Origin: an uncultured Candidatus Saccharibacteria bacterium
Lineage (GTDB): Bacteria; Patescibacteriota; Saccharimonadia; Saccharimonadales; Saccharimonadaceae
Direction of reading: 5' to 3'
NCBI GenBank assembly: GCA_947306745.1
Contig: CAMZHH010000002.1
Location: forward strand, 1-57,601
Length of the DNA stretch: 57,601 nt
Each line of letters begins with the position of its first letter. Within the stretch, counting starts at the first letter, position 1. The position numbers and the translations under genes were made by a program. A model generated the notes under the pieces. It saw nothing but the letters and a program-made list of their open reading frames with translations, did not search any database and was not told the origin of the DNA. Of this stretch, positions 1 to 57,601 are shown in pieces.

Positions 1-370
1 CTCTCATCCTGCCGCCCATTTTTTGTTGCACAAAAAATGGCTGGACCGGCAGGATATAAACAATGCGCCGTTGTCGCAAGCGACCGGGCATTGGACGAAC
101 CTGGGCTCTCATCCTGCCGCCCATTTTTTGTTGCACAAAAAATGGCTGGACCGGCAGGATATAAACAATGCGCCGTTGTCGCAAGCGACCGGGCATTGGA
201 CGAACCTGGGCTCTCATCCTGCCGCCCATTTTTTGTTGCACAAAAAATGGCTGGACCGGCAGGATATAAACAATGCGCCGTTGTCGCAAGCGACCGGGCA
301 TTGGACGAACCTGGGCTCTCATCCTGCCGCCCATTTTTTGTTGCACAAAAAATGGCTGGACCGGCAGGAT
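1..370. repeat. Tandem array of a 105-bp structured unit abutting tRNA-Gln
   Basis: Three full copies (1-105, 106-210, 211-315) and a 55-nt partial copy (316-370) look identical base for base. Each copy contains the last 18 nt of the adjacent tRNA-Gln (its CCA, acceptor strand and part of the T arm, on the minus strand) and a hairpin with 10-bp arms (CCATTTTTTG and CAAAAAATGG). A second inverted repeat (GGCAGGAT with ATCCTGCC, 8 bp) encloses a hairpin built on GTCGC-AA-GCGAC. The array starts at base 1, so its full length is unknown. It could be a real minisatellite, a set of attachment-site scars, or an assembly loop at a contig end. Open frames across it follow only from the 105-bp period being a multiple of three. 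Confidence 0.9.
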
Positions 371-427
371 TCGAACCTGCGAATGCTGGGACCAAAACCC
401 AGTGCCTTACCGCTTGGCGACGGTCCA
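353..427 (-). tRNA. tRNA-Gln (anticodon UUG)
   Basis: On the minus strand the gene folds as a standard cloverleaf. The acceptor stem is TGGACCG with CGGTCCA, the anticodon stem CTGGG/CCCAG holds the loop TTTTGGT (anticodon TTG, glutamine), and the T arm carries GGTTCGAATCC. The 3' CCA is encoded (complement at 353-355). A T-rich hairpin (CCATTTTTTG/CAAAAAATGG) follows at once and could end transcription. The 3' end of this tRNA is the part copied in every unit of the neighbouring tandem array. The window also encodes GltX, which in many bacteria also charges tRNA-Gln for later transamidation. Confidence 0.95.
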
Positions 428-450
428 ATCTGCAATATATTTTACCACAA

Positions 451-478
451 GAAAACGCCCCGGCGCAAGTCCGGGGCA
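451..478 (-). terminator. Intrinsic terminator between the frameshifted gene and tRNA-Gln
   Basis: On the minus strand a 7-bp GC stem (GCCCCGG/CCGGGGC) with a 7-nt loop is followed by GTTTTC. It lies just past the stop codon at 483-485 of the frame-restored orphan gene, which supports that longer reading. Confidence 0.75.
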
Positions 479-482
479 GTTC

Positions 483-704
483 TCAGCAGGGATAACCATA
501 ACATACGAACAACGTGGTAGGAGAGAAGTGGAAAGTCTTTCCATCGTACCATAAACGCGCAGAGCCACTTAAATCCTCCGTATAGACAGACACTCCCAGA
601 TTACTCGGGTTGAAGGTGACTAGCAGTACGGCGCCAATATCATCGGACGTCATGGTCGAAAACCAGGCGCGACCATAATGATCAATGCGGATAGAGCCGT
701 TGCA
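483..704 (-). pseudogene. Out-of-frame 3' continuation of the orphan gene
   Basis: Read in the alternative frame from the T5 run, this stretch encodes about 70 residues with normal composition, including HYGRAWFSTMT and LWYDGKTFHFSPTT, ending in a TGA at 485-483. No start signal of its own precedes it. It is best explained as the C-terminal half of the preceding gene, separated by a single-base indel that is genuine, a switch, or a sequencing error in a homopolymer. Confidence 0.6.
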
Positions 705-1045
705 AAAACGTCGCCGTTCAACATCTTGCGCCCCAAGGATTCGATGAATAAATCCGGCGGTTCGAAATTGACCGATTCGCCAGTCGTGTCATCATAATAC
801 AATGTCTCCACTAGCTCAAACTTTGCTTCATCACTATTCATGCCACCCAGAACATACTGGTATAGCCCCTCTTCGGCGCCAGGAAGTTGCAAATCGAAAT
901 AGCTCAACTCATTATCGGCCAATCCGACCCTATCATGATATTCCTTTAGACCATCAATGGGTAAATTAATTTGACCAAGTTCCGTCGTGACAACTTTGCT
1001 CTGAACCAACTGCGCAAAAAGTGCTTGTCTTTCATTTTGATTCAT
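650..1045 (-). CDS. Orphan protein, apparently cut short by a frameshift
   Basis: I do not recognise a family. The ATG at 1045 is chosen because a strong ribosome site (AAGGGGGTG) lies 7 nt upstream; an in-frame start further upstream would place that site inside the gene. About 115 acidic residues are followed by a C-terminus that does not look like the rest (ending MVAPGFRP). Adding one T to the T5 run at 708-704 joins the frame to another 70 or so well-formed codons that stop at 483 just before a terminator. Prolines are CCC, CCT or CCG with no CCA, as in the other genes with strong ribosome sites here. Function unknown. Confidence 0.55.
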   Translation of the reverse strand: MNQNERQALFAQLVQSKVVTTELGQINLPIDGLKEYHDRVGLADNELSYFDLQLPGAEEGLYQYVLGGMNSDEAKFELVETLYYDDTTGESVNFEPPDLFIESLGRKMLNGDVFATALSALIIMVAPGFRP

Positions 1046-1141
1046 AATAGCACCCCCTTTGTAAGGTACAAATTTTAGTATTATTCTATTTTCTCTCTTG
1101 GCTTTTCGCAAACATAAGCACCTCGTGATAAAATATACCTT

Positions 1142-1912
1142 ATGAGTAAACGTCCACTTTTATGCGTACGCGACCTGCACAAATCTTACGGCAAGCGTGA
1201 CGCCAAATTCGAGGCCCTGCGTGGCATCGATTTAGATATCTTCGAGGGCGAATCAGTTGCTATTATTGGTAAATCCGGTTCCGGAAAATCTACTTTAATG
1301 CACCTTCTTGCACTCCTCGACAAGCCTACTTCCGGAAGCATCAAACTATCCGGCAAGGATACAAGTAAATTGCACAATCGTAAATTAAATGAATTGCGTA
1401 ATAAGGAGTTTGGTTTCGTTTTTCAGAGCTTCTTTATGAACTCTAACGACACTGTACTAAACAACGTTATCCTGCCACTTAAGATTTCCGGCGTTGGTTT
1501 CCGCGAACGCCGCCGTCGCGCCATGGAGGCACTTAAAATTGTCGAGCTCGACGATAAGGCTAAAAACAAAGCCAACGATCTTTCTGGCGGTCAAAAGCAA
1601 CGCGTCTGCATCGCTCGTGCTATTATTAATAATCCAAAGGTTATTTTTGCCGACGAGCCAACTGGTAACCTCGACTCCGCTACTGGCGAACGCATCGAGA
1701 AATTACTTTTCGGACTCAATGAAAAGAAGGGCATTACACTCATCATCGTGACGCATGACCAAGATTTAGCCGATAAATGCCAGCGCCAAATTCATATCGC
1801 TGATGGCCAGATTTTCAAAGAAAGCTACAGAGAAGATTTCGACGGCGACGGCGACAACGACGGTATGCGCGATAATAACAACATTCATCATATCGATATC
1901 GAGGAGGAATAG
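1142..1912 (+). CDS. ABC exporter ATP-binding protein (MacB/LolD type)
   Basis: This 256-residue ATPase powers the permease encoded 2 bp downstream. Walker A is GKSGSGKST at residues 43-51. The Q-loop (VFQS), the signature LSGGQKQR near 147-154, Walker B with ADEPTGNLD near 169-177, and the H-loop (THD) near 204 are all present. The order and the NLD after Walker B fit the LolD/MacB/FtsE group, which drive extrusion or mechanotransmission rather than import. The C-terminus carries an odd Asp/Asn/Gly-rich tail (DFDGDGDNDG) followed by acidic residues. A -10-like TAAAAT sits 7 nt before the ATG and no ribosome site is seen, suggesting a leaderless message. The substrate is unknown. Confidence 0.92.
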   Translation: MSKRPLLCVRDLHKSYGKRDAKFEALRGIDLDIFEGESVAIIGKSGSGKSTLMHLLALLDKPTSGSIKLSGKDTSKLHNRKLNELRNKEFGFVFQSFFMNSNDTVLNNVILPLKISGVGFRERRRRAMEALKIVELDDKAKNKANDLSGGQKQRVCIARAIINNPKVIFADEPTGNLDSATGERIEKLLFGLNEKKGITLIIVTHDQDLADKCQRQIHIADGQIFKESYREDFDGDGDNDGMRDNNNIHHIDIEEE

Positions 1913-1914
1913 TT

Positions 1915-3225
1915 ATGAAAATTCTAGATATCATCAAAGATGCCAATGCAAATCTACTCCGCAATAAGCTTCGCAGCTTTTTGACGATTTTAGCTATTTT
2001 CATCGGCTCATTCTCCATTATTTCTACGTCCGCTATTCAGGCTGGCGTTAACGACTTTATCGACAGTCAAGTCGATAGTTATGGTGGCGACGGCTATCTC
2101 GCTATTGTTTCGAAAGATTCTTTTGATGCACTAGAAGGCCTGCAGGGCTCTATGGGCGACGGAAATAAAACGCCGATTGAATATAACCCAGACAAAATTC
2201 AAACCGGCATGTCCCCAATTACGGACGAGCAAATGGAAAAGCTAAAAAAGATTGAAGGTATTGACGCCGACAGTATTGTCGAACAAAAAACCCTCGACAT
2301 TACTTATATTACTAGCAAAGAAACCGACAAGAAATATCTCGTCGCCGCCGAGGCTTTACCACCAGGAAACGTCAAAGTCGACGTCGTAACCGGCAAACAA
2401 CTCGATTTAAGAGCTGACGAATATCAAATCCAACTTGAACAAAAATACGTCAGCGCACTTGGCTACACGAATGAAGATATTATCGACAAAGAAGTCCAGC
2501 TCGTAGTTGTAGATGAATATACGCGCGCCGAAAAAACCTTTGATGCTAAAGTTGTAGGCGTAATTGCGCCAGGCGTAGTTTCAATGGGGCAACAATACAC
2601 CAACAATAAACTTGCTGACGATATCTACGAAGAAAACACTAAATATTATCCAGACGAAATCAAGACTCAAACCTTCGCCGTAGCGGCAAACTTTGATTAT
2701 GAAAAATACTCTGTTGATGACATTAAAGATAAACTAGAAGAAATCGGCCTGTCCGGCATGACGATCGAAGATATTATTGGCACAATCAAAACTTTCTTCG
2801 ACGTTATTCTAACCGTCTTTAAGATTTTTGGCCTGATTGCTTTGATCGCAGCCGCCATCGGTATCATCAATACGCTCTTCATGTCCGTGCAGGAACGCAC
2901 CCGCGAAATCGGTCTCGACAAGGCTCTCGGTATGTCTTCGAGCAAAGTTTTCTTAAGCTTTAGCCTTGAAGCAATCGCGCTTGGTTTCTGGGGTTCCGTA
3001 TTTGGTATTACCGTTTCAATGATTCTCGGCAATCTCGTAAACACCGCTTTTCATGCCGAAGGTGGTTTTCTTGAAGCATTTCCAACTTTCAACTTAGCAA
3101 CCTACACGATCCCAGACATCATTTCAGTCACTGTATTGATTATGGTTATCGCGTTCCTGTCTGGCACTTTACCGGCACGCAGGGCAGCGCACAAAAACCC
3201 AATCGACGCATTACGCTACGAATAA
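1915..3225 (+). CDS. ABC exporter permease, MacB/FtsX family
   Basis: This 436-residue membrane protein has the MacB/FtsX plan: one membrane helix near residues 18-42, a large extracytoplasmic domain to about residue 280, then three helices (about 290-320, 345-375 and 400-425). The C-terminal part carries the FtsX-domain signature region with TREIGLDKALG and ends in GTLPARRAAHKNPIDALRYE, typical of this family. A ribosome site (GAGGAGG) lies inside the end of the ATPase gene, so the two are translationally coupled. The pair probably exports a peptide, lipid or antimicrobial compound, or transmits force to periplasmic partners; no separate periplasmic adaptor gene is adjacent. Confidence 0.9.
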   Translation: MKILDIIKDANANLLRNKLRSFLTILAIFIGSFSIISTSAIQAGVNDFIDSQVDSYGGDGYLAIVSKDSFDALEGLQGSMGDGNKTPIEYNPDKIQTGMSPITDEQMEKLKKIEGIDADSIVEQKTLDITYITSKETDKKYLVAAEALPPGNVKVDVVTGKQLDLRADEYQIQLEQKYVSALGYTNEDIIDKEVQLVVVDEYTRAEKTFDAKVVGVIAPGVVSMGQQYTNNKLADDIYEENTKYYPDEIKTQTFAVAANFDYEKYSVDDIKDKLEEIGLSGMTIEDIIGTIKTFFDVILTVFKIFGLIALIAAAIGIINTLFMSVQERTREIGLDKALGMSSSKVFLSFSLEAIALGFWGSVFGITVSMILGNLVNTAFHAEGGFLEAFPTFNLATYTIPDIISVTVLIMVIAFLSGTLPARRAAHKNPIDALRYE

Positions 3226-3231
3226 AAAAAA

Positions 3232-3258
3232 CACCCCGCCGGCAACGGCGGGGTTTTG
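3232..3258. terminator. Bidirectional intrinsic terminator with GCAA loop
   Basis: CCCCGCCG and CGGCGGGG form an 8-bp stem around a GCAA tetraloop, with an A-run upstream and TTTT downstream. It can serve the ABC operon on the plus strand and the small membrane genes arriving on the minus strand. Confidence 0.9.
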
Positions 3259-3260
3259 GG

Positions 3261-3452
3261 TTAGTAGCGAAACCAACTCCACAAAACAAAAACTATGAAG
3301 ACCAACCAGGCATATTCTTGCAGACCGACCAAGCTTAGCACCCAAGAAATTGCGCAGAACAATAGCCACGCTAAAAAGATGCGAAAAGTCAGCTCAACCA
3401 GAAAGAAGACGACCGCCAGGCAGAACAACGCGAATATAAAATTCACTATCAC
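3261..3452 (-). CDS. Small two-helix membrane protein
   Basis: This 63-residue protein is almost entirely hydrophobic: one helix near residues 3-22 extending towards 40, and another near 43-60, with a short polar hinge (LVGLQEY). Translation starts at a GTG behind a strong AGGAGGTGATGTGAG stretch; a second GTG two codons later is possible. It is the second gene of a two-gene unit with the gene 14 bp upstream. No family recognised. Confidence 0.6.
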   Translation of the reverse strand: MIVNFIFALFCLAVVFFLVELTFRIFLAWLLFCAISWVLSLVGLQEYAWLVFIVFVLWSWFRY

Positions 3453-3466
3453 CTCACATCACCTCC

Positions 3467-3721
3467 TCAGCTAAATACTGGCAACGGCACGATATATCCC
3501 ACTCCAAAGAGTAGCATCACGCAGATTGCCAATAATGATAGGAACAAAATAGCAGCCAGTCGCGACGTGAAGACCTCTTGCACATTATCCGATGCGACAC
3601 GGAACGCCAATAGCGCCAGTCCCAGCCAGATTAAGATCGCTATGGTTTCATAGATTAGTAAGTTGAGTATGTATACGCCAACATATGCAAGGCCATGCAG
3701 TAAATATGTGAGAATATCCAT
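3467..3721 (-). CDS. Small multi-helix membrane protein
   Basis: This 84-residue hydrophobic protein has probably three helices (about 5-20, 22-42 and 55-78). The ATG at 3721 is preferred over an upstream in-frame start because the ribosome site AAGGGGGTG lies just before it and would otherwise be coding. The same AAGGGGGTG element precedes the dCTP deaminase and the frameshifted orphan, and a close variant precedes the L,D-transpeptidase. It is co-oriented with the next small membrane protein. Function unknown. Confidence 0.65.
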   Translation of the reverse strand: MDILTYLLHGLAYVGVYILNLLIYETIAILIWLGLALLAFRVASDNVQEVFTSRLAAILFLSLLAICVMLLFGVGYIVPLPVFS

Positions 3722-3807
3722 TGTCACACCCCCTTCCCACAATGCTAGCCTATCTTTATATTTTAAAACTATATTCGCCGTCTGTCAAATATGCTAAAAT
3801 CTAAACT

Positions 3808-4959
3808 ATGCAAGCGACCATCGAAAAACTCGTACCGGGCGGGCAGGGACTCGCCACACTAGAAAACGGCAAGAAAGCCTTTATTTGGAATGCCTTACCA
3901 TCTGAAACTGTTGAATTCGAAATCACTAAAGATAAGCACAGCTATTGCGAAGGTATCGCAACCAAGATTCTACAAAGCGTCGATGAACGCATTGAACCAC
4001 GCGATGAGTGTTATCTTGCTACTAGTCCATGGCAGATCATCGACTGGGAGACTGAGCTTGCCGCCAAGAGCCAGCTCGTCGAAGAATGCTTCTCGCAAAA
4101 TCATTTATACCCGCTCGTCGAAGCAACTAAGACCGACGAAAAAGAGTTTTTCTATCGCAACAAGATGGAGTATTCGCTCTATTGGAGCCATGAAGACAAT
4201 CAAATTCATCTCGCTTTTCATACGCGTGGCACCCATCGCAAGCAACCAATCACGCAAAGCTCGCTCGAGCGCCCAGAAATTTTCACTGCCGCACAGGCTA
4301 TTGTCGATAAACTGAACGCCGAACATGCCGAGGCGCGCACCTATCAATCACTTTTAATGCGTTGCGATCAACAGGGTAAAACCTCTGGTGACTTATTCGC
4401 GAACGGCAAATCACATCCAGAAATGCCAATCCTCACTGATAAACTCTGCGGCTATCAATATAATTATTCGCCAAACGGATTCTTTCAGATTAATCTACCA
4501 GTCTACGAGATGGTTTTAAATGAGATTAAACCCCTCATCACAACCGACAAAGTTCTCGACCTTTACGCCGGGGTCGGCAGTATCGGATTGTCAGTCGCGC
4601 GCGATAAAGACCTTACACTCGTTGAGGTAAATGGCGCCGCCTTTGCCGAAATGCAAAACAACGCCGCCGGCACCGACGCTAAATGCGTACTCGCAAAATC
4701 CGAAGACGTAACAGAATATATCACACCAGATTGCACAGTCATCCTCGACCCGCCACGCGCCGGCTGTGACGCTAAATTAATTGAACGCCTGCTTGAAGTA
4801 CAGCCGACCACCGTCATCTACCTCAGCTGTAATCCGATTACCCAAGCTCGCGATATTGCCATGTTGAAAGAGAAATACAACATCGAAAGACTCCAACCAT
4901 ACAATTTCTTCCCACGTACTCCGCACATCGAGAATCTTGCAATTTTGCGCAAAGTGTGA
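3808..4959 (+). CDS. RNA 5-methyluridine methyltransferase (TrmA/RlmCD family)
   Basis: This 383-residue enzyme is predicted to methylate C5 of a uridine in tRNA or 23S rRNA using S-adenosylmethionine. An N-terminal TRAM-like segment (VPGGQGLATLENGKKAF) precedes the catalytic domain. The SAM motif is DLYAGVGSIGLSVAR, followed by LDPPRAG and the catalytic-cysteine motif LSCNPITQARD near the C-terminus. I see no four-cysteine iron-sulfur cluster of the RlmD type, so it is nearer TrmA/RlmCD proteins of Gram-positive bacteria. A TAAAAT box lies 7 nt before the ATG with no ribosome site. The stop codon TGA lies next to the -10 box of the following gene. The exact target base cannot be told from sequence. 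Confidence 0.85.
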   Translation: MQATIEKLVPGGQGLATLENGKKAFIWNALPSETVEFEITKDKHSYCEGIATKILQSVDERIEPRDECYLATSPWQIIDWETELAAKSQLVEECFSQNHLYPLVEATKTDEKEFFYRNKMEYSLYWSHEDNQIHLAFHTRGTHRKQPITQSSLERPEIFTAAQAIVDKLNAEHAEARTYQSLLMRCDQQGKTSGDLFANGKSHPEMPILTDKLCGYQYNYSPNGFFQINLPVYEMVLNEIKPLITTDKVLDLYAGVGSIGLSVARDKDLTLVEVNGAAFAEMQNNAAGTDAKCVLAKSEDVTEYITPDCTVILDPPRAGCDAKLIERLLEVQPTTVIYLSCNPITQARDIAMLKEKYNIERLQPYNFFPRTPHIENLAILRKV

Positions 4960-5026
4960 TATAATATATAGATATGGCCTTGGCCTTCATCGGCCGTCAC
5001 AAGTTCCTTTTTAAAGGAGGGATTCT
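4957..5026 (+). promoter_or_regulatory. Extended -10 promoter and leader of the 134-aa gene
   Basis: TGATATAAT (4957-4965) is an extended -10 whose TG belongs to the stop codon of the upstream gene. Transcription from it would give a leader of about 50 nt ending in the ribosome site AAAGGAGGG. An ATG at 4974 lies at the distance used by leaderless genes here and opens a 51-codon frame overlapping the main gene. CCTTT/AAAGG could pair across the ribosome site. Confidence 0.6.
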
Positions 5027-5431
5027 ATGCAGACGATTTCCTACCTCATACCAGTTACAAGTGGAATCTTTGACTACGCAATGCAAGAAGCGAGCGAAGA
5101 AGACTTTCGATTCTTTGGTGATTTTCTAGTCGGCAAGAAACTGAGCGAATATTCCGCAATCCTTACCACCACCGACAACAAGCACTATCAACTAACCGAA
5201 GTAGGCAGAAATTTCGACATCTTGTCCGACCTCGCTATCGAAGTTGCCACGCACGCCATAGATGAAGTCGTGATCAATTGCACTGGCAAGGATGCCGACG
5301 AGCTCAAGCAAATCATCAGCCGAGAACGTCGCTTCAATAACGCCATGCAGGGCATTGGTCGCTTCTGCGACTTGATGTTTCAGATCGAGCCGTCAGACGA
5401 ACTCACGCAAGTCAAATACGAATCCACCTAA
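5027..5431 (+). CDS. Orphan cytoplasmic protein
   Basis: The family of this 134-residue soluble acidic protein is not recognised. The start is fixed by AAAGGAGGG 8 nt before the ATG. The composition is that of a compact globular alpha/beta protein without signal peptide or membrane helices; a 'VVINCTGKDADELKQII' segment looks like strand-turn-helix. It stands alone between its own promoter and terminator. Confidence 0.6.
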   Translation: MQTISYLIPVTSGIFDYAMQEASEEDFRFFGDFLVGKKLSEYSAILTTTDNKHYQLTEVGRNFDILSDLAIEVATHAIDEVVINCTGKDADELKQIISRERRFNNAMQGIGRFCDLMFQIEPSDELTQVKYEST

Positions 5432-5440
5432 CACACCCCC

Positions 5441-5465
5441 GCCACCTCCACAGGTGGCATTTTTC
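5441..5465 (+). terminator. Intrinsic terminator, GCCACCT type
   Basis: GCCACCT and AGGTGGC form a 7-bp stem around CCAC, followed by ATTTTTC. The same arm recurs in other terminators of the window (6462, 46191). Confidence 0.9.
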
Positions 5466-5563
5466 TTGCATTTTCATCAAATCTGTGTTGTAATATAAAT
5501 ATTGATGTAGACATATCCTAGTTTTTGGGACATACACATGCACTTTAGAAGGAGGAAAGCAAC

Positions 5564-6451
5564 ATGAAGTATGCGATTTTTACCGATACGACCTGCGATT
5601 TAACCGTCAATGAACGTAAGGCCTATGGCATCTGGCCAAAAATGTACGAGCAGCACATCACCTACGACGGCGTCGACATTGACGTCCATGACCCGGCCGC
5701 ATTTTACAAGAAACTCGAGGAAGGAGAATATGAACCCGGCCGCCTGAAGACTTCATCTGCCGGAGGCGAGGCTGTCGCCGTCGTACTCGATGATATCATT
5801 AAGCACACCGACCACGACGTCGCCATTGTTTATGCCGGCATTTCGCCGTACATGTCCGCCGGTTCTGTGCAGACCGTTAAAATGGCCATGGATCAATATG
5901 CCGAGGACTATCCGAATCGCCGTTTTATCTACGTCGACACTCAATGTATCAGCAATGGTCTTGGCACCTACCTGCAGTATCTGGCAAAATACACTGGCGA
6001 CGATATTGAAACATATGGCCGCGAACTCGGCAAGCATATCGTGCACCTGTTCACCGAAAGCGATCTACGCTACAGCGCCAAGAGCGGTCGTTACAACCTG
6101 ATACAGCGTATCGCTATGATGACCATGTCGCTCGCTCATCTCAACCCATGGATGTACTTCCCGAGCAACGACAAGCTCTCAATGGATGGGCGTATTCGCA
6201 AAGGAAACAAAATCCTGCATGAATGGGTCGACTATTATCTTGAGCACGTCGCTGACGACAATGGATTCGTCCGTATCGGTTATGGAGGGGCAAAGGCCCA
6301 GGAACGTGCTGAAAGGCTAGTCGAATTGCTCGAGAGCCGCACCGATCTTTCGCGCGACCGCATCCAGCTCGCTTACGTCAGCCCCATTGTAGGCGCCCAC
6401 ACCGGCGACACAGTACTTAGCTTTTTCTTCAAACAGCGCGACGAGCGCTAA
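5564..6451 (+). CDS. DegV family fatty-acid-binding protein
   Basis: At 295 residues it matches the DegV/FakB family, which bind a fatty acid in a cleft between two domains and, in Firmicutes, present it to the kinase FakA for incorporation into phospholipid. The N-terminus FTDTTCDLT, the segment RLKTSSAG near residue 60, and the second-domain stretch with DTQCIS and SAKSGRY follow the family pattern. A strong ribosome site (GAAGGAGG) and a leader precede the ATG. No FakA-like kinase is nearby. It could help a host-dependent organism use host-derived fatty acids. Proline codons are mostly CCG/CCC. Confidence 0.82.
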   Translation: MKYAIFTDTTCDLTVNERKAYGIWPKMYEQHITYDGVDIDVHDPAAFYKKLEEGEYEPGRLKTSSAGGEAVAVVLDDIIKHTDHDVAIVYAGISPYMSAGSVQTVKMAMDQYAEDYPNRRFIYVDTQCISNGLGTYLQYLAKYTGDDIETYGRELGKHIVHLFTESDLRYSAKSGRYNLIQRIAMMTMSLAHLNPWMYFPSNDKLSMDGRIRKGNKILHEWVDYYLEHVADDNGFVRIGYGGAKAQERAERLVELLESRTDLSRDRIQLAYVSPIVGAHTGDTVLSFFFKQRDER

Positions 6452-6461
6452 GCTTTTCCCA

Positions 6462-6486
6462 GCCACCTCTTCGGAGGTGGCATTTT
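6462..6486 (+). terminator. Intrinsic terminator with TTCG loop
   Basis: GCCACCTC and GAGGTGGC form an 8-bp stem around a TTCG tetraloop, followed by ATTTTC. It closes the degV transcript. Confidence 0.92.
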
Positions 6487-6513
6487 CTAGCTTAAACGTG
6501 ATACACTTAAAGA

Positions 6514-7299
6514 ATGAAAGTTTCCATTTTGGGTGCCGGCGCTTTTGGGCAAGCTCTAGGCAAAGTACTCACCGACAACCAACACCAAATATCTTATTAC
6601 GATCCGCAGCTGTTTCCAGACATTAATCTTGATGCTGCCACCTACCAGGCCGATGCCGTCGTGATTGCAATTCCGTCCGCGTTTCTCGGAGATTTCATCG
6701 CCGAATACCCAGACCGCCTCAAAAAACTTCCAACCGTCTGCGCGACTAAAGGCTTACTAAATGCCAATATGTTTGCCGATTTTACGCAGTTTTCCGTTAT
6801 TTCCGGCCCAGGTTTTGCGCAAGAAATTATCGATGGCAAACCATCTACTATGACCGCCTCTACGCCATTCGCGATGGGCTTATTGCAAAATAATCAAATC
6901 ACTATCGAATTGCACGAAGATTTAGCTGGCATCCTACTTTGCGGCTCGCTCAAGAACATCTACGCCATTGGAGCTGGGTATCATAGCGAATCCGCTAGCG
7001 ATACTGCGATGCTCATCCAGCATGCGCACTATGAGATGAAAAAGTATCTCGCCGACCATGACGCCGATCCTGAAACTGCCGAATGCGCTTGCGGTTTAGG
7101 CGATCTTATCCTTACCTGTAGCAATGATACATCACGTAATTTTACTTGCGGAAAACGCTTAAGAGAGGGTAAAATAGTACCAGAAATCATTAACGAATTA
7201 AAGACTGTCGAAGGGCTTTCCGCTCTAGAGAAAGTCGATACCGATAACTACATGGTGCTTCGCGAAATCAAAGATCTCGTTAATCATAGCCAACAATAA
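6514..7299 (+). CDS. gpsA: Glycerol-3-phosphate dehydrogenase [NAD(P)+], short form
   Basis: It reduces dihydroxyacetone phosphate to sn-glycerol 3-phosphate, the backbone of phospholipids. The nucleotide-binding motif GAGAFG is at residues 7-12. Family landmarks follow: CATKGL, ISGPGFAQEI, the catalytic-lysine segment GSLKNIYAIGAG, and GLGDLILTC with SRNF. At 261 residues it is about 70 shorter than typical GpsA; the shortening lies mainly in the middle of the nucleotide domain and at the C-terminus, while catalytic landmarks are kept. A TGATACACT extended -10 lies 6 nt before the ATG. A separate promoter and the hairpin before it argue against co-transcription with degV. Confidence 0.85.
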   Translation: MKVSILGAGAFGQALGKVLTDNQHQISYYDPQLFPDINLDAATYQADAVVIAIPSAFLGDFIAEYPDRLKKLPTVCATKGLLNANMFADFTQFSVISGPGFAQEIIDGKPSTMTASTPFAMGLLQNNQITIELHEDLAGILLCGSLKNIYAIGAGYHSESASDTAMLIQHAHYEMKKYLADHDADPETAECACGLGDLILTCSNDTSRNFTCGKRLREGKIVPEIINELKTVEGLSALEKVDTDNYMVLREIKDLVNHSQQ

Positions 7300-7328
7300 C
7301 AACATCACTAAAAAGGGAAAGGGCATCA

Positions 7329-7916
7329 ATGGCTACAAAGAAAAAAACTAGCTCCAGCAAAAAAGCGAGCGCTAAAAAGCAAAAATTAATCGATCAATCC
7401 AATTCGCACAAAGCACTCGCTTTAGCTTTCTTTGGCATCGCAATCTTCTTCATTGTAATCGTCGGCTTCGCATTGCTCTCGAAGAATATTACTCCAGCCA
7501 AAAAGGGCTTCGAATCACTCGAGTACGACATCATCGTCGAGAAACATCGCTACGAATATGAGGGCCTTCCGGCTGGCGAAATTCCAGAGACTGGCTATTC
7601 CACCAATTACTATTATGTAGTTGTCAACTCCACCTTACACGAAAAATACACTCTTAAATACGAAGACGTCTGGGAAGTTCACAACGAACGTGGCGACTAC
7701 GATACGCTTACTATCTCAACCGAAACTATCAGCGACGAAGATCTCGACAATCTTATCGAACAATACGGCAAAAACAGCCACTTGTTAAAGGTAAAAGATT
7801 TCTTCGAGGCTGACGTCAAAGAAGAATATATCGTCAAGGGTAACAGTGAATATGAAGATTACCTCGTAGAACGCGAAAAATTCTACTCCGAAGACGAAGA
7901 AACTAACAAAGAGTAA
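7329..7916 (+). CDS. Single-pass membrane protein with extracytoplasmic domain
   Basis: A Lys/Ser/Ala-rich N-terminus of about 27 residues precedes one membrane helix (about 29-50), then an acidic, tyrosine-rich domain of about 145 residues. The positive-inside rule puts the N-terminus in the cytoplasm. A weak purine stretch (AAAGGGAAAGGG) precedes the ATG, 29 bp after gpsA, so the two may share a message. No family recognised. The strand-rich pattern (YYYVVVNSTL, YTLKYEDVWEV) suggests a small beta domain. Confidence 0.6.
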   Translation: MATKKKTSSSKKASAKKQKLIDQSNSHKALALAFFGIAIFFIVIVGFALLSKNITPAKKGFESLEYDIIVEKHRYEYEGLPAGEIPETGYSTNYYYVVVNSTLHEKYTLKYEDVWEVHNERGDYDTLTISTETISDEDLDNLIEQYGKNSHLLKVKDFFEADVKEEYIVKGNSEYEDYLVEREKFYSEDEETNKE

Positions 7917-7930
7917 ATCATAAATTAAAA

Positions 7931-7957
7931 AAATATTCCCGCAAGGGAATATTTTTT
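7931..7957. terminator. Bidirectional intrinsic terminator with GCAA loop
   Basis: AAATATTCCC and GGGAATATTT form a 10-bp stem around GCAA, flanked by A and T runs. It separates two convergent genes and overlaps the stop codon of the minus-strand gene. Confidence 0.9.
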
Positions 7958-9359
7958 ATTCGAAATAACCTTTTTCTATATCTTCTTCGAAGCGTGTCGC
8001 AAGGATTGGACATTCTTCGAGTGCATGCAATTTCTCGGCCCGTTCACGAATTGATTTTCCGCGCCCAATCGTCTTGCGCCAGCGTTCTGGGATTTGGTTG
8101 TAGCCATAATAAGCGCCAGCCAACTGGCCATAAATTGCCGCATTCGTATCTGCATCGCCACCGAGCGCTAAGACCTTCATCATACCATCTTCAAATCCAT
8201 CCGCATTCGCAAAGCCCCACAACGCAATCACCAAAGCATCAACCGTGTAGCCGCCCAGGTCTCGCAAATACGAACCATCGCCACCTATTCTACGATGCAT
8301 GTCTTCGCTTACTTCTTTATAGGTCGCTTTCAAATCTGGCGATACATACTCAAAGCATTCATCAATAATGCGATCCTTTTCAGCACCATTTAAGGCTAGG
8401 TGAATCGCAGCGCCAAATACCTCAGCCGTCATTTCAACCATCAGCGAATTATGTGTCTCGCGAGCCGAAATACGCGCTAACTCCACAGCTTCTTCAATAG
8501 CTACGTTATCGCGCGCGATTACTGCCGGTGCGATGCGCATAATACCACCGTTACCGGCCGCCCATTCTTTCTCAGCATCCGCCTTTACGACCGGGTCGTA
8601 CACAAACTCTGAAAGAGTATGATTCGTCTGATTGCCAATCCCGAAACCGCCATTTACCATGGAGTTTAAGCCTTCGTCGCGCCAATAAAGATATTTCGTC
8701 ATCACATCGTACGAATCGTAGCCACCATGCTCTAAAATCGAGTCCGCCATACAGAGCGCCATCGAAGTATCGTCCGACCATAAGCCGAAAATTCCGTGAT
8801 ATGGCGGCATTGTGCGAATCTCTTCCAAGTTCTTCTCGATGTCTTGCGATACCCAGCCAAATTCAATCGGCACACCCAACGCATCGCCAACCGCCAATCC
8901 CACCATCGAACCGCGCGCCCGATCAGTCATTTCGTCAACTTCCGGGATTACTTCCATGCGTGATTTTATTTCCGCTAAGGCCTTTTTCGCCATTTCTGGA
9001 TCGCGCCAATCCATCATAAAATGACCATCCAGGGCGCCGTGGTTTTCCAAAATCATTCGCTCCGTACTGCCTAAATCGTCGTCAAGCCAAATAAAATCTT
9101 CGTCAAAATCTATCGCGTCGGTCTTATAATCACCCCAATTCGTCGCTTGCACCTCAGTATCTAATCGCCGCAGCAGATCATCATCAAAGACATCTACTAG
9201 GGCACGTACAGCATTGTTTGCGCCTCGCCAAACATGCGTTGTTAGCCAGAAAACATGACCAGGGAAGTTATCCAACACAAAAGTCATCAACTCAGTTAAA
9301 TCCGAGACTGGCGATTCTACACCTCTAAATACCCCATCAATGTCCAGATAGATATTCAT
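7956..9359 (-). CDS. HAD-like domain fused to ADP-ribosylglycohydrolase
   Basis: Residues 1-135 look like a small HAD phosphatase of the kind found in multi-domain RNA-repair proteins: YLDIDGVFRG at the start holds the DxD nucleophile motif and WLDDD near residue 92 the acidic motif. From about residue 145 the protein is an ADP-ribosylglycohydrolase (DraG/ARH type): RGSMVGLAVGDALGVPIEF, SDDTSMAL, GNGGIMRIAPA, and GGDADTNAAIYGQLAGAYYG supply the metal-binding Asp/Thr residues. The predicted activity is removal of ADP-ribose from a protein or nucleic acid end, perhaps followed by phosphate removal by the HAD part. Translation starts 15 bp from the divergent helicase ATG, with TATAAT 10 nt upstream and no ribosome site. 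Confidence 0.85.
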   Translation of the reverse strand: MNIYLDIDGVFRGVESPVSDLTELMTFVLDNFPGHVFWLTTHVWRGANNAVRALVDVFDDDLLRRLDTEVQATNWGDYKTDAIDFDEDFIWLDDDLGSTERMILENHGALDGHFMMDWRDPEMAKKALAEIKSRMEVIPEVDEMTDRARGSMVGLAVGDALGVPIEFGWVSQDIEKNLEEIRTMPPYHGIFGLWSDDTSMALCMADSILEHGGYDSYDVMTKYLYWRDEGLNSMVNGGFGIGNQTNHTLSEFVYDPVVKADAEKEWAAGNGGIMRIAPAVIARDNVAIEEAVELARISARETHNSLMVEMTAEVFGAAIHLALNGAEKDRIIDECFEYVSPDLKATYKEVSEDMHRRIGGDGSYLRDLGGYTVDALVIALWGFANADGFEDGMMKVLALGGDADTNAAIYGQLAGAYYGYNQIPERWRKTIGRGKSIRERAEKLHALEECPILATRFEEDIEKGYFE

Positions 9360-9375
9360 GTATAATTAGATTATA
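9360..9375. promoter_or_regulatory. Overlapping face-to-face promoters for two divergent leaderless genes
   Basis: Only 15 bp separate the two ATG codons, and this gap reads TATAATTAGATTAT. On the plus strand TATAAT (9361-9366) lies 8 nt before the helicase ATG. On the minus strand TATAAT (9375-9370) lies 10 nt before the other ATG. Polymerases could hardly use both at once, and each -35 region falls inside the opposite coding sequence. Confidence 0.75.
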
Positions 9376-12300
9376 TGGAATTCGAAAAAGCTTATCAACA
9401 CTTGAACGACCAGCAGCGTGCCGCCGTCAATCATATCGACGGACCATTGCTCGTGATTGCCGGCCCAGGCACTGGCAAAACCCAGCTCCTATCTGTCCGC
9501 GTCGCCAATATTTTAAAACAAACCGACGCTAGCCCAGAAAATATCCTCTGTTTAACTTTCACCGAGACCGGCGCCAGCAATATGCGCCATCGCTTAGCTG
9601 ACTTTATTGGCCCAGAAGCCTATAAGGTGCAAATTCAGACCTACCATGCCTTCGGCTCGTATATCTTGCAAGAGCATCGCCCAGATTTAACGTCTTCCAT
9701 CGATGAGCTCGAACGTTTTACGATGATTCGCGAAATCCAGGAAAACCTCGATCCGAAGGATATTCTACGCCCAGAATTCTATACGCCAGCCATTATCTCC
9801 GCGATTTCCGATTTAAAATCCGCCGCTTTAACGCCAGACGATATTCGCAAAATCGTTCGCCGCAACCAAGAAGATTGCGCCAAGATTTACACTGCCATCG
9901 AAGAAGATATTCAAGCCACTAACGGCTTACGCTATCCAAAATCCGCCGAAGTTTACGGTCGAATTTTGGCCGCACTTAAAACTTTCGTCGACGCGCCAAG
10001 TGCCCAAGATTATATCGTAGGTAAAGTTGAACCGATTGCGCGCATCTATTATCGTTCACTCGCCGAAGCACTACTCGCCGAAGAGAATTCCGATAAGCCA
10101 TCCAGCAAAATGCCGGGGAAGTGGCGCAATAAGTATTTCAAGAAAGACAAGAATAATCGCTACGTCTTTGGCGATGATATCGCAAATAAAAAGTTACTTA
10201 GCCTCGCCAATATCATGGAGCAGTATAGCGCACGCCTCAATCAAGCCGGCCTCTTCGATTATGACGATATGATTCTGAACGCCATCAAGCTTCTCGCCGA
10301 AGACGACGAAAAACGTTTCAACGCCCAAGAGCGCTTCCAGTATATTTTACTCGACGAATTCCAGGATACTAACGATGCGCAAGCAAAATTAGTTAGTCTT
10401 CTGACCGATAATCCAAGCAATGAAGGTCGCCCAAATATTATGGCCGTCGGCGATGATGATCAGGCAATTTATGGCTTCCAGGGCGCCAATACGTCCAACT
10501 TCTTTGATTTCGACGAAAAATACCACCCAGAACACATCTTCTTAACCAAGAATTACCGCTCAAGCAAACCGATTCTCGAGTTTTCACATAACATCATCGA
10601 GCAGGCGACCGACCGTTTTTGCAAAGCGCCAAACGTAAATATCGACAAACATATCACCGCCGAAAATCCACCCGCCGAAACGGATATCAAATTGATGGAA
10701 TTTCCAGCCTACCAAGCCGAATATTCATTCATTGCTAACAAAATTAGCGAACTCATCAAAGCTGGTACGCCAGGGAATAAAATCGCCATCATCGCGCCTA
10801 AGCACAAATATCTGGTGAGCATCTTGCCATATTTGCACGCCAAAGATATTCCAGTCTCTTACGTTCGCCGCGAGAATATCCTCGAAAATACCGACATTCA
10901 ACAACTTCTTAACGTTCTCGACTTAATCTTGGCACTCAACGCTGCACCAAAAGTCGCCGATCCGTATTGGTTTGAAACGCTTAGTATGCCTTGTTGGAAG
11001 CTAACGCCAAAACAGATTATTGAACCCATCCAAAACGCCCGCCAAAGCCACCGCACCATCATCGAACAAATGCTCGAGACGGTTGATTCGACTTTGCCAA
11101 GCATTGCTGAATACTTTACTACGCTCGCCGGCAAAGTTTCGAGCTTTAGTGCTGAATACATCATTAACAACCTCTGCGCCAAGCTTTACGCTGATAGCGA
11201 CAACTACGAATTATTTAGCAACCTCAACACTCTGCGCGAACTCGTAACTACTAAAAATAGCCACCGCGGTAACAAGCTATCTCTCGCCGAATTCCGCAAT
11301 GTTTTGCACGCCTATGAAGCAGCCGAAATGGCAATCCTAAACAAGTCTCCGTATCACGAATCCGATACTGCCGTTCAGCTTCAAACCGTACATTCTGCGA
11401 AAGGCCTCGAGTATGAGCATGTCTTCCTAATTGCTGCCGATAATAAAAACTGGAGCGAAGCCAAGGGTAATACCGACCTTATCACCTTGCCACGCAACCT
11501 TGAACATGTCCGCCACACCGGCGACTCTGCCGATGAGAAGATTCGCGTCTTCTTCGTTGCTATTACTCGCGCCAAGTCGCAGCTCTACCTCACTTATAGT
11601 CTCTCGGATTTTGCCGGCCACGACGCAGATCGCCTCAAATACCTCGACATTCGCGAACAAGATGGTAATCTTGTCAGCCATGTACTGGAGCAAAAGTACG
11701 CTACTGTCACGCCTGCCAATTACGAAGCGCTCGATGTGGTCGACATTGCGCCAGATAAATGGTTCGATAATTACTATCCAAGCGATGAAGTACGTCGTAA
11801 CCTACTTAAACCATATGTTGAGCATTATCGCCTCTCGCCAACCCACCTCAATACTTTCATCGATTTACGCTATGGCAATGGCCCGAGTGACTTCCTACGC
11901 AACTACATCATCGGCGTACCGGGCGAAAGCAATTTCGCCATGAAATACGGCACCTTTATTCACGAAATCATGGATGAGGTTAATAAAGAGAATCTCAGCA
12001 ACGAAGTAGCCATGGAACGCTTTATGGCAAAAATTGCCGCCGCTGATGGAGAAGAGAAAGAAAAAGACGATTTACGCAAACGCGGTGAGCAAGAATTAGC
12101 GAAATTCCTTGCCGAGCGCGGCGACCTAATCCGTAACACGAAGGCCGATTCCGAACGTGGCTTCTTTAGTGAAACCATTACCGTTGGCGACGCGATTCTA
12201 ACCGGCAAAATTGACCGCATCGAAATCGACGAAGAACATAAAACCATTACTGTAGCCGATTACAAAACCGGCGCGCCGAAGCATAAATGGGGCACCACCG

Positions 12301-12596
12301 ACAGTACTTTCGCATACAAGATTCAGCTCTACTTCTATAAGTTCTTGCTAGAAAATTCGCGCGATTATCGTAATTACAAAGTCACTAAAGGGCGCATTGA
12401 TTATATCGCACCAGATCAGGATGACGATATCGTTTCGCTCGAACTAGCTTTCGACGAAAAAGAAAACGAACAAGTTAAGCACTTAATTCAAGTCGTTTTT
12501 CATCATATTAAGACATTAGAGTTTCCATCTACCGACGAAGCCCTCGCTAGTAGCAACCCAACTAAAGCCTTCTACGACCAATTGGTTGCCGAATAG
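9375..12596 (+). CDS. UvrD/PcrA-like helicase with C-terminal RecB-type nuclease
   Basis: This 1073-residue superfamily 1 helicase carries all motifs: Walker A AGPGTGKTQ (29-37), FTETGASNM, LLDEFQDTNDAQ, VGDDDQAIYGFQGA, LTKNYRSSKPIL, QTVHSAKGLEYEHVF, and VAITRAKSQLYL. From about residue 815 it continues into a PD-(D/E)XK nuclease: LSPTHLNTFI, then HEIMDEV, GKIDRI and VADYKTGAPKHKW, with the acidic residues and lysine of the active site. The architecture resembles AddA or the Mycobacterium AdnA/AdnB proteins, which resect double-strand breaks, but I see no partner subunit in this window. It may process DNA ends alone, or degrade imported DNA. Start by TATAAT 8 nt upstream; divergent from the HAD-ADPr hydrolase gene. 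Confidence 0.9.
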   Translation: MEFEKAYQHLNDQQRAAVNHIDGPLLVIAGPGTGKTQLLSVRVANILKQTDASPENILCLTFTETGASNMRHRLADFIGPEAYKVQIQTYHAFGSYILQEHRPDLTSSIDELERFTMIREIQENLDPKDILRPEFYTPAIISAISDLKSAALTPDDIRKIVRRNQEDCAKIYTAIEEDIQATNGLRYPKSAEVYGRILAALKTFVDAPSAQDYIVGKVEPIARIYYRSLAEALLAEENSDKPSSKMPGKWRNKYFKKDKNNRYVFGDDIANKKLLSLANIMEQYSARLNQAGLFDYDDMILNAIKLLAEDDEKRFNAQERFQYILLDEFQDTNDAQAKLVSLLTDNPSNEGRPNIMAVGDDDQAIYGFQGANTSNFFDFDEKYHPEHIFLTKNYRSSKPILEFSHNIIEQATDRFCKAPNVNIDKHITAENPPAETDIKLMEFPAYQAEYSFIANKISELIKAGTPGNKIAIIAPKHKYLVSILPYLHAKDIPVSYVRRENILENTDIQQLLNVLDLILALNAAPKVADPYWFETLSMPCWKLTPKQIIEPIQNARQSHRTIIEQMLETVDSTLPSIAEYFTTLAGKVSSFSAEYIINNLCAKLYADSDNYELFSNLNTLRELVTTKNSHRGNKLSLAEFRNVLHAYEAAEMAILNKSPYHESDTAVQLQTVHSAKGLEYEHVFLIAADNKNWSEAKGNTDLITLPRNLEHVRHTGDSADEKIRVFFVAITRAKSQLYLTYSLSDFAGHDADRLKYLDIREQDGNLVSHVLEQKYATVTPANYEALDVVDIAPDKWFDNYYPSDEVRRNLLKPYVEHYRLSPTHLNTFIDLRYGNGPSDFLRNYIIGVPGESNFAMKYGTFIHEIMDEVNKENLSNEVAMERFMAKIAAADGEEKEKDDLRKRGEQELAKFLAERGDLIRNTKADSERGFFSETITVGDAILTGKIDRIEIDEEHKTITVADYKTGAPKHKWGTTDSTFAYKIQLYFYKFLLENSRDYRNYKVTKGRIDYIAPDQDDDIVSLELAFDEKENEQVKHLIQVVFHHIKTLEFPSTDEALASSNPTKAFYDQLVAE

Positions 12597-12674
12597 TAAT
12601 CGCATACGCCTCACAGTCGTCGTTATTCCCGCCAAACTATATAATCATCAGTAAAAACAGGTATAATAAAGAGT

Positions 12675-13379
12675 ATGATTTTTAAGCACAAATTCGAGGT
12701 GGGCTTAGACGATGTTAATCTTAACTACAAAATGACCGATCGCGCCATCCTCAGATGTTTCGAAGAAATCGCCAGTAAACATTCCGATAGTATTCAAAAC
12801 GGCCTCGAAGACATCGGTGCACAAAATTTAACTTGGATATTGATAGAATGGACCGTCGATATTGACATGCGTCCAAAATACGGCGACAAAATCAGCGTTC
12901 GCACCTGGATTAAGCCATCACTTACGCGTTATATTTATCGCGATTTCGAGATTCGCCAGGGTAGCAAAGTTTGCGTCAGGGCAACTTCAAAATGGGCCAT
13001 TATTAATCTAAAAGACAAGACTATCGCGCGCGCCAGCAAAGAATTGCTCGACGCCTATCAGCCAGAAGAAAATGAAGCCATTCCAACCTACTCGCTCGGT
13101 CGCCTACACGTTTTAGAAAAATACGATGAGCACAGGCAAGTCGCCATTCGCAAGAGCGATATCGACATCAATCAACACGTCAACAATCTTAATTACTTAC
13201 ACCTCATCAATGAGTTAATGGACTTCGGTGAACAATTCAACCATTTCCGCATCATCTACAAAAAAGAAGTTAAATACGGCGACAAAATCACCGTTTGCCG
13301 TCAAAATACTGACGGTACGGCATATTTCTTAATTAAAGACCAAAACGATCAACCGCGCGCCATTATTGAATGCCGCTAG
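12675..13379 (+). CDS. Acyl-ACP-thioesterase-like double hotdog protein
   Basis: The 234 residues match the acyl-ACP thioesterase family (FatA/FatB type): an N-terminal hotdog beginning FKHKFEVGLDDVNLNYKMT, WILIEWTVDIDMRPKYGD, and a second hotdog opening with the active-site-like segment SDIDINQHVNNLNYL. Members release fatty acids from acyl carrier protein. Patescibacteria usually lack fatty-acid synthesis, so the substrate here could instead be acyl-CoA or a scavenged acyl chain. TATAAT lies 7 nt before the ATG. The gene ends exactly where the convergent minus-strand gene ends, with no gap and no clear terminator. Confidence 0.8.
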   Translation: MIFKHKFEVGLDDVNLNYKMTDRAILRCFEEIASKHSDSIQNGLEDIGAQNLTWILIEWTVDIDMRPKYGDKISVRTWIKPSLTRYIYRDFEIRQGSKVCVRATSKWAIINLKDKTIARASKELLDAYQPEENEAIPTYSLGRLHVLEKYDEHRQVAIRKSDIDINQHVNNLNYLHLINELMDFGEQFNHFRIIYKKEVKYGDKITVCRQNTDGTAYFLIKDQNDQPRAIIECR

Positions 13380-13784
13380 TTACATCGTAATAAAACCGAC
13401 AATAATAAAAATCCACAAAACCAAGCGCTGAATTACCCACAAAATCACCACCGCCGCGAGGGCCGCTAAAATAGCTGGCCAAAATTCCGCCGTACCATAT
13501 AAACCTAACGGCCAAATCGCCATAATTATCGCGTAAACAATATCCGCCACAGGATAAAAATAGCCAAAACGCGTAATCCAAAGCATCGCCACCACAGTCG
13601 CCACCAGGGAAGTAATTAACCAGAACACAAAAGCCATACCCGTTGACGGATAAAACTGCGGAAAAATCGCCGGTAAAACTAAGAAGTCAATTAAGTACTT
13701 TGCCACAAACACGCCAATCAGTCCGAAGAAGCTCGCAACGGTAAACCCCCAAACTTTCTCCGGCTTCTTGCGTGCAACGGTCAT
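13380..13784 (-). CDS. Four-helix membrane protein downstream of murI
   Basis: This 134-residue protein has a basic N-terminus (MTVARKKPEK) and four probable membrane helices (about 12-38, 48-70, 76-97 and 103-132). Its ATG overlaps the murI stop by ATGA, so it is translated by coupling from the murI message. No family recognised. Its stop abuts the convergent thioesterase-like gene. Confidence 0.65.
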   Translation of the reverse strand: MTVARKKPEKVWGFTVASFFGLIGVFVAKYLIDFLVLPAIFPQFYPSTGMAFVFWLITSLVATVVAMLWITRFGYFYPVADIVYAIIMAIWPLGLYGTAEFWPAILAALAAVVILWVIQRLVLWIFIIVGFITM

Positions 13785-14539
13785 AGCTCTAGCATTCTCC
13801 GATAGAAGTCCGTCGTCTCAGTGCGTCCGTCCGACGATTCGAAGATAATATCCGCTTCTGGCGACAAGCCGCGCAAATCACGCTCATCAAGATTGCGCAT
13901 CAGCTCGCGCGCTACGCCTTCAGCACCATTATAAATATCAACATCACCTAAAATCTCACGAATCTGACGCTCTACGAACGGATAGTGCGTACAGCCCAAA
14001 ACCACCGCCTTAGCACGACCGCGATATTTGCCGATATATTTTTCGAGCAATTCATTAATCGCTGGGTTTTGCATATCTTCTTGCTCAACTAAATCCATCA
14101 AGCCAGGGCAAGGAATCGGAATTAAGTTCGCGCTGTCGCGAAGCTCTTCCATATGTTTCTGGAATTTACCTAATTTAAGCGTACCAGTGGTCGCCATCAC
14201 GAGAATATCTTCACCAGGATGGGCTTCCGTAGCTGGCTTAATTGCCGGCTCGATACCTAGCACGATTTTGTCTGGATATTTCTCACGAATCAACTCGGCC
14301 GCCGAAGAAGTTGCCGTATTACATGCAATTACTAAAGCCTTGACGCCTTTGCCGAATAGATAATCCGCATTCGCGAGCGAAATCTGTGCAATTTCGTCCT
14401 GTGTGCGATCGCCATAAGGTGCATTTTTAGCATCGCCAAAATACAGGATATTTTCCTGCGGCAAAATCTTTACAATTTCTTTGAGTACCGAAACACCACC
14501 AACACCCGAATCAAAAATTCCAATATAATCTGTATACAT
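13781..14539 (-). CDS. murI: Glutamate racemase
   Basis: It interconverts L- and D-glutamate to supply D-Glu for peptidoglycan. Both catalytic cysteines are present in ACNTATSSA and LGCTHYPFVE, and the N-terminus IGIFDSGVGGVSVLKE with DAKNAPYG is standard. The length (about 252) is normal. Of the clustered start codons, the first ATG (14548) overlaps the -10 box TAAAAT (14552-14547), so it could not be transcribed from that promoter. The ATG at 14539, 7 nt past the box, matches the leaderless spacing seen elsewhere; 14542 is an alternative. A MurL-like epimerase at 36482 may give a second route to D-Glu. Confidence 0.93.
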   Translation of the reverse strand: MYTDYIGIFDSGVGGVSVLKEIVKILPQENILYFGDAKNAPYGDRTQDEIAQISLANADYLFGKGVKALVIACNTATSSAAELIREKYPDKIVLGIEPAIKPATEAHPGEDILVMATTGTLKLGKFQKHMEELRDSANLIPIPCPGLMDLVEQEDMQNPAINELLEKYIGKYRGRAKAVVLGCTHYPFVERQIREILGDVDIYNGAEGVARELMRNLDERDLRGLSPEADIIFESSDGRTETTDFYRRMLEL

Positions 14540-14556
14540 CATAAACATTTTAGCAT

Positions 14557-14580
14557 AAAAAAGGAGCCCCGCAGGGCTCC
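14557..14580 (-). terminator. Intrinsic terminator of the L,D-transpeptidase gene
   Basis: On the minus strand GGAGCCC and GGGCTCC pair around a 4-nt loop and run into TTTTTT. The -10 box of murI begins 5 bp further on, so one transcript ends and the next starts within about 20 bp. Confidence 0.9.
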
Positions 14581-14581
14581 G

Positions 14582-15454
14582 TTACGGAAGTACAATGATG
14601 TACGTTCCTTTTTTGGAGTTTTCGTAGACAATTCGAGCCGCTTCTTCAGTAGTATTTACACATCCGTGCGAGCCGTTCGACTGGTAAATCGTACCGCCAA
14701 ACTTTCCGTGACGCCACGGCGCATCGTGAATTCCAATACCGCCGTTAAAACAGGTGAAATATTTGACGTGATTGCCAGGATTACCATTCATGTCGAAATC
14801 GTGGTTTTTGTGATAAACCTGATACACGCCAGTCGGCGTCGGCGACTTCTTTGCATTGCCAGTCACGCAATCTGCGCGAACTTGCAGCACTCCATCGACG
14901 TAACATTCAAGATATTGCCCAGAGATGCTTACCAAAGTAAAGTTTCCATATTTTTCCGTCAAAATCTGCAGAGCTTCTTCCCAAGTTTTGACGACATAAT
15001 CGCCACAAATGTAGTTACCATTTGCCAGACGATACCAGCCATCTTTTTCACCGAGAACATTGATTGCTTCGCCCGTAGAGTGCTTCATAACTTCCTCGTA
15101 ATTCGTGCTCGGGCCAGTGCGCTCACGCACGCCATCGCCTACTACATAGAAAGTCGGCTGCTCAAAGAAGTATTGCGCCTCTTCGACCGGGATCAGATAC
15201 TGCGCGAACATATAATGGTCATTAGTCAACCTCCACCATTCGCCAGACATCTCTATCACATCTACGACTTCACCGCGTTGATGCTTGCAGGCAATCTTAC
15301 TGTCCGTCGAAGCGCCTTCGCGCTCACGCACATCGTTGCCCGTCACATAACAGGGCACGACATTGCTTTCTGCTTGCGCCTCAGCTAACGGGGTAAAAGC
15401 CGCCATACCGAGCACCATCGTCACAACGATCAAAATCAGGACTACTTTACGCAT
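14582..15454 (-). CDS. Secreted L,D-transpeptidase with two SH3b domains
   Basis: The 290-residue protein begins with a signal peptide (MRKVVLILIVVTMVLGMAAF, cleavage likely after AEA or AQA). Two SH3b repeats follow (about 35-95 and 100-165; VREREGAST and VRERTGPSTN mark each). The YkuD domain occupies the C-terminal 120 residues, with the catalytic motif SHGCVN and an upstream histidine in GIHDAPWRHGKFGG. It should form 3-3 cross-links in peptidoglycan or attach proteins to it. The ATG at 15454 is chosen over an upstream GTG because the ribosome site AAGGGGG sits between them. Prolines checked are CCG or CCC. A structured leader precedes it. Confidence 0.9.
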   Translation of the reverse strand: MRKVVLILIVVTMVLGMAAFTPLAEAQAESNVVPCYVTGNDVREREGASTDSKIACKHQRGEVVDVIEMSGEWWRLTNDHYMFAQYLIPVEEAQYFFEQPTFYVVGDGVRERTGPSTNYEEVMKHSTGEAINVLGEKDGWYRLANGNYICGDYVVKTWEEALQILTEKYGNFTLVSISGQYLECYVDGVLQVRADCVTGNAKKSPTPTGVYQVYHKNHDFDMNGNPGNHVKYFTCFNGGIGIHDAPWRHGKFGGTIYQSNGSHGCVNTTEEAARIVYENSKKGTYIIVLP

Positions 15455-15547
15455 TATTAATACAACCCCCTTCACTCGTTCGTCCCACTCCAGTTGTAAG
15501 TTACTTCCCGCAATCGATATATTTTGCGAGATACATATTTAATTATA
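15455..15547 (-). promoter_or_regulatory. Promoter and hairpin leader of the L,D-transpeptidase gene
   Basis: On the minus strand TATAAT (15547-15542) starts a leader of about 80 nt. It holds a hairpin (TCTCGCAA with TTGCGGGA, one G-T pair) and ends in the ribosome site AAGGGGG. This contrasts with the leaderless neighbours. Confidence 0.6.
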
Positions 15548-15660
15548 CCACACTATGCTAAAAATGTCAATCATGCTCATGCTTGCACAGCCATAAAACC
15601 GGTGCTATAATCTGTCAAGTTTTGCTCATTATTACACACCTGGGGAAGGAGGTGACATGG

Positions 15661-15870
15661 ATGGCAACGTACAAATGCCCACACTGCGGTGCACCTTGCC
15701 TGAGCCCGAAAGATGCGGCCAACCATTGTGCTGGCTATCTGCAGACTTTTCGCGGCGTCAAGCCCGGCAAATACACTTGTCCGGAATGTAATGGCAGTGG
15801 CGAAAAGGCCAGTTTTCTCGGCCCGGCCACAGTTTGTCCGCGCTGCGGTGGCTCCGGTAAAATCGGCTAA
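15661..15870 (+). CDS. Small DnaJ-type zinc-finger protein
   Basis: A 69-residue protein with three paired-cysteine knuckles: CPHCGAPC near the N-terminus, then CPECNGSGE and CPRCGGSGK, the CxxCxGxG pattern of DnaJ zinc fingers and relatives. It probably binds one or two zinc ions and may act as a protein- or RNA-binding adaptor. The ATG at 15661 is set by AAGGAGG about 8 nt upstream; TATAAT lies at 15606-15611, giving a leader of about 45 nt. All prolines are CCC, CCT or CCG. It stands alone between promoter and terminator. Confidence 0.7.
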   Translation: MATYKCPHCGAPCLSPKDAANHCAGYLQTFRGVKPGKYTCPECNGSGEKASFLGPATVCPRCGGSGKIG

Positions 15871-15892
15871 GTCATCGCACTTCATCCATAAC

Positions 15893-15928
15893 CGCCCGCT
15901 AGCACTATCGTCGCCAGCGGGCGATTTT
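15893..15928 (+). terminator. Intrinsic terminator
   Basis: CGCCCGCT and AGCGGGCG form an 8-bp stem with a 15-nt loop followed by ATTTTT. It closes the zinc-finger gene. The next promoter (TGCTATAAT) begins right after it. Confidence 0.88.
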
Positions 15929-15930
15929 TA

Positions 15931-16044
15931 TGCTATAATAAGCTTAATCGAATCATGCTTCGGCCCCTGATTCAGATTCATAAATTTCCGACGCCAATAT
16001 TGCGTCAAATACACATCTATTAACGCTTATTGCAAAGGATTTTT
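15931..16044 (+). promoter_or_regulatory. Extended -10 promoter and leader of the polymerase Y operon
   Basis: TGCTATAATAAGCTT matches the box that elsewhere sits directly on an ATG, but here the ATG is replaced by TTAATC, leaving a leader of about 100 nt before the next start at 16045, which has AAAGGA upstream. No obvious LexA-type operator is seen. Confidence 0.5.
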
Positions 16045-16323
16045 ATGGATCAATCTTCCAATCAAAACAATTTACACGAGCCAATCGAAGTCGACGCCAC
16101 TTTTTCGCGACATCTACTGGGCCACTGTCAGCCCGTCGCTTTTCGCACTAGCTCTGGCAGAGAAGTCGCCATCACACAAGTCGGCCTCGTGCATCCTAAG
16201 TACGACGGCCTGCGCACAGTTTACGCTTTTGACGTCACCGATGGCGCTACAGATTATCGCTTAGCGCTCGATTGCGACTCGCTCAACTGGTTCTTAGAAT
16301 TCGAAGGAGATCAATATGTATAG
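16045..16323 (+). CDS. Small orphan protein coupled to a Y-family polymerase
   Basis: This 92-residue acidic soluble protein overlaps the polymerase start by 8 bp (ATGTATAG), so the two are translated together. The ATG at 16045 is chosen because AAAGGA lies just before it; a TTG 15 nt upstream would cover that site. I do not recognise the family. By position it recalls the YolD-like or UmuD-like small partners encoded before translesion polymerases, but I see no UmuD catalytic Ser/Lys pattern and only a general resemblance in size to YolD. Confidence 0.6.
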   Translation: MDQSSNQNNLHEPIEVDATFSRHLLGHCQPVAFRTSSGREVAITQVGLVHPKYDGLRTVYAFDVTDGATDYRLALDCDSLNWFLEFEGDQYV

Positions 16324-17548
16324 GCCGCCGAACGATACAATTTTTATCGATCTCAATTCCTGTTTCGCCACTATCGAGCAGCAAGCACGCCCCATGCTAC
16401 GCGGTCGCCCCGTTGCTATCACAAACCGTATTACGCCAAACGCTTGCATTATTGCCGCCAGCTATGAGGCAAAGGCGCGCGGTATTAAAGTTGGTATGCG
16501 CCGCATGGAGGCCGAAGCGCTTTGTCCAGATTTAATCTTCGCCGAGACCGAGCCGAGCAAATACATCTACGTCCACCAGAAGCTTCGCAGTATTATGGAA
16601 GATTATTCCGCCGACGTTGTCATGAAGTCTATCGACGAGGGCGTAATTAATCTTGCCGCCGCGCCACCACACATTCGCACGCGCAGTCGTCACGAAATTG
16701 GCTACGAAATCAAACATCGTCTCCTGACTGAAGTTGGCGATTGGATGCGTTGCAATGTCGGTATTGCTAGCAACCGTTTCTTGGCTAAACTTGCTGGCGA
16801 ATTACATAAACCAGACGGACTCGACGAAATTACTGCCGAAAATCAGCGTGCCATTTTTGCCACACTCAAACTCACCGATCTACCTGGAATTAACGTTCGC
16901 ATGGAACGCCGTCTTAATGCCGTCAATATTTTCACGCCACTTCAACTTCTGGACACGGACGAGGAGACGCTCATTAAAATGGTTTGTCATTCTATCGACG
17001 GTAGTAAATGGTACAAACGTCTGCGCGGTATCGAAGTTGATGATTGGCAGAGCGACATTAAGTCTGTAGGTCGTCAATATGTACTCGAAAGTAAAACCCT
17101 CACCCGGCGTGAGACCGAAGCGCGCATTTTACACCTCGCCGAGGATGTTGGCTACCGCCTGCGTAGCAAAGATCTCTACGCCCGCGGCGTTTACGTCTGG
17201 ACCTACGGCTACGATGATATCTATTCACACCGCGCCAAACTCACGCCGGCTGTCTTTAATAGCGATGCAGACATTTGCCGAATTGCGCGCCAATTATTCG
17301 CCGAATTACCAAGCCCAGTGCGCATCATCGGCATCACCTTATATAAATTGCAAAATCACCCTGAAACGCAACAGACTTTTTGGCAACCTGAGCTCGACCG
17401 TCGCGATCGCCTTTGTCGCGCCAGCGATGCGATTAATCTGCGTTTCGGCAGTCGCACGATTCATTCTGCCGATTCCGCCGGCACGGATCATGTTAAGACC
17501 AAAATTCCGTTCGGCTCCGTACGTTATTTAGATCATTCGATTACATGA
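16316..17548 (+). CDS. Y-family translesion DNA polymerase (UmuC/DinB type)
   Basis: This 410-residue polymerase should copy past damaged bases. Catalytic carboxylates are D12 in FIDLNSCFA and D107/E108 in SIDEG. The palm-finger segment (ITPNACIIAASYEAKARG), the thumb helix-hairpin-helix (LTDLPGINVRMERRL) and a C-terminal little-finger domain are present. The SCF rather than AFF after the first Asp is nearer UmuC/PolV-like proteins than DinB. Translation is coupled to the small orphan gene upstream. The protein runs on some 40 residues past the little finger, which could carry a clamp-binding motif, though I see no clear QxxLF. Confidence 0.88.
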   Translation: MYRPPNDTIFIDLNSCFATIEQQARPMLRGRPVAITNRITPNACIIAASYEAKARGIKVGMRRMEAEALCPDLIFAETEPSKYIYVHQKLRSIMEDYSADVVMKSIDEGVINLAAAPPHIRTRSRHEIGYEIKHRLLTEVGDWMRCNVGIASNRFLAKLAGELHKPDGLDEITAENQRAIFATLKLTDLPGINVRMERRLNAVNIFTPLQLLDTDEETLIKMVCHSIDGSKWYKRLRGIEVDDWQSDIKSVGRQYVLESKTLTRRETEARILHLAEDVGYRLRSKDLYARGVYVWTYGYDDIYSHRAKLTPAVFNSDADICRIARQLFAELPSPVRIIGITLYKLQNHPETQQTFWQPELDRRDRLCRASDAINLRFGSRTIHSADSAGTDHVKTKIPFGSVRYLDHSIT

Positions 17549-17575
17549 ACCCTTGCTAAATATAGAAAATTCTGT

Positions 17576-17674
17576 TAGAATAGAAAAACCCTTATCCGAC
17601 GGTGGAAGGGGAGTACATTCAGGTCATTGTTTTGATGATGAATCTGAACACACTAGCGTTAAAGGAGGCATTTT
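17576..17674 (+). promoter_or_regulatory. Promoter and hairpin leader of the 113-aa gene
   Basis: TGTTAGAAT (-10 TAGAAT at 17576-17581) begins a leader of about 90 nt. It contains an imperfect hairpin (TTCAGGTCAT with ATGAATCTGAA, 17619-17648) and ends with AAAGGAGG 7 nt before the ATG. Confidence 0.55.
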
Positions 17675-18016
17675 ATGCTAGAAATCAGATCTATCCTTGA
17701 GGGCGACAAGGGTTTTAATTCGCCGGCAATGCAGGACTTTGCGCATTACGTCGCGCAGAAGCTTCCCGATGAGTTCGAGAGCGCCGATCCTCTGGCGCAG
17801 GCTACGGAGATTGCGAACGATATCATGTTCGCTTCGCTGGACGCCAAGTCGAGCAGGGAGCTGAGCAAGACTCATCCGTATTTGCGTGATTTCATCCTCA
17901 ATGGTGGAGACATGGGGATGCTCTGCAGAGAAATCGCCGAGGTTATCCTTGCCGAATCCGCAAATCACAATTTTACTTCTGCCTTTGAGGCGACTAAGGT
18001 TACCTACTTCGGCTGA
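17675..18016 (+). CDS. Orphan soluble protein
   Basis: The family of this 113-residue, mostly helical cytoplasmic protein is not recognised. The ATG is fixed by AAAGGAGG. No signal peptide or membrane helix. Its codon use (prolines CCG, CCC, CCT and no CCA; many GAG, CAG and CTG) differs from the polymerase gene before it and resembles dCTP deaminase and the pyrophosphatase. It is a single-gene transcript ending in a terminator shared with the convergent dCTP deaminase gene. Confidence 0.6.
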   Translation: MLEIRSILEGDKGFNSPAMQDFAHYVAQKLPDEFESADPLAQATEIANDIMFASLDAKSSRELSKTHPYLRDFILNGGDMGMLCREIAEVILAESANHNFTSAFEATKVTYFG

Positions 18017-18040
18017 TAATACTTTAACCCATCAAAGCAA

Positions 18041-18082
18041 AAAATTCGGGCCGCCACCTACGGGTGACGGCCCATTTCTTTT
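18041..18082. terminator. Bidirectional intrinsic terminator
   Basis: GGGCCG and CGGCCC form the base of a stem that continues with CAC/GTG after a bulge. A run of A and T on one side and ATTTCTTTT on the other allow use from both strands, between two convergent genes. Confidence 0.8.
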
Positions 18083-18092
18083 GCTCCGAAAA

Positions 18093-18635
18093 TCAGAAAT
18101 CCATACGCGGCAAGCGCGAACCGGTTGTACCTTCCTGGCCCTGATAGGCGCCCTCGTACGGCTTGCTAGCCGGCTTGTCCAGATATTCGAACTCAATCTG
18201 CGCCACGGAATCGCCCGGACGCAATCGAATCGGATAATCGCAGAGATTCGTCAACTCCAGAGTAATATTGCCTTGCATGCCAGCATTAATTGTACCGGCA
18301 GTCTGCACAACCAGACCAAGACGCGCACGCGAGCTACGCCCGTCAATACGCGCACAAATGTCCGCAGGCAAATCAATATACTCCGCCGTCGTCCCCAGCG
18401 CGAAGCTATGAGACGGCAACACGATAGAGCCATCGTCATTCTCCGGAATATCCTCATACTCCTGCTGTTGCGAGAAATCAATCACGCCACTCCTAGGCGG
18501 ACGCAAACGCTTAAAACCTCGCCCCAGCTTCACATCGATACTGTTCGGCCCAACCTGATCCAGCAAATCCGCCCCGCCACGAATCAACTGACCTTCGGAA
18601 AGCAATTTCTTAATAGTATCTCCAGAAATCTTCAT
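18093..18635 (-). CDS. dcd: dCTP deaminase (possibly bifunctional deaminase/dUTPase)
   Basis: The 180-residue trimeric enzyme makes dUTP (or dUMP in bifunctional forms) from dCTP for thymidylate synthesis. The signature GRSSRARLGL, the beta-strand loop TAGTINAGMQGNITLEL with the catalytic glutamate, and the C-terminal YQGQEGTTGSR lid are present. The residue pattern around TAGTINAGMQG differs from E. coli Dcd (usually PGW), which is common in bifunctional and CPR types, so the product cannot be decided here. The ribosome site is AAGGGGGTGCTAAT. The leader has a possible hairpin (GTTACC with GGTAAC). Arg AGG and Pro CCG/CCT appear, unlike most neighbours. Confidence 0.9.
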   Translation of the reverse strand: MKISGDTIKKLLSEGQLIRGGADLLDQVGPNSIDVKLGRGFKRLRPPRSGVIDFSQQQEYEDIPENDDGSIVLPSHSFALGTTAEYIDLPADICARIDGRSSRARLGLVVQTAGTINAGMQGNITLELTNLCDYPIRLRPGDSVAQIEFEYLDKPASKPYEGAYQGQEGTTGSRLPRMDF

Positions 18636-18770
18636 ATTAGCACCCCCTTAATAAAAGAAGAGACACAACAAAACGAACGTTACCTCCACTTTTTTGGTAA
18701 CTAGATTTATTTAAGCACAAAATTATCGCCCAACAAAACATAAGCATTTTACAGATGTTATACTAAATAC

Positions 18771-21209
18771 ATGGATGATCGCGAAAATCTCACAATCATA
18801 GACGGTAAAAGTGTTTTCTATCGTGGCTACTACGCCATGGGACATCTTTCGCTCCCGGACGGCACGCCAACTGGCGGCGTCTACGGTTTCGCGACCATGT
18901 TAATCGAAATTATTGAAAAACTCCAGCCAGAATATATCGCAGTAGCTTGGGATAAATCCAAGACCAATATTCGCCGTCGTCGCGCCATTTACGCCGATTA
19001 CAAGGCCAATCGCAAGCCAGCTCCGGCCGATTTCTACGCCCAAATTCCATATTTAATGGAACTTCTCGAGGCCTTTCATATTCCACTTTACGAATTCGAC
19101 GATTACGAAGCTGACGATATTATTGGCACCCTCGCGCGCAAGGCACAAGCTGCCGACAAACGCGTAGAAATTATCTCTGGCGATCTCGATATGCTACAGA
19201 TCGTCGACGAGCACATCAAGATGTATCAGCTCAAGCGCGGCTTTTCCGATGTCACCGCTTTTGATATTGCCGCCATAGAAGAGAAGTATGGTCTGCGCAA
19301 GGATCAATTCCTCGATTTGAAGGCACTCAAGGGCGATAGTTCGGATAATATTCCCGGCGTGCCAGGCGTCGGAGAGAAAACGGCCGTTAAACTACTACAA
19401 GAATATGACACTCTCGAGAATCTCTACGATCACGTCGACGAGATTACAGGCGCCACCGGCAATAAGCTCGTATCCGGTCGCGAATTAGCCTTTATTAGTA
19501 AGCAATTAGCTACCATTCAATTCGATGCACCAGTCGAATTCGACCCCGCAGCCACGAAGTTAGCCGATTTCAACCCAGCCAAAGTCTTAGAAACGCTCAA
19601 AAAGTACCAATTTAATTCTTTGGTGCGCAAATTCGCAAAATTATTCCCAGACGCCACTACTGTTGTAAAATCTGCAACACCAAAACCGAATGTTGTAAAA
19701 ACCACAACGCCAGCTCAACCTGTTGTAGAAAATACAACACTTCCGCAACCGGCCGATATTGAAGTGCAAATTCCGGATAACCTCTATCTCAGTCGCAACG
19801 TAAAGGCTGACATGCACGACGACGACAAACTTGCACAAGAGATCCTCGACGGCCGCCCATTCTGGGATCTCGGTCAGGTCGAATTCTTGCTCGATCCGCT
19901 CGCGCGTAAAACCGCTCAGCTTAGTCTAGTCGATCTCAATGACCCAAAAGAAGATTATGTTGCCCAAAAGCGCCAACTCGCCGTCCTGCCAGAACTTAAC
20001 AATATCGCCGAAAGCTTCGACCTACCGCTAATTCCAGTCCTATACAAGATGGAGCGTGCCGGCGTCAAAATCGACCCAGAGCGCTTTGAGGTTTTACATG
20101 AAGAATTTACCGCCGAGACAGCCGCGCTCGAACAAGATATTTATCAGCTCGCCGGACAAAGCTTCAATATTAATTCTCCAATTCAGCTATCCGACATCTT
20201 ATTTAATGTACTCGAATTACCAACCAAAGGTATCAAGAAGACTCAGCGTGCTTATTCGACTGGAGCCAAAGAGCTCGATAAGCTCCGCGATCTACATCCA
20301 ATCATTTCCAAAATTGAGCGCTATCGCGAAGTTAACAAACTCCTAACTACTTACGTCACGCCATTCCCAAATCTCGCCGACCGCGATTTGCGCATTCATA
20401 CCACTTATACGCAAGATGTCACCGCCACTGGCCGTCTCTCGTCCATAAATCCGAATCTTCAGAATATTCCGGTTCGTAGCGATGACGGTAAACGCATCCG
20501 TAACTGCTTCGTGGCAGAGAAGGGCAAGATCTTCGTTTCGGCCGATTACGCACAGTTCGAGCTTCGCCTCGCTGCCGCCCTCGCCGGCGACCAAGCCTTG
20601 ATTGACGATTTTAATGCCGGCCTCGATATTCATACCAAGACCGCCGCCGACGCCTTCCATATTCCGATGGAGCAGGTCACTAAAAACCAACGCCGCGCTG
20701 CTAAGGTTATTAACTTCGGCGTCCTCTATGGTATGAGTCCGAAAGGTCTAGCCGATGCTGCTGACATGAGCTTTTATGAAGCTAAAAAATTCATCGAAAA
20801 CTATTTCGACCTACGCGCGCCAATTCGCAAATATCTCGACAAAACTCTCGAAGATGGTCGTACTAAGGGCTACGTCCAAACACTCTTTGGCCGCCGCCGT
20901 CCGACACCAGATTTGCATGCACCAAACTACGTCGTCCGCACCGCCGCCGAGCGCGCCGCCGGCAATATGCCAATTCAGGGTACCGAAGCTGACCTGATGA
21001 AAAAGGCCATGCTCGCCGTCGACAAAGCGTTGCCAGACGGCGCCCAAATCATCCTACAAATTCACGATTCGCTCATTGTCGAATGCGACGAAGCGCTTAA
21101 GGATCAAGTCGCCGAAATTTTGAAGACGCAGATGGAAAGTGTCGCCCCCGAATTACCAGTTAAGCTTGCGGTCGACGCCACTACTGGCCACGATTGGGGA
21201 GAGCTATAG
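18771..21209 (+). CDS. polA: DNA polymerase I, 3'-5' exonuclease domain lost or degenerate
   Basis: Residues 1-290 are the 5' nuclease: SGDLDMLQIV, KALKGDSSDNIPGVPGVGEKTA with the helix-3-turn-helix. Residues 297-326 form a linker of three 10-residue repeats (VVKSATPKPN-like). The polymerase half has motif A DYAQFELRLAA, motif B RRAAKVINFGVLYG and motif C QIHDSLIVE. The region between lacks the DxE and YxxxD motifs of a proofreading exonuclease, leaving only about 80 residues. At 812 residues it is somewhat short. It should fill gaps after excision repair and remove primers. TATACT with a TG extension lies 6 nt before the ATG; no ribosome site. Confidence 0.95.
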   Translation: MDDRENLTIIDGKSVFYRGYYAMGHLSLPDGTPTGGVYGFATMLIEIIEKLQPEYIAVAWDKSKTNIRRRRAIYADYKANRKPAPADFYAQIPYLMELLEAFHIPLYEFDDYEADDIIGTLARKAQAADKRVEIISGDLDMLQIVDEHIKMYQLKRGFSDVTAFDIAAIEEKYGLRKDQFLDLKALKGDSSDNIPGVPGVGEKTAVKLLQEYDTLENLYDHVDEITGATGNKLVSGRELAFISKQLATIQFDAPVEFDPAATKLADFNPAKVLETLKKYQFNSLVRKFAKLFPDATTVVKSATPKPNVVKTTTPAQPVVENTTLPQPADIEVQIPDNLYLSRNVKADMHDDDKLAQEILDGRPFWDLGQVEFLLDPLARKTAQLSLVDLNDPKEDYVAQKRQLAVLPELNNIAESFDLPLIPVLYKMERAGVKIDPERFEVLHEEFTAETAALEQDIYQLAGQSFNINSPIQLSDILFNVLELPTKGIKKTQRAYSTGAKELDKLRDLHPIISKIERYREVNKLLTTYVTPFPNLADRDLRIHTTYTQDVTATGRLSSINPNLQNIPVRSDDGKRIRNCFVAEKGKIFVSADYAQFELRLAAALAGDQALIDDFNAGLDIHTKTAADAFHIPMEQVTKNQRRAAKVINFGVLYGMSPKGLADAADMSFYEAKKFIENYFDLRAPIRKYLDKTLEDGRTKGYVQTLFGRRRPTPDLHAPNYVVRTAAERAAGNMPIQGTEADLMKKAMLAVDKALPDGAQIILQIHDSLIVECDEALKDQVAEILKTQMESVAPELPVKLAVDATTGHDWGEL

Positions 21210-21213
21210 CTAC

Positions 21214-21242
21214 TTGACAAAAATAAAAATCTATGATACAAT
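21214..21242 (+). promoter_or_regulatory. Sigma-70 type promoter of the phosphoesterase gene
   Basis: TTGACA (21214-21219), a 17-bp spacer and TACAAT (21237-21242) make a near-consensus housekeeping promoter, just after the polA stop. It is one of only two clear -35/-10 pairs I noticed in the window. Confidence 0.85.
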
Positions 21243-21270
21243 AGTAAAATAGTTTAAAGAGAGGAGAGAT

Positions 21271-22032
21271 TTGCAAAATAAACCGGTAAAGATTGGCATT
21301 TTAACCGACATTCATAGCAATATCGCGGCGCTTAAAAGCATATGGAAAGAATTTGAACGACGCGATGTCGATTATGTAATCTGTCTTGGCGACACTGTCG
21401 GCCTAGGCGCTCGACCAGAAGAGTGCATTCAATTTTTGCGCGCCCACGAAAATCAACTCCTCGCTTGCGTACGCGGCAATCACGAAAACTACCTACTCGA
21501 AGCTTTGCCGGTACACGATCACGGCGACGCCACTAAATCCATCTTGCCGAAGGAAATTCTCGATCTCTTCCGCTGGAACCATAATCAAATCAGTACCGAA
21601 TCGACCGAGTTTTTGCGCCAGTTCCGCAAAGAGACCGTCGTCAAAATCGCCGGGCATACGATTTTTGTCAGCCACTATCCAGTCGACACGAACGGGCAGT
21701 ACAAAACCTTCTATTTCACACCAACCATCGATGAATGTCGTGAGATTTTCGCCGATAAGCCGGGCGATATTTTCCTCTTTGGTCATACGCATTTGCGCGA
21801 TTATCATCGTGGGCGCGATGGTAAAATCTTTATTAATCCTGGCTCGGCCGGTTGCCCGATCGGTACCGATTCGGCCAGCGCCGGCATTTTGAGTCTTAGC
21901 CGCACACAGGTTGACTACGAACAGCTCGACGTCAGCTACGATATCGACACTACAATCGAAGACATGCTCAGCCATATCGAAACCGTGCCAGCAATCGATT
22001 ACACCGTGGACCAGTTCTACCGTAAGCACTAG
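21271..22032 (+). CDS. Calcineurin-like metallophosphoesterase (YfcE type)
   Basis: This 253-residue phosphodiesterase carries the two-metal motifs: TDIHSN, CLGDTVGLG, GNHE, SHYP and GHTHLRD, followed by INPGSAGCPIG. Substrates of this group range from cyclic nucleotides to unknown phosphodiesters. The start is a TTG, chosen because GAGGAGAGA precedes it by 3-5 nt and no ATG follows soon; it is the only TTG start I favour in the window. It has its own strong promoter. The stop is followed 10 bp later by the promoter of the aldolase fusion. Confidence 0.85.
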   Translation: MQNKPVKIGILTDIHSNIAALKSIWKEFERRDVDYVICLGDTVGLGARPEECIQFLRAHENQLLACVRGNHENYLLEALPVHDHGDATKSILPKEILDLFRWNHNQISTESTEFLRQFRKETVVKIAGHTIFVSHYPVDTNGQYKTFYFTPTIDECREIFADKPGDIFLFGHTHLRDYHRGRDGKIFINPGSAGCPIGTDSASAGILSLSRTQVDYEQLDVSYDIDTTIEDMLSHIETVPAIDYTVDQFYRKH

Positions 22033-22053
22033 CATTTATGCTAAAATAAGCTT

Positions 22054-23898
22054 ATGCAGAACGTATTGATTATTGGCAACGTCACCAAAGACGTGTATTT
22101 GCGCATGGATAATCGCAAAAACCACTTTGAGACTGACCAAAACGAAGTAAAATGGCTCGACCTCGCTTTCGACGGCTCGGCCTATAAGTTTTATTCCCGC
22201 GTTTCCATCTTTGGCGGCGTGAGCGTAAGTCTCGAAGTCTTAAGTCGCTTCGGGCACAAGGCAAACATTTCCGGCACACCAGCCACCTTCCTAGAAGGGC
22301 AATTCATCGCAAAGGATACCGATGTTAGCTATCGTTATATCCTCTGTCAAGATGAGACCGTCGCCTACTTGAGCCCAAGCGAGATTAGCCATACGCATTT
22401 CCGCGTCCCAGATGCCAATCCAGATTGGATTTACATCGACCGTTCTGCAAATATCGGTGCGCGCACTGCAGGCGAAATCCTCAGCTATCTCAATCTTAGC
22501 CAAAACACCAAACTCGCCGTCTTTATCGGGGAGCATAGCAATCAATACGCCGGACACATGCGCGACCTTATTAAGCGCGCCGACCTAGTCTTTACCGATG
22601 TTGATTTTGACCAAAAAGACGAACGTCAAGTCTGCCGTATCGGCGAAGATACTATTCGTTATCACGACAAAGTCGTAAACTGGAGCATGCAAACCAAGCA
22701 AGATATCATGACGCGCCTAACGTCGCATCTTGTCATCGCCGCCAGTATGCTCGGCTCTATCATGCATAAGAAGAACAGTACCGAAGCACTCTTGCTCGCA
22801 CGCGCCAACGTAGAAGGTTCCAACCTTAGCAATAGTCTCAACCTCGACAAGCTCGAAGCCAGTATTGCCGATGATTACTATTTAGTCCAACGCCATAATC
22901 CAAAAGGAGAGAGAATGCACGAAGTAGAAGAAAATGCTAAAAAACTTGTCGCTACTGGCAAGGGTATCCTGGCTGCTGATGAATCTGGCGGTTCGATTCA
23001 TAAAAAATTCGAAGGTATGGGTATTCCAGACGACGAACAACACCGTCGTGATTACCGCAACATCTTCTTTACGACACCAGATCTCGAAAAGTACGTCAAC
23101 GGCGTCATCCTTTTTGACGAGACTGCTCGCCAAAAAGCCGACGATGGTCGCGATTTCGTTACTTTCCTCCGCGATCGCGGCGTAATGGCTGGCATCAAGG
23201 TCGACCAAGGCCTCGTTAACTTCGAAAACTCTGACGAGAAATACACCAAAGGCCTCGAAGGCTTGCCAGAAAGATTACACGAATACTACGAGATGGGCGC
23301 ACGTTTTGCTAAGTGGCGCGCCGCTTTTGAATTGACCGACCACAGCCCAAGCCAAATGGCTATCGATAAAAACGCCGAAATCCTTGCACAGTATGCTCTT
23401 GATTGTCAAAATGCCGGCATCGTACCAATCGTCGAGCCAGAACTCGTTTATGATGGCGACTATACAATTGAGCAAAATATTGAATTTACTGGTCGTATCC
23501 TCGATGCTTTGTTTGCCGCAATGAAGGCAAAGAACGTTAGCCTCCCAGGCAGTGTCCTGAAAGTAAACATGGTCCTCGCTGGCAAACGCCAAGAGAAACA
23601 ATCCACCCCAGAGGAAGTTGGTCAAGCTACCGCCCAAGTTTTGCGTCAACACGTCCCAAGCGAACTCGCCGGCGTCGTATTCTTGTCTGGCGGCCAAAGC
23701 GTTACTCAGGCCACCGAAAACCTTCAAGCCGTCACAAATGAAGGCCCATTCCCATGGCCAGTCACCTTTAGCTATGCTCGCGCTTTGCAAGATCCAGCCC
23801 TTCAGGCCTGGCAGGGCAATAATGACAATGCCGATGCTGCTCGCGAAGCATTCCGCTTGCGCCTCGTCGCCAACGCCGACGCTTTAATTAAGAAATAG
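22054..23898 (+). CDS. PfkB-like domain fused to class I fructose-bisphosphate aldolase
   Basis: Residues 1-285 resemble a PfkB/ribokinase fold: VLIIGNVTKDVY opens it, IFGGVSVSLEVLSRFG follows, and QTKQD stands where GAGD is expected. The glycine-rich anion hole is therefore missing though an Asp is kept, so kinase activity is doubtful. Residues 288-614 are a complete class I aldolase: GILAADESGGSIHKKF, WRAAFEL, VEPELVYDGDY, the Schiff-base lysine in SVLKVNMVLAGK, and LSGGQS. It would split fructose 1,6-bisphosphate into two triose phosphates. Inside the gene, AAAAGGAGA (22902-22910) sits 4 nt before an in-frame ATG at 22915, so the aldolase may also be made alone. TAAAAT lies 6 nt before the first ATG. 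Confidence 0.88.
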   Translation: MQNVLIIGNVTKDVYLRMDNRKNHFETDQNEVKWLDLAFDGSAYKFYSRVSIFGGVSVSLEVLSRFGHKANISGTPATFLEGQFIAKDTDVSYRYILCQDETVAYLSPSEISHTHFRVPDANPDWIYIDRSANIGARTAGEILSYLNLSQNTKLAVFIGEHSNQYAGHMRDLIKRADLVFTDVDFDQKDERQVCRIGEDTIRYHDKVVNWSMQTKQDIMTRLTSHLVIAASMLGSIMHKKNSTEALLLARANVEGSNLSNSLNLDKLEASIADDYYLVQRHNPKGERMHEVEENAKKLVATGKGILAADESGGSIHKKFEGMGIPDDEQHRRDYRNIFFTTPDLEKYVNGVILFDETARQKADDGRDFVTFLRDRGVMAGIKVDQGLVNFENSDEKYTKGLEGLPERLHEYYEMGARFAKWRAAFELTDHSPSQMAIDKNAEILAQYALDCQNAGIVPIVEPELVYDGDYTIEQNIEFTGRILDALFAAMKAKNVSLPGSVLKVNMVLAGKRQEKQSTPEEVGQATAQVLRQHVPSELAGVVFLSGGQSVTQATENLQAVTNEGPFPWPVTFSYARALQDPALQAWQGNNDNADAAREAFRLRLVANADALIKK

Positions 23899-23899
23899 C

Positions 23900-24271
23900 A
23901 TGCAACATACCATCCAGAGCAATAATCAATACCTCACCAACGACCAAATTGTCGTGGCTGGGGTATTGGCACTGAGCCCACTCGGAATTATCGGGATACC
24001 AGACCTTCTCGTGCATCGCAAAAAGCAAGCCCTCTGGCATTTAATCTTATTCCTCAGCGCAATTGTTTTGTGCGCACTAGTTTCTATGTCGGCATTATTC
24101 TTCGTGACGAGTAACTCGGATATGGCGGAAACGATGCCGATAATCGGCGGTTATCTAGCCGGTGCCATCATTATACCGTCTTATATTTGGAGCGTCTGGG
24201 AAGGCGCCTGGATTTTAGGTCACATCGAAACCGTGCGCGCTCAAGCAAATAATCGCTATCCAAGTAATTGA
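23900..24271 (+). CDS. Small membrane protein downstream of the aldolase fusion
   Basis: This 123-residue protein has a polar N-terminus, a short hydrophobic segment (about 18-34), a basic turn (HRKKQ), and two clear helices (about 44-70 and 82-104). The pattern (helix, DLL, basic loop, helix) is reminiscent of TM2-type proteins but I cannot assign it. Its ATG is 1 nt past the previous stop, so it is coupled. Its last 16 bp overlap the 3' end of the convergent tetR gene. Confidence 0.55.
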   Translation: MQHTIQSNNQYLTNDQIVVAGVLALSPLGIIGIPDLLVHRKKQALWHLILFLSAIVLCALVSMSALFFVTSNSDMAETMPIIGGYLAGAIIIPSYIWSVWEGAWILGHIETVRAQANNRYPSN

Positions 24272-24816
24272 CGAATCGTTTCGCCCATAATTGTTTCTAG
24301 ATAAGTCGTCATTTTTTGACGGTCACGAATTTTTGGATCTATTGCCCAGTGCATTAACGCGCCAGCGATAGCTTCGGTGTAAAACTCCGAAATAAAGTGA
24401 ATGAAGTCATCTTCGAATGGCTCTTTGCGCATTGAATTAATATTCTTCGCGACAATTAATACCGTCTCATAGAGATCTTTATACAAGAACGTACGCAATT
24501 CACCCACAGCTACACCACGCGCAATCTTGGAAACGAAGACCTCGTTTTTTTCTAGGTAATCCATAATAAATTCAATCGCCGCCTTATAGTCTGAAACCAT
24601 ATTAAACTTACGCATATGTTCAACGGCTTCATTGTCAAAAGCCCAAACCACTAGATCATGAATATCTGTAAAGTGATAATAAAAGGTCTTGCGATTAATT
24701 TCGGCTCTACGAGTAATATCTGAAATAGAAATCTTTTCGTAATCTTTTTCTTCGAGTAATTCCTTAAAGGCTTTTACAATTGCCTTACAAGTACGGCTAT
24801 TTCGTGGGTCTTTCAT
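24256..24816 (-). CDS. TetR/AcrR family transcriptional regulator
   Basis: The N-terminal helix-turn-helix (IVKAFKELLEEKDYEKISI, then DITRRAEINRKTFYYHF) is a classic TetR DNA-binding domain; the C-terminal ligand domain resembles the group near DhaS/YbiH-like regulators. It is divergent from the MMPL transporter operon and is the likely repressor of it. The ATG at 24816 is chosen because TATATA lies 7 nt upstream as in other leaderless genes; a GTG two codons earlier would also work. The ligand is unknown, perhaps a toxic lipid or drug exported by the transporter. Confidence 0.85.
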   Translation of the reverse strand: MKDPRNSRTCKAIVKAFKELLEEKDYEKISISDITRRAEINRKTFYYHFTDIHDLVVWAFDNEAVEHMRKFNMVSDYKAAIEFIMDYLEKNEVFVSKIARGVAVGELRTFLYKDLYETVLIVAKNINSMRKEPFEDDFIHFISEFYTEAIAGALMHWAIDPKIRDRQKMTTYLETIMGETIRQLLG

Positions 24817-24829
24817 ATTCACTTATATA

Positions 24830-24928
24830 CCACAGCTAACCAACATTTGTCCAATTTTTCCCACTCGTCCAAAATTTGACCATGTATTTTTTTATGCCAA
24901 TGCATAAAATAATATACAAAAGGAGTTT
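24830..24928. promoter_or_regulatory. Divergent tetR/MMPL control region with candidate operator
   Basis: The 106-bp gap holds GTCCAATTTTT (from 24849) and GTCCAAAATTT (from 24867), 18 bp apart. The second continues as an imperfect palindrome (GTCCAAAATTTGAC, 24867-24880). These could be TetR sites. TAAAAT-like sequence and AAAGGAG lie just before the MMPL ATG. Confidence 0.45.
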
Positions 24929-26983
24929 ATGGAGAAAATCTACGAGCGCATTATTGCTTTGCGCAAGCCAATTATTATCGTTTTTATCGCTGTCACAATT
25001 TTTTGCGCGCTTTGTCATCAGCTCGTTGCCGTAAATTACAATATTAACGATTATCTTCCAGACGACTCCGCCTCAACTCTTGCTATCCATAAGATGGAAG
25101 AGGAGTTCGCCGAGGGTATTCCGAATGCTCGCGTCATGATTCGCGACGTCACCATACCAGAGGCGCTCGAATATAAAGCTAAGCTTGCCGCAGTCGAGGG
25201 CGTTGAAGCCATTACTTGGCTTGACGATTCGACCGATATTACCGTACCACTAGAACTTATCGATGAGGATATATTGAATACTTATTACAAAGATAATAAT
25301 GCCTCGTTTAATATTACCATCCATAACGATACCGACGTCATCGTAAAAGCCGTTGCCGATATCCGCGAAATCATCGGGGAAGACAATGCACTAGCCGGCA
25401 ATGCAGTTAATATCTCTGACGGCGTCACTAATACTGTTGGTGAAATTCAATTAATTACCGTCGTCGCCGTCCTTTTCGTATTTATCGTCCTGACACTCTC
25501 AACTAAATCTTGGGCTGAGCCAATCATAGTCCTAATCGGCCTCGGCGTCGCCGTCCTAATCAACTCGGGTTCCAATCTAATTTTCGGTACAATTTCATTC
25601 GTCACCAACGCCGCCGGCAACGTCTTGCAGCTCGCCGTTTCGCTCGACTATAGCGTCTTCCTGATTCACCGCTTCGAAGAATGTCGTCGCAAACAAAAAG
25701 ATCCAAAGAAGGCAATGGTAGAGGCGCTCACAAAATCCACCAATTCCATTTTATCGAGCGGCCTCACTACTGTTATTGGTTTCCTTGCGGTTATTCTAAT
25801 GCGCTTTAAGATTGGCCCAGACGTCGGCATGGCGCTTGCCAAAGGTGTCGCGATTAGCTTGATTACTACCTTTGTCTTTATGCCAGCCGTCATTCTCGCC
25901 ACCTATAAATGGCTCGACAAAACCAAACATCGTCCACTAATCCCAGAATTCAAGCTCTTTGGTAAAGCTGTAAGCAAAATCACCTTACCGCTTGTCGGCG
26001 TCTTTGTATTGCTAATTGTGCCAGCTTATTTAGCCTACACTTCGAATAGTTATTATTATGGTGCTTCTCATATCTTCAATAGCGAAAGCCGTATTGGTCG
26101 CGACACGGAAGCCATTACAGAAGCTTTCGGTGAGAGCGATACTTACGCCTTGCTTGTGCCGTCCGGCGATAGCGCCACTCAAAAAGATCTCAGCAATGAA
26201 TTGCATCATTTGCCGGAAGTAACTAGCATCATCTCATATGTCGACACGGTAGGGCAGACGATTCCAACTAGCTATCTCGACAAGGCCACCTTGGCGCGTC
26301 TTGATTCTGGTAATTATTCCCGCATGATTATCTCAGTCGCGGTCGGCTACGAGGGTGATGAAGTTTTCGAATTGATCGAAAAGGTCCGCGATATTGCTCA
26401 TAAATATTATGGCGATGATTATTACCTCGCCGGCAACGGCGTCAGCACTTACGACTTAATGGACACCATTACGGCCGACATGATGAAAGTCAACGTGGTC
26501 GCCATCGGCGCTGTCTTTATCGTCCTACTATTCACACTTAAAGATTTCATCCTACCAATCCTACTTATCCTCGGCATCGAAACCGCCATCGCACTCAATC
26601 TGAGCTTCCCATATTTCACTGGTGAACCAGTTTTCTATGTAGCCTACCTGATTATTAGCTCTATTCAGCTTGGCGCAACAGTCGACTACGCTATTTTGCT
26701 CACTACGCGTTATCGTGAAAACCGCGCCAAACTCGATCGCAAAAAGGCTCTTCCGCAAACCGTCACCGACATTACTTCATCTGTCTTAGTTTCCGGTAGT
26801 GTGCTCGCAGTGGTCGGCATGCTTATGGGTGTTGTTTCATCTAATCAATTACTCGCACAGCTCGGTATCTTTATCGGTCGTGGTGCCATTCTATCTCTCA
26901 TTATTGTATTATTCGTAATGCCCGGCATCCTCTATATCTTCGACAAACTCATCATTAAGAAAGCTAAAAAGGAGACTGCTTAA
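24929..26983 (+). CDS. MMPL/RND family transporter
   Basis: The 684-residue protein shows the duplicated RND plan: helix 1 (about 12-33), an extracytoplasmic loop to about 165, five helices with the motif LAVSLDYSVFLIHRFEE, then a second half with a loop (about 365-520) and helices containing LGATVDYAILLTTRYRE. The two Asp-Tyr motifs are the proton-relay sites of MmpL/YdfJ proteins. It probably exports a lipid or drug using the proton gradient. It follows the ribosome site AAAGGAG and forms an operon with the next gene (TAA then ATG with no gap). The TetR gene diverges upstream. Confidence 0.9.
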   Translation: MEKIYERIIALRKPIIIVFIAVTIFCALCHQLVAVNYNINDYLPDDSASTLAIHKMEEEFAEGIPNARVMIRDVTIPEALEYKAKLAAVEGVEAITWLDDSTDITVPLELIDEDILNTYYKDNNASFNITIHNDTDVIVKAVADIREIIGEDNALAGNAVNISDGVTNTVGEIQLITVVAVLFVFIVLTLSTKSWAEPIIVLIGLGVAVLINSGSNLIFGTISFVTNAAGNVLQLAVSLDYSVFLIHRFEECRRKQKDPKKAMVEALTKSTNSILSSGLTTVIGFLAVILMRFKIGPDVGMALAKGVAISLITTFVFMPAVILATYKWLDKTKHRPLIPEFKLFGKAVSKITLPLVGVFVLLIVPAYLAYTSNSYYYGASHIFNSESRIGRDTEAITEAFGESDTYALLVPSGDSATQKDLSNELHHLPEVTSIISYVDTVGQTIPTSYLDKATLARLDSGNYSRMIISVAVGYEGDEVFELIEKVRDIAHKYYGDDYYLAGNGVSTYDLMDTITADMMKVNVVAIGAVFIVLLFTLKDFILPILLILGIETAIALNLSFPYFTGEPVFYVAYLIISSIQLGATVDYAILLTTRYRENRAKLDRKKALPQTVTDITSSVLVSGSVLAVVGMLMGVVSSNQLLAQLGIFIGRGAILSLIIVLFVMPGILYIFDKLIIKKAKKETA

Positions 26984-28768
26984 ATGAAAAAATATTTCGC
27001 CGCCCTTACCGCCGGCCTCATGCTAATTGCTAGCATCCTACCAACTATTAATTGCGCCGCAATTGCTACCAGCACACCAAAGGAAGAAGTCGTCTACGTC
27101 AACCTCGCCGCTGACGGTAGCGTAAATAATATCGACGTCGTCAACATCTTCAACTTGAGTGAAGCTGGCGAAATCATCGACTACGGCAACTATAGTTCTG
27201 TTCGCAATATGACCTCAACCGAAAAAATCGATTATACCGATCAAACGGCTAAAATTTCCGCCAAGAGTGGTAAGCTCTATTACGACGGCCGCTTAGCTAA
27301 TAATGAGTCTCCTTGGAAAGTTGAAATTAAGTACCTCCTTGACGGTAAAGAAATGAAGCCGGATAAAGTCGCCGGTCTTTCTGGTCATATTATTATTACA
27401 CTCAAAGTCTCCCGCAACGATGCCTATACGGGTCCAGATTTCTATCGCAACTATGCTTTACAGGGCTCTATCGCCTTTGATACTACTAAAGTACAAAACA
27501 TCATCGCCAAAGATGCCACCATTGCAAACGTCGGCCAAGATAAGCAACTCACCTATATCGCCTTGCCAGGCAAGGGAATCGATACCGTCATCGAAGCGGA
27601 CGTAAAAGATTTTGAAACTGATGGTTTTTCAATCAACGGTCTACCGCTCTCATTAAATATTAAAATCGACGACAGCGAGCTAATGAGTCAAGTTCGCGCT
27701 CTTCAAGACGGCATCGCGAAAGTCGACGACGGTTCCACGGCACTCAATAATGGCCTTCAAAGCCTTAAATCTGGCCTCAATAAGGCTGAAGACCTCGTCG
27801 CCACCGGCAAGAAATATATCAACCCTTCCGATCTTCAAACTGCGATTAATGCTTCTAAAATCGCACTCGAGAAAGCAACTTTAATCAACGAAAAATCCGC
27901 CGAAATCATTGCCGCCTCGCAGAAGATTCGTACTAGTATTAGTCAACTCACAACACTTACCGCAAAACTTCAAAGCGACGTTACTTACGAAAACTTCGCT
28001 AAAAAACTCGAAGAGGGAGGCATTAGCCAAGCTAAGCTGCAAGAACAAAACAACGCCGCTATTAAGGCTCTGCAAGATACTATTTCTTCCATCAACGAGC
28101 AAATCACTGCGCTCGAAGAAGCTGGCGAAGATACGACCGAACTCAAAGCTCAAATCGTACAGTTAAATACCGCCATCAACGCCTTGCGCGACAATAATGC
28201 CCAGATTACGAAGTCGCAGGAACTTGCGAAAAAATATATCGGTGGCATCAATTCAATCATTGGCCAATTAAATACCGGCGCCAAAAAGCTTCAGGAAACC
28301 TATGATCGCTTCGATGAAGGCCTTAATACCTTCATGCAAACCGTTGCCCAGTTATCCAATCTTAAATCTGGCATCGAGCAAGTTATCGCTGAATACGAGC
28401 GCGTCTCGGGCGAAAAAGCTGAATATACTACCATCGTGGCAAATATTATCGCCGGCTATAACACGGTCGTATCTGGCACTAAACAGCTTATCAATGGTAG
28501 TCAGCAACTCAACAACGGCACGCATCAACTTCGCGCCGCCACTGCCAACCTTGACGGCATCGTATCGAGCAAAATCGACGATATTTTAGCTAGTATTCAG
28601 GGCGAAGCACAGATTGGCTCCTTTGTCTCGAAAGATAACACTTCCGTATCGGCCGTACAATTTGTTATCAAGAGCGCCAAGATTGCAAAGCCAGTCGAAT
28701 CCAAAGCCACCAAAACCGAATCCAAAGATTTAAGCCTTTGGGAGCGCATCATAAACCTCTTTAAATAA
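26984..28768 (+). CDS. Secreted heptad-repeat partner of the MMPL transporter
   Basis: This 594-residue protein has a signal peptide (MKKYFAALTAGLMLIASILP), a beta-rich N-terminal half, then long coiled coils (about 225-310, 325-420 and 465-525). The coils contain LxxGxxxLxxG-type stretches (LNNGLQSLKSGL, LINGSQQLNNGTHQL) like the repeats of YhgE/Pip-type proteins. It ends in an amphipathic SLWERIINLF segment. Starting one base after the transporter stop, it is likely a periplasmic or surface partner that bridges the exporter to the cell surface. Firmicutes often pair an MMPL transporter with such a protein. Confidence 0.75.
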   Translation: MKKYFAALTAGLMLIASILPTINCAAIATSTPKEEVVYVNLAADGSVNNIDVVNIFNLSEAGEIIDYGNYSSVRNMTSTEKIDYTDQTAKISAKSGKLYYDGRLANNESPWKVEIKYLLDGKEMKPDKVAGLSGHIIITLKVSRNDAYTGPDFYRNYALQGSIAFDTTKVQNIIAKDATIANVGQDKQLTYIALPGKGIDTVIEADVKDFETDGFSINGLPLSLNIKIDDSELMSQVRALQDGIAKVDDGSTALNNGLQSLKSGLNKAEDLVATGKKYINPSDLQTAINASKIALEKATLINEKSAEIIAASQKIRTSISQLTTLTAKLQSDVTYENFAKKLEEGGISQAKLQEQNNAAIKALQDTISSINEQITALEEAGEDTTELKAQIVQLNTAINALRDNNAQITKSQELAKKYIGGINSIIGQLNTGAKKLQETYDRFDEGLNTFMQTVAQLSNLKSGIEQVIAEYERVSGEKAEYTTIVANIIAGYNTVVSGTKQLINGSQQLNNGTHQLRAATANLDGIVSSKIDDILASIQGEAQIGSFVSKDNTSVSAVQFVIKSAKIAKPVESKATKTESKDLSLWERIINLFK

Positions 28769-28777
28769 CTCACACTA

Positions 28778-28813
28778 ATACCTCCACAAAACTAATCTTG
28801 CGGAGGTATTTTT
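28778..28813 (+). terminator. Intrinsic terminator of the MMPL operon
   Basis: ATACCTCC and GGAGGTAT form an 8-bp stem with a 16-nt loop, followed by TTTTAT. Confidence 0.8.
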
Positions 28814-28819
28814 ATAGCC

Positions 28820-28869
28820 GACAAAAATCCCCCTGTAAAGTTTTCCACATACTTTTCCACAGGGGGATT
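28820..28869 (-). terminator. Intrinsic terminator of the L25 gene
   Basis: On the minus strand AATCCCCCTGT and ACAGGGGGATT form an 11-bp stem with a 22-nt loop, followed by TTTTTG. It lies just past the L25 stop. Confidence 0.85.
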
Positions 28870-28885
28870 AATTTGAATACTAGGA

Positions 28886-29560
28886 TTACTCAGCTTTGTT
28901 TTCGGCTGGAGCAGCAGCGGCAGCTTCAGCTTCGGCGGCGCGAGCTTCTTCAGCGGCCTTATCGGCAGCAGCTTCAGCTTCGCGATCGGCGGCTTCTTGA
29001 GCTGGATCGTAGACGTTAGCAACTGGCTGTTCTGGATCAAGTTCCTTATCGGCAAGCTCGACACCCTTTGGAAGCTTAAGATCAGCAATAGTGATGCCAT
29101 CTTCAGCGTTCTTCAAACCAGAAGCATCGACGATGATAGCTTCTGGAAGATCAGCTGGCTTAGCCTTAACATCGATTTCTTCCATAACTTGAAGAATCGT
29201 GAGATGAGCCTTAGAAGCGTCAGACTGTTCGAAGTTAACGATTTCGATTGGAGTAGTAGCTTCGACGACTTCGTTAGCGCTAATAGCTTGGAACTCTACG
29301 TTATCAATCGTGCGCTTAACAGGATTCATATGGACAGTCTTAACGAGAGCCATTTGCTTCTTGCCAGCGATATCGAGATCGATAGGGGAGTGATAACCAG
29401 CGCTCAAGAGGACCTTTTCGGTCTCATTGTAGGCGGATTGAGTCAAAATTGGTTCGCCTTCGCCAAAAACGACGGAAGGAATCAAACCTTGTTCACGTAA
29501 ACTTTTTACTTTTTTACCAGTCAACTCGCGTTTAGCGAGAGACAATTTATCTTCGCTCAT
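28886..29560 (-). CDS. rplY: 50S ribosomal protein L25, CTC form with acidic tail
   Basis: It binds 5S rRNA in the large ribosomal subunit. The N-terminal L25 domain (LAKRELTGKKVKSLREQGLIPSVVFG) and the TL5/CTC beta domain (VKAKPADLPEAIIVDASGL) are both recognisable. The last 40 residues are an Ala/Glu-rich tail (AEEARAAEAEAAAAA), common in CTC-type proteins and probably disordered. At 224 residues it is a normal CTC length. An AT-rich stretch with TATAGAAT lies right before the ATG without a clear ribosome site. Confidence 0.93.
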   Translation of the reverse strand: MSEDKLSLAKRELTGKKVKSLREQGLIPSVVFGEGEPILTQSAYNETEKVLLSAGYHSPIDLDIAGKKQMALVKTVHMNPVKRTIDNVEFQAISANEVVEATTPIEIVNFEQSDASKAHLTILQVMEEIDVKAKPADLPEAIIVDASGLKNAEDGITIADLKLPKGVELADKELDPEQPVANVYDPAQEAADREAEAAADKAAEEARAAEAEAAAAAPAENKAE

Positions 29561-29636
29561 ATAATTCTATATTCCTATATTTATGCTTAGTGTATATTTT
29601 AAGATAAGCACAGGGGAAAATCAAGCGTAAGCGCGA

Positions 29637-30236
29637 TTATCCACCTAAGCCCATCGAAGTTAATACGGTCTGAGTAGCCACAGTAGCGGCCGTAGTGGCA
29701 ACTTTTTCAGCAACCTTCAGCGTAGCGGCACCAATTTTACCCGCAAGCTCTCTTTGAGCCTCGCGACGCTCTGCCTTATTCGTAACTTCACGTTTCGAAA
29801 AAATCGACAATAACTTATCACCGAACTTCCGTAGTTTCGAAAAGCGCTCAGCTTTTTCTAGGCCTTCTATATCATTCTTGCGACTACGCTCAAAATAGCT
29901 TGGATCATTCTCGCTTAGTGCATCACCAAGTAAATCTGTAGCGCTACGCTCCGTTGTAGATTCTTCGCTGGATATTTTGCGCAATAAATCCACCGAATCA
30001 GTCGGCAAGTCGGCTTTATCGTCCGGCTCCGATTCACTCGACATGTCAGAAACATCTAAATTATCTTTGGATTCGGAACTGTCCTCAATATTACTTATCG
30101 AAAGCCACTGTTTTTCAAGCCCGTCATCGTCTTCCTCGGCGATATCTACTTGTTTTTCCGCATCATTAAGCTCAGAACGCCAAAGATTCAATGAATCGTT
30201 TTCGGTACCTGAACTAAAACCTTCATGATTTGCCAT
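29637..30236 (-). CDS. Acidic orphan protein with hydrophobic Ala/Val-rich C-terminus
   Basis: The first 110 of 199 residues are strongly acidic and Ser-rich, probably disordered (DIAEEDDDGLEKQW, SSESEPDDKADLPTD). The C-terminal 60 residues are basic then amphipathic or hydrophobic (AATLKVAEKVATTAATVATQ), ending SMGLGG. No family recognised. A TAAAAT box lies 10 nt before the ATG. It is divergent from the 549-residue orphan gene, with 57 bp between start codons. Confidence 0.6.
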   Translation of the reverse strand: MANHEGFSSGTENDSLNLWRSELNDAEKQVDIAEEDDDGLEKQWLSISNIEDSSESKDNLDVSDMSSESEPDDKADLPTDSVDLLRKISSEESTTERSATDLLGDALSENDPSYFERSRKNDIEGLEKAERFSKLRKFGDKLLSIFSKREVTNKAERREAQRELAGKIGAATLKVAEKVATTAATVATQTVLTSMGLGG

Positions 30237-30293
30237 AACTATTTTTATTTTAGCATCTTTTGTGCAAAAATTTATATAAGATATAATACAGAT

Positions 30294-31943
30294 ATGAATG
30301 ATTTTAGCGTTCTACAATTAGCCCCACAGATTCTTAAACGACTGAACCGCGAAAATATTGTAGCCTTCACTTATTCAGAACCAGACGCGCGCCGTTTTAG
30401 TGGCATGATCGATATCGCCACCACTGACGGCAAGAAAATCACTTTCTATTATTGTAACTATTTGCATGGCGAGATTAAGATTACCGATTTTGGACATATT
30501 TTGCCATTAATTCGTTCGCATCGCCTAGAAGCCGGGATTGACCGCTTGGCGGGACATGAAATTACACGTCAAATTACCGCTTTTGACAACGCACCATTCA
30601 GCCTAGGCGCTTTTAGCCGTACTTGGGCACATTACTTGATTGGCGACCATCGTCACCTTTTCGTTAATCGCAATCAAGAAGTTTTCCTCGAAGAGCTAGC
30701 GGCGGCCGTCTCAGAAAACATTGCTCAAATCGATGTCGTACCGACCGTCCATGACCAACGCAATTATATTCGTAAATATTGGCGGCAAGTTGCTAATGAT
30801 ATTTTCGAGCTCGAAGGCGCCGAAGCTGGCAAGCCAACTCGTACCGAGCTCCGCAACACAAATGCCGTAAATATGCAGATGGCCTATTTTAATAACGGCG
30901 AGGTGACGGTATATTCTTTGCGCAATAATAAATACCATCTGTTTGAAGCTAACCTCGAAAACTTGGGCAATGATATTCAAAGTCTGCTCAATCAACCCGC
31001 CGCAGATAATCAAGCACAGCTCATCGTTGAAAGCGACACGAAGCTTGAGTTCTTATTCCATTCGCGCTACTTCCATTTCATCAATAATGAATGGATTCAT
31101 ATTTCGTTAGGGCAGGGTAACTTCATGCTAATTCGAGCCGAATTCTTCGATCAGGCTATGCGATTATGCGGTTACTATCGCCGCCAAAACTTGTTCCAAG
31201 ACATTATTGATGGCAAGATGCTTCGCCAATATAATTTTCCATATTTGTTTGATTTCTATTGGCGCATCTGTGCGTTGCGCACAATTCCAACACACGATTT
31301 TGCCTTCAAGCGCAATTTCCTCGAAGAGCTCGACATGTTGCCACTCACGCAACATGTTTACGATTTGCTTACGCTTGAGCAGAATATGAACCCAACAATT
31401 GATACGAGCGAAATTATTGAGACCGTTCGCTTAGTCGATGATTTTCTCGCCGACGTGCCTACTTATACATATCAATTCGATAGCAGTAGTAATAGCGACG
31501 AGCAACAGGCACGCTATCGTGATTATATTCGCCGCGACAAAGCCTTAGCATCCGTTATTTTAGCCAAACTCCCAGAAAAAACCCTGCCAAACAAGCATCA
31601 TTACATCCGCGAAGTATATGGCGATGAGATCAATGCCCTCGTGCAGGCTTTACGTATGGCCGATGCTTATCCAACCGAGGCGCAAAATCTCACTCACACC
31701 GCCAAGCTAATTATTTCGGCGAGTGTAGTGCAAAAATTCTCGCACGCTTTTCGCGATGCTTTAATTGGCGATTTCTATAAGAATTCATTATTGCGCTCAT
31801 ACCTACGTTCGCTCAACAATATCATTGGCGATGCCGAACATTACCCATATCAGACTCATATTAAAAGCGAGCAGCGCGATGCGCTTTGGTTTACACAGGC
31901 AATCCGCCTGCGCACGCAATTAGATTTTTTGCTTGATAACTAG
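30294..31943 (+). CDS. Large orphan cytoplasmic protein
   Basis: I recognise no family or catalytic motif in these 549 residues. The N-terminal 110 residues look alpha/beta (ITFYYCNYLHGEIKITDFGH); the rest is mostly helical with many aromatic and charged residues. No signal peptide or membrane helix. The ATG at 30294 is chosen because TATAAT ends 6 nt before it; an in-frame start upstream would lie before the promoter. The next gene has its own TATAAT box directly after this stop. Confidence 0.65.
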   Translation: MNDFSVLQLAPQILKRLNRENIVAFTYSEPDARRFSGMIDIATTDGKKITFYYCNYLHGEIKITDFGHILPLIRSHRLEAGIDRLAGHEITRQITAFDNAPFSLGAFSRTWAHYLIGDHRHLFVNRNQEVFLEELAAAVSENIAQIDVVPTVHDQRNYIRKYWRQVANDIFELEGAEAGKPTRTELRNTNAVNMQMAYFNNGEVTVYSLRNNKYHLFEANLENLGNDIQSLLNQPAADNQAQLIVESDTKLEFLFHSRYFHFINNEWIHISLGQGNFMLIRAEFFDQAMRLCGYYRRQNLFQDIIDGKMLRQYNFPYLFDFYWRICALRTIPTHDFAFKRNFLEELDMLPLTQHVYDLLTLEQNMNPTIDTSEIIETVRLVDDFLADVPTYTYQFDSSSNSDEQQARYRDYIRRDKALASVILAKLPEKTLPNKHHYIREVYGDEINALVQALRMADAYPTEAQNLTHTAKLIISASVVQKFSHAFRDALIGDFYKNSLLRSYLRSLNNIIGDAEHYPYQTHIKSEQRDALWFTQAIRLRTQLDFLLDN

Positions 31944-31958
31944 TGCTATAATAAGCAT

Positions 31959-33050
31959 ATGGACTATGATACCTCTAAAGCGCCGGAGGAGATAAAACCG
32001 GAAAAGAAAGACGAAGCGCCACTACCAACTTATTTGGCGCCGCCACAAAACTTTACGCAACTTCCTAAAAAGAAGAAAAGCAAATTGAAAGTCGACAAAG
32101 TGGCAATTTATATCCTTGCCGGTCTTTTTGTTGTAATCGCCATTGTGGCCGTAATTGTATTCTGGCCAAAAGGCAAAAGTAATGACGTCGCGGATAAGCC
32201 TGCGCCGGAACCTGAAGAGGTGGTAGAAGAAGAGTCCGAAGAAGAAGTCAATGCTAAACTTGTTCAAAACGTTAACCGTATTTTGTCGCTCGGTGCCAGC
32301 AATTCGAAAGATAAGTCCACTAGTTTTACTACGCCAAATAGCGATCCGAATTATTACACAAAACTTAGCGATAATGGCCGCTTTTATATCGCCACGCACT
32401 TAGTCGACGTCAGCAATAGCAAAGCGTCCAAACTCGGCGAATCAGATGTAAAAAAGATTGGCGATTACGCCTGCCAACGCATCTTTAGTTCTACCTGCGC
32501 CAACGTCACAAGCGATGTCTATACAACTTGGTATAAAGTCGACGCCCAAAAAGTCAAAGATCGCTATCAAGAGTTATTCGGCGTATTGCCTGGTTCCATT
32601 CCTGACGAAAACCTCGTCGGCTGCCCAAGCTATTACTACGTCGCAAAACTGGAATCATTTATTGGCACCAAAGCCTGTACCAGTCCATCCAACGCACCTA
32701 CTGTAACGATTTACCAAGATAAAATCTCTTACTCACTTGACGATACCAAAGCTTATGCCTACTTCTATGCCGGTGTCATTAAGCAAAATGCGGATACTTA
32801 CGAACTTTACAACGATCTCGAAGGCGGAGAATTAATCAAAGTCCTTCAAAGCAATAAGTTCGAACTCACTTCTAGCAATGCGAAAAATTTTGCTCAATAT
32901 CGTATGGTCTTCAACAAAAAAGACGGCAAATACGTCTATCGTAACGTCATTGAAAAAATCGAAGAAGAAGACGAAGAAGACGACAAAAAGGATACTTCTA
33001 AAAAGACCGACGACAAAGAAGACAAAAAGTCAGATAACGAAGAAGAGTAA
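31959..33050 (+). CDS. Single-pass membrane protein with cysteine-containing outer domain
   Basis: A 47-residue Pro/Lys-rich cytoplasmic N-terminus precedes one helix (about 48-69). Then come an acidic linker (EPEEVVEEESEEE), a globular domain of about 220 residues with two pairs of cysteines (CQRIFSSTC and CPSYYYVAKLESFIGTKAC) that could form disulfides, and a Glu/Asp/Lys tail. The overall plan fits a surface-exposed or periplasmic protein anchored at its N-terminus. TATAAT lies 6 nt before the ATG. No family recognised. Confidence 0.65.
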   Translation: MDYDTSKAPEEIKPEKKDEAPLPTYLAPPQNFTQLPKKKKSKLKVDKVAIYILAGLFVVIAIVAVIVFWPKGKSNDVADKPAPEPEEVVEEESEEEVNAKLVQNVNRILSLGASNSKDKSTSFTTPNSDPNYYTKLSDNGRFYIATHLVDVSNSKASKLGESDVKKIGDYACQRIFSSTCANVTSDVYTTWYKVDAQKVKDRYQELFGVLPGSIPDENLVGCPSYYYVAKLESFIGTKACTSPSNAPTVTIYQDKISYSLDDTKAYAYFYAGVIKQNADTYELYNDLEGGELIKVLQSNKFELTSSNAKNFAQYRMVFNKKDGKYVYRNVIEKIEEEDEEDDKKDTSKKTDDKEDKKSDNEEE

Positions 33051-33054
33051 TCTT

Positions 33055-35910
33055 TTATAATACTTGCTTCAAGTAGCGACCGGTTTCAGAGTTGGTATTT
33101 TTGGCGACATCTTCTGGTGTACCAGTAGCAACAACTCTACCACCACCCTGGCCACCTTCTGGGCCCATGTCGATAATCCAGTCCGCACTCTTAATTACAT
33201 CAAGATTATGCTCGATGATAATCATCGAATTACCACCATCAACTAAACGTTGTAAAATCGACAACAATCTTTTAACGTCGTCGGAATGCAAACCAGTGGT
33301 TGGCTCATCGAGAATATACAAAGTTTTACCCGTCGAACGACGACCAAGCTCAGTCGCAAGCTTAATGCGCTGCGCCTCACCGCCAGAAAAGGTCGTGGCT
33401 GGCTGACCAAGGCGAATATAACCCAAGCCAACTTCTTGCAAAGTCTTTAACTTACCAGAAATCAGTGGCAAACTATCGAAGAATTCTACTGCCTCATCGA
33501 CAGTCATATCGAGTACGTCAGAAATCGTTTTACCTTTGTACTTAACTTCCAAAGCTTCGCGATTATAACGTTTACCATGACAAACATCACAAGTTACGAA
33601 CACGTCCGGCAAGAAGTGCATTTCAATCTTCAAGACGCCGTCGCCCTGACATTTTTCACAGCGGCCACCCTTAACGTTAAACGAAAAACGTCCAGCTTTA
33701 TAGCCACGCACTTGCGCTTCTGGCTGATTAGCAAATAGCTCACGAATATTATTAAAGATACCAGTGTAAGTTGCTGGATTGGAGCGCGGAGTGCGACCAA
33801 TTGGCGACTGATCAATCACGATTGCTTTATTCAAATGTTCAATACCATCAATGCGTTCATGCGCACCCGGTACAGTTTGCGCACGATTTAAACGAGCCAA
33901 CAATTCGTTTGCTAAAATTTCATTCACGAGCGTCGATTTACCAGAACCAGACACGCCAGAAACTACCGTCATTACACCGAGCGGGAACTTTACGTCAATA
34001 TTCTTCAAGTTATTCTCGTGTGCGCCAATCACTTCAAGATATTTACCACTTGGCTTGCGGCGTTTTTTTGGCGTTTCAATTTTCGCCTTGCCACACAAAT
34101 ATTTTCCCGTGACAGAATTCGGATCTTTCGCAACTTCCTCTGGAGTACCAGCCGAAACAACTTTACCACCATTTACGCCAGCACCCGGACCGATATCTAC
34201 CAAGTAATCTGCTTGCTTAATCGTATCCGTATCGTGCTCGACTACAATCACGGTATTTTTCAAATCGCGCAAATGTTTCAAGGTAGCAATCAAGCGATCA
34301 TTATCGCGTTGATGCAAACCAATTGATGGCTCATCGAGCACATAAAGCACGCCTTGTAAGCCAGAACCAATCTGGGTTGCCAAACGAATGCGCTGCGCCT
34401 CGCCACCAGATAGCGTAGCCGCCGAACGGCCAAGCTCGAGATAATTCAAACCGACATCCTTCATAAAACCAACACGCGCCTTAATTTCTTTAATAATCGG
34501 CTCGGCAATCATCTTCTCATTTTCAGTCAAGCCTAAATCAGAATTTAAAACTTCCAAGGTCTGATCGACATCCATAGCGCACATGTCCATAATATTTAGG
34601 CCATGTACGGTAATAGCGAGCACAACAGGTTTCAAACGCGCACCGTGACACGTTTGGCAAACACGTTCACGCATAAAACGCTCAATATCTTTGCGAATAA
34701 AATCAGATTCAGTCTCTTTATAGCGCTTTTCAAGGTTCGCAACTACACCTTCATAAACGGCATCGTACTCATAGCCGTTTGAAAGTTTAACGTGGTATTT
34801 TTCGTCGCCCGTACCGTGCAAAATAATATCAATCGCTTCTGGACTCAATTCGCGAATCGGCACCTTTACCGAAAAACCATGGCGCTCGCCAACGGCGGTC
34901 AGGCGCTTTAGCCACCAAGAATCTTGGTTAATACGATTATATGGACGAATACCACCTTCGGAAATGGTAAGATTCGGATTCAAAACTAAAGCTGGATCAA
35001 TCTCCATGCGCGTACCTAGTCCGGTACAGGTCGGACAAGCACCCTGCGGTGCGTTGAAAGAGAAGAGGCGCGGCTCAAGCTCTGGGATTAATTCATCCGG
35101 ATGGTTTGGACAGGCGTAACGTTGCGAATAAGTCACAATCTCCGCATCGGCAGTATTGATATTATTCTGGCCAATCGCCGTAGAATTATCTTTAATGCAA
35201 AGAATCTTCATAATGCCATCACCGAGATCCAAAGCCTGCTCCACGGATTGCGAAACGCGACTCTCGATATCTGGCGCCATCACGAAGCGATCCACGATGA
35301 TCTCAATATCATGACGTAAATTCTTGTCTAATTCTGGCCACTCATCCAAGGCATAAATAATACCATCCACACGCGCACGCGCAAAACCTTTCGCCAAATA
35401 CTGCTCGCCAATATGTGAGAAAGAGCCTTTCTTTTGCGAGACAATCGGCGCTAACACCATAAGCTTAGATGCCACCGGCCAAGCCATCACCTGGTCAATA
35501 ATATCCTGCGTCGTACGACGAGCCACTTCGGAATGACAAATCGGACAATGCGGGACGCCGATACGCGCAAAAAGCAAACGCAGATAATCATAAATCTCCG
35601 TCACCGTCGCCACAGTTGAGCGTGGGTTGCGTGAAGTAGATTTCTGATCAATCGAAATTGCCGGCGAAAGGCCCGTAATCATATCGACATCCGGTTTATC
35701 CATCACGCCAAGGAACATGCGCGCATAGCTCGAAAGCGACTCGACGTAGCGACGCTGACCTTCGGCATAAATCGTATCAAAAGCGAGGGAAGACTTACCA
35801 GAACCAGAAAGGCCCGTAATCACGACCAGCTTATCGCGCGGGATATCAATATCGATATTCTTGAGGTTATTCGCGCGTGCGCCGCGAATTCTGATATAGT
35901 CTCCATCCAT
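33055..35910 (-). CDS. uvrA: Excinuclease ABC subunit A
   Basis: This 951-residue ATPase loads UvrB at DNA damage in nucleotide excision repair. Walker A motifs are [15 protein letters not shown] near residue 33 and [15 protein letters not shown] near 638. Both ABC signatures ([33 protein letters not shown]) and Walker B segments ([30 protein letters not shown]) are intact. Zinc modules are visible as CPICHSEV, then CPNHPDE with CPTCTG, and CEKCQGDG with CDVCHGKR. On the minus strand TATAAT lies 8 nt before the ATG. UvrB is encoded 2.6 kb away; UvrC is not in the window. It ends 4 bp from the convergent orphan membrane protein gene. Confidence 0.97.
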
Positions 35911-35995
35911 AAGCGTTTATTATACCAAAAAAGTGCCAAAAAGTCAATATGCTTACGCCTGACGATACTCTTGACGTATGATATATAATATAAGT

Positions 35996-36466
35996 ATGAG
36001 CGAAGGTGGTTATACAGAGGAGCAAATTCGCGACATTAAGCGTAAAGTTCTACGTGTCACCATTCGCCGTCTGATGGTGCATATGCACACCAAATATGCG
36101 CCAGATTTCTTCGTCGAACAGGCTATGGCGCAAGCCGATCGCTTTATCGAGCGCTACAAAGATCAGCCAGATGTTGACATCTGGAAGAATGCCCGCCTCG
36201 ACCAATATACTGTACGCTTAATCAATAATCTCATCATTCAATATCGTTTCGATTATGAGCTCACGCGCGAAAATATCGAAGCCGTTGAAAACCTCAAAGA
36301 TGCCGAAGAGATGCTCGGCGACAAGGTCTCTGACCGCGAACTATTCTTAATGTTCGACTATGAACCTGAGGAACTTGAGCGTTTACGCATTTTAGCTAAA
36401 TACACCGGAAAGCTCGACACCGAAGAAATCATCACTGACTTCAATAAGAAGTACAATCTTGAATAA
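35996..36466 (+). CDS. Orphan helical protein upstream of the MurL-like gene
   Basis: This 156-residue, charged and mostly helical protein is of unrecognised family; the segment DVDIWKNARLDQYTVRLINN and an acidic middle are its main features. The ATG at 35996 follows TATAAT by 6 nt; an in-frame ATG at 35978 lies upstream of that box. Its stop codon is 3 bp before the -10 box of the next gene, so read-through could make a two-gene message. Confidence 0.6.
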   Translation: MSEGGYTEEQIRDIKRKVLRVTIRRLMVHMHTKYAPDFFVEQAMAQADRFIERYKDQPDVDIWKNARLDQYTVRLINNLIIQYRFDYELTRENIEAVENLKDAEEMLGDKVSDRELFLMFDYEPEELERLRILAKYTGKLDTEEIITDFNKKYNLE

Positions 36467-36481
36467 TGCTATAATGTGCTT

Positions 36482-37828
36482 ATGATTAATAGCGCGCAAG
36501 AAAACCTCGCTCTGCGGTATAAATTCCCAGAGTTTATTTATGAATCATATAATTTTTATCGCAACGCCGATGGTGTAAAGGTGGACTACGTTTATAAACT
36601 CGGTCCATACACTTTCACGCCAAGCGTCGAGATTCCAGCCGCCGACATCCGTAACGACGAGTTAGACGATGAGTTCTTGAGCTATTTATTCTTCAACTTC
36701 GGTATCATTAATGCCGTACATTATTACAAGTTATCAATTCCGGCCACCTTCCATATCAAAGCCGGCTCCATCGATAATGTTCAGAAGGAATTTTTCCATA
36801 AATTATTCTTCGGCGAATTGATTGAATTCTTATATGACAATAACTTGCGCATCCCGTATGAAGAATTTATCACCTTCGTCTGCGACAACCAGAATGAGCC
36901 GCATAATACCTATCATATTGACACTAAATTTGAAGGCAATCTCATCCCAGTCGGCGGCAATAAGAACTCCGTAGTAGTGCTCGAAGGGCTCCAGGAAAAG
37001 CACGAGCAAAACCTTTGCCTCCTCTACCACTACGGAGACGATGCTGATGTAGCTGCCACGGACTGCATCAAAGAGGCTGGCTATGGTCTTGAAAGCGTTG
37101 TCGATTTTAATTTAACTCTCGATCCACAGATTGACGAATTGCCACAGCAGGGCTTTTATAACGGCCACGTCTCGCTTTCGTCATGCTTCGCCTTCGCATC
37201 TTACATTACGGCCTATTTAAACAAAAAAGAGAACATCATCCTCTCAAACAGCGCTTTTGACGGCAATAACCACCAATACACTAAAAGCTTTGATTTTGAA
37301 ACCGATTTTCAGCATTATATCGATACATATTTCGCACCGAAGATTCATTACTTTAGCATCTTGCGTGGCATGAATGATTACGCAATTTATCAAAAGTTCA
37401 TCAAACATCCGCTCTATCTGAAAGCTTTCGGTGGTTGTAGCAATACAAGCGAAGAAAAGCGATGGTGCGGTCATTGCCCACGTTGCTTATACAATTACAT
37501 CATGCTATATCCGCTCGAGGGGCACGATAAGTTACTTGAGATTTTTGGCGAAGATTTATTAAACGACCAGCGCCTCACGGCAACGTTTACTAATCTCGTA
37601 AATTATGGCGGCAGTAATCCATTCGATTTCATCGGTACGCGCGAAGAAATCATCTATTCATTGCAGCTAGCTTGTGCCCAGCTCCAACCAGGCGAAAAAG
37701 CGCCATTACTACTGCAGTACTTCCACGATTATCTCAATAATCCAAACCAAGTCTATAACGTCACGAGCTTCTATAATCCCGCCCATCACATCCCGCAAGA
37801 GTACCTTGATTTAATCTATAAAAGCTAA
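36482..37828 (+). CDS. MurL-like UDP-MurNAc-L-Ala-L-Glu epimerase
   Basis: MurL, known from Xanthomonas, epimerises L-Glu to D-Glu after it has been attached to UDP-MurNAc-L-Ala by a MurD2-type ligase. Similar landmarks here are the PP-loop-like IPVGGNKNSVVVLEGL (residues 155-170), SLSSCFAFASYITAYLN (231-247), IILSNSAFDG, CSNTSEEKRWCGHCPRC (319-335) and NPFDFIGTREE (379-389). The loop reads GGNKNS where the usual form is GGGKDS, so the Asp is replaced by Asn. Length (448) fits the family. The ATG at 36482 follows TATAAT by 6 nt. The assignment is from memory of the family pattern and should be tested. Confidence 0.68.
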   Translation: MINSAQENLALRYKFPEFIYESYNFYRNADGVKVDYVYKLGPYTFTPSVEIPAADIRNDELDDEFLSYLFFNFGIINAVHYYKLSIPATFHIKAGSIDNVQKEFFHKLFFGELIEFLYDNNLRIPYEEFITFVCDNQNEPHNTYHIDTKFEGNLIPVGGNKNSVVVLEGLQEKHEQNLCLLYHYGDDADVAATDCIKEAGYGLESVVDFNLTLDPQIDELPQQGFYNGHVSLSSCFAFASYITAYLNKKENIILSNSAFDGNNHQYTKSFDFETDFQHYIDTYFAPKIHYFSILRGMNDYAIYQKFIKHPLYLKAFGGCSNTSEEKRWCGHCPRCLYNYIMLYPLEGHDKLLEIFGEDLLNDQRLTATFTNLVNYGGSNPFDFIGTREEIIYSLQLACAQLQPGEKAPLLLQYFHDYLNNPNQVYNVTSFYNPAHHIPQEYLDLIYKS

Positions 37829-37866
37829 TAAAATTAAACTAAACATAACCGAAAGGAAAGTAAAAA

Positions 37867-38427
37867 ATGGATTTATTAGCAACATACTACAGCTCGAGCA
37901 GTAGCAGTAGTGCAGCAGCCGCTGGCGGCATATTTGCCGGACTTATGGCATTCTTCGGCGCAATTTGGCTATTCGCCATGGCCATGGTCGTCATTAGTAT
38001 TATTGCTAACTGGAAAATTTTCACCAAAGCTGGTCGTGAAGGTTGGAAATCTATCATCCCTATCTATAACAACTGGGTTCTCTTTGAGATTGCCGGTATG
38101 AACGGTGCACTCTCACTCCTCTTGTTCGTTCCAGTTGCAAACGTTGTCATGTTGATTATCATGTATCTCAACCTCGCCAAGGTCTTCGGTAAAGACACTG
38201 GCTTCGCGGTAGGCTTAATCCTCTTGAGCTTCATTTTCATGCTCATCCTTGCCTTCGGTAAAGATAAATACCTTGGCGAAAGCTATGCTACTATCCTGGC
38301 AGAGCACAAAGGTGCTGCTCCTGCTGGTGGCGCCGCTCCAGCTGCCGGTGCTGCTCCAACCCAAGCCCCAACCGATCCGTGGGTAAACGGTAACGATTCT
38401 CAGACTCCAACTCAGCCACAAGCTTAA
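37867..38427 (+). CDS. DUF5684-like membrane protein with Ala/Pro tail
   Basis: The 186 residues begin with a Ser-rich stretch, then four probable helices (about 19-47, 75-93, 97-108 and 115-135). The loop FTKAGREGWKSIIPIYNNW is characteristic of small membrane proteins grouped as DUF5684, of unknown role. The last 50 residues are an Ala/Gly/Pro/Gln tail (GGAAPAAGAAPTQAP). A ribosome site (GAAAGGAAAG) precedes the ATG, 38 bp after the MurL-like gene, so co-transcription is possible. Confidence 0.65.
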   Translation: MDLLATYYSSSSSSSAAAAGGIFAGLMAFFGAIWLFAMAMVVISIIANWKIFTKAGREGWKSIIPIYNNWVLFEIAGMNGALSLLLFVPVANVVMLIIMYLNLAKVFGKDTGFAVGLILLSFIFMLILAFGKDKYLGESYATILAEHKGAAPAGGAAPAAGAAPTQAPTDPWVNGNDSQTPTQPQA

Positions 38428-38440
38428 TTAGAGCCTAACC

Positions 38441-38473
38441 GGAAAACCCGTTATGTAAATAGCGGGTTTTTTG
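38441..38473 (+). terminator. Intrinsic terminator
   Basis: AAAACCCGTTA and TAGCGGGTTTT pair (one G-T) around a short loop and run into TTTTTT. The -10 box of uvrB follows within a few bases. Confidence 0.85.
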
Positions 38474-38491
38474 ATGATAAAATAGAAGGGA

Positions 38492-40465
38492 ATGAATTTT
38501 AAGCTTCACAGTAAATATGAACCAACTGGCGATCAGCCTCAAGCTATCGCTCAGCTTCTTGATGGTCTACGTGCCGGCCAAAAAGCCCAAACCCTACTCG
38601 GCGTGACCGGCTCCGGCAAAACTTTTACCATGGCGAATATTATCGAGAAATATAATCGCCCAACTTTAGTATTAGCGCACAACAAAACACTCGCCGCTCA
38701 GCTCTATTCCGAATTTCGCGAGTTCTTCCCAGAAAATGAGGTGCATTATTTTGTTTCTTATTTCGATTACTACCAGCCGGAGGCTTACATTGCGAGCACT
38801 GATACTTATATCGAAAAAGATTCGGCCATTAATGAAGAAATCGATCGCCTGCGTCACGGCGCCACCGAGGCACTCCTAACGCGTCGCGATACTTTAATTG
38901 TAGCTTCAGTTTCTTGTATCTACGGCATCGGTTCACCAGACAACTATAAAGCCATGGCTATCCGCCTCGCCAAAGGCGAACAGCGCGATATGAGCCAGTT
39001 TATTTATCTATTAACCGAAATACAGTATCACCGTAACGATATCGCCTTCGAGCGGGGCAATTTCCGCGTCCGCGGCGACACGGTTGATCTATTTCCAGCT
39101 TCCGGCGACCGAGCCTATCGCCTCGAATTCGATTTCGACACCCTTGAGCGCATCAAGGTTATCGACCCGTTAACCGCCGAAGTGCTCGCCGAACCAGATG
39201 AGATTGGCATTTTCCCAAACACCCACTATGCCACGCCAAAAGAATCGCTCGACCTTGCTATTCGTAAAATTCGCGCCGAATACGAAGAGCGCTTAGCATT
39301 CTTTGAAAAAGAGCATAAATATCTCGAGGCGCAACGCCTAAGCCAGCGCATCAAATACGACCTCGAAATGCTCGAGCAAACCGGCTTTGTAAAAGGTATT
39401 GAAAACTATTCGCGCCACCTCGACGGCCGCGTTCAGGGACAACCGCCAGCCACATTGCTAGACTATTTCCCAGACGATTATTTAATGCTCATCGACGAGT
39501 CGCACATGACCTTACCGCAAGTTCGAGGTATGTTTAATGGCGACCGCGCCCGCAAAGAGACGCTCGTTGAATACGGCTTTCGTTTGCCAAGCGCGCTAGA
39601 TAACCGCCCGCTTACTTTTACGGAATTTGAGAGCCATATTAACCAAGTCATCTTTACTTCTGCTACGCCAGGCGAATATGAATTACAACATAGCCCATCG
39701 CCAGCCCAGCAGGTAATTCGCCCAACCGGTCTGCTTGATCCAGAAATCGAAGTCCGCCCAAGTGAAGGACAGATAGATAATCTAGTTGACGAAATCGATG
39801 AACGCATCAAGAAACAACAGCGCGTACTCGTGACCACGCTCACTAAGCGCATGGCAGAGGATTTATCCGAACATTTAGTTGAACTCGGCATTAAAACCGC
39901 CTATATCCATAGCGATATCGACACCCTAGAACGCGGCGATATCTTACGCGATCTGCGTGCCGGCACCTACGACGTGCTAGTAGGCATCAACTTACTTCGC
40001 GAGGGGCTAGATTTGCCAGAAGTTTCACTCGTTGCCATTCTCGATGCGGACAAGGAAGGTTTTTTGCGTTCCGAATCGGCACTCGTGCAGACTATCGGCC
40101 GCGCCGCCCGTCATGTCGAAGGTAAAGTTATTATGTATGCCGACAGCATGACCGGAAGTATGGAACGTGCTATTAATGAAACCTACCGCCGCCGCGAAAT
40201 CCAGCAAAAATACAACGAGGAACACAATATCACGCCGCGCTCCGTCGCTAAAGAAATCGGCGAAGGTCTGCGCGCAATCATTCCTGAAAAAGAGAAGAGT
40301 AATAAGCTCGACCTGCGTAAGATTCCGCGCGAAGAACTGCCGCAAATCGTAAAGGAACTCACTTCGCAAATGCAGCTCGCCGCCGCCAACCTCGAGTTTG
40401 AACGCGCCGCCGAATTGCGTGATCAAATCGAAGACATTAAGACCGCACTCGAACGCAAGAAGTAA
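38492..40465 (+). CDS. uvrB: Excinuclease ABC subunit B
   Basis: This 657-residue damage-verifying helicase has Walker [15 protein letters not shown] (37-50), the beta-hairpin region ([18 protein letters not shown]), DESH in [17 protein letters not shown], and helicase motifs [27 protein letters not shown] and QTIGRAARH. The C-terminal UVR motif ([11 protein letters not shown]) binds UvrC. TAAAAT lies 8 nt before the ATG; the AGAAGGGA between them is too close for a ribosome site. UvrA is on the opposite strand nearby. Confidence 0.97.
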
Positions 40466-40468
40466 TAA

Positions 40469-42367
40469 TTATTCTTTTTCGCAACTCAATTCGTTGTCGA
40501 TATCTTTACCCACCCAAATATCAAGATCCGACAGCTTGCCATACATTTGGCGATATACTACGTTATTCTCAATCGAAGCACCGAACCAAACCGTATCATT
40601 GAAATACTCGTTAAACTCCGTATAATCATCGACGAATACAGGATTACCGTCATTAATTACATAGCAGAGTAAATTATTTTTTCTAATCAGCGTAAAGCGA
40701 TCCGTACCCGCAATCGGAATATCTAGCTTTGTTGAAGTTAGCTTGACGTGATCCTTTACTACATTTGAGCCAAGCGTATAATATCCATTTTTATTGTCGT
40801 GCCTTCTTAATACGATGCCAGGATATTGTCGATCTTTGACTTCAAGCGTGGAATTAATCAAAGTAGCACGATGTATTGTTGACCCATAGCGGAATTCATC
40901 GATATTAAAGGAAATCTTAAAGTCCTTCTTAGCATTTTCTTCGGAGAATAGGCTTATGCCAGTATCAATATACTCTTGGCCGAGATAATCGCTACAATCA
41001 TCGGTACCCGTGATTCCATCGCTCGTAAATACGCATTGCCCATCAAGCGTAAATGTCTCCGGCTGAACTTCTAATTCATAAATCGGACCAATCTCCATCG
41101 CTTCGTTCATAACGATATTAATACTCGTCGTCGTCTCGCCGTTTGTCCACCCCTTAAAGAGATAGCCTTCGCGTGTAGCCGCCGTCAAAGTCAACGGCGT
41201 TTCGTAATAGTATTCTTTCGACGTGGCACCCGTTACATATTCCGCATTCGTAATAGCCAACGCGAACTTCTTGCGATCGTAATTGTAGGTAAAGACGCGC
41301 GAACCGTCACCAAGAATCGTATCCGTCTGCGCGTCTGGACGCTCAAAACCCGGATAATCCTTTGTAGCCGGCGTAACTTCAGTATCAGTCGTGCCAGTTC
41401 CGGTTTCTTCTTCGGCAAACACATAATCCGAACCGTCTACGGTCATCTTATTATGGACAACTTTATATGCCGTGTCTGGGTTCGCGCTAATATCGGCGCT
41501 CACATTGATATCTTCTGTAATCGGATTTGCAAAAGAGAAGTTTGCGCCGGACGCATCTTTCCAGCCGTTGAAGGTATAACCCGCCGGGACGTTGACGTTC
41601 GGCTCTTCAAGCGTAGCGCCATAATCGATAATCTCGTTCGTCGTTTCGCCATCAACTACAATGCTAACTTTTACGCGATCATATAAGACATACTCTGCGC
41701 GAAAATCGATTGCATAAATACCACCATCCGCCTGTGCTACGCCTACGAACAGGCCGCCAAGAATCGCAACTGCGAAAAGCGCCGAAACAATCAGTGCACC
41801 TTTTTTGCGCATTTTTATAATTACAATCACTAAGCCTATTACTGCCACAATTAGGATCGCCACAAAGATAATAACATTATCTGCAGTTTGCGGATTCGAC
41901 GCCGAATCGCTTGAGTAACGAACATTAATTACTGTACGCACGGCCTGCGCACGATCCGACAAATCATCTAACTGCGCAACATATTCAACGCGCATCGTAA
42001 AGCTCACTTCGGCGCCGGCTGCAACTTTCTTTCCAGCATAGTTCTCGAACGTAAACGCCAAATAATCACCGCTGTCATCGATACTAACTTCGTCTAGTAT
42101 ATAATCCTCGTTTGAGGTATTCCTTAGCGTCACCTCATACGACGCATGTGTATTTAATTCATGGAAAACTAAATTATTCTCAAAACTATCGCCATTATAA
42201 TTCGCAACCTCACCTTCAATACTTTGGCTTTTCTCTAACGGCGTCAGGCCAGATATCTCAAAATCGTTTTGCGTCGCCATCGCAGTAGTGCCGCAAATGC
42301 TCAAGGCGAATATCAAAAACGCCATAAAACAAGAAATAACGATATGATTCAAACCTCTCTTAAACAT
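40469..42367 (-). CDS. Large surface protein with internal sorting-signal-like segment
   Basis: A signal peptide (about 1-31) starts the 632 residues. A beta domain follows to about 155, then NPQTADN (158-164), a helix (165-185) and KMRKK, which together look like a cell-wall sorting signal. A second hydrophobic stretch (190-210) ending AQADGG looks like a new signal peptide. The remainder contains InlB-type repeats (YTFNGWKDASG, YLFKGWTNGET), a MucBP-like stretch (YKVVHNKMTVDGS), and a C-terminal lectin or laminin-G-like domain with one cysteine pair. It is a likely adhesin or host-contact protein. The ribosome site before the ATG is weak (AAGAAAAGGG). Confidence 0.75.
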   Translation of the reverse strand: MFKRGLNHIVISCFMAFLIFALSICGTTAMATQNDFEISGLTPLEKSQSIEGEVANYNGDSFENNLVFHELNTHASYEVTLRNTSNEDYILDEVSIDDSGDYLAFTFENYAGKKVAAGAEVSFTMRVEYVAQLDDLSDRAQAVRTVINVRYSSDSASNPQTADNVIIFVAILIVAVIGLVIVIIKMRKKGALIVSALFAVAILGGLFVGVAQADGGIYAIDFRAEYVLYDRVKVSIVVDGETTNEIIDYGATLEEPNVNVPAGYTFNGWKDASGANFSFANPITEDINVSADISANPDTAYKVVHNKMTVDGSDYVFAEEETGTGTTDTEVTPATKDYPGFERPDAQTDTILGDGSRVFTYNYDRKKFALAITNAEYVTGATSKEYYYETPLTLTAATREGYLFKGWTNGETTTSINIVMNEAMEIGPIYELEVQPETFTLDGQCVFTSDGITGTDDCSDYLGQEYIDTGISLFSEENAKKDFKISFNIDEFRYGSTIHRATLINSTLEVKDRQYPGIVLRRHDNKNGYYTLGSNVVKDHVKLTSTKLDIPIAGTDRFTLIRKNNLLCYVINDGNPVFVDDYTEFNEYFNDTVWFGASIENNVVYRQMYGKLSDLDIWVGKDIDNELSCEKE

Positions 42368-42571
42368 ATAGCCCTTTTCTTATATCTATTTTATAACACT
42401 TATTCTTATATGTAAATAGCAGTCGCACTAATTTGCATAAAGATATATAATCTAATTAGCTATAATATGCTTCGTTCTTTCCTTAATCTTCTTTGTCATT
42501 ATTTCTCACACGCTCAGTTTATATCTACAAATAAATACGAATAACACGGAGAAATCTCGAAAGGATAAAAT
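42368..42571. promoter_or_regulatory. AT-rich divergent control region, surface protein / mscS
   Basis: TATAAT-like boxes occur on both strands: TATAAAATAG on the minus side near 42400, and AGCTATAATATG near 42460 on the plus side, giving mscS a leader of about 100 nt that ends in AAAGGA. I see no hairpin strong enough to be a terminator and no further gene. Confidence 0.45.
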
Positions 42572-43360
42572 ATGAATCTCGATGGATTAAATTTCAACGT
42601 ACATAGCCTCGTGTCTGCAGCTACAACGGTCGTAATTGCTATTGTGTTATATCAAGCAATTCGCATTCCGCTTAGCAAACTTAAGCGCACTAACGTTAAA
42701 ATTAGCAACGGAAAAACCACCTACTTTTCATTTATTGGCAGTTTCGTCCGCATCATTTATGTTTCAATCGTAATTCTAGTATTACTACACAATTTTGGCG
42801 TCGACGTTAGCAACCTTCTCGCTGGCATCGGAATCGCATCCGTCGCTATCGGTCTTGCCGTACAAGACACACTCAAGGACATCATCCGTGGCGTTTCGAT
42901 CATCTCGGAAGACTATTTCAAAATTGGCGACTATGTCACCATTAACGGCAACTCTGGCACTGTTGTCCATACCGGCATTCGCTCAACTAAAATCAAAGAC
43001 GGCCTTACTGGCAACATTATTTCAATCGCTAATCGCAATATTGAAACTGCCGAAGTTGGCGCCACTGCGATGAGCATCGATATTCCGCTCCCATACGAAC
43101 TTAAGCTCGAAAAAGCTGAAGCTATTTTAAATGAAATTGTCGAAAGCTCCCGCGAGCTTGAATATGTGAACGAGTTGAACTACAAGGGCGTCAACGAATT
43201 TGGCGACTCAGCCATCATTTATCGCATTTTTGGCAAAAGCGAAAAAGGCAAACGCATCGACGCTAAGCGTGCCATTCTGCGCCAAGCACTCGTTGTACTT
43301 GAAAAACACAATATCAGTGTGCCATACCCACAGATGGATGTGCACCAGAAGAAGGACTAA
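42572..43360 (+). CDS. Small-conductance mechanosensitive channel, MscS family
   Basis: The 262-residue protein has two membrane helices (about 13-28 and 50-72) and a pore helix with the MscS pattern NLLAGIGIASVAIGLAVQDTLKD, followed by the beta domain (YFKIGDYVTINGNSGTVVHTGIRSTKI). It should release solutes on osmotic downshift. It lacks the extra N-terminal helix of E. coli MscS, like many short homologues. Its stop overlaps the next start (TAATG), so the two are coupled. Confidence 0.9.
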   Translation: MNLDGLNFNVHSLVSAATTVVIAIVLYQAIRIPLSKLKRTNVKISNGKTTYFSFIGSFVRIIYVSIVILVLLHNFGVDVSNLLAGIGIASVAIGLAVQDTLKDIIRGVSIISEDYFKIGDYVTINGNSGTVVHTGIRSTKIKDGLTGNIISIANRNIETAEVGATAMSIDIPLPYELKLEKAEAILNEIVESSRELEYVNELNYKGVNEFGDSAIIYRIFGKSEKGKRIDAKRAILRQALVVLEKHNISVPYPQMDVHQKKD

Positions 43361-43908
43361 TGTTAAAAGCCGATTCGGAAATTATCGTCGACGACGAAAT
43401 CATTTTGCGTCGCTTTACGCACGAAATCGATAGTAAGAAATACGAAATGATACTCGCCAACCACGATCACCTATTACCGTGGTTGCCTTGGGCGGACATG
43501 TATCATAAGTTCGAAGATATGCTAAATTTTACCGAGGATCAAATTCGTGCTTTTGACGCCGGCAAACAATTCGGTTACGACGTCTATTACCGTGGCGAAC
43601 TAGCCGGCTCGATTGATATACATGACATCGCCGAAGACGACCACCACTGCGACCTAGGCTACTGGCTAGACCAAAATTTTACCGGCAAAGGCATCATGAC
43701 GCGCTCAGTCGCCAAGCTTACTGATTATTGTTTCAATAAACTCAATATGCACCGCGTAGTCATTAAAGCCGCGCCAGAGAATAACGCTTCCGTCGCCGTC
43801 GCCGAACGTCTCAACTTTACCAAAGAGGCGCGCCATCGCGAAGATCAATTACTTGGCGACCGTTATTATGACACAATCGTTTATGCGAAAATCAACGAAT
43901 CAAATTAG
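43360..43908 (+). CDS. GNAT N-acetyltransferase, RimJ/RimL type
   Basis: The 182-residue protein fits ribosomal-protein N-acetyltransferases: ILRRFTHEIDSKKYEMI near the N-terminus, LGYWLDQNFTGKGIMTRSV (the acetyl-CoA pyrophosphate loop) in the middle, and MHRVVIKAAPENNASVAVAERL near the end. The target may be a ribosomal protein, another protein N-terminus or a small amine. It is translationally coupled to mscS. Confidence 0.85.
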   Translation: MLKADSEIIVDDEIILRRFTHEIDSKKYEMILANHDHLLPWLPWADMYHKFEDMLNFTEDQIRAFDAGKQFGYDVYYRGELAGSIDIHDIAEDDHHCDLGYWLDQNFTGKGIMTRSVAKLTDYCFNKLNMHRVVIKAAPENNASVAVAERLNFTKEARHREDQLLGDRYYDTIVYAKINESN

Positions 43909-43952
43909 ATTGCAAATTTAAGCCACGTTGTAAGAACACAAAAGGAGGGAAG

Positions 43953-44621
43953 ATGAAACTAACACCAACCGACATGGTCGCCCTTGAGAAGCAAGACGAG
44001 ATATACTTTTTAAACAAAGGCGCCAAATTATACGTCGAAGAGAGCTATCAAGACGCAGCTGAATACTATCACTTAGCCGCCGCGATGGGCAGTAATAGAG
44101 CCGCAAGCAACCTCGGATATTGCTACTTGTATGGCCGCCATTGTGAAGCAAACCCAGAGCTTGCTATCGCCTACTTTAAACTAGCCGACGTCAGATCCGA
44201 GCAAGATGGGCAATTAGAAGAAGCCACTTATAAACTTGGCGATATCTACGAAAAGGGTAAATATGTCGAAAAAGACGATGAATTAGCGTTTTATTATTAC
44301 GATCGAGCAATTCGTCAAATTCCACGTTGGGACAGCGACCAATACGAAAATAATCCGAGTCTCTGTTTTGCTGTTGCAAGAGCTTTAATGCCAGATGGCA
44401 TTGGTCATACCGACATCAAAGAAGCCTATCGTCTATTAAAATTTGCTCGCAGCGGTTACGAGAAAAACGTCGAAAACGGTTTTAATCCGCACGCCGAATC
44501 ACTAGAAGCAGTAAAAACATTACTCGCTGATCCGATATTTGCCGAATATATCGAAAAAGACCACCAGAAGGAAAAAGAAAAAGAGTCGGACGACGACTCT
44601 GAAGAAGAAGATGACGACTAA
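43953..44621 (+). CDS. Sel1-repeat protein with acidic C-terminus
   Basis: The 222 residues contain Sel1-like TPR repeats: DAAEYYHLAAAMGSNRAASN with LGYCYLYGRH, PELAIAYFKLADV, and ATYKLGDIYEKGKYVEKD with ELAFYYYDRAI. Such alpha-solenoids mediate protein-protein contacts. The C-terminal 25 residues are Lys/Glu then Asp/Glu-rich. A ribosome site (AAAAGGAGGG) sets the ATG. The 100 bp after the stop contain an imperfect CGAAAAG/CTTTTCG inverted repeat and then the gltX promoter. Confidence 0.8.
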   Translation: MKLTPTDMVALEKQDEIYFLNKGAKLYVEESYQDAAEYYHLAAAMGSNRAASNLGYCYLYGRHCEANPELAIAYFKLADVRSEQDGQLEEATYKLGDIYEKGKYVEKDDELAFYYYDRAIRQIPRWDSDQYENNPSLCFAVARALMPDGIGHTDIKEAYRLLKFARSGYEKNVENGFNPHAESLEAVKTLLADPIFAEYIEKDHQKEKEKESDDDSEEEDDD

Positions 44622-44724
44622 TACCTTTTCATTATAGCATACTTTTACCGAAAAGTCAAGCATAAGCATCAACGCACTGGCTTTTCGCTAGCTAACAGGG
44701 GAAATATATTATATAATAATTGTC

Positions 44725-46176
44725 ATGAAAGCAGTTACTCGTTTTGCGCCGTCGCCGACCGGCTATATTCACGTTGGAAACGTACGCTCGGCAATCTATC
44801 CATACTTAGTCGCCAAACAGCAGGGCGAAGAAGGTACTTTTATCTTGCGCATCGAAGATACTGATCAAGCACGCTATGTTGAAGGTGCTACGGATTTAAT
44901 TAAAGACACTTTGATTTGGCTCGGCCTCGATTGGGACGAAGGCCCAGATAAAGGCGGCGAACATGGTCCATATTACCAGACTCAGCGTAAAGAAATTTAC
45001 TACGAATGGGCCAAGAAACTTATCGCAGCCGGTCGCGCTTACGCCGACCCAACTCCATCCGAAACGGTTGCTAAATATCGCGAAGAGGCCAACAAAAATA
45101 AGCAGGCTTTCCTTTATCGCAACTACCGCCCAGACAAAACTCCAGAATGGGAAGTTGGACTACCGCTCCGCCTAAAGAGTCAGCCAAAAGCCTACAACTA
45201 TCACGATGAGGTATACGGCGACCTTCACCTCGGACCAGAAACCCAGGATGACATCATTCTTATTAAGGCTGACGGTTTGCCAACCTATAACTTCGCTCAC
45301 ATTGTTGATGATGCTACGATGGGTATCACGCACGTCATGCGTGGCCAGGAATATCTCCCAAGCATGGGCAACTACCTCGAGCTCTACGAAGCGTTTGGTC
45401 TCGAGCGCCCGAAGTTTGTCCATTTGCCACACATTCTCGCGCCAAGCGGCAATAAAAAGCTAGGGAAGCGCGACGGCGCTAAGTCCGCCAACGATTACCG
45501 TCAGGACGGCATCTTGCCAGAAGCTATGCTTAACTTCCTCGCCTGCCTCGGTTGGAATGATGGCACCGAACAGGAAATCTATAGCAAAGAAGAACTTATT
45601 GAAAAATTCGATCTCAGCCGCATTCAGCGCGCTGGCGCCCGCTATGACGAGCAAAAGTTACTCTGGATTAACGGTCAATGGATTCGCCGTCTATTTGCCG
45701 AAGACGCCAAGGCGCTCTACGAACGCAGTAAAGATTTTTGGCCAGAAGTTGCCGCTGACTATGACGACGATTATAAATTCAAAATTTTTAGCATTATTTA
45801 CGATCGCCTCAAGACACTCGGTGACCTTAAGACTATGACAACCTACTTCTTTGAAGATCCAAAAGTCGACATGGATATGATTACTTCCAACAAGGCGCTC
45901 AAGAAGCTCTCCGAGCATGAAGTCTGCGATTTGCTCCGCAAGTCTGTCGCCAAACTTACCGATGTAGAAGATTGGACCGCTGAAAAGCTCCAGGCTGCGC
46001 TCAATGAGCTACTTGTCGAAACCGAGCAGAAACCAATGACGCTCTTTGGCCTCATTCGCCTCAGCGTCAGCTTCGCGCCATTTAGCCCAGCTTTACATGA
46101 CACGCTCGCCGTGCTCGGCAAAAATACTAGCCTTGCCCGCATGAACGCAGTCGTAACCGCTTTCGCCCGCGACTAA
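44725..46176 (+). CDS. gltX: Glutamyl-tRNA synthetase
   Basis: This class I synthetase charges tRNA-Glu and possibly tRNA-Gln. RFAPSPTGYIHVGNVRSA carries the HIGH-type motif (HVGN), and KKLGKRDGAK the KMSKS-type loop. The 483-residue length and the helical anticodon-binding C-terminus are normal. TATAAT lies 7 nt before the ATG. Both tRNA-Gln(UUG) and tRNA-Glu(CUC) are in the window; whether the enzyme is non-discriminating depends on the presence of GatCAB or GlnRS elsewhere. Confidence 0.97.
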   Translation: MKAVTRFAPSPTGYIHVGNVRSAIYPYLVAKQQGEEGTFILRIEDTDQARYVEGATDLIKDTLIWLGLDWDEGPDKGGEHGPYYQTQRKEIYYEWAKKLIAAGRAYADPTPSETVAKYREEANKNKQAFLYRNYRPDKTPEWEVGLPLRLKSQPKAYNYHDEVYGDLHLGPETQDDIILIKADGLPTYNFAHIVDDATMGITHVMRGQEYLPSMGNYLELYEAFGLERPKFVHLPHILAPSGNKKLGKRDGAKSANDYRQDGILPEAMLNFLACLGWNDGTEQEIYSKEELIEKFDLSRIQRAGARYDEQKLLWINGQWIRRLFAEDAKALYERSKDFWPEVAADYDDDYKFKIFSIIYDRLKTLGDLKTMTTYFFEDPKVDMDMITSNKALKKLSEHEVCDLLRKSVAKLTDVEDWTAEKLQAALNELLVETEQKPMTLFGLIRLSVSFAPFSPALHDTLAVLGKNTSLARMNAVVTAFARD

Positions 46177-46190
46177 GCACAACCAAAGCA

Positions 46191-46220
46191 AGCCACCTCT
46201 GTAATTTGAGGTGGCTTTTT
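46191..46220 (+). terminator. Intrinsic terminator, GCCACCTC type
   Basis: AGCCACCTC and GAGGTGGCT form a 9-bp stem with an 8-nt loop followed by TTTT. The arms match the degV terminator. Confidence 0.92.
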
Positions 46221-46240
46221 GCTTATGGTATAATTTAGAC

Positions 46241-47617
46241 ATGGATGGCATGAAAAAGTCGTATCGTGGCAGCAAAATATACGTCCACAAGAAAAAGGGC
46301 GAAGCCGACGAGACGCTTGTAAACTTATATAAAGATAGCGAATACGCTAAAGAAAACAAAACTCCAAAAGAGGAGCTTAATAATGAGGACGTCGACGAAG
46401 ATATTAGCGCCTTCATTAATGACGAAGAGGATAAGGTCAAGGAAGTTGACGTTCCGGTAAAAAAATCCGTCAAAGCAAAACACAAGAAAGAAGCCGCAAA
46501 AGAGAAGCAGAAGGCAACCATCAAAAAGACTATCGGAAAGATTGTCTTAGCCATCATTTTAGTTGCTGTTGTAGTATTGGGCGCACTTTACCTATTCATG
46601 CCAAATCTTAAAGAAGCCATCTCTGGAAAAGTTGAATTCACCGAAGCTAAAGCTGACGAGATCTATTATTCACCATTGACCGGTCTTGAAACCACCAACA
46701 AAGACATCGCAACAGCTGGCACGACCTGCGTTATGATCGAAAATAGCACAGACGCCCGTCCACAATCCGGCCTTACTGAAGCTGGTGTTGTTTACGAGGC
46801 TATCGCTGAAGGCGGTATTACGCGCTTTATGGCCGTCTATCAGGAAGCAAAACCAGCATTAGTCGGACCAATTCGTAGTGCCCGTCAAACTTTCGTTGAG
46901 GCTTCCAGACAGTATCAATGTAGCTACCTGCACGTCGGTGGTGCTACCAATGCCATCAATACGCTCAAGACAGCGGGCTACCGCAACTTCGACGGCGGTT
47001 GGCATGAAGGCAAATATGTCTTCCGCTCAAATAACAACAGCCATCGCAATGCTTTGCCATCCATGCCACGACGCTATGCACCACATAACGTCTACACTAG
47101 CTTTGATTACATCGACAAATTTAACTATTCAAGTGGTTTTACAAACTCTACTTTCACCGGCTTTACGCGTATTCAGCCAGACTATCGCACGCCAGTAGCT
47201 GAAATTGATGCTCGCACAATTAAAATCAGCGTCTCGAGCAACTATTACAATCCAGTTTACGTCTACGACGAGGCAAACAACCGCTACCTGCGTAGCCATA
47301 TGACCGGCGGTGCACATATGAACCTCAACGCCAACGGTACGCAAACCCAAATCGCACCGACCGTAGTCGTCGCCATGAAAGTTAATGCAATTGCACGTAG
47401 TTCCGAACCGAAATATAAAGACTACGTTACGACCGGCTCAAACGAAGTCTACGTTTTCCAAGACGGCACCTATACTGTAGGTAAATGGGTTCGCAACTCC
47501 GTTACTGACCCGTTAAAATTCTACGACAATAATAATGAAGAAATTAAACTAAACCGTGGCCAAGTCTGGATTACGATGTATCCAAGTGGCACTGGTGGCG
47601 TAAGCTTTACTAAATAG
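46241..47617 (+). CDS. DUF3048 (YerB-like) membrane-anchored protein
   Basis: A charged cytoplasmic N-terminus of about 98 residues precedes one helix (about 100-120) and an outer DUF3048 domain pair: SPLTGLETTNKD, CVMIENSTDARPQSGL, YEAIAEGGITRFMAVYQ, GPIRSARQTF, then the C-terminal domain ending LNRGQVWITMYPSG. YerB-type proteins are usually lipoproteins; here the anchor is a helix. The role is unknown, probably in the envelope. The ATG at 46241 follows TATAAT by 6 nt. Confidence 0.88.
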   Translation: MDGMKKSYRGSKIYVHKKKGEADETLVNLYKDSEYAKENKTPKEELNNEDVDEDISAFINDEEDKVKEVDVPVKKSVKAKHKKEAAKEKQKATIKKTIGKIVLAIILVAVVVLGALYLFMPNLKEAISGKVEFTEAKADEIYYSPLTGLETTNKDIATAGTTCVMIENSTDARPQSGLTEAGVVYEAIAEGGITRFMAVYQEAKPALVGPIRSARQTFVEASRQYQCSYLHVGGATNAINTLKTAGYRNFDGGWHEGKYVFRSNNNSHRNALPSMPRRYAPHNVYTSFDYIDKFNYSSGFTNSTFTGFTRIQPDYRTPVAEIDARTIKISVSSNYYNPVYVYDEANNRYLRSHMTGGAHMNLNANGTQTQIAPTVVVAMKVNAIARSSEPKYKDYVTTGSNEVYVFQDGTYTVGKWVRNSVTDPLKFYDNNNEEIKLNRGQVWITMYPSGTGGVSFTK

Positions 47618-47628
47618 AAAGGAAAGAC

Positions 47629-48597
47629 ATGATTGCAGGCTTTACATCAACTCCAATGCCAGGCGAAACTCTCGAGCATGGCGAAAATGGCGAAATTCAG
47701 AACCCATATTACAACCCAGGCTTCGAAGACTTAACTGAGACTGACGAAGATGACCCAACAATTCCAGAAACTGAGCCACAACTCCAGCAAGTTCAAGCTG
47801 AAGCGCAAGGTGACGAAGATTTAGCCGGCATCTCTCCGACCGAGGATAGCGAAAAGCCAGACAATGCCATTACTGACTCCTTTGGTAGCGAATGGGATAA
47901 GGGTACTGCAAGTATCAGTATTGCCGATCAGCAACAAAGCATTAATGCAAATTATGCCGACGGCGCCGTACGTCAGGCTGCCGACTTACTTCGCCCGCAA
48001 ACCGAAGAAGCTATCATGCATGCTAATTCAGACTTCCAAGATACCGACGAACGTACCGCTCAAGAACAAGAAGACCAAGAGATCAAAAACGTTGCCGAAT
48101 CGCTTACTGCACAAGCTATGCTTGTAACCGATGAAGCTCAAGCCGCATCGGAAGGTATTGCATTAGGCGACACCGAGGCAGAAGAGCATGTCGCAGAAGC
48201 TCAGCGTGCAGCCGAAACCATCGATGCACTTACATCTGCCGGCATCATCGCCGCTCAAGATGCTAGCACTGAAGAAATCTCTCAGCGTTTGAAGAGTACA
48301 GCCGCTGAGGCTACCGCGATGGCAGAAGCCGCCCAAGAGCAAATTGAAACCACTCGCAATAATGTCGAACAAGCCCAAAACGAAGCCGAAGAAATGGCTA
48401 AAGAAACGCAGCAACAAGCCGCCGAAAACTCCGAAGCTGCACAGACAGCCGGAAATACAGCTGAGGCCAATCCAGAAGCTCAAGCGACGCCAGTCTTCGA
48501 AAATCTCGACGATACGCTGAACGACGATCAGCGTGAAGTCATTATCGATGCCATGGTCGCTGATAATCCATATTCATCACCTGAAAGCCAAAAATAA
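47629..48597 (+). CDS. Acidic Ala/Glu/Gln-rich coiled-coil orphan
   Basis: The 322-residue protein has low complexity, rich in Ala, Glu, Gln, Asp and Thr, with helices likely from about residue 115 to 285 (AEEHVAEAQRAAETIDALTS and similar). No signal peptide or membrane helix. It could be a scaffold or stalk inside the cell, or non-classically exported. A ribosome site (GAAAGGAAAG) precedes the ATG, 11 bp after the DUF3048 gene, so the two are likely co-transcribed. Confidence 0.65.
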   Translation: MIAGFTSTPMPGETLEHGENGEIQNPYYNPGFEDLTETDEDDPTIPETEPQLQQVQAEAQGDEDLAGISPTEDSEKPDNAITDSFGSEWDKGTASISIADQQQSINANYADGAVRQAADLLRPQTEEAIMHANSDFQDTDERTAQEQEDQEIKNVAESLTAQAMLVTDEAQAASEGIALGDTEAEEHVAEAQRAAETIDALTSAGIIAAQDASTEEISQRLKSTAAEATAMAEAAQEQIETTRNNVEQAQNEAEEMAKETQQQAAENSEAAQTAGNTAEANPEAQATPVFENLDDTLNDDQREVIIDAMVADNPYSSPESQK

Positions 48598-48604
48598 GCT
48601 TAGC

Positions 48605-48633
48605 AACCGCCAGTTTTATCTGGCGGTTTTTTG
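48605..48633 (+). terminator. Intrinsic terminator
   Basis: AACCGCCAG and CTGGCGGTT form a 9-bp stem with a 6-nt loop followed by TTTT. Confidence 0.9.
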
Positions 48634-48670
48634 ATGATACAATAGAGACAATAAAGCGAGAAGGATTTAT

Positions 48671-50266
48671 ATGTATACTAACGAAAAAATCTTGATTGGC
48701 AAATCTGCCGAAGGCAAAGAACTTTGCATTCTACCAAATATGGCAAACCGCCACGGACTCATTACGGGCGCTAGCGGTTCTGGCAAAACTATTACCCTTA
48801 AAGTTATGGCCGAAAGCTTCTCTGAAGCTGGCGTACCAGTCTTTATGGCCGACGTTAAGGGCGACCTTGCTGGCACTGCCTTGCCAGGTGATTTAAATGA
48901 GAATATTCAAAAACGCGTAGATAAACTCGGCCTTGAAGGTTTCGACTGCAAACAATTCCCAGTTCGTTTCTGGGACCTCTACGGCCAAAATGGCCATCCA
49001 ATCCGCGCTACTATTGAAAGCGTCGGCCCAGACATTTTATCAATGATGCTTGGCCTCTCCGAAGCTCAGGAAGGCAACCTCGATATCGTCTTTGAAGTGG
49101 CTAAAGATGAAGGGCTCCAATTAATCAATCTCGCCGATCTTCGCTCAACTTTACAGTACGTCGCAGAAAACAAAGATAAATACATCACCAAATACGGCAA
49201 CATTACTACTCAAAGTATTGGTGTAATCCAACGCAGCCTTCTCGCGCTCGAAAAGCAGGGCGCCAACCATTTCTTTGGCGAACCAGCTCTCGATATTAAA
49301 GATTTCTTCGCCACCGAAAGTGACGGTCGTGGCGTAATTAACATTCTGCACGCCGTCGAGCTTTTCCAGAGTCCAGACCTTTACGCATCTTTCTTGCTCT
49401 GGTTGCTTAATACTTTATTCGCCAGCTCGCCAGAAGTTGGCGATCTCGATAAGCCAAAGATGATTTTCTTCTTTGATGAGGCACACTTACTCTTCAACGG
49501 CATGCCAAGCTATCGCCTAAAACGCATCATTCAAGTCGTAAAACTGATTCGTTCTCGCGGCATCGGTCTTTACTTCGTATCTCAAAACCCAACCGATGCG
49601 CCAGATGAGATTCTCGCACAACTTGGCAACCGCGTCCAACATGCACTTCGTGCTTATACGCCAAGCGAGCAAAAGGTCGTCAAGGCCGCCGCTGGCGCCT
49701 TCCGCGTTAATAAAGCTTTCGATACCGAAACTGCCATTTCCGAACTCGGCACCGGCGAAGCACTCATCTCCTTCCAAGACGAGAAGGGCGCGCCAGAAAT
49801 CGTCGAACGTGCTACGATTTTGCCACCACAAAGCTATATGGGCGCCATCAATGATATGGTTCGCATGAAAGTTATTAATAATAGCCCACTCTGCGGTAAG
49901 TATGACGAAGCCGTCGACAACGAATCCGCCCACGAAAAAATTACTAAGCACAACGAAGAAAAAGCCGCCGCTGCCGCCGCAGAAGAGCAGCGCAAAGTTG
50001 AGGAGAAGGAAGCCGCCGCGAAGGCTAAAGAAGAAGCACGCATCGAGAAAGAGCATCAAAAAGAATTAGCGCTCGAAGAGAAGCAAAAACTCGCCTTGCA
50101 ACGCGAACAAGAAAAGCTTGCCGCCAAGAAACAGGCCGAAGAAGAGAAGAAAAAGCAAAAAGTTGAGAAGAAACTTGAAAAATACGGCGACCGCTTCATT
50201 GGTAATATTATTGGTAAAGCCGGTTCCAAAGCAGGCGACAAGCTATTCAAGAGCATTTTCAAGTAG
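48671..50266 (+). CDS. HerA-like DNA-translocase ATPase (DUF853/YjgR family)
   Basis: The 531-residue ATPase has Walker A GASGSGKTIT (34-43), MADVKGDLAG, and Walker B FFFDEAHLLFNG, followed by RSRGIGLYFVSQNPTD (sensor) and the arginine-containing LGNRVQHALRAYTP, as in HerA/FtsK-superfamily YjgR proteins. Residues about 420-500 form a long Glu/Ala/Lys coiled coil. The biochemical role is poorly known: possibly DNA pumping in repair or defence. TACAAT lies at 48637-48642, giving a leader of about 20 nt with GAGAAGGA. Confidence 0.85.
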   Translation: MYTNEKILIGKSAEGKELCILPNMANRHGLITGASGSGKTITLKVMAESFSEAGVPVFMADVKGDLAGTALPGDLNENIQKRVDKLGLEGFDCKQFPVRFWDLYGQNGHPIRATIESVGPDILSMMLGLSEAQEGNLDIVFEVAKDEGLQLINLADLRSTLQYVAENKDKYITKYGNITTQSIGVIQRSLLALEKQGANHFFGEPALDIKDFFATESDGRGVINILHAVELFQSPDLYASFLLWLLNTLFASSPEVGDLDKPKMIFFFDEAHLLFNGMPSYRLKRIIQVVKLIRSRGIGLYFVSQNPTDAPDEILAQLGNRVQHALRAYTPSEQKVVKAAAGAFRVNKAFDTETAISELGTGEALISFQDEKGAPEIVERATILPPQSYMGAINDMVRMKVINNSPLCGKYDEAVDNESAHEKITKHNEEKAAAAAAEEQRKVEEKEAAAKAKEEARIEKEHQKELALEEKQKLALQREQEKLAAKKQAEEEKKKQKVEKKLEKYGDRFIGNIIGKAGSKAGDKLFKSIFK

Positions 50267-50307
50267 CCTTATACCGCGCCACCTCTTGAAATTCGCATAA
50301 AAAAGAC

Positions 50308-50412
50308 TATAATGCAAATCGCATACCACCGAAGGGAGGGGTATGTGATTTTTTTGGGTGAGGGCAAATCTATTCATGCCCTCTGTAAACCCTTGCACCT
50401 TAAGAGGAGGTT
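50308..50412 (+). promoter_or_regulatory. Promoter and structured leader of the pyrophosphatase gene
   Basis: TATAAT (50308-50313) starts a leader of about 95 nt. A first ribosome-site-like GAAGGGAGGGG is followed directly by ATG TGA, a start-stop pair. Then come a hairpin (GAGGGCA with TGCCCTC, 50360-50383, extended by GGGT/ACCC) and the true ribosome site AGAGGAGG before the gene. A half arm GCCACCTC near 50276 looks like a decayed terminator. Confidence 0.6.
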
Positions 50413-52518
50413 ATGTCTATGGTGTATTTTTTGGTATTCCTTATCACCCTTGTCGCGCTCGTTTATGTTGCGCATAACTATTTCAAGTTGCGTCGCATGG
50501 ACGAGGGAACGGAAGAGATGGTCGAAATCGCAGGAATTATCCGCTCTGGCGCGCGTACTTTCATGCGTGCCGAGTACAAGATCATCGTTCCCGTCATTAT
50601 CATCGTCGCCGCTATCTTCTCGTGCTTCATTGAGAAGTCGAGCGGCATTTCTTTCATAGTTGGCGCCTGTATGAGCAGCGCCGCATGTATCATTGGCATG
50701 CGTAGCGCCACTTACGCCAACGTCCGCACCACCAATACCGCGCGCGTCACGAAGTCCTTGGGTAAAACCAATCAGACAGCGTTGCGTGGCGGCAGCATTA
50801 GTGGGCTGAGCGTACCCGCGTTTGGATTGATGGGCTTAATTGGCATCCTGGCAATCACTGGAGGCGTTAAGCTCGGTCAAACTGGAGGCGGACTCATCGC
50901 TTCGTTCACTTGCAACCCCAGCATCATGAGATTGACTACCTATTCGTTGGGCTGTTCACTCGTGGCGATGTTTAACAGAATCGCTGGCGGTAACTACACA
51001 AAAGCCGCCGACATCTCTGCCGACATCGTCGCCAAAATCAGACACGATATGCCCGAAGACGACAGCCGTATGCCAAATACGATTGCTGATTTTATCGGGG
51101 ATAACGTCAACGACATTGCCGGAAACTGCTCCGACCTACTCGAGAGCTTTGTGGCAACCGTCGTCGCCTGTCTGCTCATCAGTGCATCGATTGCGACCGA
51201 AAATACTCCCGTGGCGCTATTCAATGCTACGAGTATTTTCCCGATTATCCTGGCCGGAGCAGGTCTGCTCGGCAGTATTATCGGTATCGGTTACGCCTTG
51301 CGCCACAAGCCGAGCGATAATCCATCTCATGAGCTCGATATGTCTACCTACATCTCGGCCGGATTCATCATCGTCGTCGGATTGCTGGCATCCAGGTTGA
51401 TGTTTGGCAATATCGAGGTCTATGATAGTTTCCGCCTGGGCTGGATTTCTCCTTGGGTAGCCAGTGTCCTTGGTATTGTCAGCGGTGTTGCTATCGGCAA
51501 GATTACTGAATACTACACTGGAACCGAGTTTAATCCGGTCAAGAAACTCGCCCAAATGGCCACTGAAGGTGAGGCTTTTGTAGTCACTAAGGGTGACGCA
51601 ATTGGTTCACGTTCATGCCTTCTGCCGATTGGCACGATTTGCTTAGCATTGATTCTCTCGGGAATCACTTGCGGCATCTACGGTATCGCCGTTGCGGCTT
51701 TGGGTATGCTTTCATTTGTGGGTACTACCGTATCGATTGACGCTTTCGGGCCTGTCGCCGACAATGCAGGCGGCATTGCAGAAAGTTGTCACCTTCCGGC
51801 CGACGTGCGTAAGATTACCGATAAACTAGACGCTGTTGGCAACACCACGGCTGCTATCGGTAAAGGCTTCGCCATCGGTTCCGCCGCGTTCGCCACCGTT
51901 TCGCTTATCTTCGCCTACGTGGGCAGCTATTCGTCCGGAACACCGGATTTGAATATCGCTAACTTCATCGTAGTCGCAGGAGCTATCTTAGGCGGCGCAA
52001 TTATTGAGTATTTTTCCGCTCTACTGACCGATCATACCATCGAGTCTGCCCATCTGATGGCAGAAGAGGGAGATCGTCAGTTGTCTATTCCGGGCGTCCT
52101 CGAGGGCACCACAAAACCAGATTACAACAGATGCATTGATATGGCCGCGCGTCAGGCATTACACAAAATGCTTGCACCGTCATTATTAATGCTTTTCATT
52201 CCTGCCATTGGAGGCATTCTGTTTGGCGCCGAATTTGTTGGCGGCATCCTGGTAGGTGCCACTATCGTAGCTATTCCGCGTGCTGTCTTTATGGGCAACT
52301 CTGGCGGCGCTTTCGACAACGCGAAGAAGTTCGTCGAATCCGGTCAGCTTGAGGGTCACGGTAAAGGCTCTGCTGCACACAAAGCTACTGTCGTGGGCGA
52401 CACGGTGGGCGACACTCGAAAAGACGTGGTTGGCGTAGCGCTCGACATCGCAATTAAGTTGATGTCTACCGTCGCAAACACGCTTGCACCAATTTTCGCA
52501 TCGTTCCACCTGTTTTAA
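50413..52518 (+). CDS. hppA: Membrane-bound ion-pumping pyrophosphatase
   Basis: This 701-residue protein, with about 16 helices, couples pyrophosphate hydrolysis to H+ or Na+ export, useful in a cell with limited ATP. Active-site blocks are GGNYTKAADISADIVAKI, the Asp-rich PEDDSRMPNTIADFIGDN, DAFGPVADNAGGIAES, and GDTVGDTRKDVVG near the end. GNTTAAIGKG has Ala where K+-independent enzymes have Lys, so a K+-dependent type is likely. Several substitutions in the blocks mark a divergent branch. The ATG at 50413 follows AGAGGAGG; a second ATG two codons later is possible. Prolines are mostly CCC/CCG. Confidence 0.93.
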   Translation: MSMVYFLVFLITLVALVYVAHNYFKLRRMDEGTEEMVEIAGIIRSGARTFMRAEYKIIVPVIIIVAAIFSCFIEKSSGISFIVGACMSSAACIIGMRSATYANVRTTNTARVTKSLGKTNQTALRGGSISGLSVPAFGLMGLIGILAITGGVKLGQTGGGLIASFTCNPSIMRLTTYSLGCSLVAMFNRIAGGNYTKAADISADIVAKIRHDMPEDDSRMPNTIADFIGDNVNDIAGNCSDLLESFVATVVACLLISASIATENTPVALFNATSIFPIILAGAGLLGSIIGIGYALRHKPSDNPSHELDMSTYISAGFIIVVGLLASRLMFGNIEVYDSFRLGWISPWVASVLGIVSGVAIGKITEYYTGTEFNPVKKLAQMATEGEAFVVTKGDAIGSRSCLLPIGTICLALILSGITCGIYGIAVAALGMLSFVGTTVSIDAFGPVADNAGGIAESCHLPADVRKITDKLDAVGNTTAAIGKGFAIGSAAFATVSLIFAYVGSYSSGTPDLNIANFIVVAGAILGGAIIEYFSALLTDHTIESAHLMAEEGDRQLSIPGVLEGTTKPDYNRCIDMAARQALHKMLAPSLLMLFIPAIGGILFGAEFVGGILVGATIVAIPRAVFMGNSGGAFDNAKKFVESGQLEGHGKGSAAHKATVVGDTVGDTRKDVVGVALDIAIKLMSTVANTLAPIFASFHLF

Positions 52519-52583
52519 TCTTCTCTCTAACTTCTCATCGAGCTATTCAGCTCAAAAATCACATTTGTACCTTTCATAAGAAG

Positions 52584-52612
52584 AATCCCCGGTTGTCACG
52601 CCGGGGATTTGT
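52584..52612 (+). terminator. Intrinsic terminator of hppA
   Basis: AATCCCCGG and CCGGGGATT form a 9-bp stem with an 8-nt loop followed by TTG. The T-run is short. Confidence 0.75.
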
Positions 52613-52689
52613 CATGCATTGAAGAATAAAAGCCGGCAGATTGGTATTTTCTTGATGCCTTGCGCGATTTCTCATCGAGCAACGGCAAC

Positions 52690-52712
52690 AAAAAATGCCG
52701 AGATGTCGGCTT
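52690..52712 (-). terminator. Intrinsic terminator of tRNA-Glu
   Basis: On the minus strand GCCGA and TCGGC pair around CATC and run into ATTTTTTG, 13 bp past the tRNA. Confidence 0.8.
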
Positions 52713-52724
52713 TTAACTTCAATG

Positions 52725-52801
52725 TGGTGATCCCGGTGGGAGTCGAACCCACGATTTTCTGGATGAGAACCAGACGTCCTGGACCACTAGACGACGGGAC
52801 C
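52725..52801 (-). tRNA. tRNA-Glu (anticodon CUC)
   Basis: On the minus strand the acceptor GGTCCCG pairs with CGGGATC. The anticodon stem TCTGG/CCAGA holds TTCTCAT (anticodon CTC, glutamate GAG), the T arm has GGGTTCGACTCCC, and CCA is encoded (complement at 52725-52727). Length and loops are normal. Confidence 0.95.
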
Positions 52802-52892
52802 ACTTGCACTTATTCTAACAGAAAGCCACGTCTTTTGCAAACAGATAAGATATGGTGTATAATCACGGCAAAAGGATGGAGTTAATCACAAT

Positions 52893-53339
52893 ATGTATTA
52901 CATTAAGCGCTACTGGCGTATCATTTTTCCAATCTTCTTTATTTGCCTAAGCTGGGCTTTGTCCGCAACGGACGGCTCACACTCCGAGGCAGACTCTTTA
53001 TGGTGGGCCTCGATGCTCGGCCTATCAAATGCTTTCGCACGCAAGTTGGCTCATATTTTCCTCTTTGGCGCAATTAGCTACTCCATCACTAGCTTCGTTA
53101 AAGGCCTCAATCCATCCGTCTTTCCAAGTCATTCACAAATCATCTATCCGATCATCCTCACGGCTGTTTATGCCGCCATCGACGAAGTACATCAAATCAC
53201 CGTCGTCGGTCGTAGTGGCCAAGTTGGCGATGTCTTCCTCGATACCATCGCTGGCATCGGCGGCGTATTAGTTTATATCGCCATTTTCTGCTTCTTCCGC
53301 CGCTGGCGTTTGCGTCACGTATACAAGAAATACGCGTAA
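52893..53339 (+). CDS. VanZ-like membrane protein
   Basis: The 148-residue protein has four probable helices with the VanZ pattern: RKLAHIFLFGAISY, YAAIDEVHQITVVGRSGQVGDVFLDT and a final helix before a basic tail (FRRWRLRHVYKKYA). VanZ family members affect teicoplanin resistance in enterococci but are mostly of unknown role. TATAAT near 52857 gives a leader of about 25 nt with AAAGGATGGAG. Confidence 0.82.
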   Translation: MYYIKRYWRIIFPIFFICLSWALSATDGSHSEADSLWWASMLGLSNAFARKLAHIFLFGAISYSITSFVKGLNPSVFPSHSQIIYPIILTAVYAAIDEVHQITVVGRSGQVGDVFLDTIAGIGGVLVYIAIFCFFRRWRLRHVYKKYA

Positions 53340-53350
53340 ACCACAAAAAG

Positions 53351-53376
53351 TCTCCCCTAGCCGGGGAGATTTTTTG
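53351..53376 (+). terminator. Intrinsic terminator
   Basis: TCTCCCC and GGGGAGA form a 7-bp stem with a 5-nt loop followed by TTTTTT. Confidence 0.9.
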
Positions 53377-53443
53377 AAGTAATGTATATATTTTTATAAT
53401 AGCACACTTTACATTTTTTGTCAAGACTGGTAAAATATACAGT

Positions 53444-54745
53444 ATGAAATTACCTGTAGTAGCAATCATTGGTCAGACCAATGCCGGCAAATCTAGCCTC
53501 TTTAACCGCCTTGTTCGCAAGTCGCAGGCTATTGTTGCGCGCGAAGCAGGTACTACTCGCGATAATGTCGTCGGCAAAGTTGAAGGGCAATATATCCTAA
53601 TCGACACTGCCGGTTTAAAGGACGCTGAAGACGATTTCGAGGCACACATCCAAGACCAAATCGATGACGCCGTAAATTCTGCCGACATGATTTTGATTGC
53701 CATGGATGCGACCAAATATCCAAACCACGACGATAAGCTAATTGCTAAGAAAGCTCTCAAGAGCGGCAAGCCAGTTATACTCTTACTTAATAAATCCGAC
53801 CTCGGCGAAGCTTTGCCAGAGACCGAATTCTACAGCCTCGGCATCCAAGATCGCCTCCGCGTTTCTGCTACTACTGGCCTCAATCTTAACGATCTCCGCG
53901 GCAAGATTCTTTATGAACTTAAGAACCTCGGTTTCGATACGCATAAAACCGAAGAAAAATCCGACGCACTCAAAATCGCTCTAATTGGTCGCCCGAACGT
54001 AGGGAAGAGCTCACTCTTTAACTCACTCGCTCAAAAGCAGCAAGCAGTCGTCGCCAATCTCGCCGGCACCACACGCGACGTCAACCGCACCGAGCTCAAA
54101 TACAAAGGCCAAACCATCGAATTACTCGACACCGCCGGCCTTCGCAAGCCAGGCAAGCGCGAAGTAGGTATTGAGAAATTCAGCGCTCTCCGTAGCCTCG
54201 CCGCCATCGAAGAGGCTGATGTTTGTTGCTTACTCGTCGATGCTACCGAGCCACACTCCAAACTTGACCAAAGTCTCGCCGGTGAAATCGTGAAAGCTGG
54301 CAAGGGAATTATTCTCGTCATTACTAAGACCGACCTCGAGCATAAAGATTCCGATGAGATTCTCGACAACCTTGAATATGATTTCAACTTCGTACCATTC
54401 GCACCAGTCGTGATGACTTCCAGCGTGACCGGTAAAAACGTCACCAAGATTTTTGAACTCGCTCAGCAAATTGACCGCGCTCGTCATGCCGAACTCAAGA
54501 CTTCCGACCTTAATAAACTTCTGATGGACGCCGTCAACTCTCATCCACCGGCCGGGTTGAAAAATACCCACCCTAAACTTCGTTACATGGTTCAAACTGA
54601 TACCTGCCCACCGTGGTTCGTCGTCTACGGTAGTAACCTTAGCCTCCTGCACTGGAGCTACAAGCGCTACCTCGAACGCCACCTACGCGAAGCCTTTGAC
54701 TTCACGGGTACTCCGATCTTCTTTTCATTCCGTAACAGAGATTAA
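53444..54745 (+). CDS. der: Ribosome-associated GTPase Der (EngA)
   Basis: Two tandem GTPase domains and a KH-like domain are needed for 50S subunit assembly. Domain 1 has GQTNAGKSS (10-18), an unusual variant of GRPNVGKS, then DTAGL and NKSD. Domain 2 has GRPNVGKSSLFN, DTAGLRKPGK and TKTD. The C-terminal KH-like part (HPPAGLKNTHPKLRYMVQT) is present. The 433-residue length is normal. TAAAAT lies 7 nt before the ATG. Confidence 0.95.
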   Translation: MKLPVVAIIGQTNAGKSSLFNRLVRKSQAIVAREAGTTRDNVVGKVEGQYILIDTAGLKDAEDDFEAHIQDQIDDAVNSADMILIAMDATKYPNHDDKLIAKKALKSGKPVILLLNKSDLGEALPETEFYSLGIQDRLRVSATTGLNLNDLRGKILYELKNLGFDTHKTEEKSDALKIALIGRPNVGKSSLFNSLAQKQQAVVANLAGTTRDVNRTELKYKGQTIELLDTAGLRKPGKREVGIEKFSALRSLAAIEEADVCCLLVDATEPHSKLDQSLAGEIVKAGKGIILVITKTDLEHKDSDEILDNLEYDFNFVPFAPVVMTSSVTGKNVTKIFELAQQIDRARHAELKTSDLNKLLMDAVNSHPPAGLKNTHPKLRYMVQTDTCPPWFVVYGSNLSLLHWSYKRYLERHLREAFDFTGTPIFFSFRNRD

Positions 54746-54757
54746 TGTGTTAAACTT

Positions 54758-54851
54758 GCTATAACAATAGAGAGGCCTCTCATTTGGGCCCCTGTTGTTG
54801 TAGTACGTTCCCATCTTTGTAGGAATGCATTGAAGAAAAGGAGGGATTTCT
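54758..54851 (+). promoter_or_regulatory. Promoter and leader of the PIN-PhoH gene
   Basis: TGCTATAAC (-10 at 54760-54765) starts a leader of about 80 nt containing the palindrome AGAGGCCTCT (54771-54780) and ending in AAAAGGAGGG before the ATG. Confidence 0.55.
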
Positions 54852-56369
54852 ATGCAAAATCCTAATACCGGCTTCTCATTCGACCCCGACATACACTATG
54901 CAGTGGATTTGAATGCAGCCCTGAACTTCCCGGAGTTTTTCGATCCCGATGCTGACCTTCCGGAGCGCCACCTGATTATCTCGCGCATCTATCAGAAGAG
55001 TCTGCACAAGATGAGAGACGAAGGATCTGACCGTGGTATTTCTGCCAATGAGCTCAGCTTTTTGCTCTACAACCTGATCCGAAATGGCAAGAAGACCCAG
55101 AATGACGGCGCCGAGGAATATGAAATCGGCAATTTGCATGTCATTTTCGACTACCAAGATCATCCTTATGAAGGCAAAGCCATCGCTGGCGAGCATATTA
55201 AGGAAACGATCGCATTAGCCGAATACTGGAGGAAGCAGAAAGGCATTAAAAAGGTCATCATTTTGACTAATGATCCGATGATGCTCGTGTCCGCTCAGGA
55301 CCGTCCTCATTTGGAGATTAATGTGTTCTCGCCGACCCCGTATATTGGCTACCGTCGCATCCGCGATGAGGAAGCAATCTATGCATGGCAAAAGAGCAAG
55401 AAGATGCCGCTCTATAAGTTTCAGGAGCTTCTGCCCGATGCCGAGCCACTGCGCCCGCACGAATTCATTCTGTTTGGTAAAACTAATACCTTTAACCACA
55501 TCGGAAGGTATGATGCAGCGAAAGAATGCATCGTGCCGTTGAGCTACTATCGCCAGTTGCAGGGTATCTCTCCGATTGGCGAATTGCAGGCTATGGCATT
55601 TGAAGCATTAATGGCGCCCGCCGACGAAATCAGTGTAGTTATTCTTTACGGAAATGCCGGCTCCGGTAAAACTTTTGCAGCCATCTCTGCTGCCTTGGCG
55701 CAGACTGGACTTGCAAATACGAAATTTACCAACATACCGGCCGAAGAATTACCACGTAGCAACGGCAAACGCAACCGCAAGAATCAGCCGCGCAACGACG
55801 ACAACGCCGTCTTTGCAAAGCAGGTCAACGGTGATGATTATCCATATCAGAGCATCATGATTTGTCCGCCCGACCGCATGCTGGGCGACAAAATGGCAGC
55901 CGTACCTGGCGACGAGCGCGCCAAGCTGGCTAGCAAACTGTTTGCTTATATGGACAACATTCGCGCCTACTTACGCTTAAAACGCGACAAGATGGAGGGT
56001 GGTATTCTTCCGACCGAACGCGATTTAAGCTTCCGTGCTCAGTCCATCATGAACCAGATCGAGATTTGTCCGCCTGGCGAAATTAATGGACGCAGTTTCT
56101 GGAATACGTTTTTCATCTGCGATGAAGCGCAGTTCAACTCACTTTCTCAAATTAAAGCCTATATCGAACGTTGCGATTCTGGCACCAAGCTCGCCCTCTG
56201 CGGCGATCCGAGTCAGATTAGCAATCCCTTTGGCTGGCACGGCAATCCGCTGGCTAGAGCCGTTCGCTATTTAGGTAACGATCCGCATGTTGCAGTCATT
56301 CGCTTTGATGGCGAGAACGAAATCAAGCGCCCCGGCGCTCAGATTATCGCTCGTTCTTGGCCTCGCTAA
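54852..56369 (+). CDS. PhoH2-like protein: PIN domain plus PhoH ATPase
   Basis: The first 190 of 505 residues resemble a PIN nuclease domain: AVDLNAALNFPEFFD at the start and IILTNDPMMLVSAQ near 140 match the acidic and TND motifs. The C-terminal half is a PhoH ATPase with VILYGNAGSGKTFAA (Walker A), FFICDEAQ (Walker B) and LALCGDPSQISNP. PhoH2 proteins in actinobacteria unwind and cut RNA. An insertion with a basic patch (NGKRNRKNQPRNDD) splits the ATPase after Walker A. A strong ribosome site (AAAAGGAGGG) and CCG/CCC prolines place it in the leader-bearing gene class. Confidence 0.85.
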   Translation: MQNPNTGFSFDPDIHYAVDLNAALNFPEFFDPDADLPERHLIISRIYQKSLHKMRDEGSDRGISANELSFLLYNLIRNGKKTQNDGAEEYEIGNLHVIFDYQDHPYEGKAIAGEHIKETIALAEYWRKQKGIKKVIILTNDPMMLVSAQDRPHLEINVFSPTPYIGYRRIRDEEAIYAWQKSKKMPLYKFQELLPDAEPLRPHEFILFGKTNTFNHIGRYDAAKECIVPLSYYRQLQGISPIGELQAMAFEALMAPADEISVVILYGNAGSGKTFAAISAALAQTGLANTKFTNIPAEELPRSNGKRNRKNQPRNDDNAVFAKQVNGDDYPYQSIMICPPDRMLGDKMAAVPGDERAKLASKLFAYMDNIRAYLRLKRDKMEGGILPTERDLSFRAQSIMNQIEICPPGEINGRSFWNTFFICDEAQFNSLSQIKAYIERCDSGTKLALCGDPSQISNPFGWHGNPLARAVRYLGNDPHVAVIRFDGENEIKRPGAQIIARSWPR

Positions 56370-56450
56370 CTGTAAATAATAGCGCAACTCTTGGAATACT
56401 TTTCTTCATCTGTGATCCGATTCGACTTCATAGATTTAGACCTATGCAAA
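56370..56450 (+). pseudogene. Possible decayed copy of part of the PhoH gene
   Basis: Right after the stop codon, TAAATAATAGCGCAACTCTTGG and the following AATACTTTTCTTCATCTGTGAT closely follow the gene's own interior around 56083-56125 (the Walker B segment WNTFFICD), with small gaps that break the frame. Similarity fades after about 45 bp. No other gene is convincing between here and 56560. Confidence 0.4.
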
Positions 56451-56561
56451 ATATATGTCTTGATACGAGGTATCCTGTTTGCCGAGTTTCAGTTCGTATT
56501 TTTTGATTGGATAGTATCCTCCCGTTTGCGCCACGTACACAATCAAACCTACAAAGAAGAA

Positions 56562-56588
56562 GGCTGGCCCCATTTGGCCGGCCTTTTT
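56562..56588 (+). terminator. Intrinsic terminator
   Basis: GGCTGGCC and GGCCGGCC form an 8-bp stem (one T-G pair) with a 6-nt loop followed by TTTTT. The pth -10 box follows 5 bp later. Confidence 0.88.
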
Positions 56589-56606
56589 CATGGTAAAATT
56601 TATAGC

Positions 56607-57128
56607 ATGAAGGTAATTGTTGGATTTGGCAACCCAGGCCATAAGTATAATTTTACGCGTCACAATTTTGGTTTTTTGGCGCTGGATTTTTATGCCAAGA
56701 TCCACAAACTCAACTGGCAAGAGAAGTCCAAATTTAACGCCATCATCGCCAAGGACGAAGAGCACGATCTACTTTTAGTTAAAGCTCAGACTTTCTATAA
56801 CGATGTCGGCGTCAGTCTGCGCGCTATTATGGATTTCTATAAACTCACACCACAAGATTTCCTCTTAATTTGTGATGATTTTAATTTGCCGTTCGGCCAG
56901 GTACGCTTCCGCGAACGGGGCAGCGCTGGCGGCAATAACGGCCTCAAGTCCGCCATCGCGCATTTTGGTACGGAAGATTTTCCGCGCCTCCGCCTTGGCA
57001 CTGGTAACGACGAGCTCCGCCACCGCATCGGCGATGTCGACTTCGTATTGACTCGTTTTACCGAACAAGAACACGAAAATCTCCCATCTGTCCTTATGAA
57101 CGTAGCAGATTTTGTGGCAAAATATTAA
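56607..57128 (+). CDS. pth: Peptidyl-tRNA hydrolase
   Basis: It frees tRNA from drop-off peptidyl-tRNA. VGFGNPGHKYNFTRHNFGF has the catalytic asparagine and histidine, and CDDFNLPFGQVRFRERG with SAGGNNGLKSAI has the Asp and substrate loop. The ATG at 56607 is chosen because TAAAAT ends 7 nt upstream and a terminator precedes that; an in-frame ATG far upstream lies before both. At 173 residues it is slightly short at the C-terminus. Confidence 0.95.
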   Translation: MKVIVGFGNPGHKYNFTRHNFGFLALDFYAKIHKLNWQEKSKFNAIIAKDEEHDLLLVKAQTFYNDVGVSLRAIMDFYKLTPQDFLLICDDFNLPFGQVRFRERGSAGGNNGLKSAIAHFGTEDFPRLRLGTGNDELRHRIGDVDFVLTRFTEQEHENLPSVLMNVADFVAKY

Positions 57129-57195
57129 ATTTTAGCCACTTTTATAACACTTTTTACAAAAATAACAATAAGCGGTATGACCCCTGTTAAACCTT

Positions 57196-57223
57196 AAAAA
57201 ATCGCCCGAAAATGGGCGTTTTT
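57196..57223 (+). terminator. Intrinsic terminator of pth
   Basis: CGCCC and GGGCG pair around GAAAAT, with an A-run upstream and TTTTT downstream; usable from both strands. Confidence 0.85.
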
Positions 57224-57257
57224 GCTATTGTCTTTCTAAAAAAGTGTGCAAAAAGTA

Positions 57258-57286
57258 TTGACTAAAAATCAAATGTGTGCTATTAT
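57258..57286 (+). promoter_or_regulatory. Near-consensus sigma-70 promoter with extended -10
   Basis: TTGACT (57258-57263), a 17-bp spacer and TGCTATTAT (-10 TATTAT at 57281-57286) make the strongest promoter I see in the window. Transcription should start near 57293. Confidence 0.9.
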
Positions 57287-57292
57287 AAACAC

Positions 57293-57591
57293 AGTTTTGA
57301 TCCGCAAGGGTCAAAAAACCGCACCTAAATAACCTAGAACATTGCTAAATCCATTTTAGCAATTGTTGCGTGCTTTAGAAACCCTTTCGGCCTTCGATAT
57401 TTCTTCTACATTATCGAAGTGAAAAGTATTACCTCCACTTAGAAAGATCTTTTCTAAAGCTAGCAATCCCTATAACCGGCGGACCCCATGTGTGAGGTGG
57501 GTCACGCTTCCGGAGTTCTCCGGATGCCTTAGGAGGTGTGTTGTAGGGCCAAATAGCCCCAGGTGATGCCCACCCTTACCTGGGGCTTTTT
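57293..57591 (+). ncRNA. Unidentified structured RNA or long 5' leader of about 300 nt
   Basis: Several hairpins follow the promoter in order. TTTTGATCC/GGGTCAAAA has a GCAA tetraloop (57295-57316). ATTGCTAAA/TTTAGCAAT spans 57341-57363. A long arm CTTTAGAAA/TTTCTAAAG (57373-57459) encloses CTTCGATA/TATCGAAG. GACCC/GGGTC spans 57482-57503, and CCGGA/TCCGG spans 57511-57523. An AGGAGG (57531-57536) is followed by TTG TAG. A terminator ends it, whose loop CCCACC can pair with GGTGGG at 57496-57501. No reading frame longer than a few codons starts with a ribosome site. I looked for tmRNA, RNase P, SRP and 6S landmarks and did not find them. Confidence 0.6.
57556..57591 (+). terminator. Intrinsic terminator of the structured RNA
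   Basis: GCCCCAGGT and ACCTGGGGC form a 9-bp stem with a 13-nt loop followed by TTTTT. An alternative pairing of the 5' arm with GGGCC at 57546-57550 would compete with it. Confidence 0.92.
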
Positions 57592-57601
57592 GGTGCTTAA
57601 A

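Follow-up and report, generated by a model that had tools for sequence, protein, structure and literature searches.

The window analyzed here, which is the whole stretch of DNA under study, is a complete contig of 57,601 bases from a Saccharibacteria genome of 935 kb, and the region near its 3' end (57258-57592, + strand) raises the question of whether the transcript is an abundant non-coding RNA in its own right or a switch controlling a gene beyond the window. Both had been proposed in a first-pass annotation of the sequence. The region comprises an extended -10 promoter, a folded RNA of about 300 nt, and an intrinsic terminator, and since the contig ends at 57601, the gene downstream of the RNA is not visible in the window. 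Comparison with relatives suggests, with a probability of roughly 0.8, that the locus encodes a single-copy, vertically inherited, trans-acting structured non-coding RNA of about 300 nt that is near-universal in the order Saccharimonadales; we infer its action in trans.

The gene upstream of the RNA is pth, encoding peptidyl-tRNA hydrolase (56607-57128, +), identified by Pfam (PF01195, E=1.6e-50) and by synteny, and it is the neighbor of the RNA order-wide. A terminator-like hairpin detected by a consensus scan (57203-57223, +) may mark the boundary between pth and the RNA gene. The same type of scan identified the promoter, TTGACT and TATTAT with a 17-nt spacer and an extended -10 TG (57258-57286, +), from which we infer that transcription probably starts at about 57292-57295. 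Among the homologs with recognized promoters, TTGACA was found in 98/168, the 17-nt spacer in 145/168, and the TG in 142/168. The description of this promoter as the strongest of the window did not hold, as 7 of the 27 promoter-like sites in the window scored higher by a simple consensus count. Elsewhere in the window, an intergenic gap contains another strong promoter-like site, and overlapping it is a 36-nt stretch (53393-53428, -) that shares 86% identity with the promoter region of the RNA. At the other end of the gene, the reported strong intrinsic terminator was confirmed (57555-57592, +), with covariation in its stem and a conserved apical loop that includes CCCACC (57569-57574). In one homologous locus (L102), a second CCAGGUGAUGCC terminator-loop sequence occurs shortly 3' of the first terminator.

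The claim of a structured RNA was well supported. The region of about 300 nt has a folding energy of -115 kcal/mol, compared with -79.0 +/- 4.6 for shuffled sequences (z = -7.8), and contains five or more hairpins; the opposite strand gave z = -4.2. In the genus alignment, two-sided changes were identified at 36 of 92 pairs, against 0/500 for shuffles and at most 12 for slid controls, and across families they were found at 20 of the 27 pairs of the 3' domain. Covariation supports helices H1, H3, H4, H5, H6, PA, and PB as well as the terminator stem. The single-sequence minimum-energy fold of the window lacks helix PA, although PA is supported by covariation. That this is a real, structured, stand-alone RNA is in our view close to certain.

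All of the elements of the fold lie on the + strand. The 5' hairpin H1 (57295-57316; two-sided changes at 7/9 pairs) carries a GCAA loop, as expected from the GNRA tetraloop noted earlier at the 5' end, and many relatives have GAAA at this position. It is followed by a conserved 5' element seen in the alignments, GCACCUAAAUAAC (57321-57333), which reads GCACCUUAUACCCCC in most other genera. The GCACC of this element is paired with GGUGU at 57535-57539 in 99% of cases in the genus, without two-sided changes, and the pairing is mismatched by eye in other genera. Hairpin H3 (57341-57363) shows two-sided changes at 8/9 pairs, and the long helix H4/H5 (57365-57467), built around H6 and H7, shows them at 6 of the 20 H4 and H5 pairs. 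Hairpin H7 (57424-57440), AAGU[AUUACCUCC]ACUU, has a conserved stem and a conserved C-rich loop (57431-57436). Helix PA joins CCCUAUAAC (57468-57476) to GUUGUAGGG (57540-57548), with two-sided changes at 7/9 pairs across families, and is formed by CCCUCUCGACC/GUCGAGAGG or CCCUUUGUCC/GGAUGAAGGG in other members. Between its strands lie helix PB (57479-57507), with 99.6% of cells paired, and PC (57509-57524), a variable hairpin in the alignments.

Many genera have a much larger variable domain in place of PB, and these genera keep the 5' element, the C-rich hairpin, PA, and the terminator loop. In loci L204-L222 and L245-L271, the larger domain often contains a motif like CAGGCGCACACC...UGGAGUUUU...GGUGCUGACGCUUC, and it is a swapped or expanded peripheral domain within one RNA family. 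Two further variations were observed. In L254 and L255, which represent two genera, the 5' half of the RNA holds an additional segment, UCCCACCCAAUUUUUUGGUUUUAAC...UUAAAAAUUGGGUGGGA, whose long arms are complementary to each other, and in one deep family many members (L255-L261 and L263-L268) have an added hairpin that separates PA from the terminator.

The distribution of the RNA was examined by searches of increasing reach. BLAST against 61 genomes identified the RNA in 34 of the 36 other genomes of the genus and gave no match in 24 genomes of other families. A motif scan over one genome per GTDB species returned at least 119 loci, of which 117 match the genus-alignment profile; among the matches listed, almost all were Saccharibacteria, sampled from the environment, from termites, or from the rumen, gut, or mouth. 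The first covariance model (R1), which covers the 3' domain, detected the RNA in 219 of 295 class genomes, almost always with a single match in each. On 380 genomes of the phylum, its matches were confined to the order (29 genomes), under stricter filters that could miss weak matches. A second covariance model (R2), built with divergent members, recovered all 15 re-tested order genomes missed by R1 and found again all 10 re-tested ones that were R1-positive; the re-tested order genomes outside the family of the source genome were matched in 25/25 cases at E<=0.01, the weakest at 0.0084. The weakest order-level matches, with E-values of about 1e-3 to 1e-2, are backed by visible motifs and, where the flanks allow, by synteny. 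Even R2 left five genomes of the source genome's family unmatched, which assembly gaps could explain.

Beyond the order, two loci from other orders of the class (L262 and L270) are weak but recognizable homologs, in which the CACCCUCC loop and helix PA can be seen by eye. Their loop motif is CCCUCC, and the CCACCC of the terminator loop is kept in L270 and absent from L262. Genomes carrying the RNA are strongly reduced, at about 0.6-1.4 Mb. These sequence comparisons indicate that the RNA is near-universal in the order Saccharimonadales, single-copy, and vertically inherited, and that its gene is a stand-alone, folded, single-copy gene under strong selection.

Two C-rich loops stand out in the alignments. 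Since the motif scan forces the G-rich and C-rich motifs, motif statistics were taken from BLAST- or model-derived loci only. The H7 loop reads ACCUCC in the window and ACCCUCC in most other genera. Of 54 distinct loci located by the models, 51 have at H7 a conserved unpaired loop of the CCUCC type, ACC(C)UCC (5.9% expected after shuffling), as would be looked for in an RNA binding Shine-Dalgarno (SD) sequences; two of the remaining three have CCCUCC. H7 lies outside the models that located the divergent loci. All four base pairs of its stem are present in 181 of 193 members, and the fourth pair shows some covariation. The terminator apical loop CCCACC occurs in 52/54 loci, a less independent count because this loop lies within the models.

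The terminator loop had been reported to be complementary to GGTGGG at 57496-57501 (+), and this part of the claim stands, as the G-rich motif is kept in relatives. GGUGGG was found in 94 of 99 members (motif-forced scan members left out), directly 5' of the PA 3' strand in 49 and elsewhere in 45, including the window, where it falls within PB. In three further members the motif is GGGUGG, a form still able to pair with CCACCC. Roughly 6% of shuffled sequences contain either motif. As far as alignment can tell, complementarity to the terminator loop is thus kept though the position of GGUGGG differs between groups. Pairing of the whole motif was not borne out in the window: only GGT(G) is free, as the last GGG pairs with GACCC in PB in 30/30 genus sequences, so that only 3-4 docking pairs are compatible with PB. 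The near-invariance of GGUGGG and CCCACC also places a 6-bp pseudoknot beyond proof by covariation. Docking of the terminator loop on the GGUGGG of the core fits this conservation, and we give it an even chance.

Taken together, these features suggest a mechanism in which H4, PA, and PB would form a core on whose GGUGGG the loop of the terminator hairpin would dock, while H7 would present its ACC(C)UCC loop, complementary to GGAGG-type sequences. The partner of that loop would most likely be SD-like sequences in mRNA, segments of rRNA, or a protein, and the predicted role is a housekeeping or growth-state one. Both conserved C-rich loops, ACC(C)UCC and CCCACC, are likely contact sites; that the H7 loop pairs with SD-like sequences in particular is a tentative proposal that we regard as rather doubtful.

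Were the RNA a scaffold or a catalyst like raiA/ModT or OLE, the gene-level reading would stay the same and the mechanism would differ, in that the RNA would be a folded RNP core whose loops and GGUGGG make internal contacts only, without base-pairing targets. The complex multi-helix fold is consistent with such an RNA, as are the invariant loops, which match internal G-rich strands (ACCUC with GAGGU in addition to CCCACC with GGUGGG), and the stand-alone, single-copy, group-wide occurrence resembles that of raiA/ModT in Bacillota and Actinomycetota (PMC11706538). However, the internal complementarity is invariant and therefore gives no covariation signal, and no protein partner is known. We consider this mechanism a serious contender, at somewhat less than even odds.

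A very divergent form of a known housekeeping RNA, namely SRP RNA or 6S RNA, was also considered. Both are universal or widespread housekeeping RNAs without a detectable gene in the genomes tested: RF00169 (SRP RNA) gave nothing in 60 genomes of the class, chosen at >=95% completeness (the source genome has 90%), RF01854 (SRP RNA) nothing in 9 genomes of the genus, and RF00013 (6S RNA) nothing in 9 genomes of the genus nor at the RNA locus. These slots therefore look empty. However, neither RF00169 nor RF01854 gives the RNA a score, the SRP helix-8 motif CAGG..GNRA..AGCA occurs in 0/193 members, and the consensus is multi-branched, unlike the single long hairpin with a central bubble of 6S RNA. 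The absence of SRP RNA is also plausible in itself, as Parcubacteria are reported to lack both the SRP protein and 4.5S RNA (PMC4508563). An identity with SRP or 6S RNA is therefore improbable.

The switch proposed at the outset amounts to regulation of a downstream gene in cis, by a leader or attenuator such as a riboswitch, a T-box-like element, or an antiterminator. The RNA does end in a terminator, and of the 141 loci with a downstream reading frame, 26 have topA next on the same strand, usually no more than about 150 nt away. Nevertheless, when the next gene was identified in relatives, as the first-pass annotation had suggested, no conserved downstream gene emerged: the next frame lies on the opposite strand in 61/141 loci, and the RNA is kept also where topA is not adjacent. 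In deep branches, dprA-topA lies upstream, divergent and on the other strand, and pth lies downstream, convergent and on the other strand; among 43 such loci with short flanks, pth is present in 32, topA in 21, and dprA in 19, with a Pfam check. A fixed neighborhood combined with variable downstream genes indicates that the RNA is kept by vertical descent and not by a controlled gene, and opposite-strand or variable downstream genes rule out a general cis-acting switch.

The structural basis of the proposed switch fared no better. The alternative pairing of GGGCC with the terminator arm would use the 3' strand of PA, which clearly covaries. Neither a consistent same-strand downstream gene nor a conserved alternative antiterminator pairing was found. 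The AGGAGG and TTG TAG that had been taken as a hint of ribosome sensing are not conserved, and a leader-peptide idea was rejected on the same grounds; relatives have GAGAUG, AGAAGC, or GGGUGGG in place of AGGAGG, and TTG TAG lies within helix PA. We are very confident that the RNA is not cis-regulatory, and a cis-acting leader is highly improbable.

The last alternative, a chance structure, repeat, mobile element, or coding region, has nothing in its favor and can be disregarded for practical purposes, being contradicted by the covariation controls, by the occurrence of nearly always one copy per genome with fixed synteny, and by many alignment indels of a length not divisible by three.

With regard to the biological meaning of the trans-acting RNA, we lean slightly towards an undescribed housekeeping RNA (an RNP core or translation-associated) that would be universal in Saccharimonadales, perhaps even essential there, and that has homologs in L262 and L270. 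If so, its status would be comparable to that of RNase P or tmRNA, but its occurrence would be limited to a single branch of the candidate phyla radiation. Its retention at a fixed neighborhood across the order in reduced genomes points to a core function, one that would have been wholly missed by protein-based annotation in organisms living on human or animal bacteria. For direct testing, the covariance model is ready to use, the locus is defined, and two loops stand as candidate contacts.

Comparison with known RNA classes bears on its novelty. None of the 4227 Rfam families matched the RNA, including in permissive searches of divergent relatives; cmscan, run to E=10 on the window and to E=1 on 19 divergent relatives, returned chance-level matches only. 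A match to a known family or unconserved paired arms had been named as what would speak against a new RNA; with the search of Rfam and a new Saccharibacteria model suggested at the time, no known family was found, the 219 class genomes came to light, and the paired arms proved to be conserved in relatives. Order-wide conservation, covariation, and the RNA's own promoter and terminator further support the reading as a non-coding RNA of an unrecognized class, and no description of it was found in the open-access literature. It is highly probable that the RNA represents a new family; new as a family, it could still have a function of a known kind.

RNase P RNA and tmRNA are, like the present RNA, single-copy housekeeping RNAs of similar size, but they have their own separate loci in the same genome: RNase P RNA (RF00010) at G000:C32:101-454 with 245.9 bits, and tmRNA (RF00023) at G000:C22:3472-3838. 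Both were rejected as candidates, as RF00010 has no match at the RNA locus and ARAGORN found no tmRNA in the window RNA or in ten divergent loci. RNAIII and RsaE of S. aureus are sRNAs that bind Shine-Dalgarno sequences through C-rich loops. Like the present RNA, they expose C-rich hairpin loops with complementarity to GGAGG; they are lineage-specific regulators, whereas the present RNA is order-wide.

By style, the nearest analogue is raiA/ModT (RF03072). It is a stand-alone, group-wide structured RNA of Bacillota and Actinomycetota that acts in trans on growth transitions, its loss delaying entry into stationary phase, and it has proposed pseudoknots and, in several species, a terminator (PMC11706538). 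RF03072 was found in 0/13 genomes of the genus, with control genomes also negative, and cmscan gave no match to it in the window or the 19 relatives. The raiA/ModT RNA is about 205 nt long, compared with about 300 nt here, and has been reported from Bacillota and Actinomycetota and not from Saccharibacteria; the two RNAs have in common that they are group-wide, stand-alone, and structured, with variable peripheral stems.
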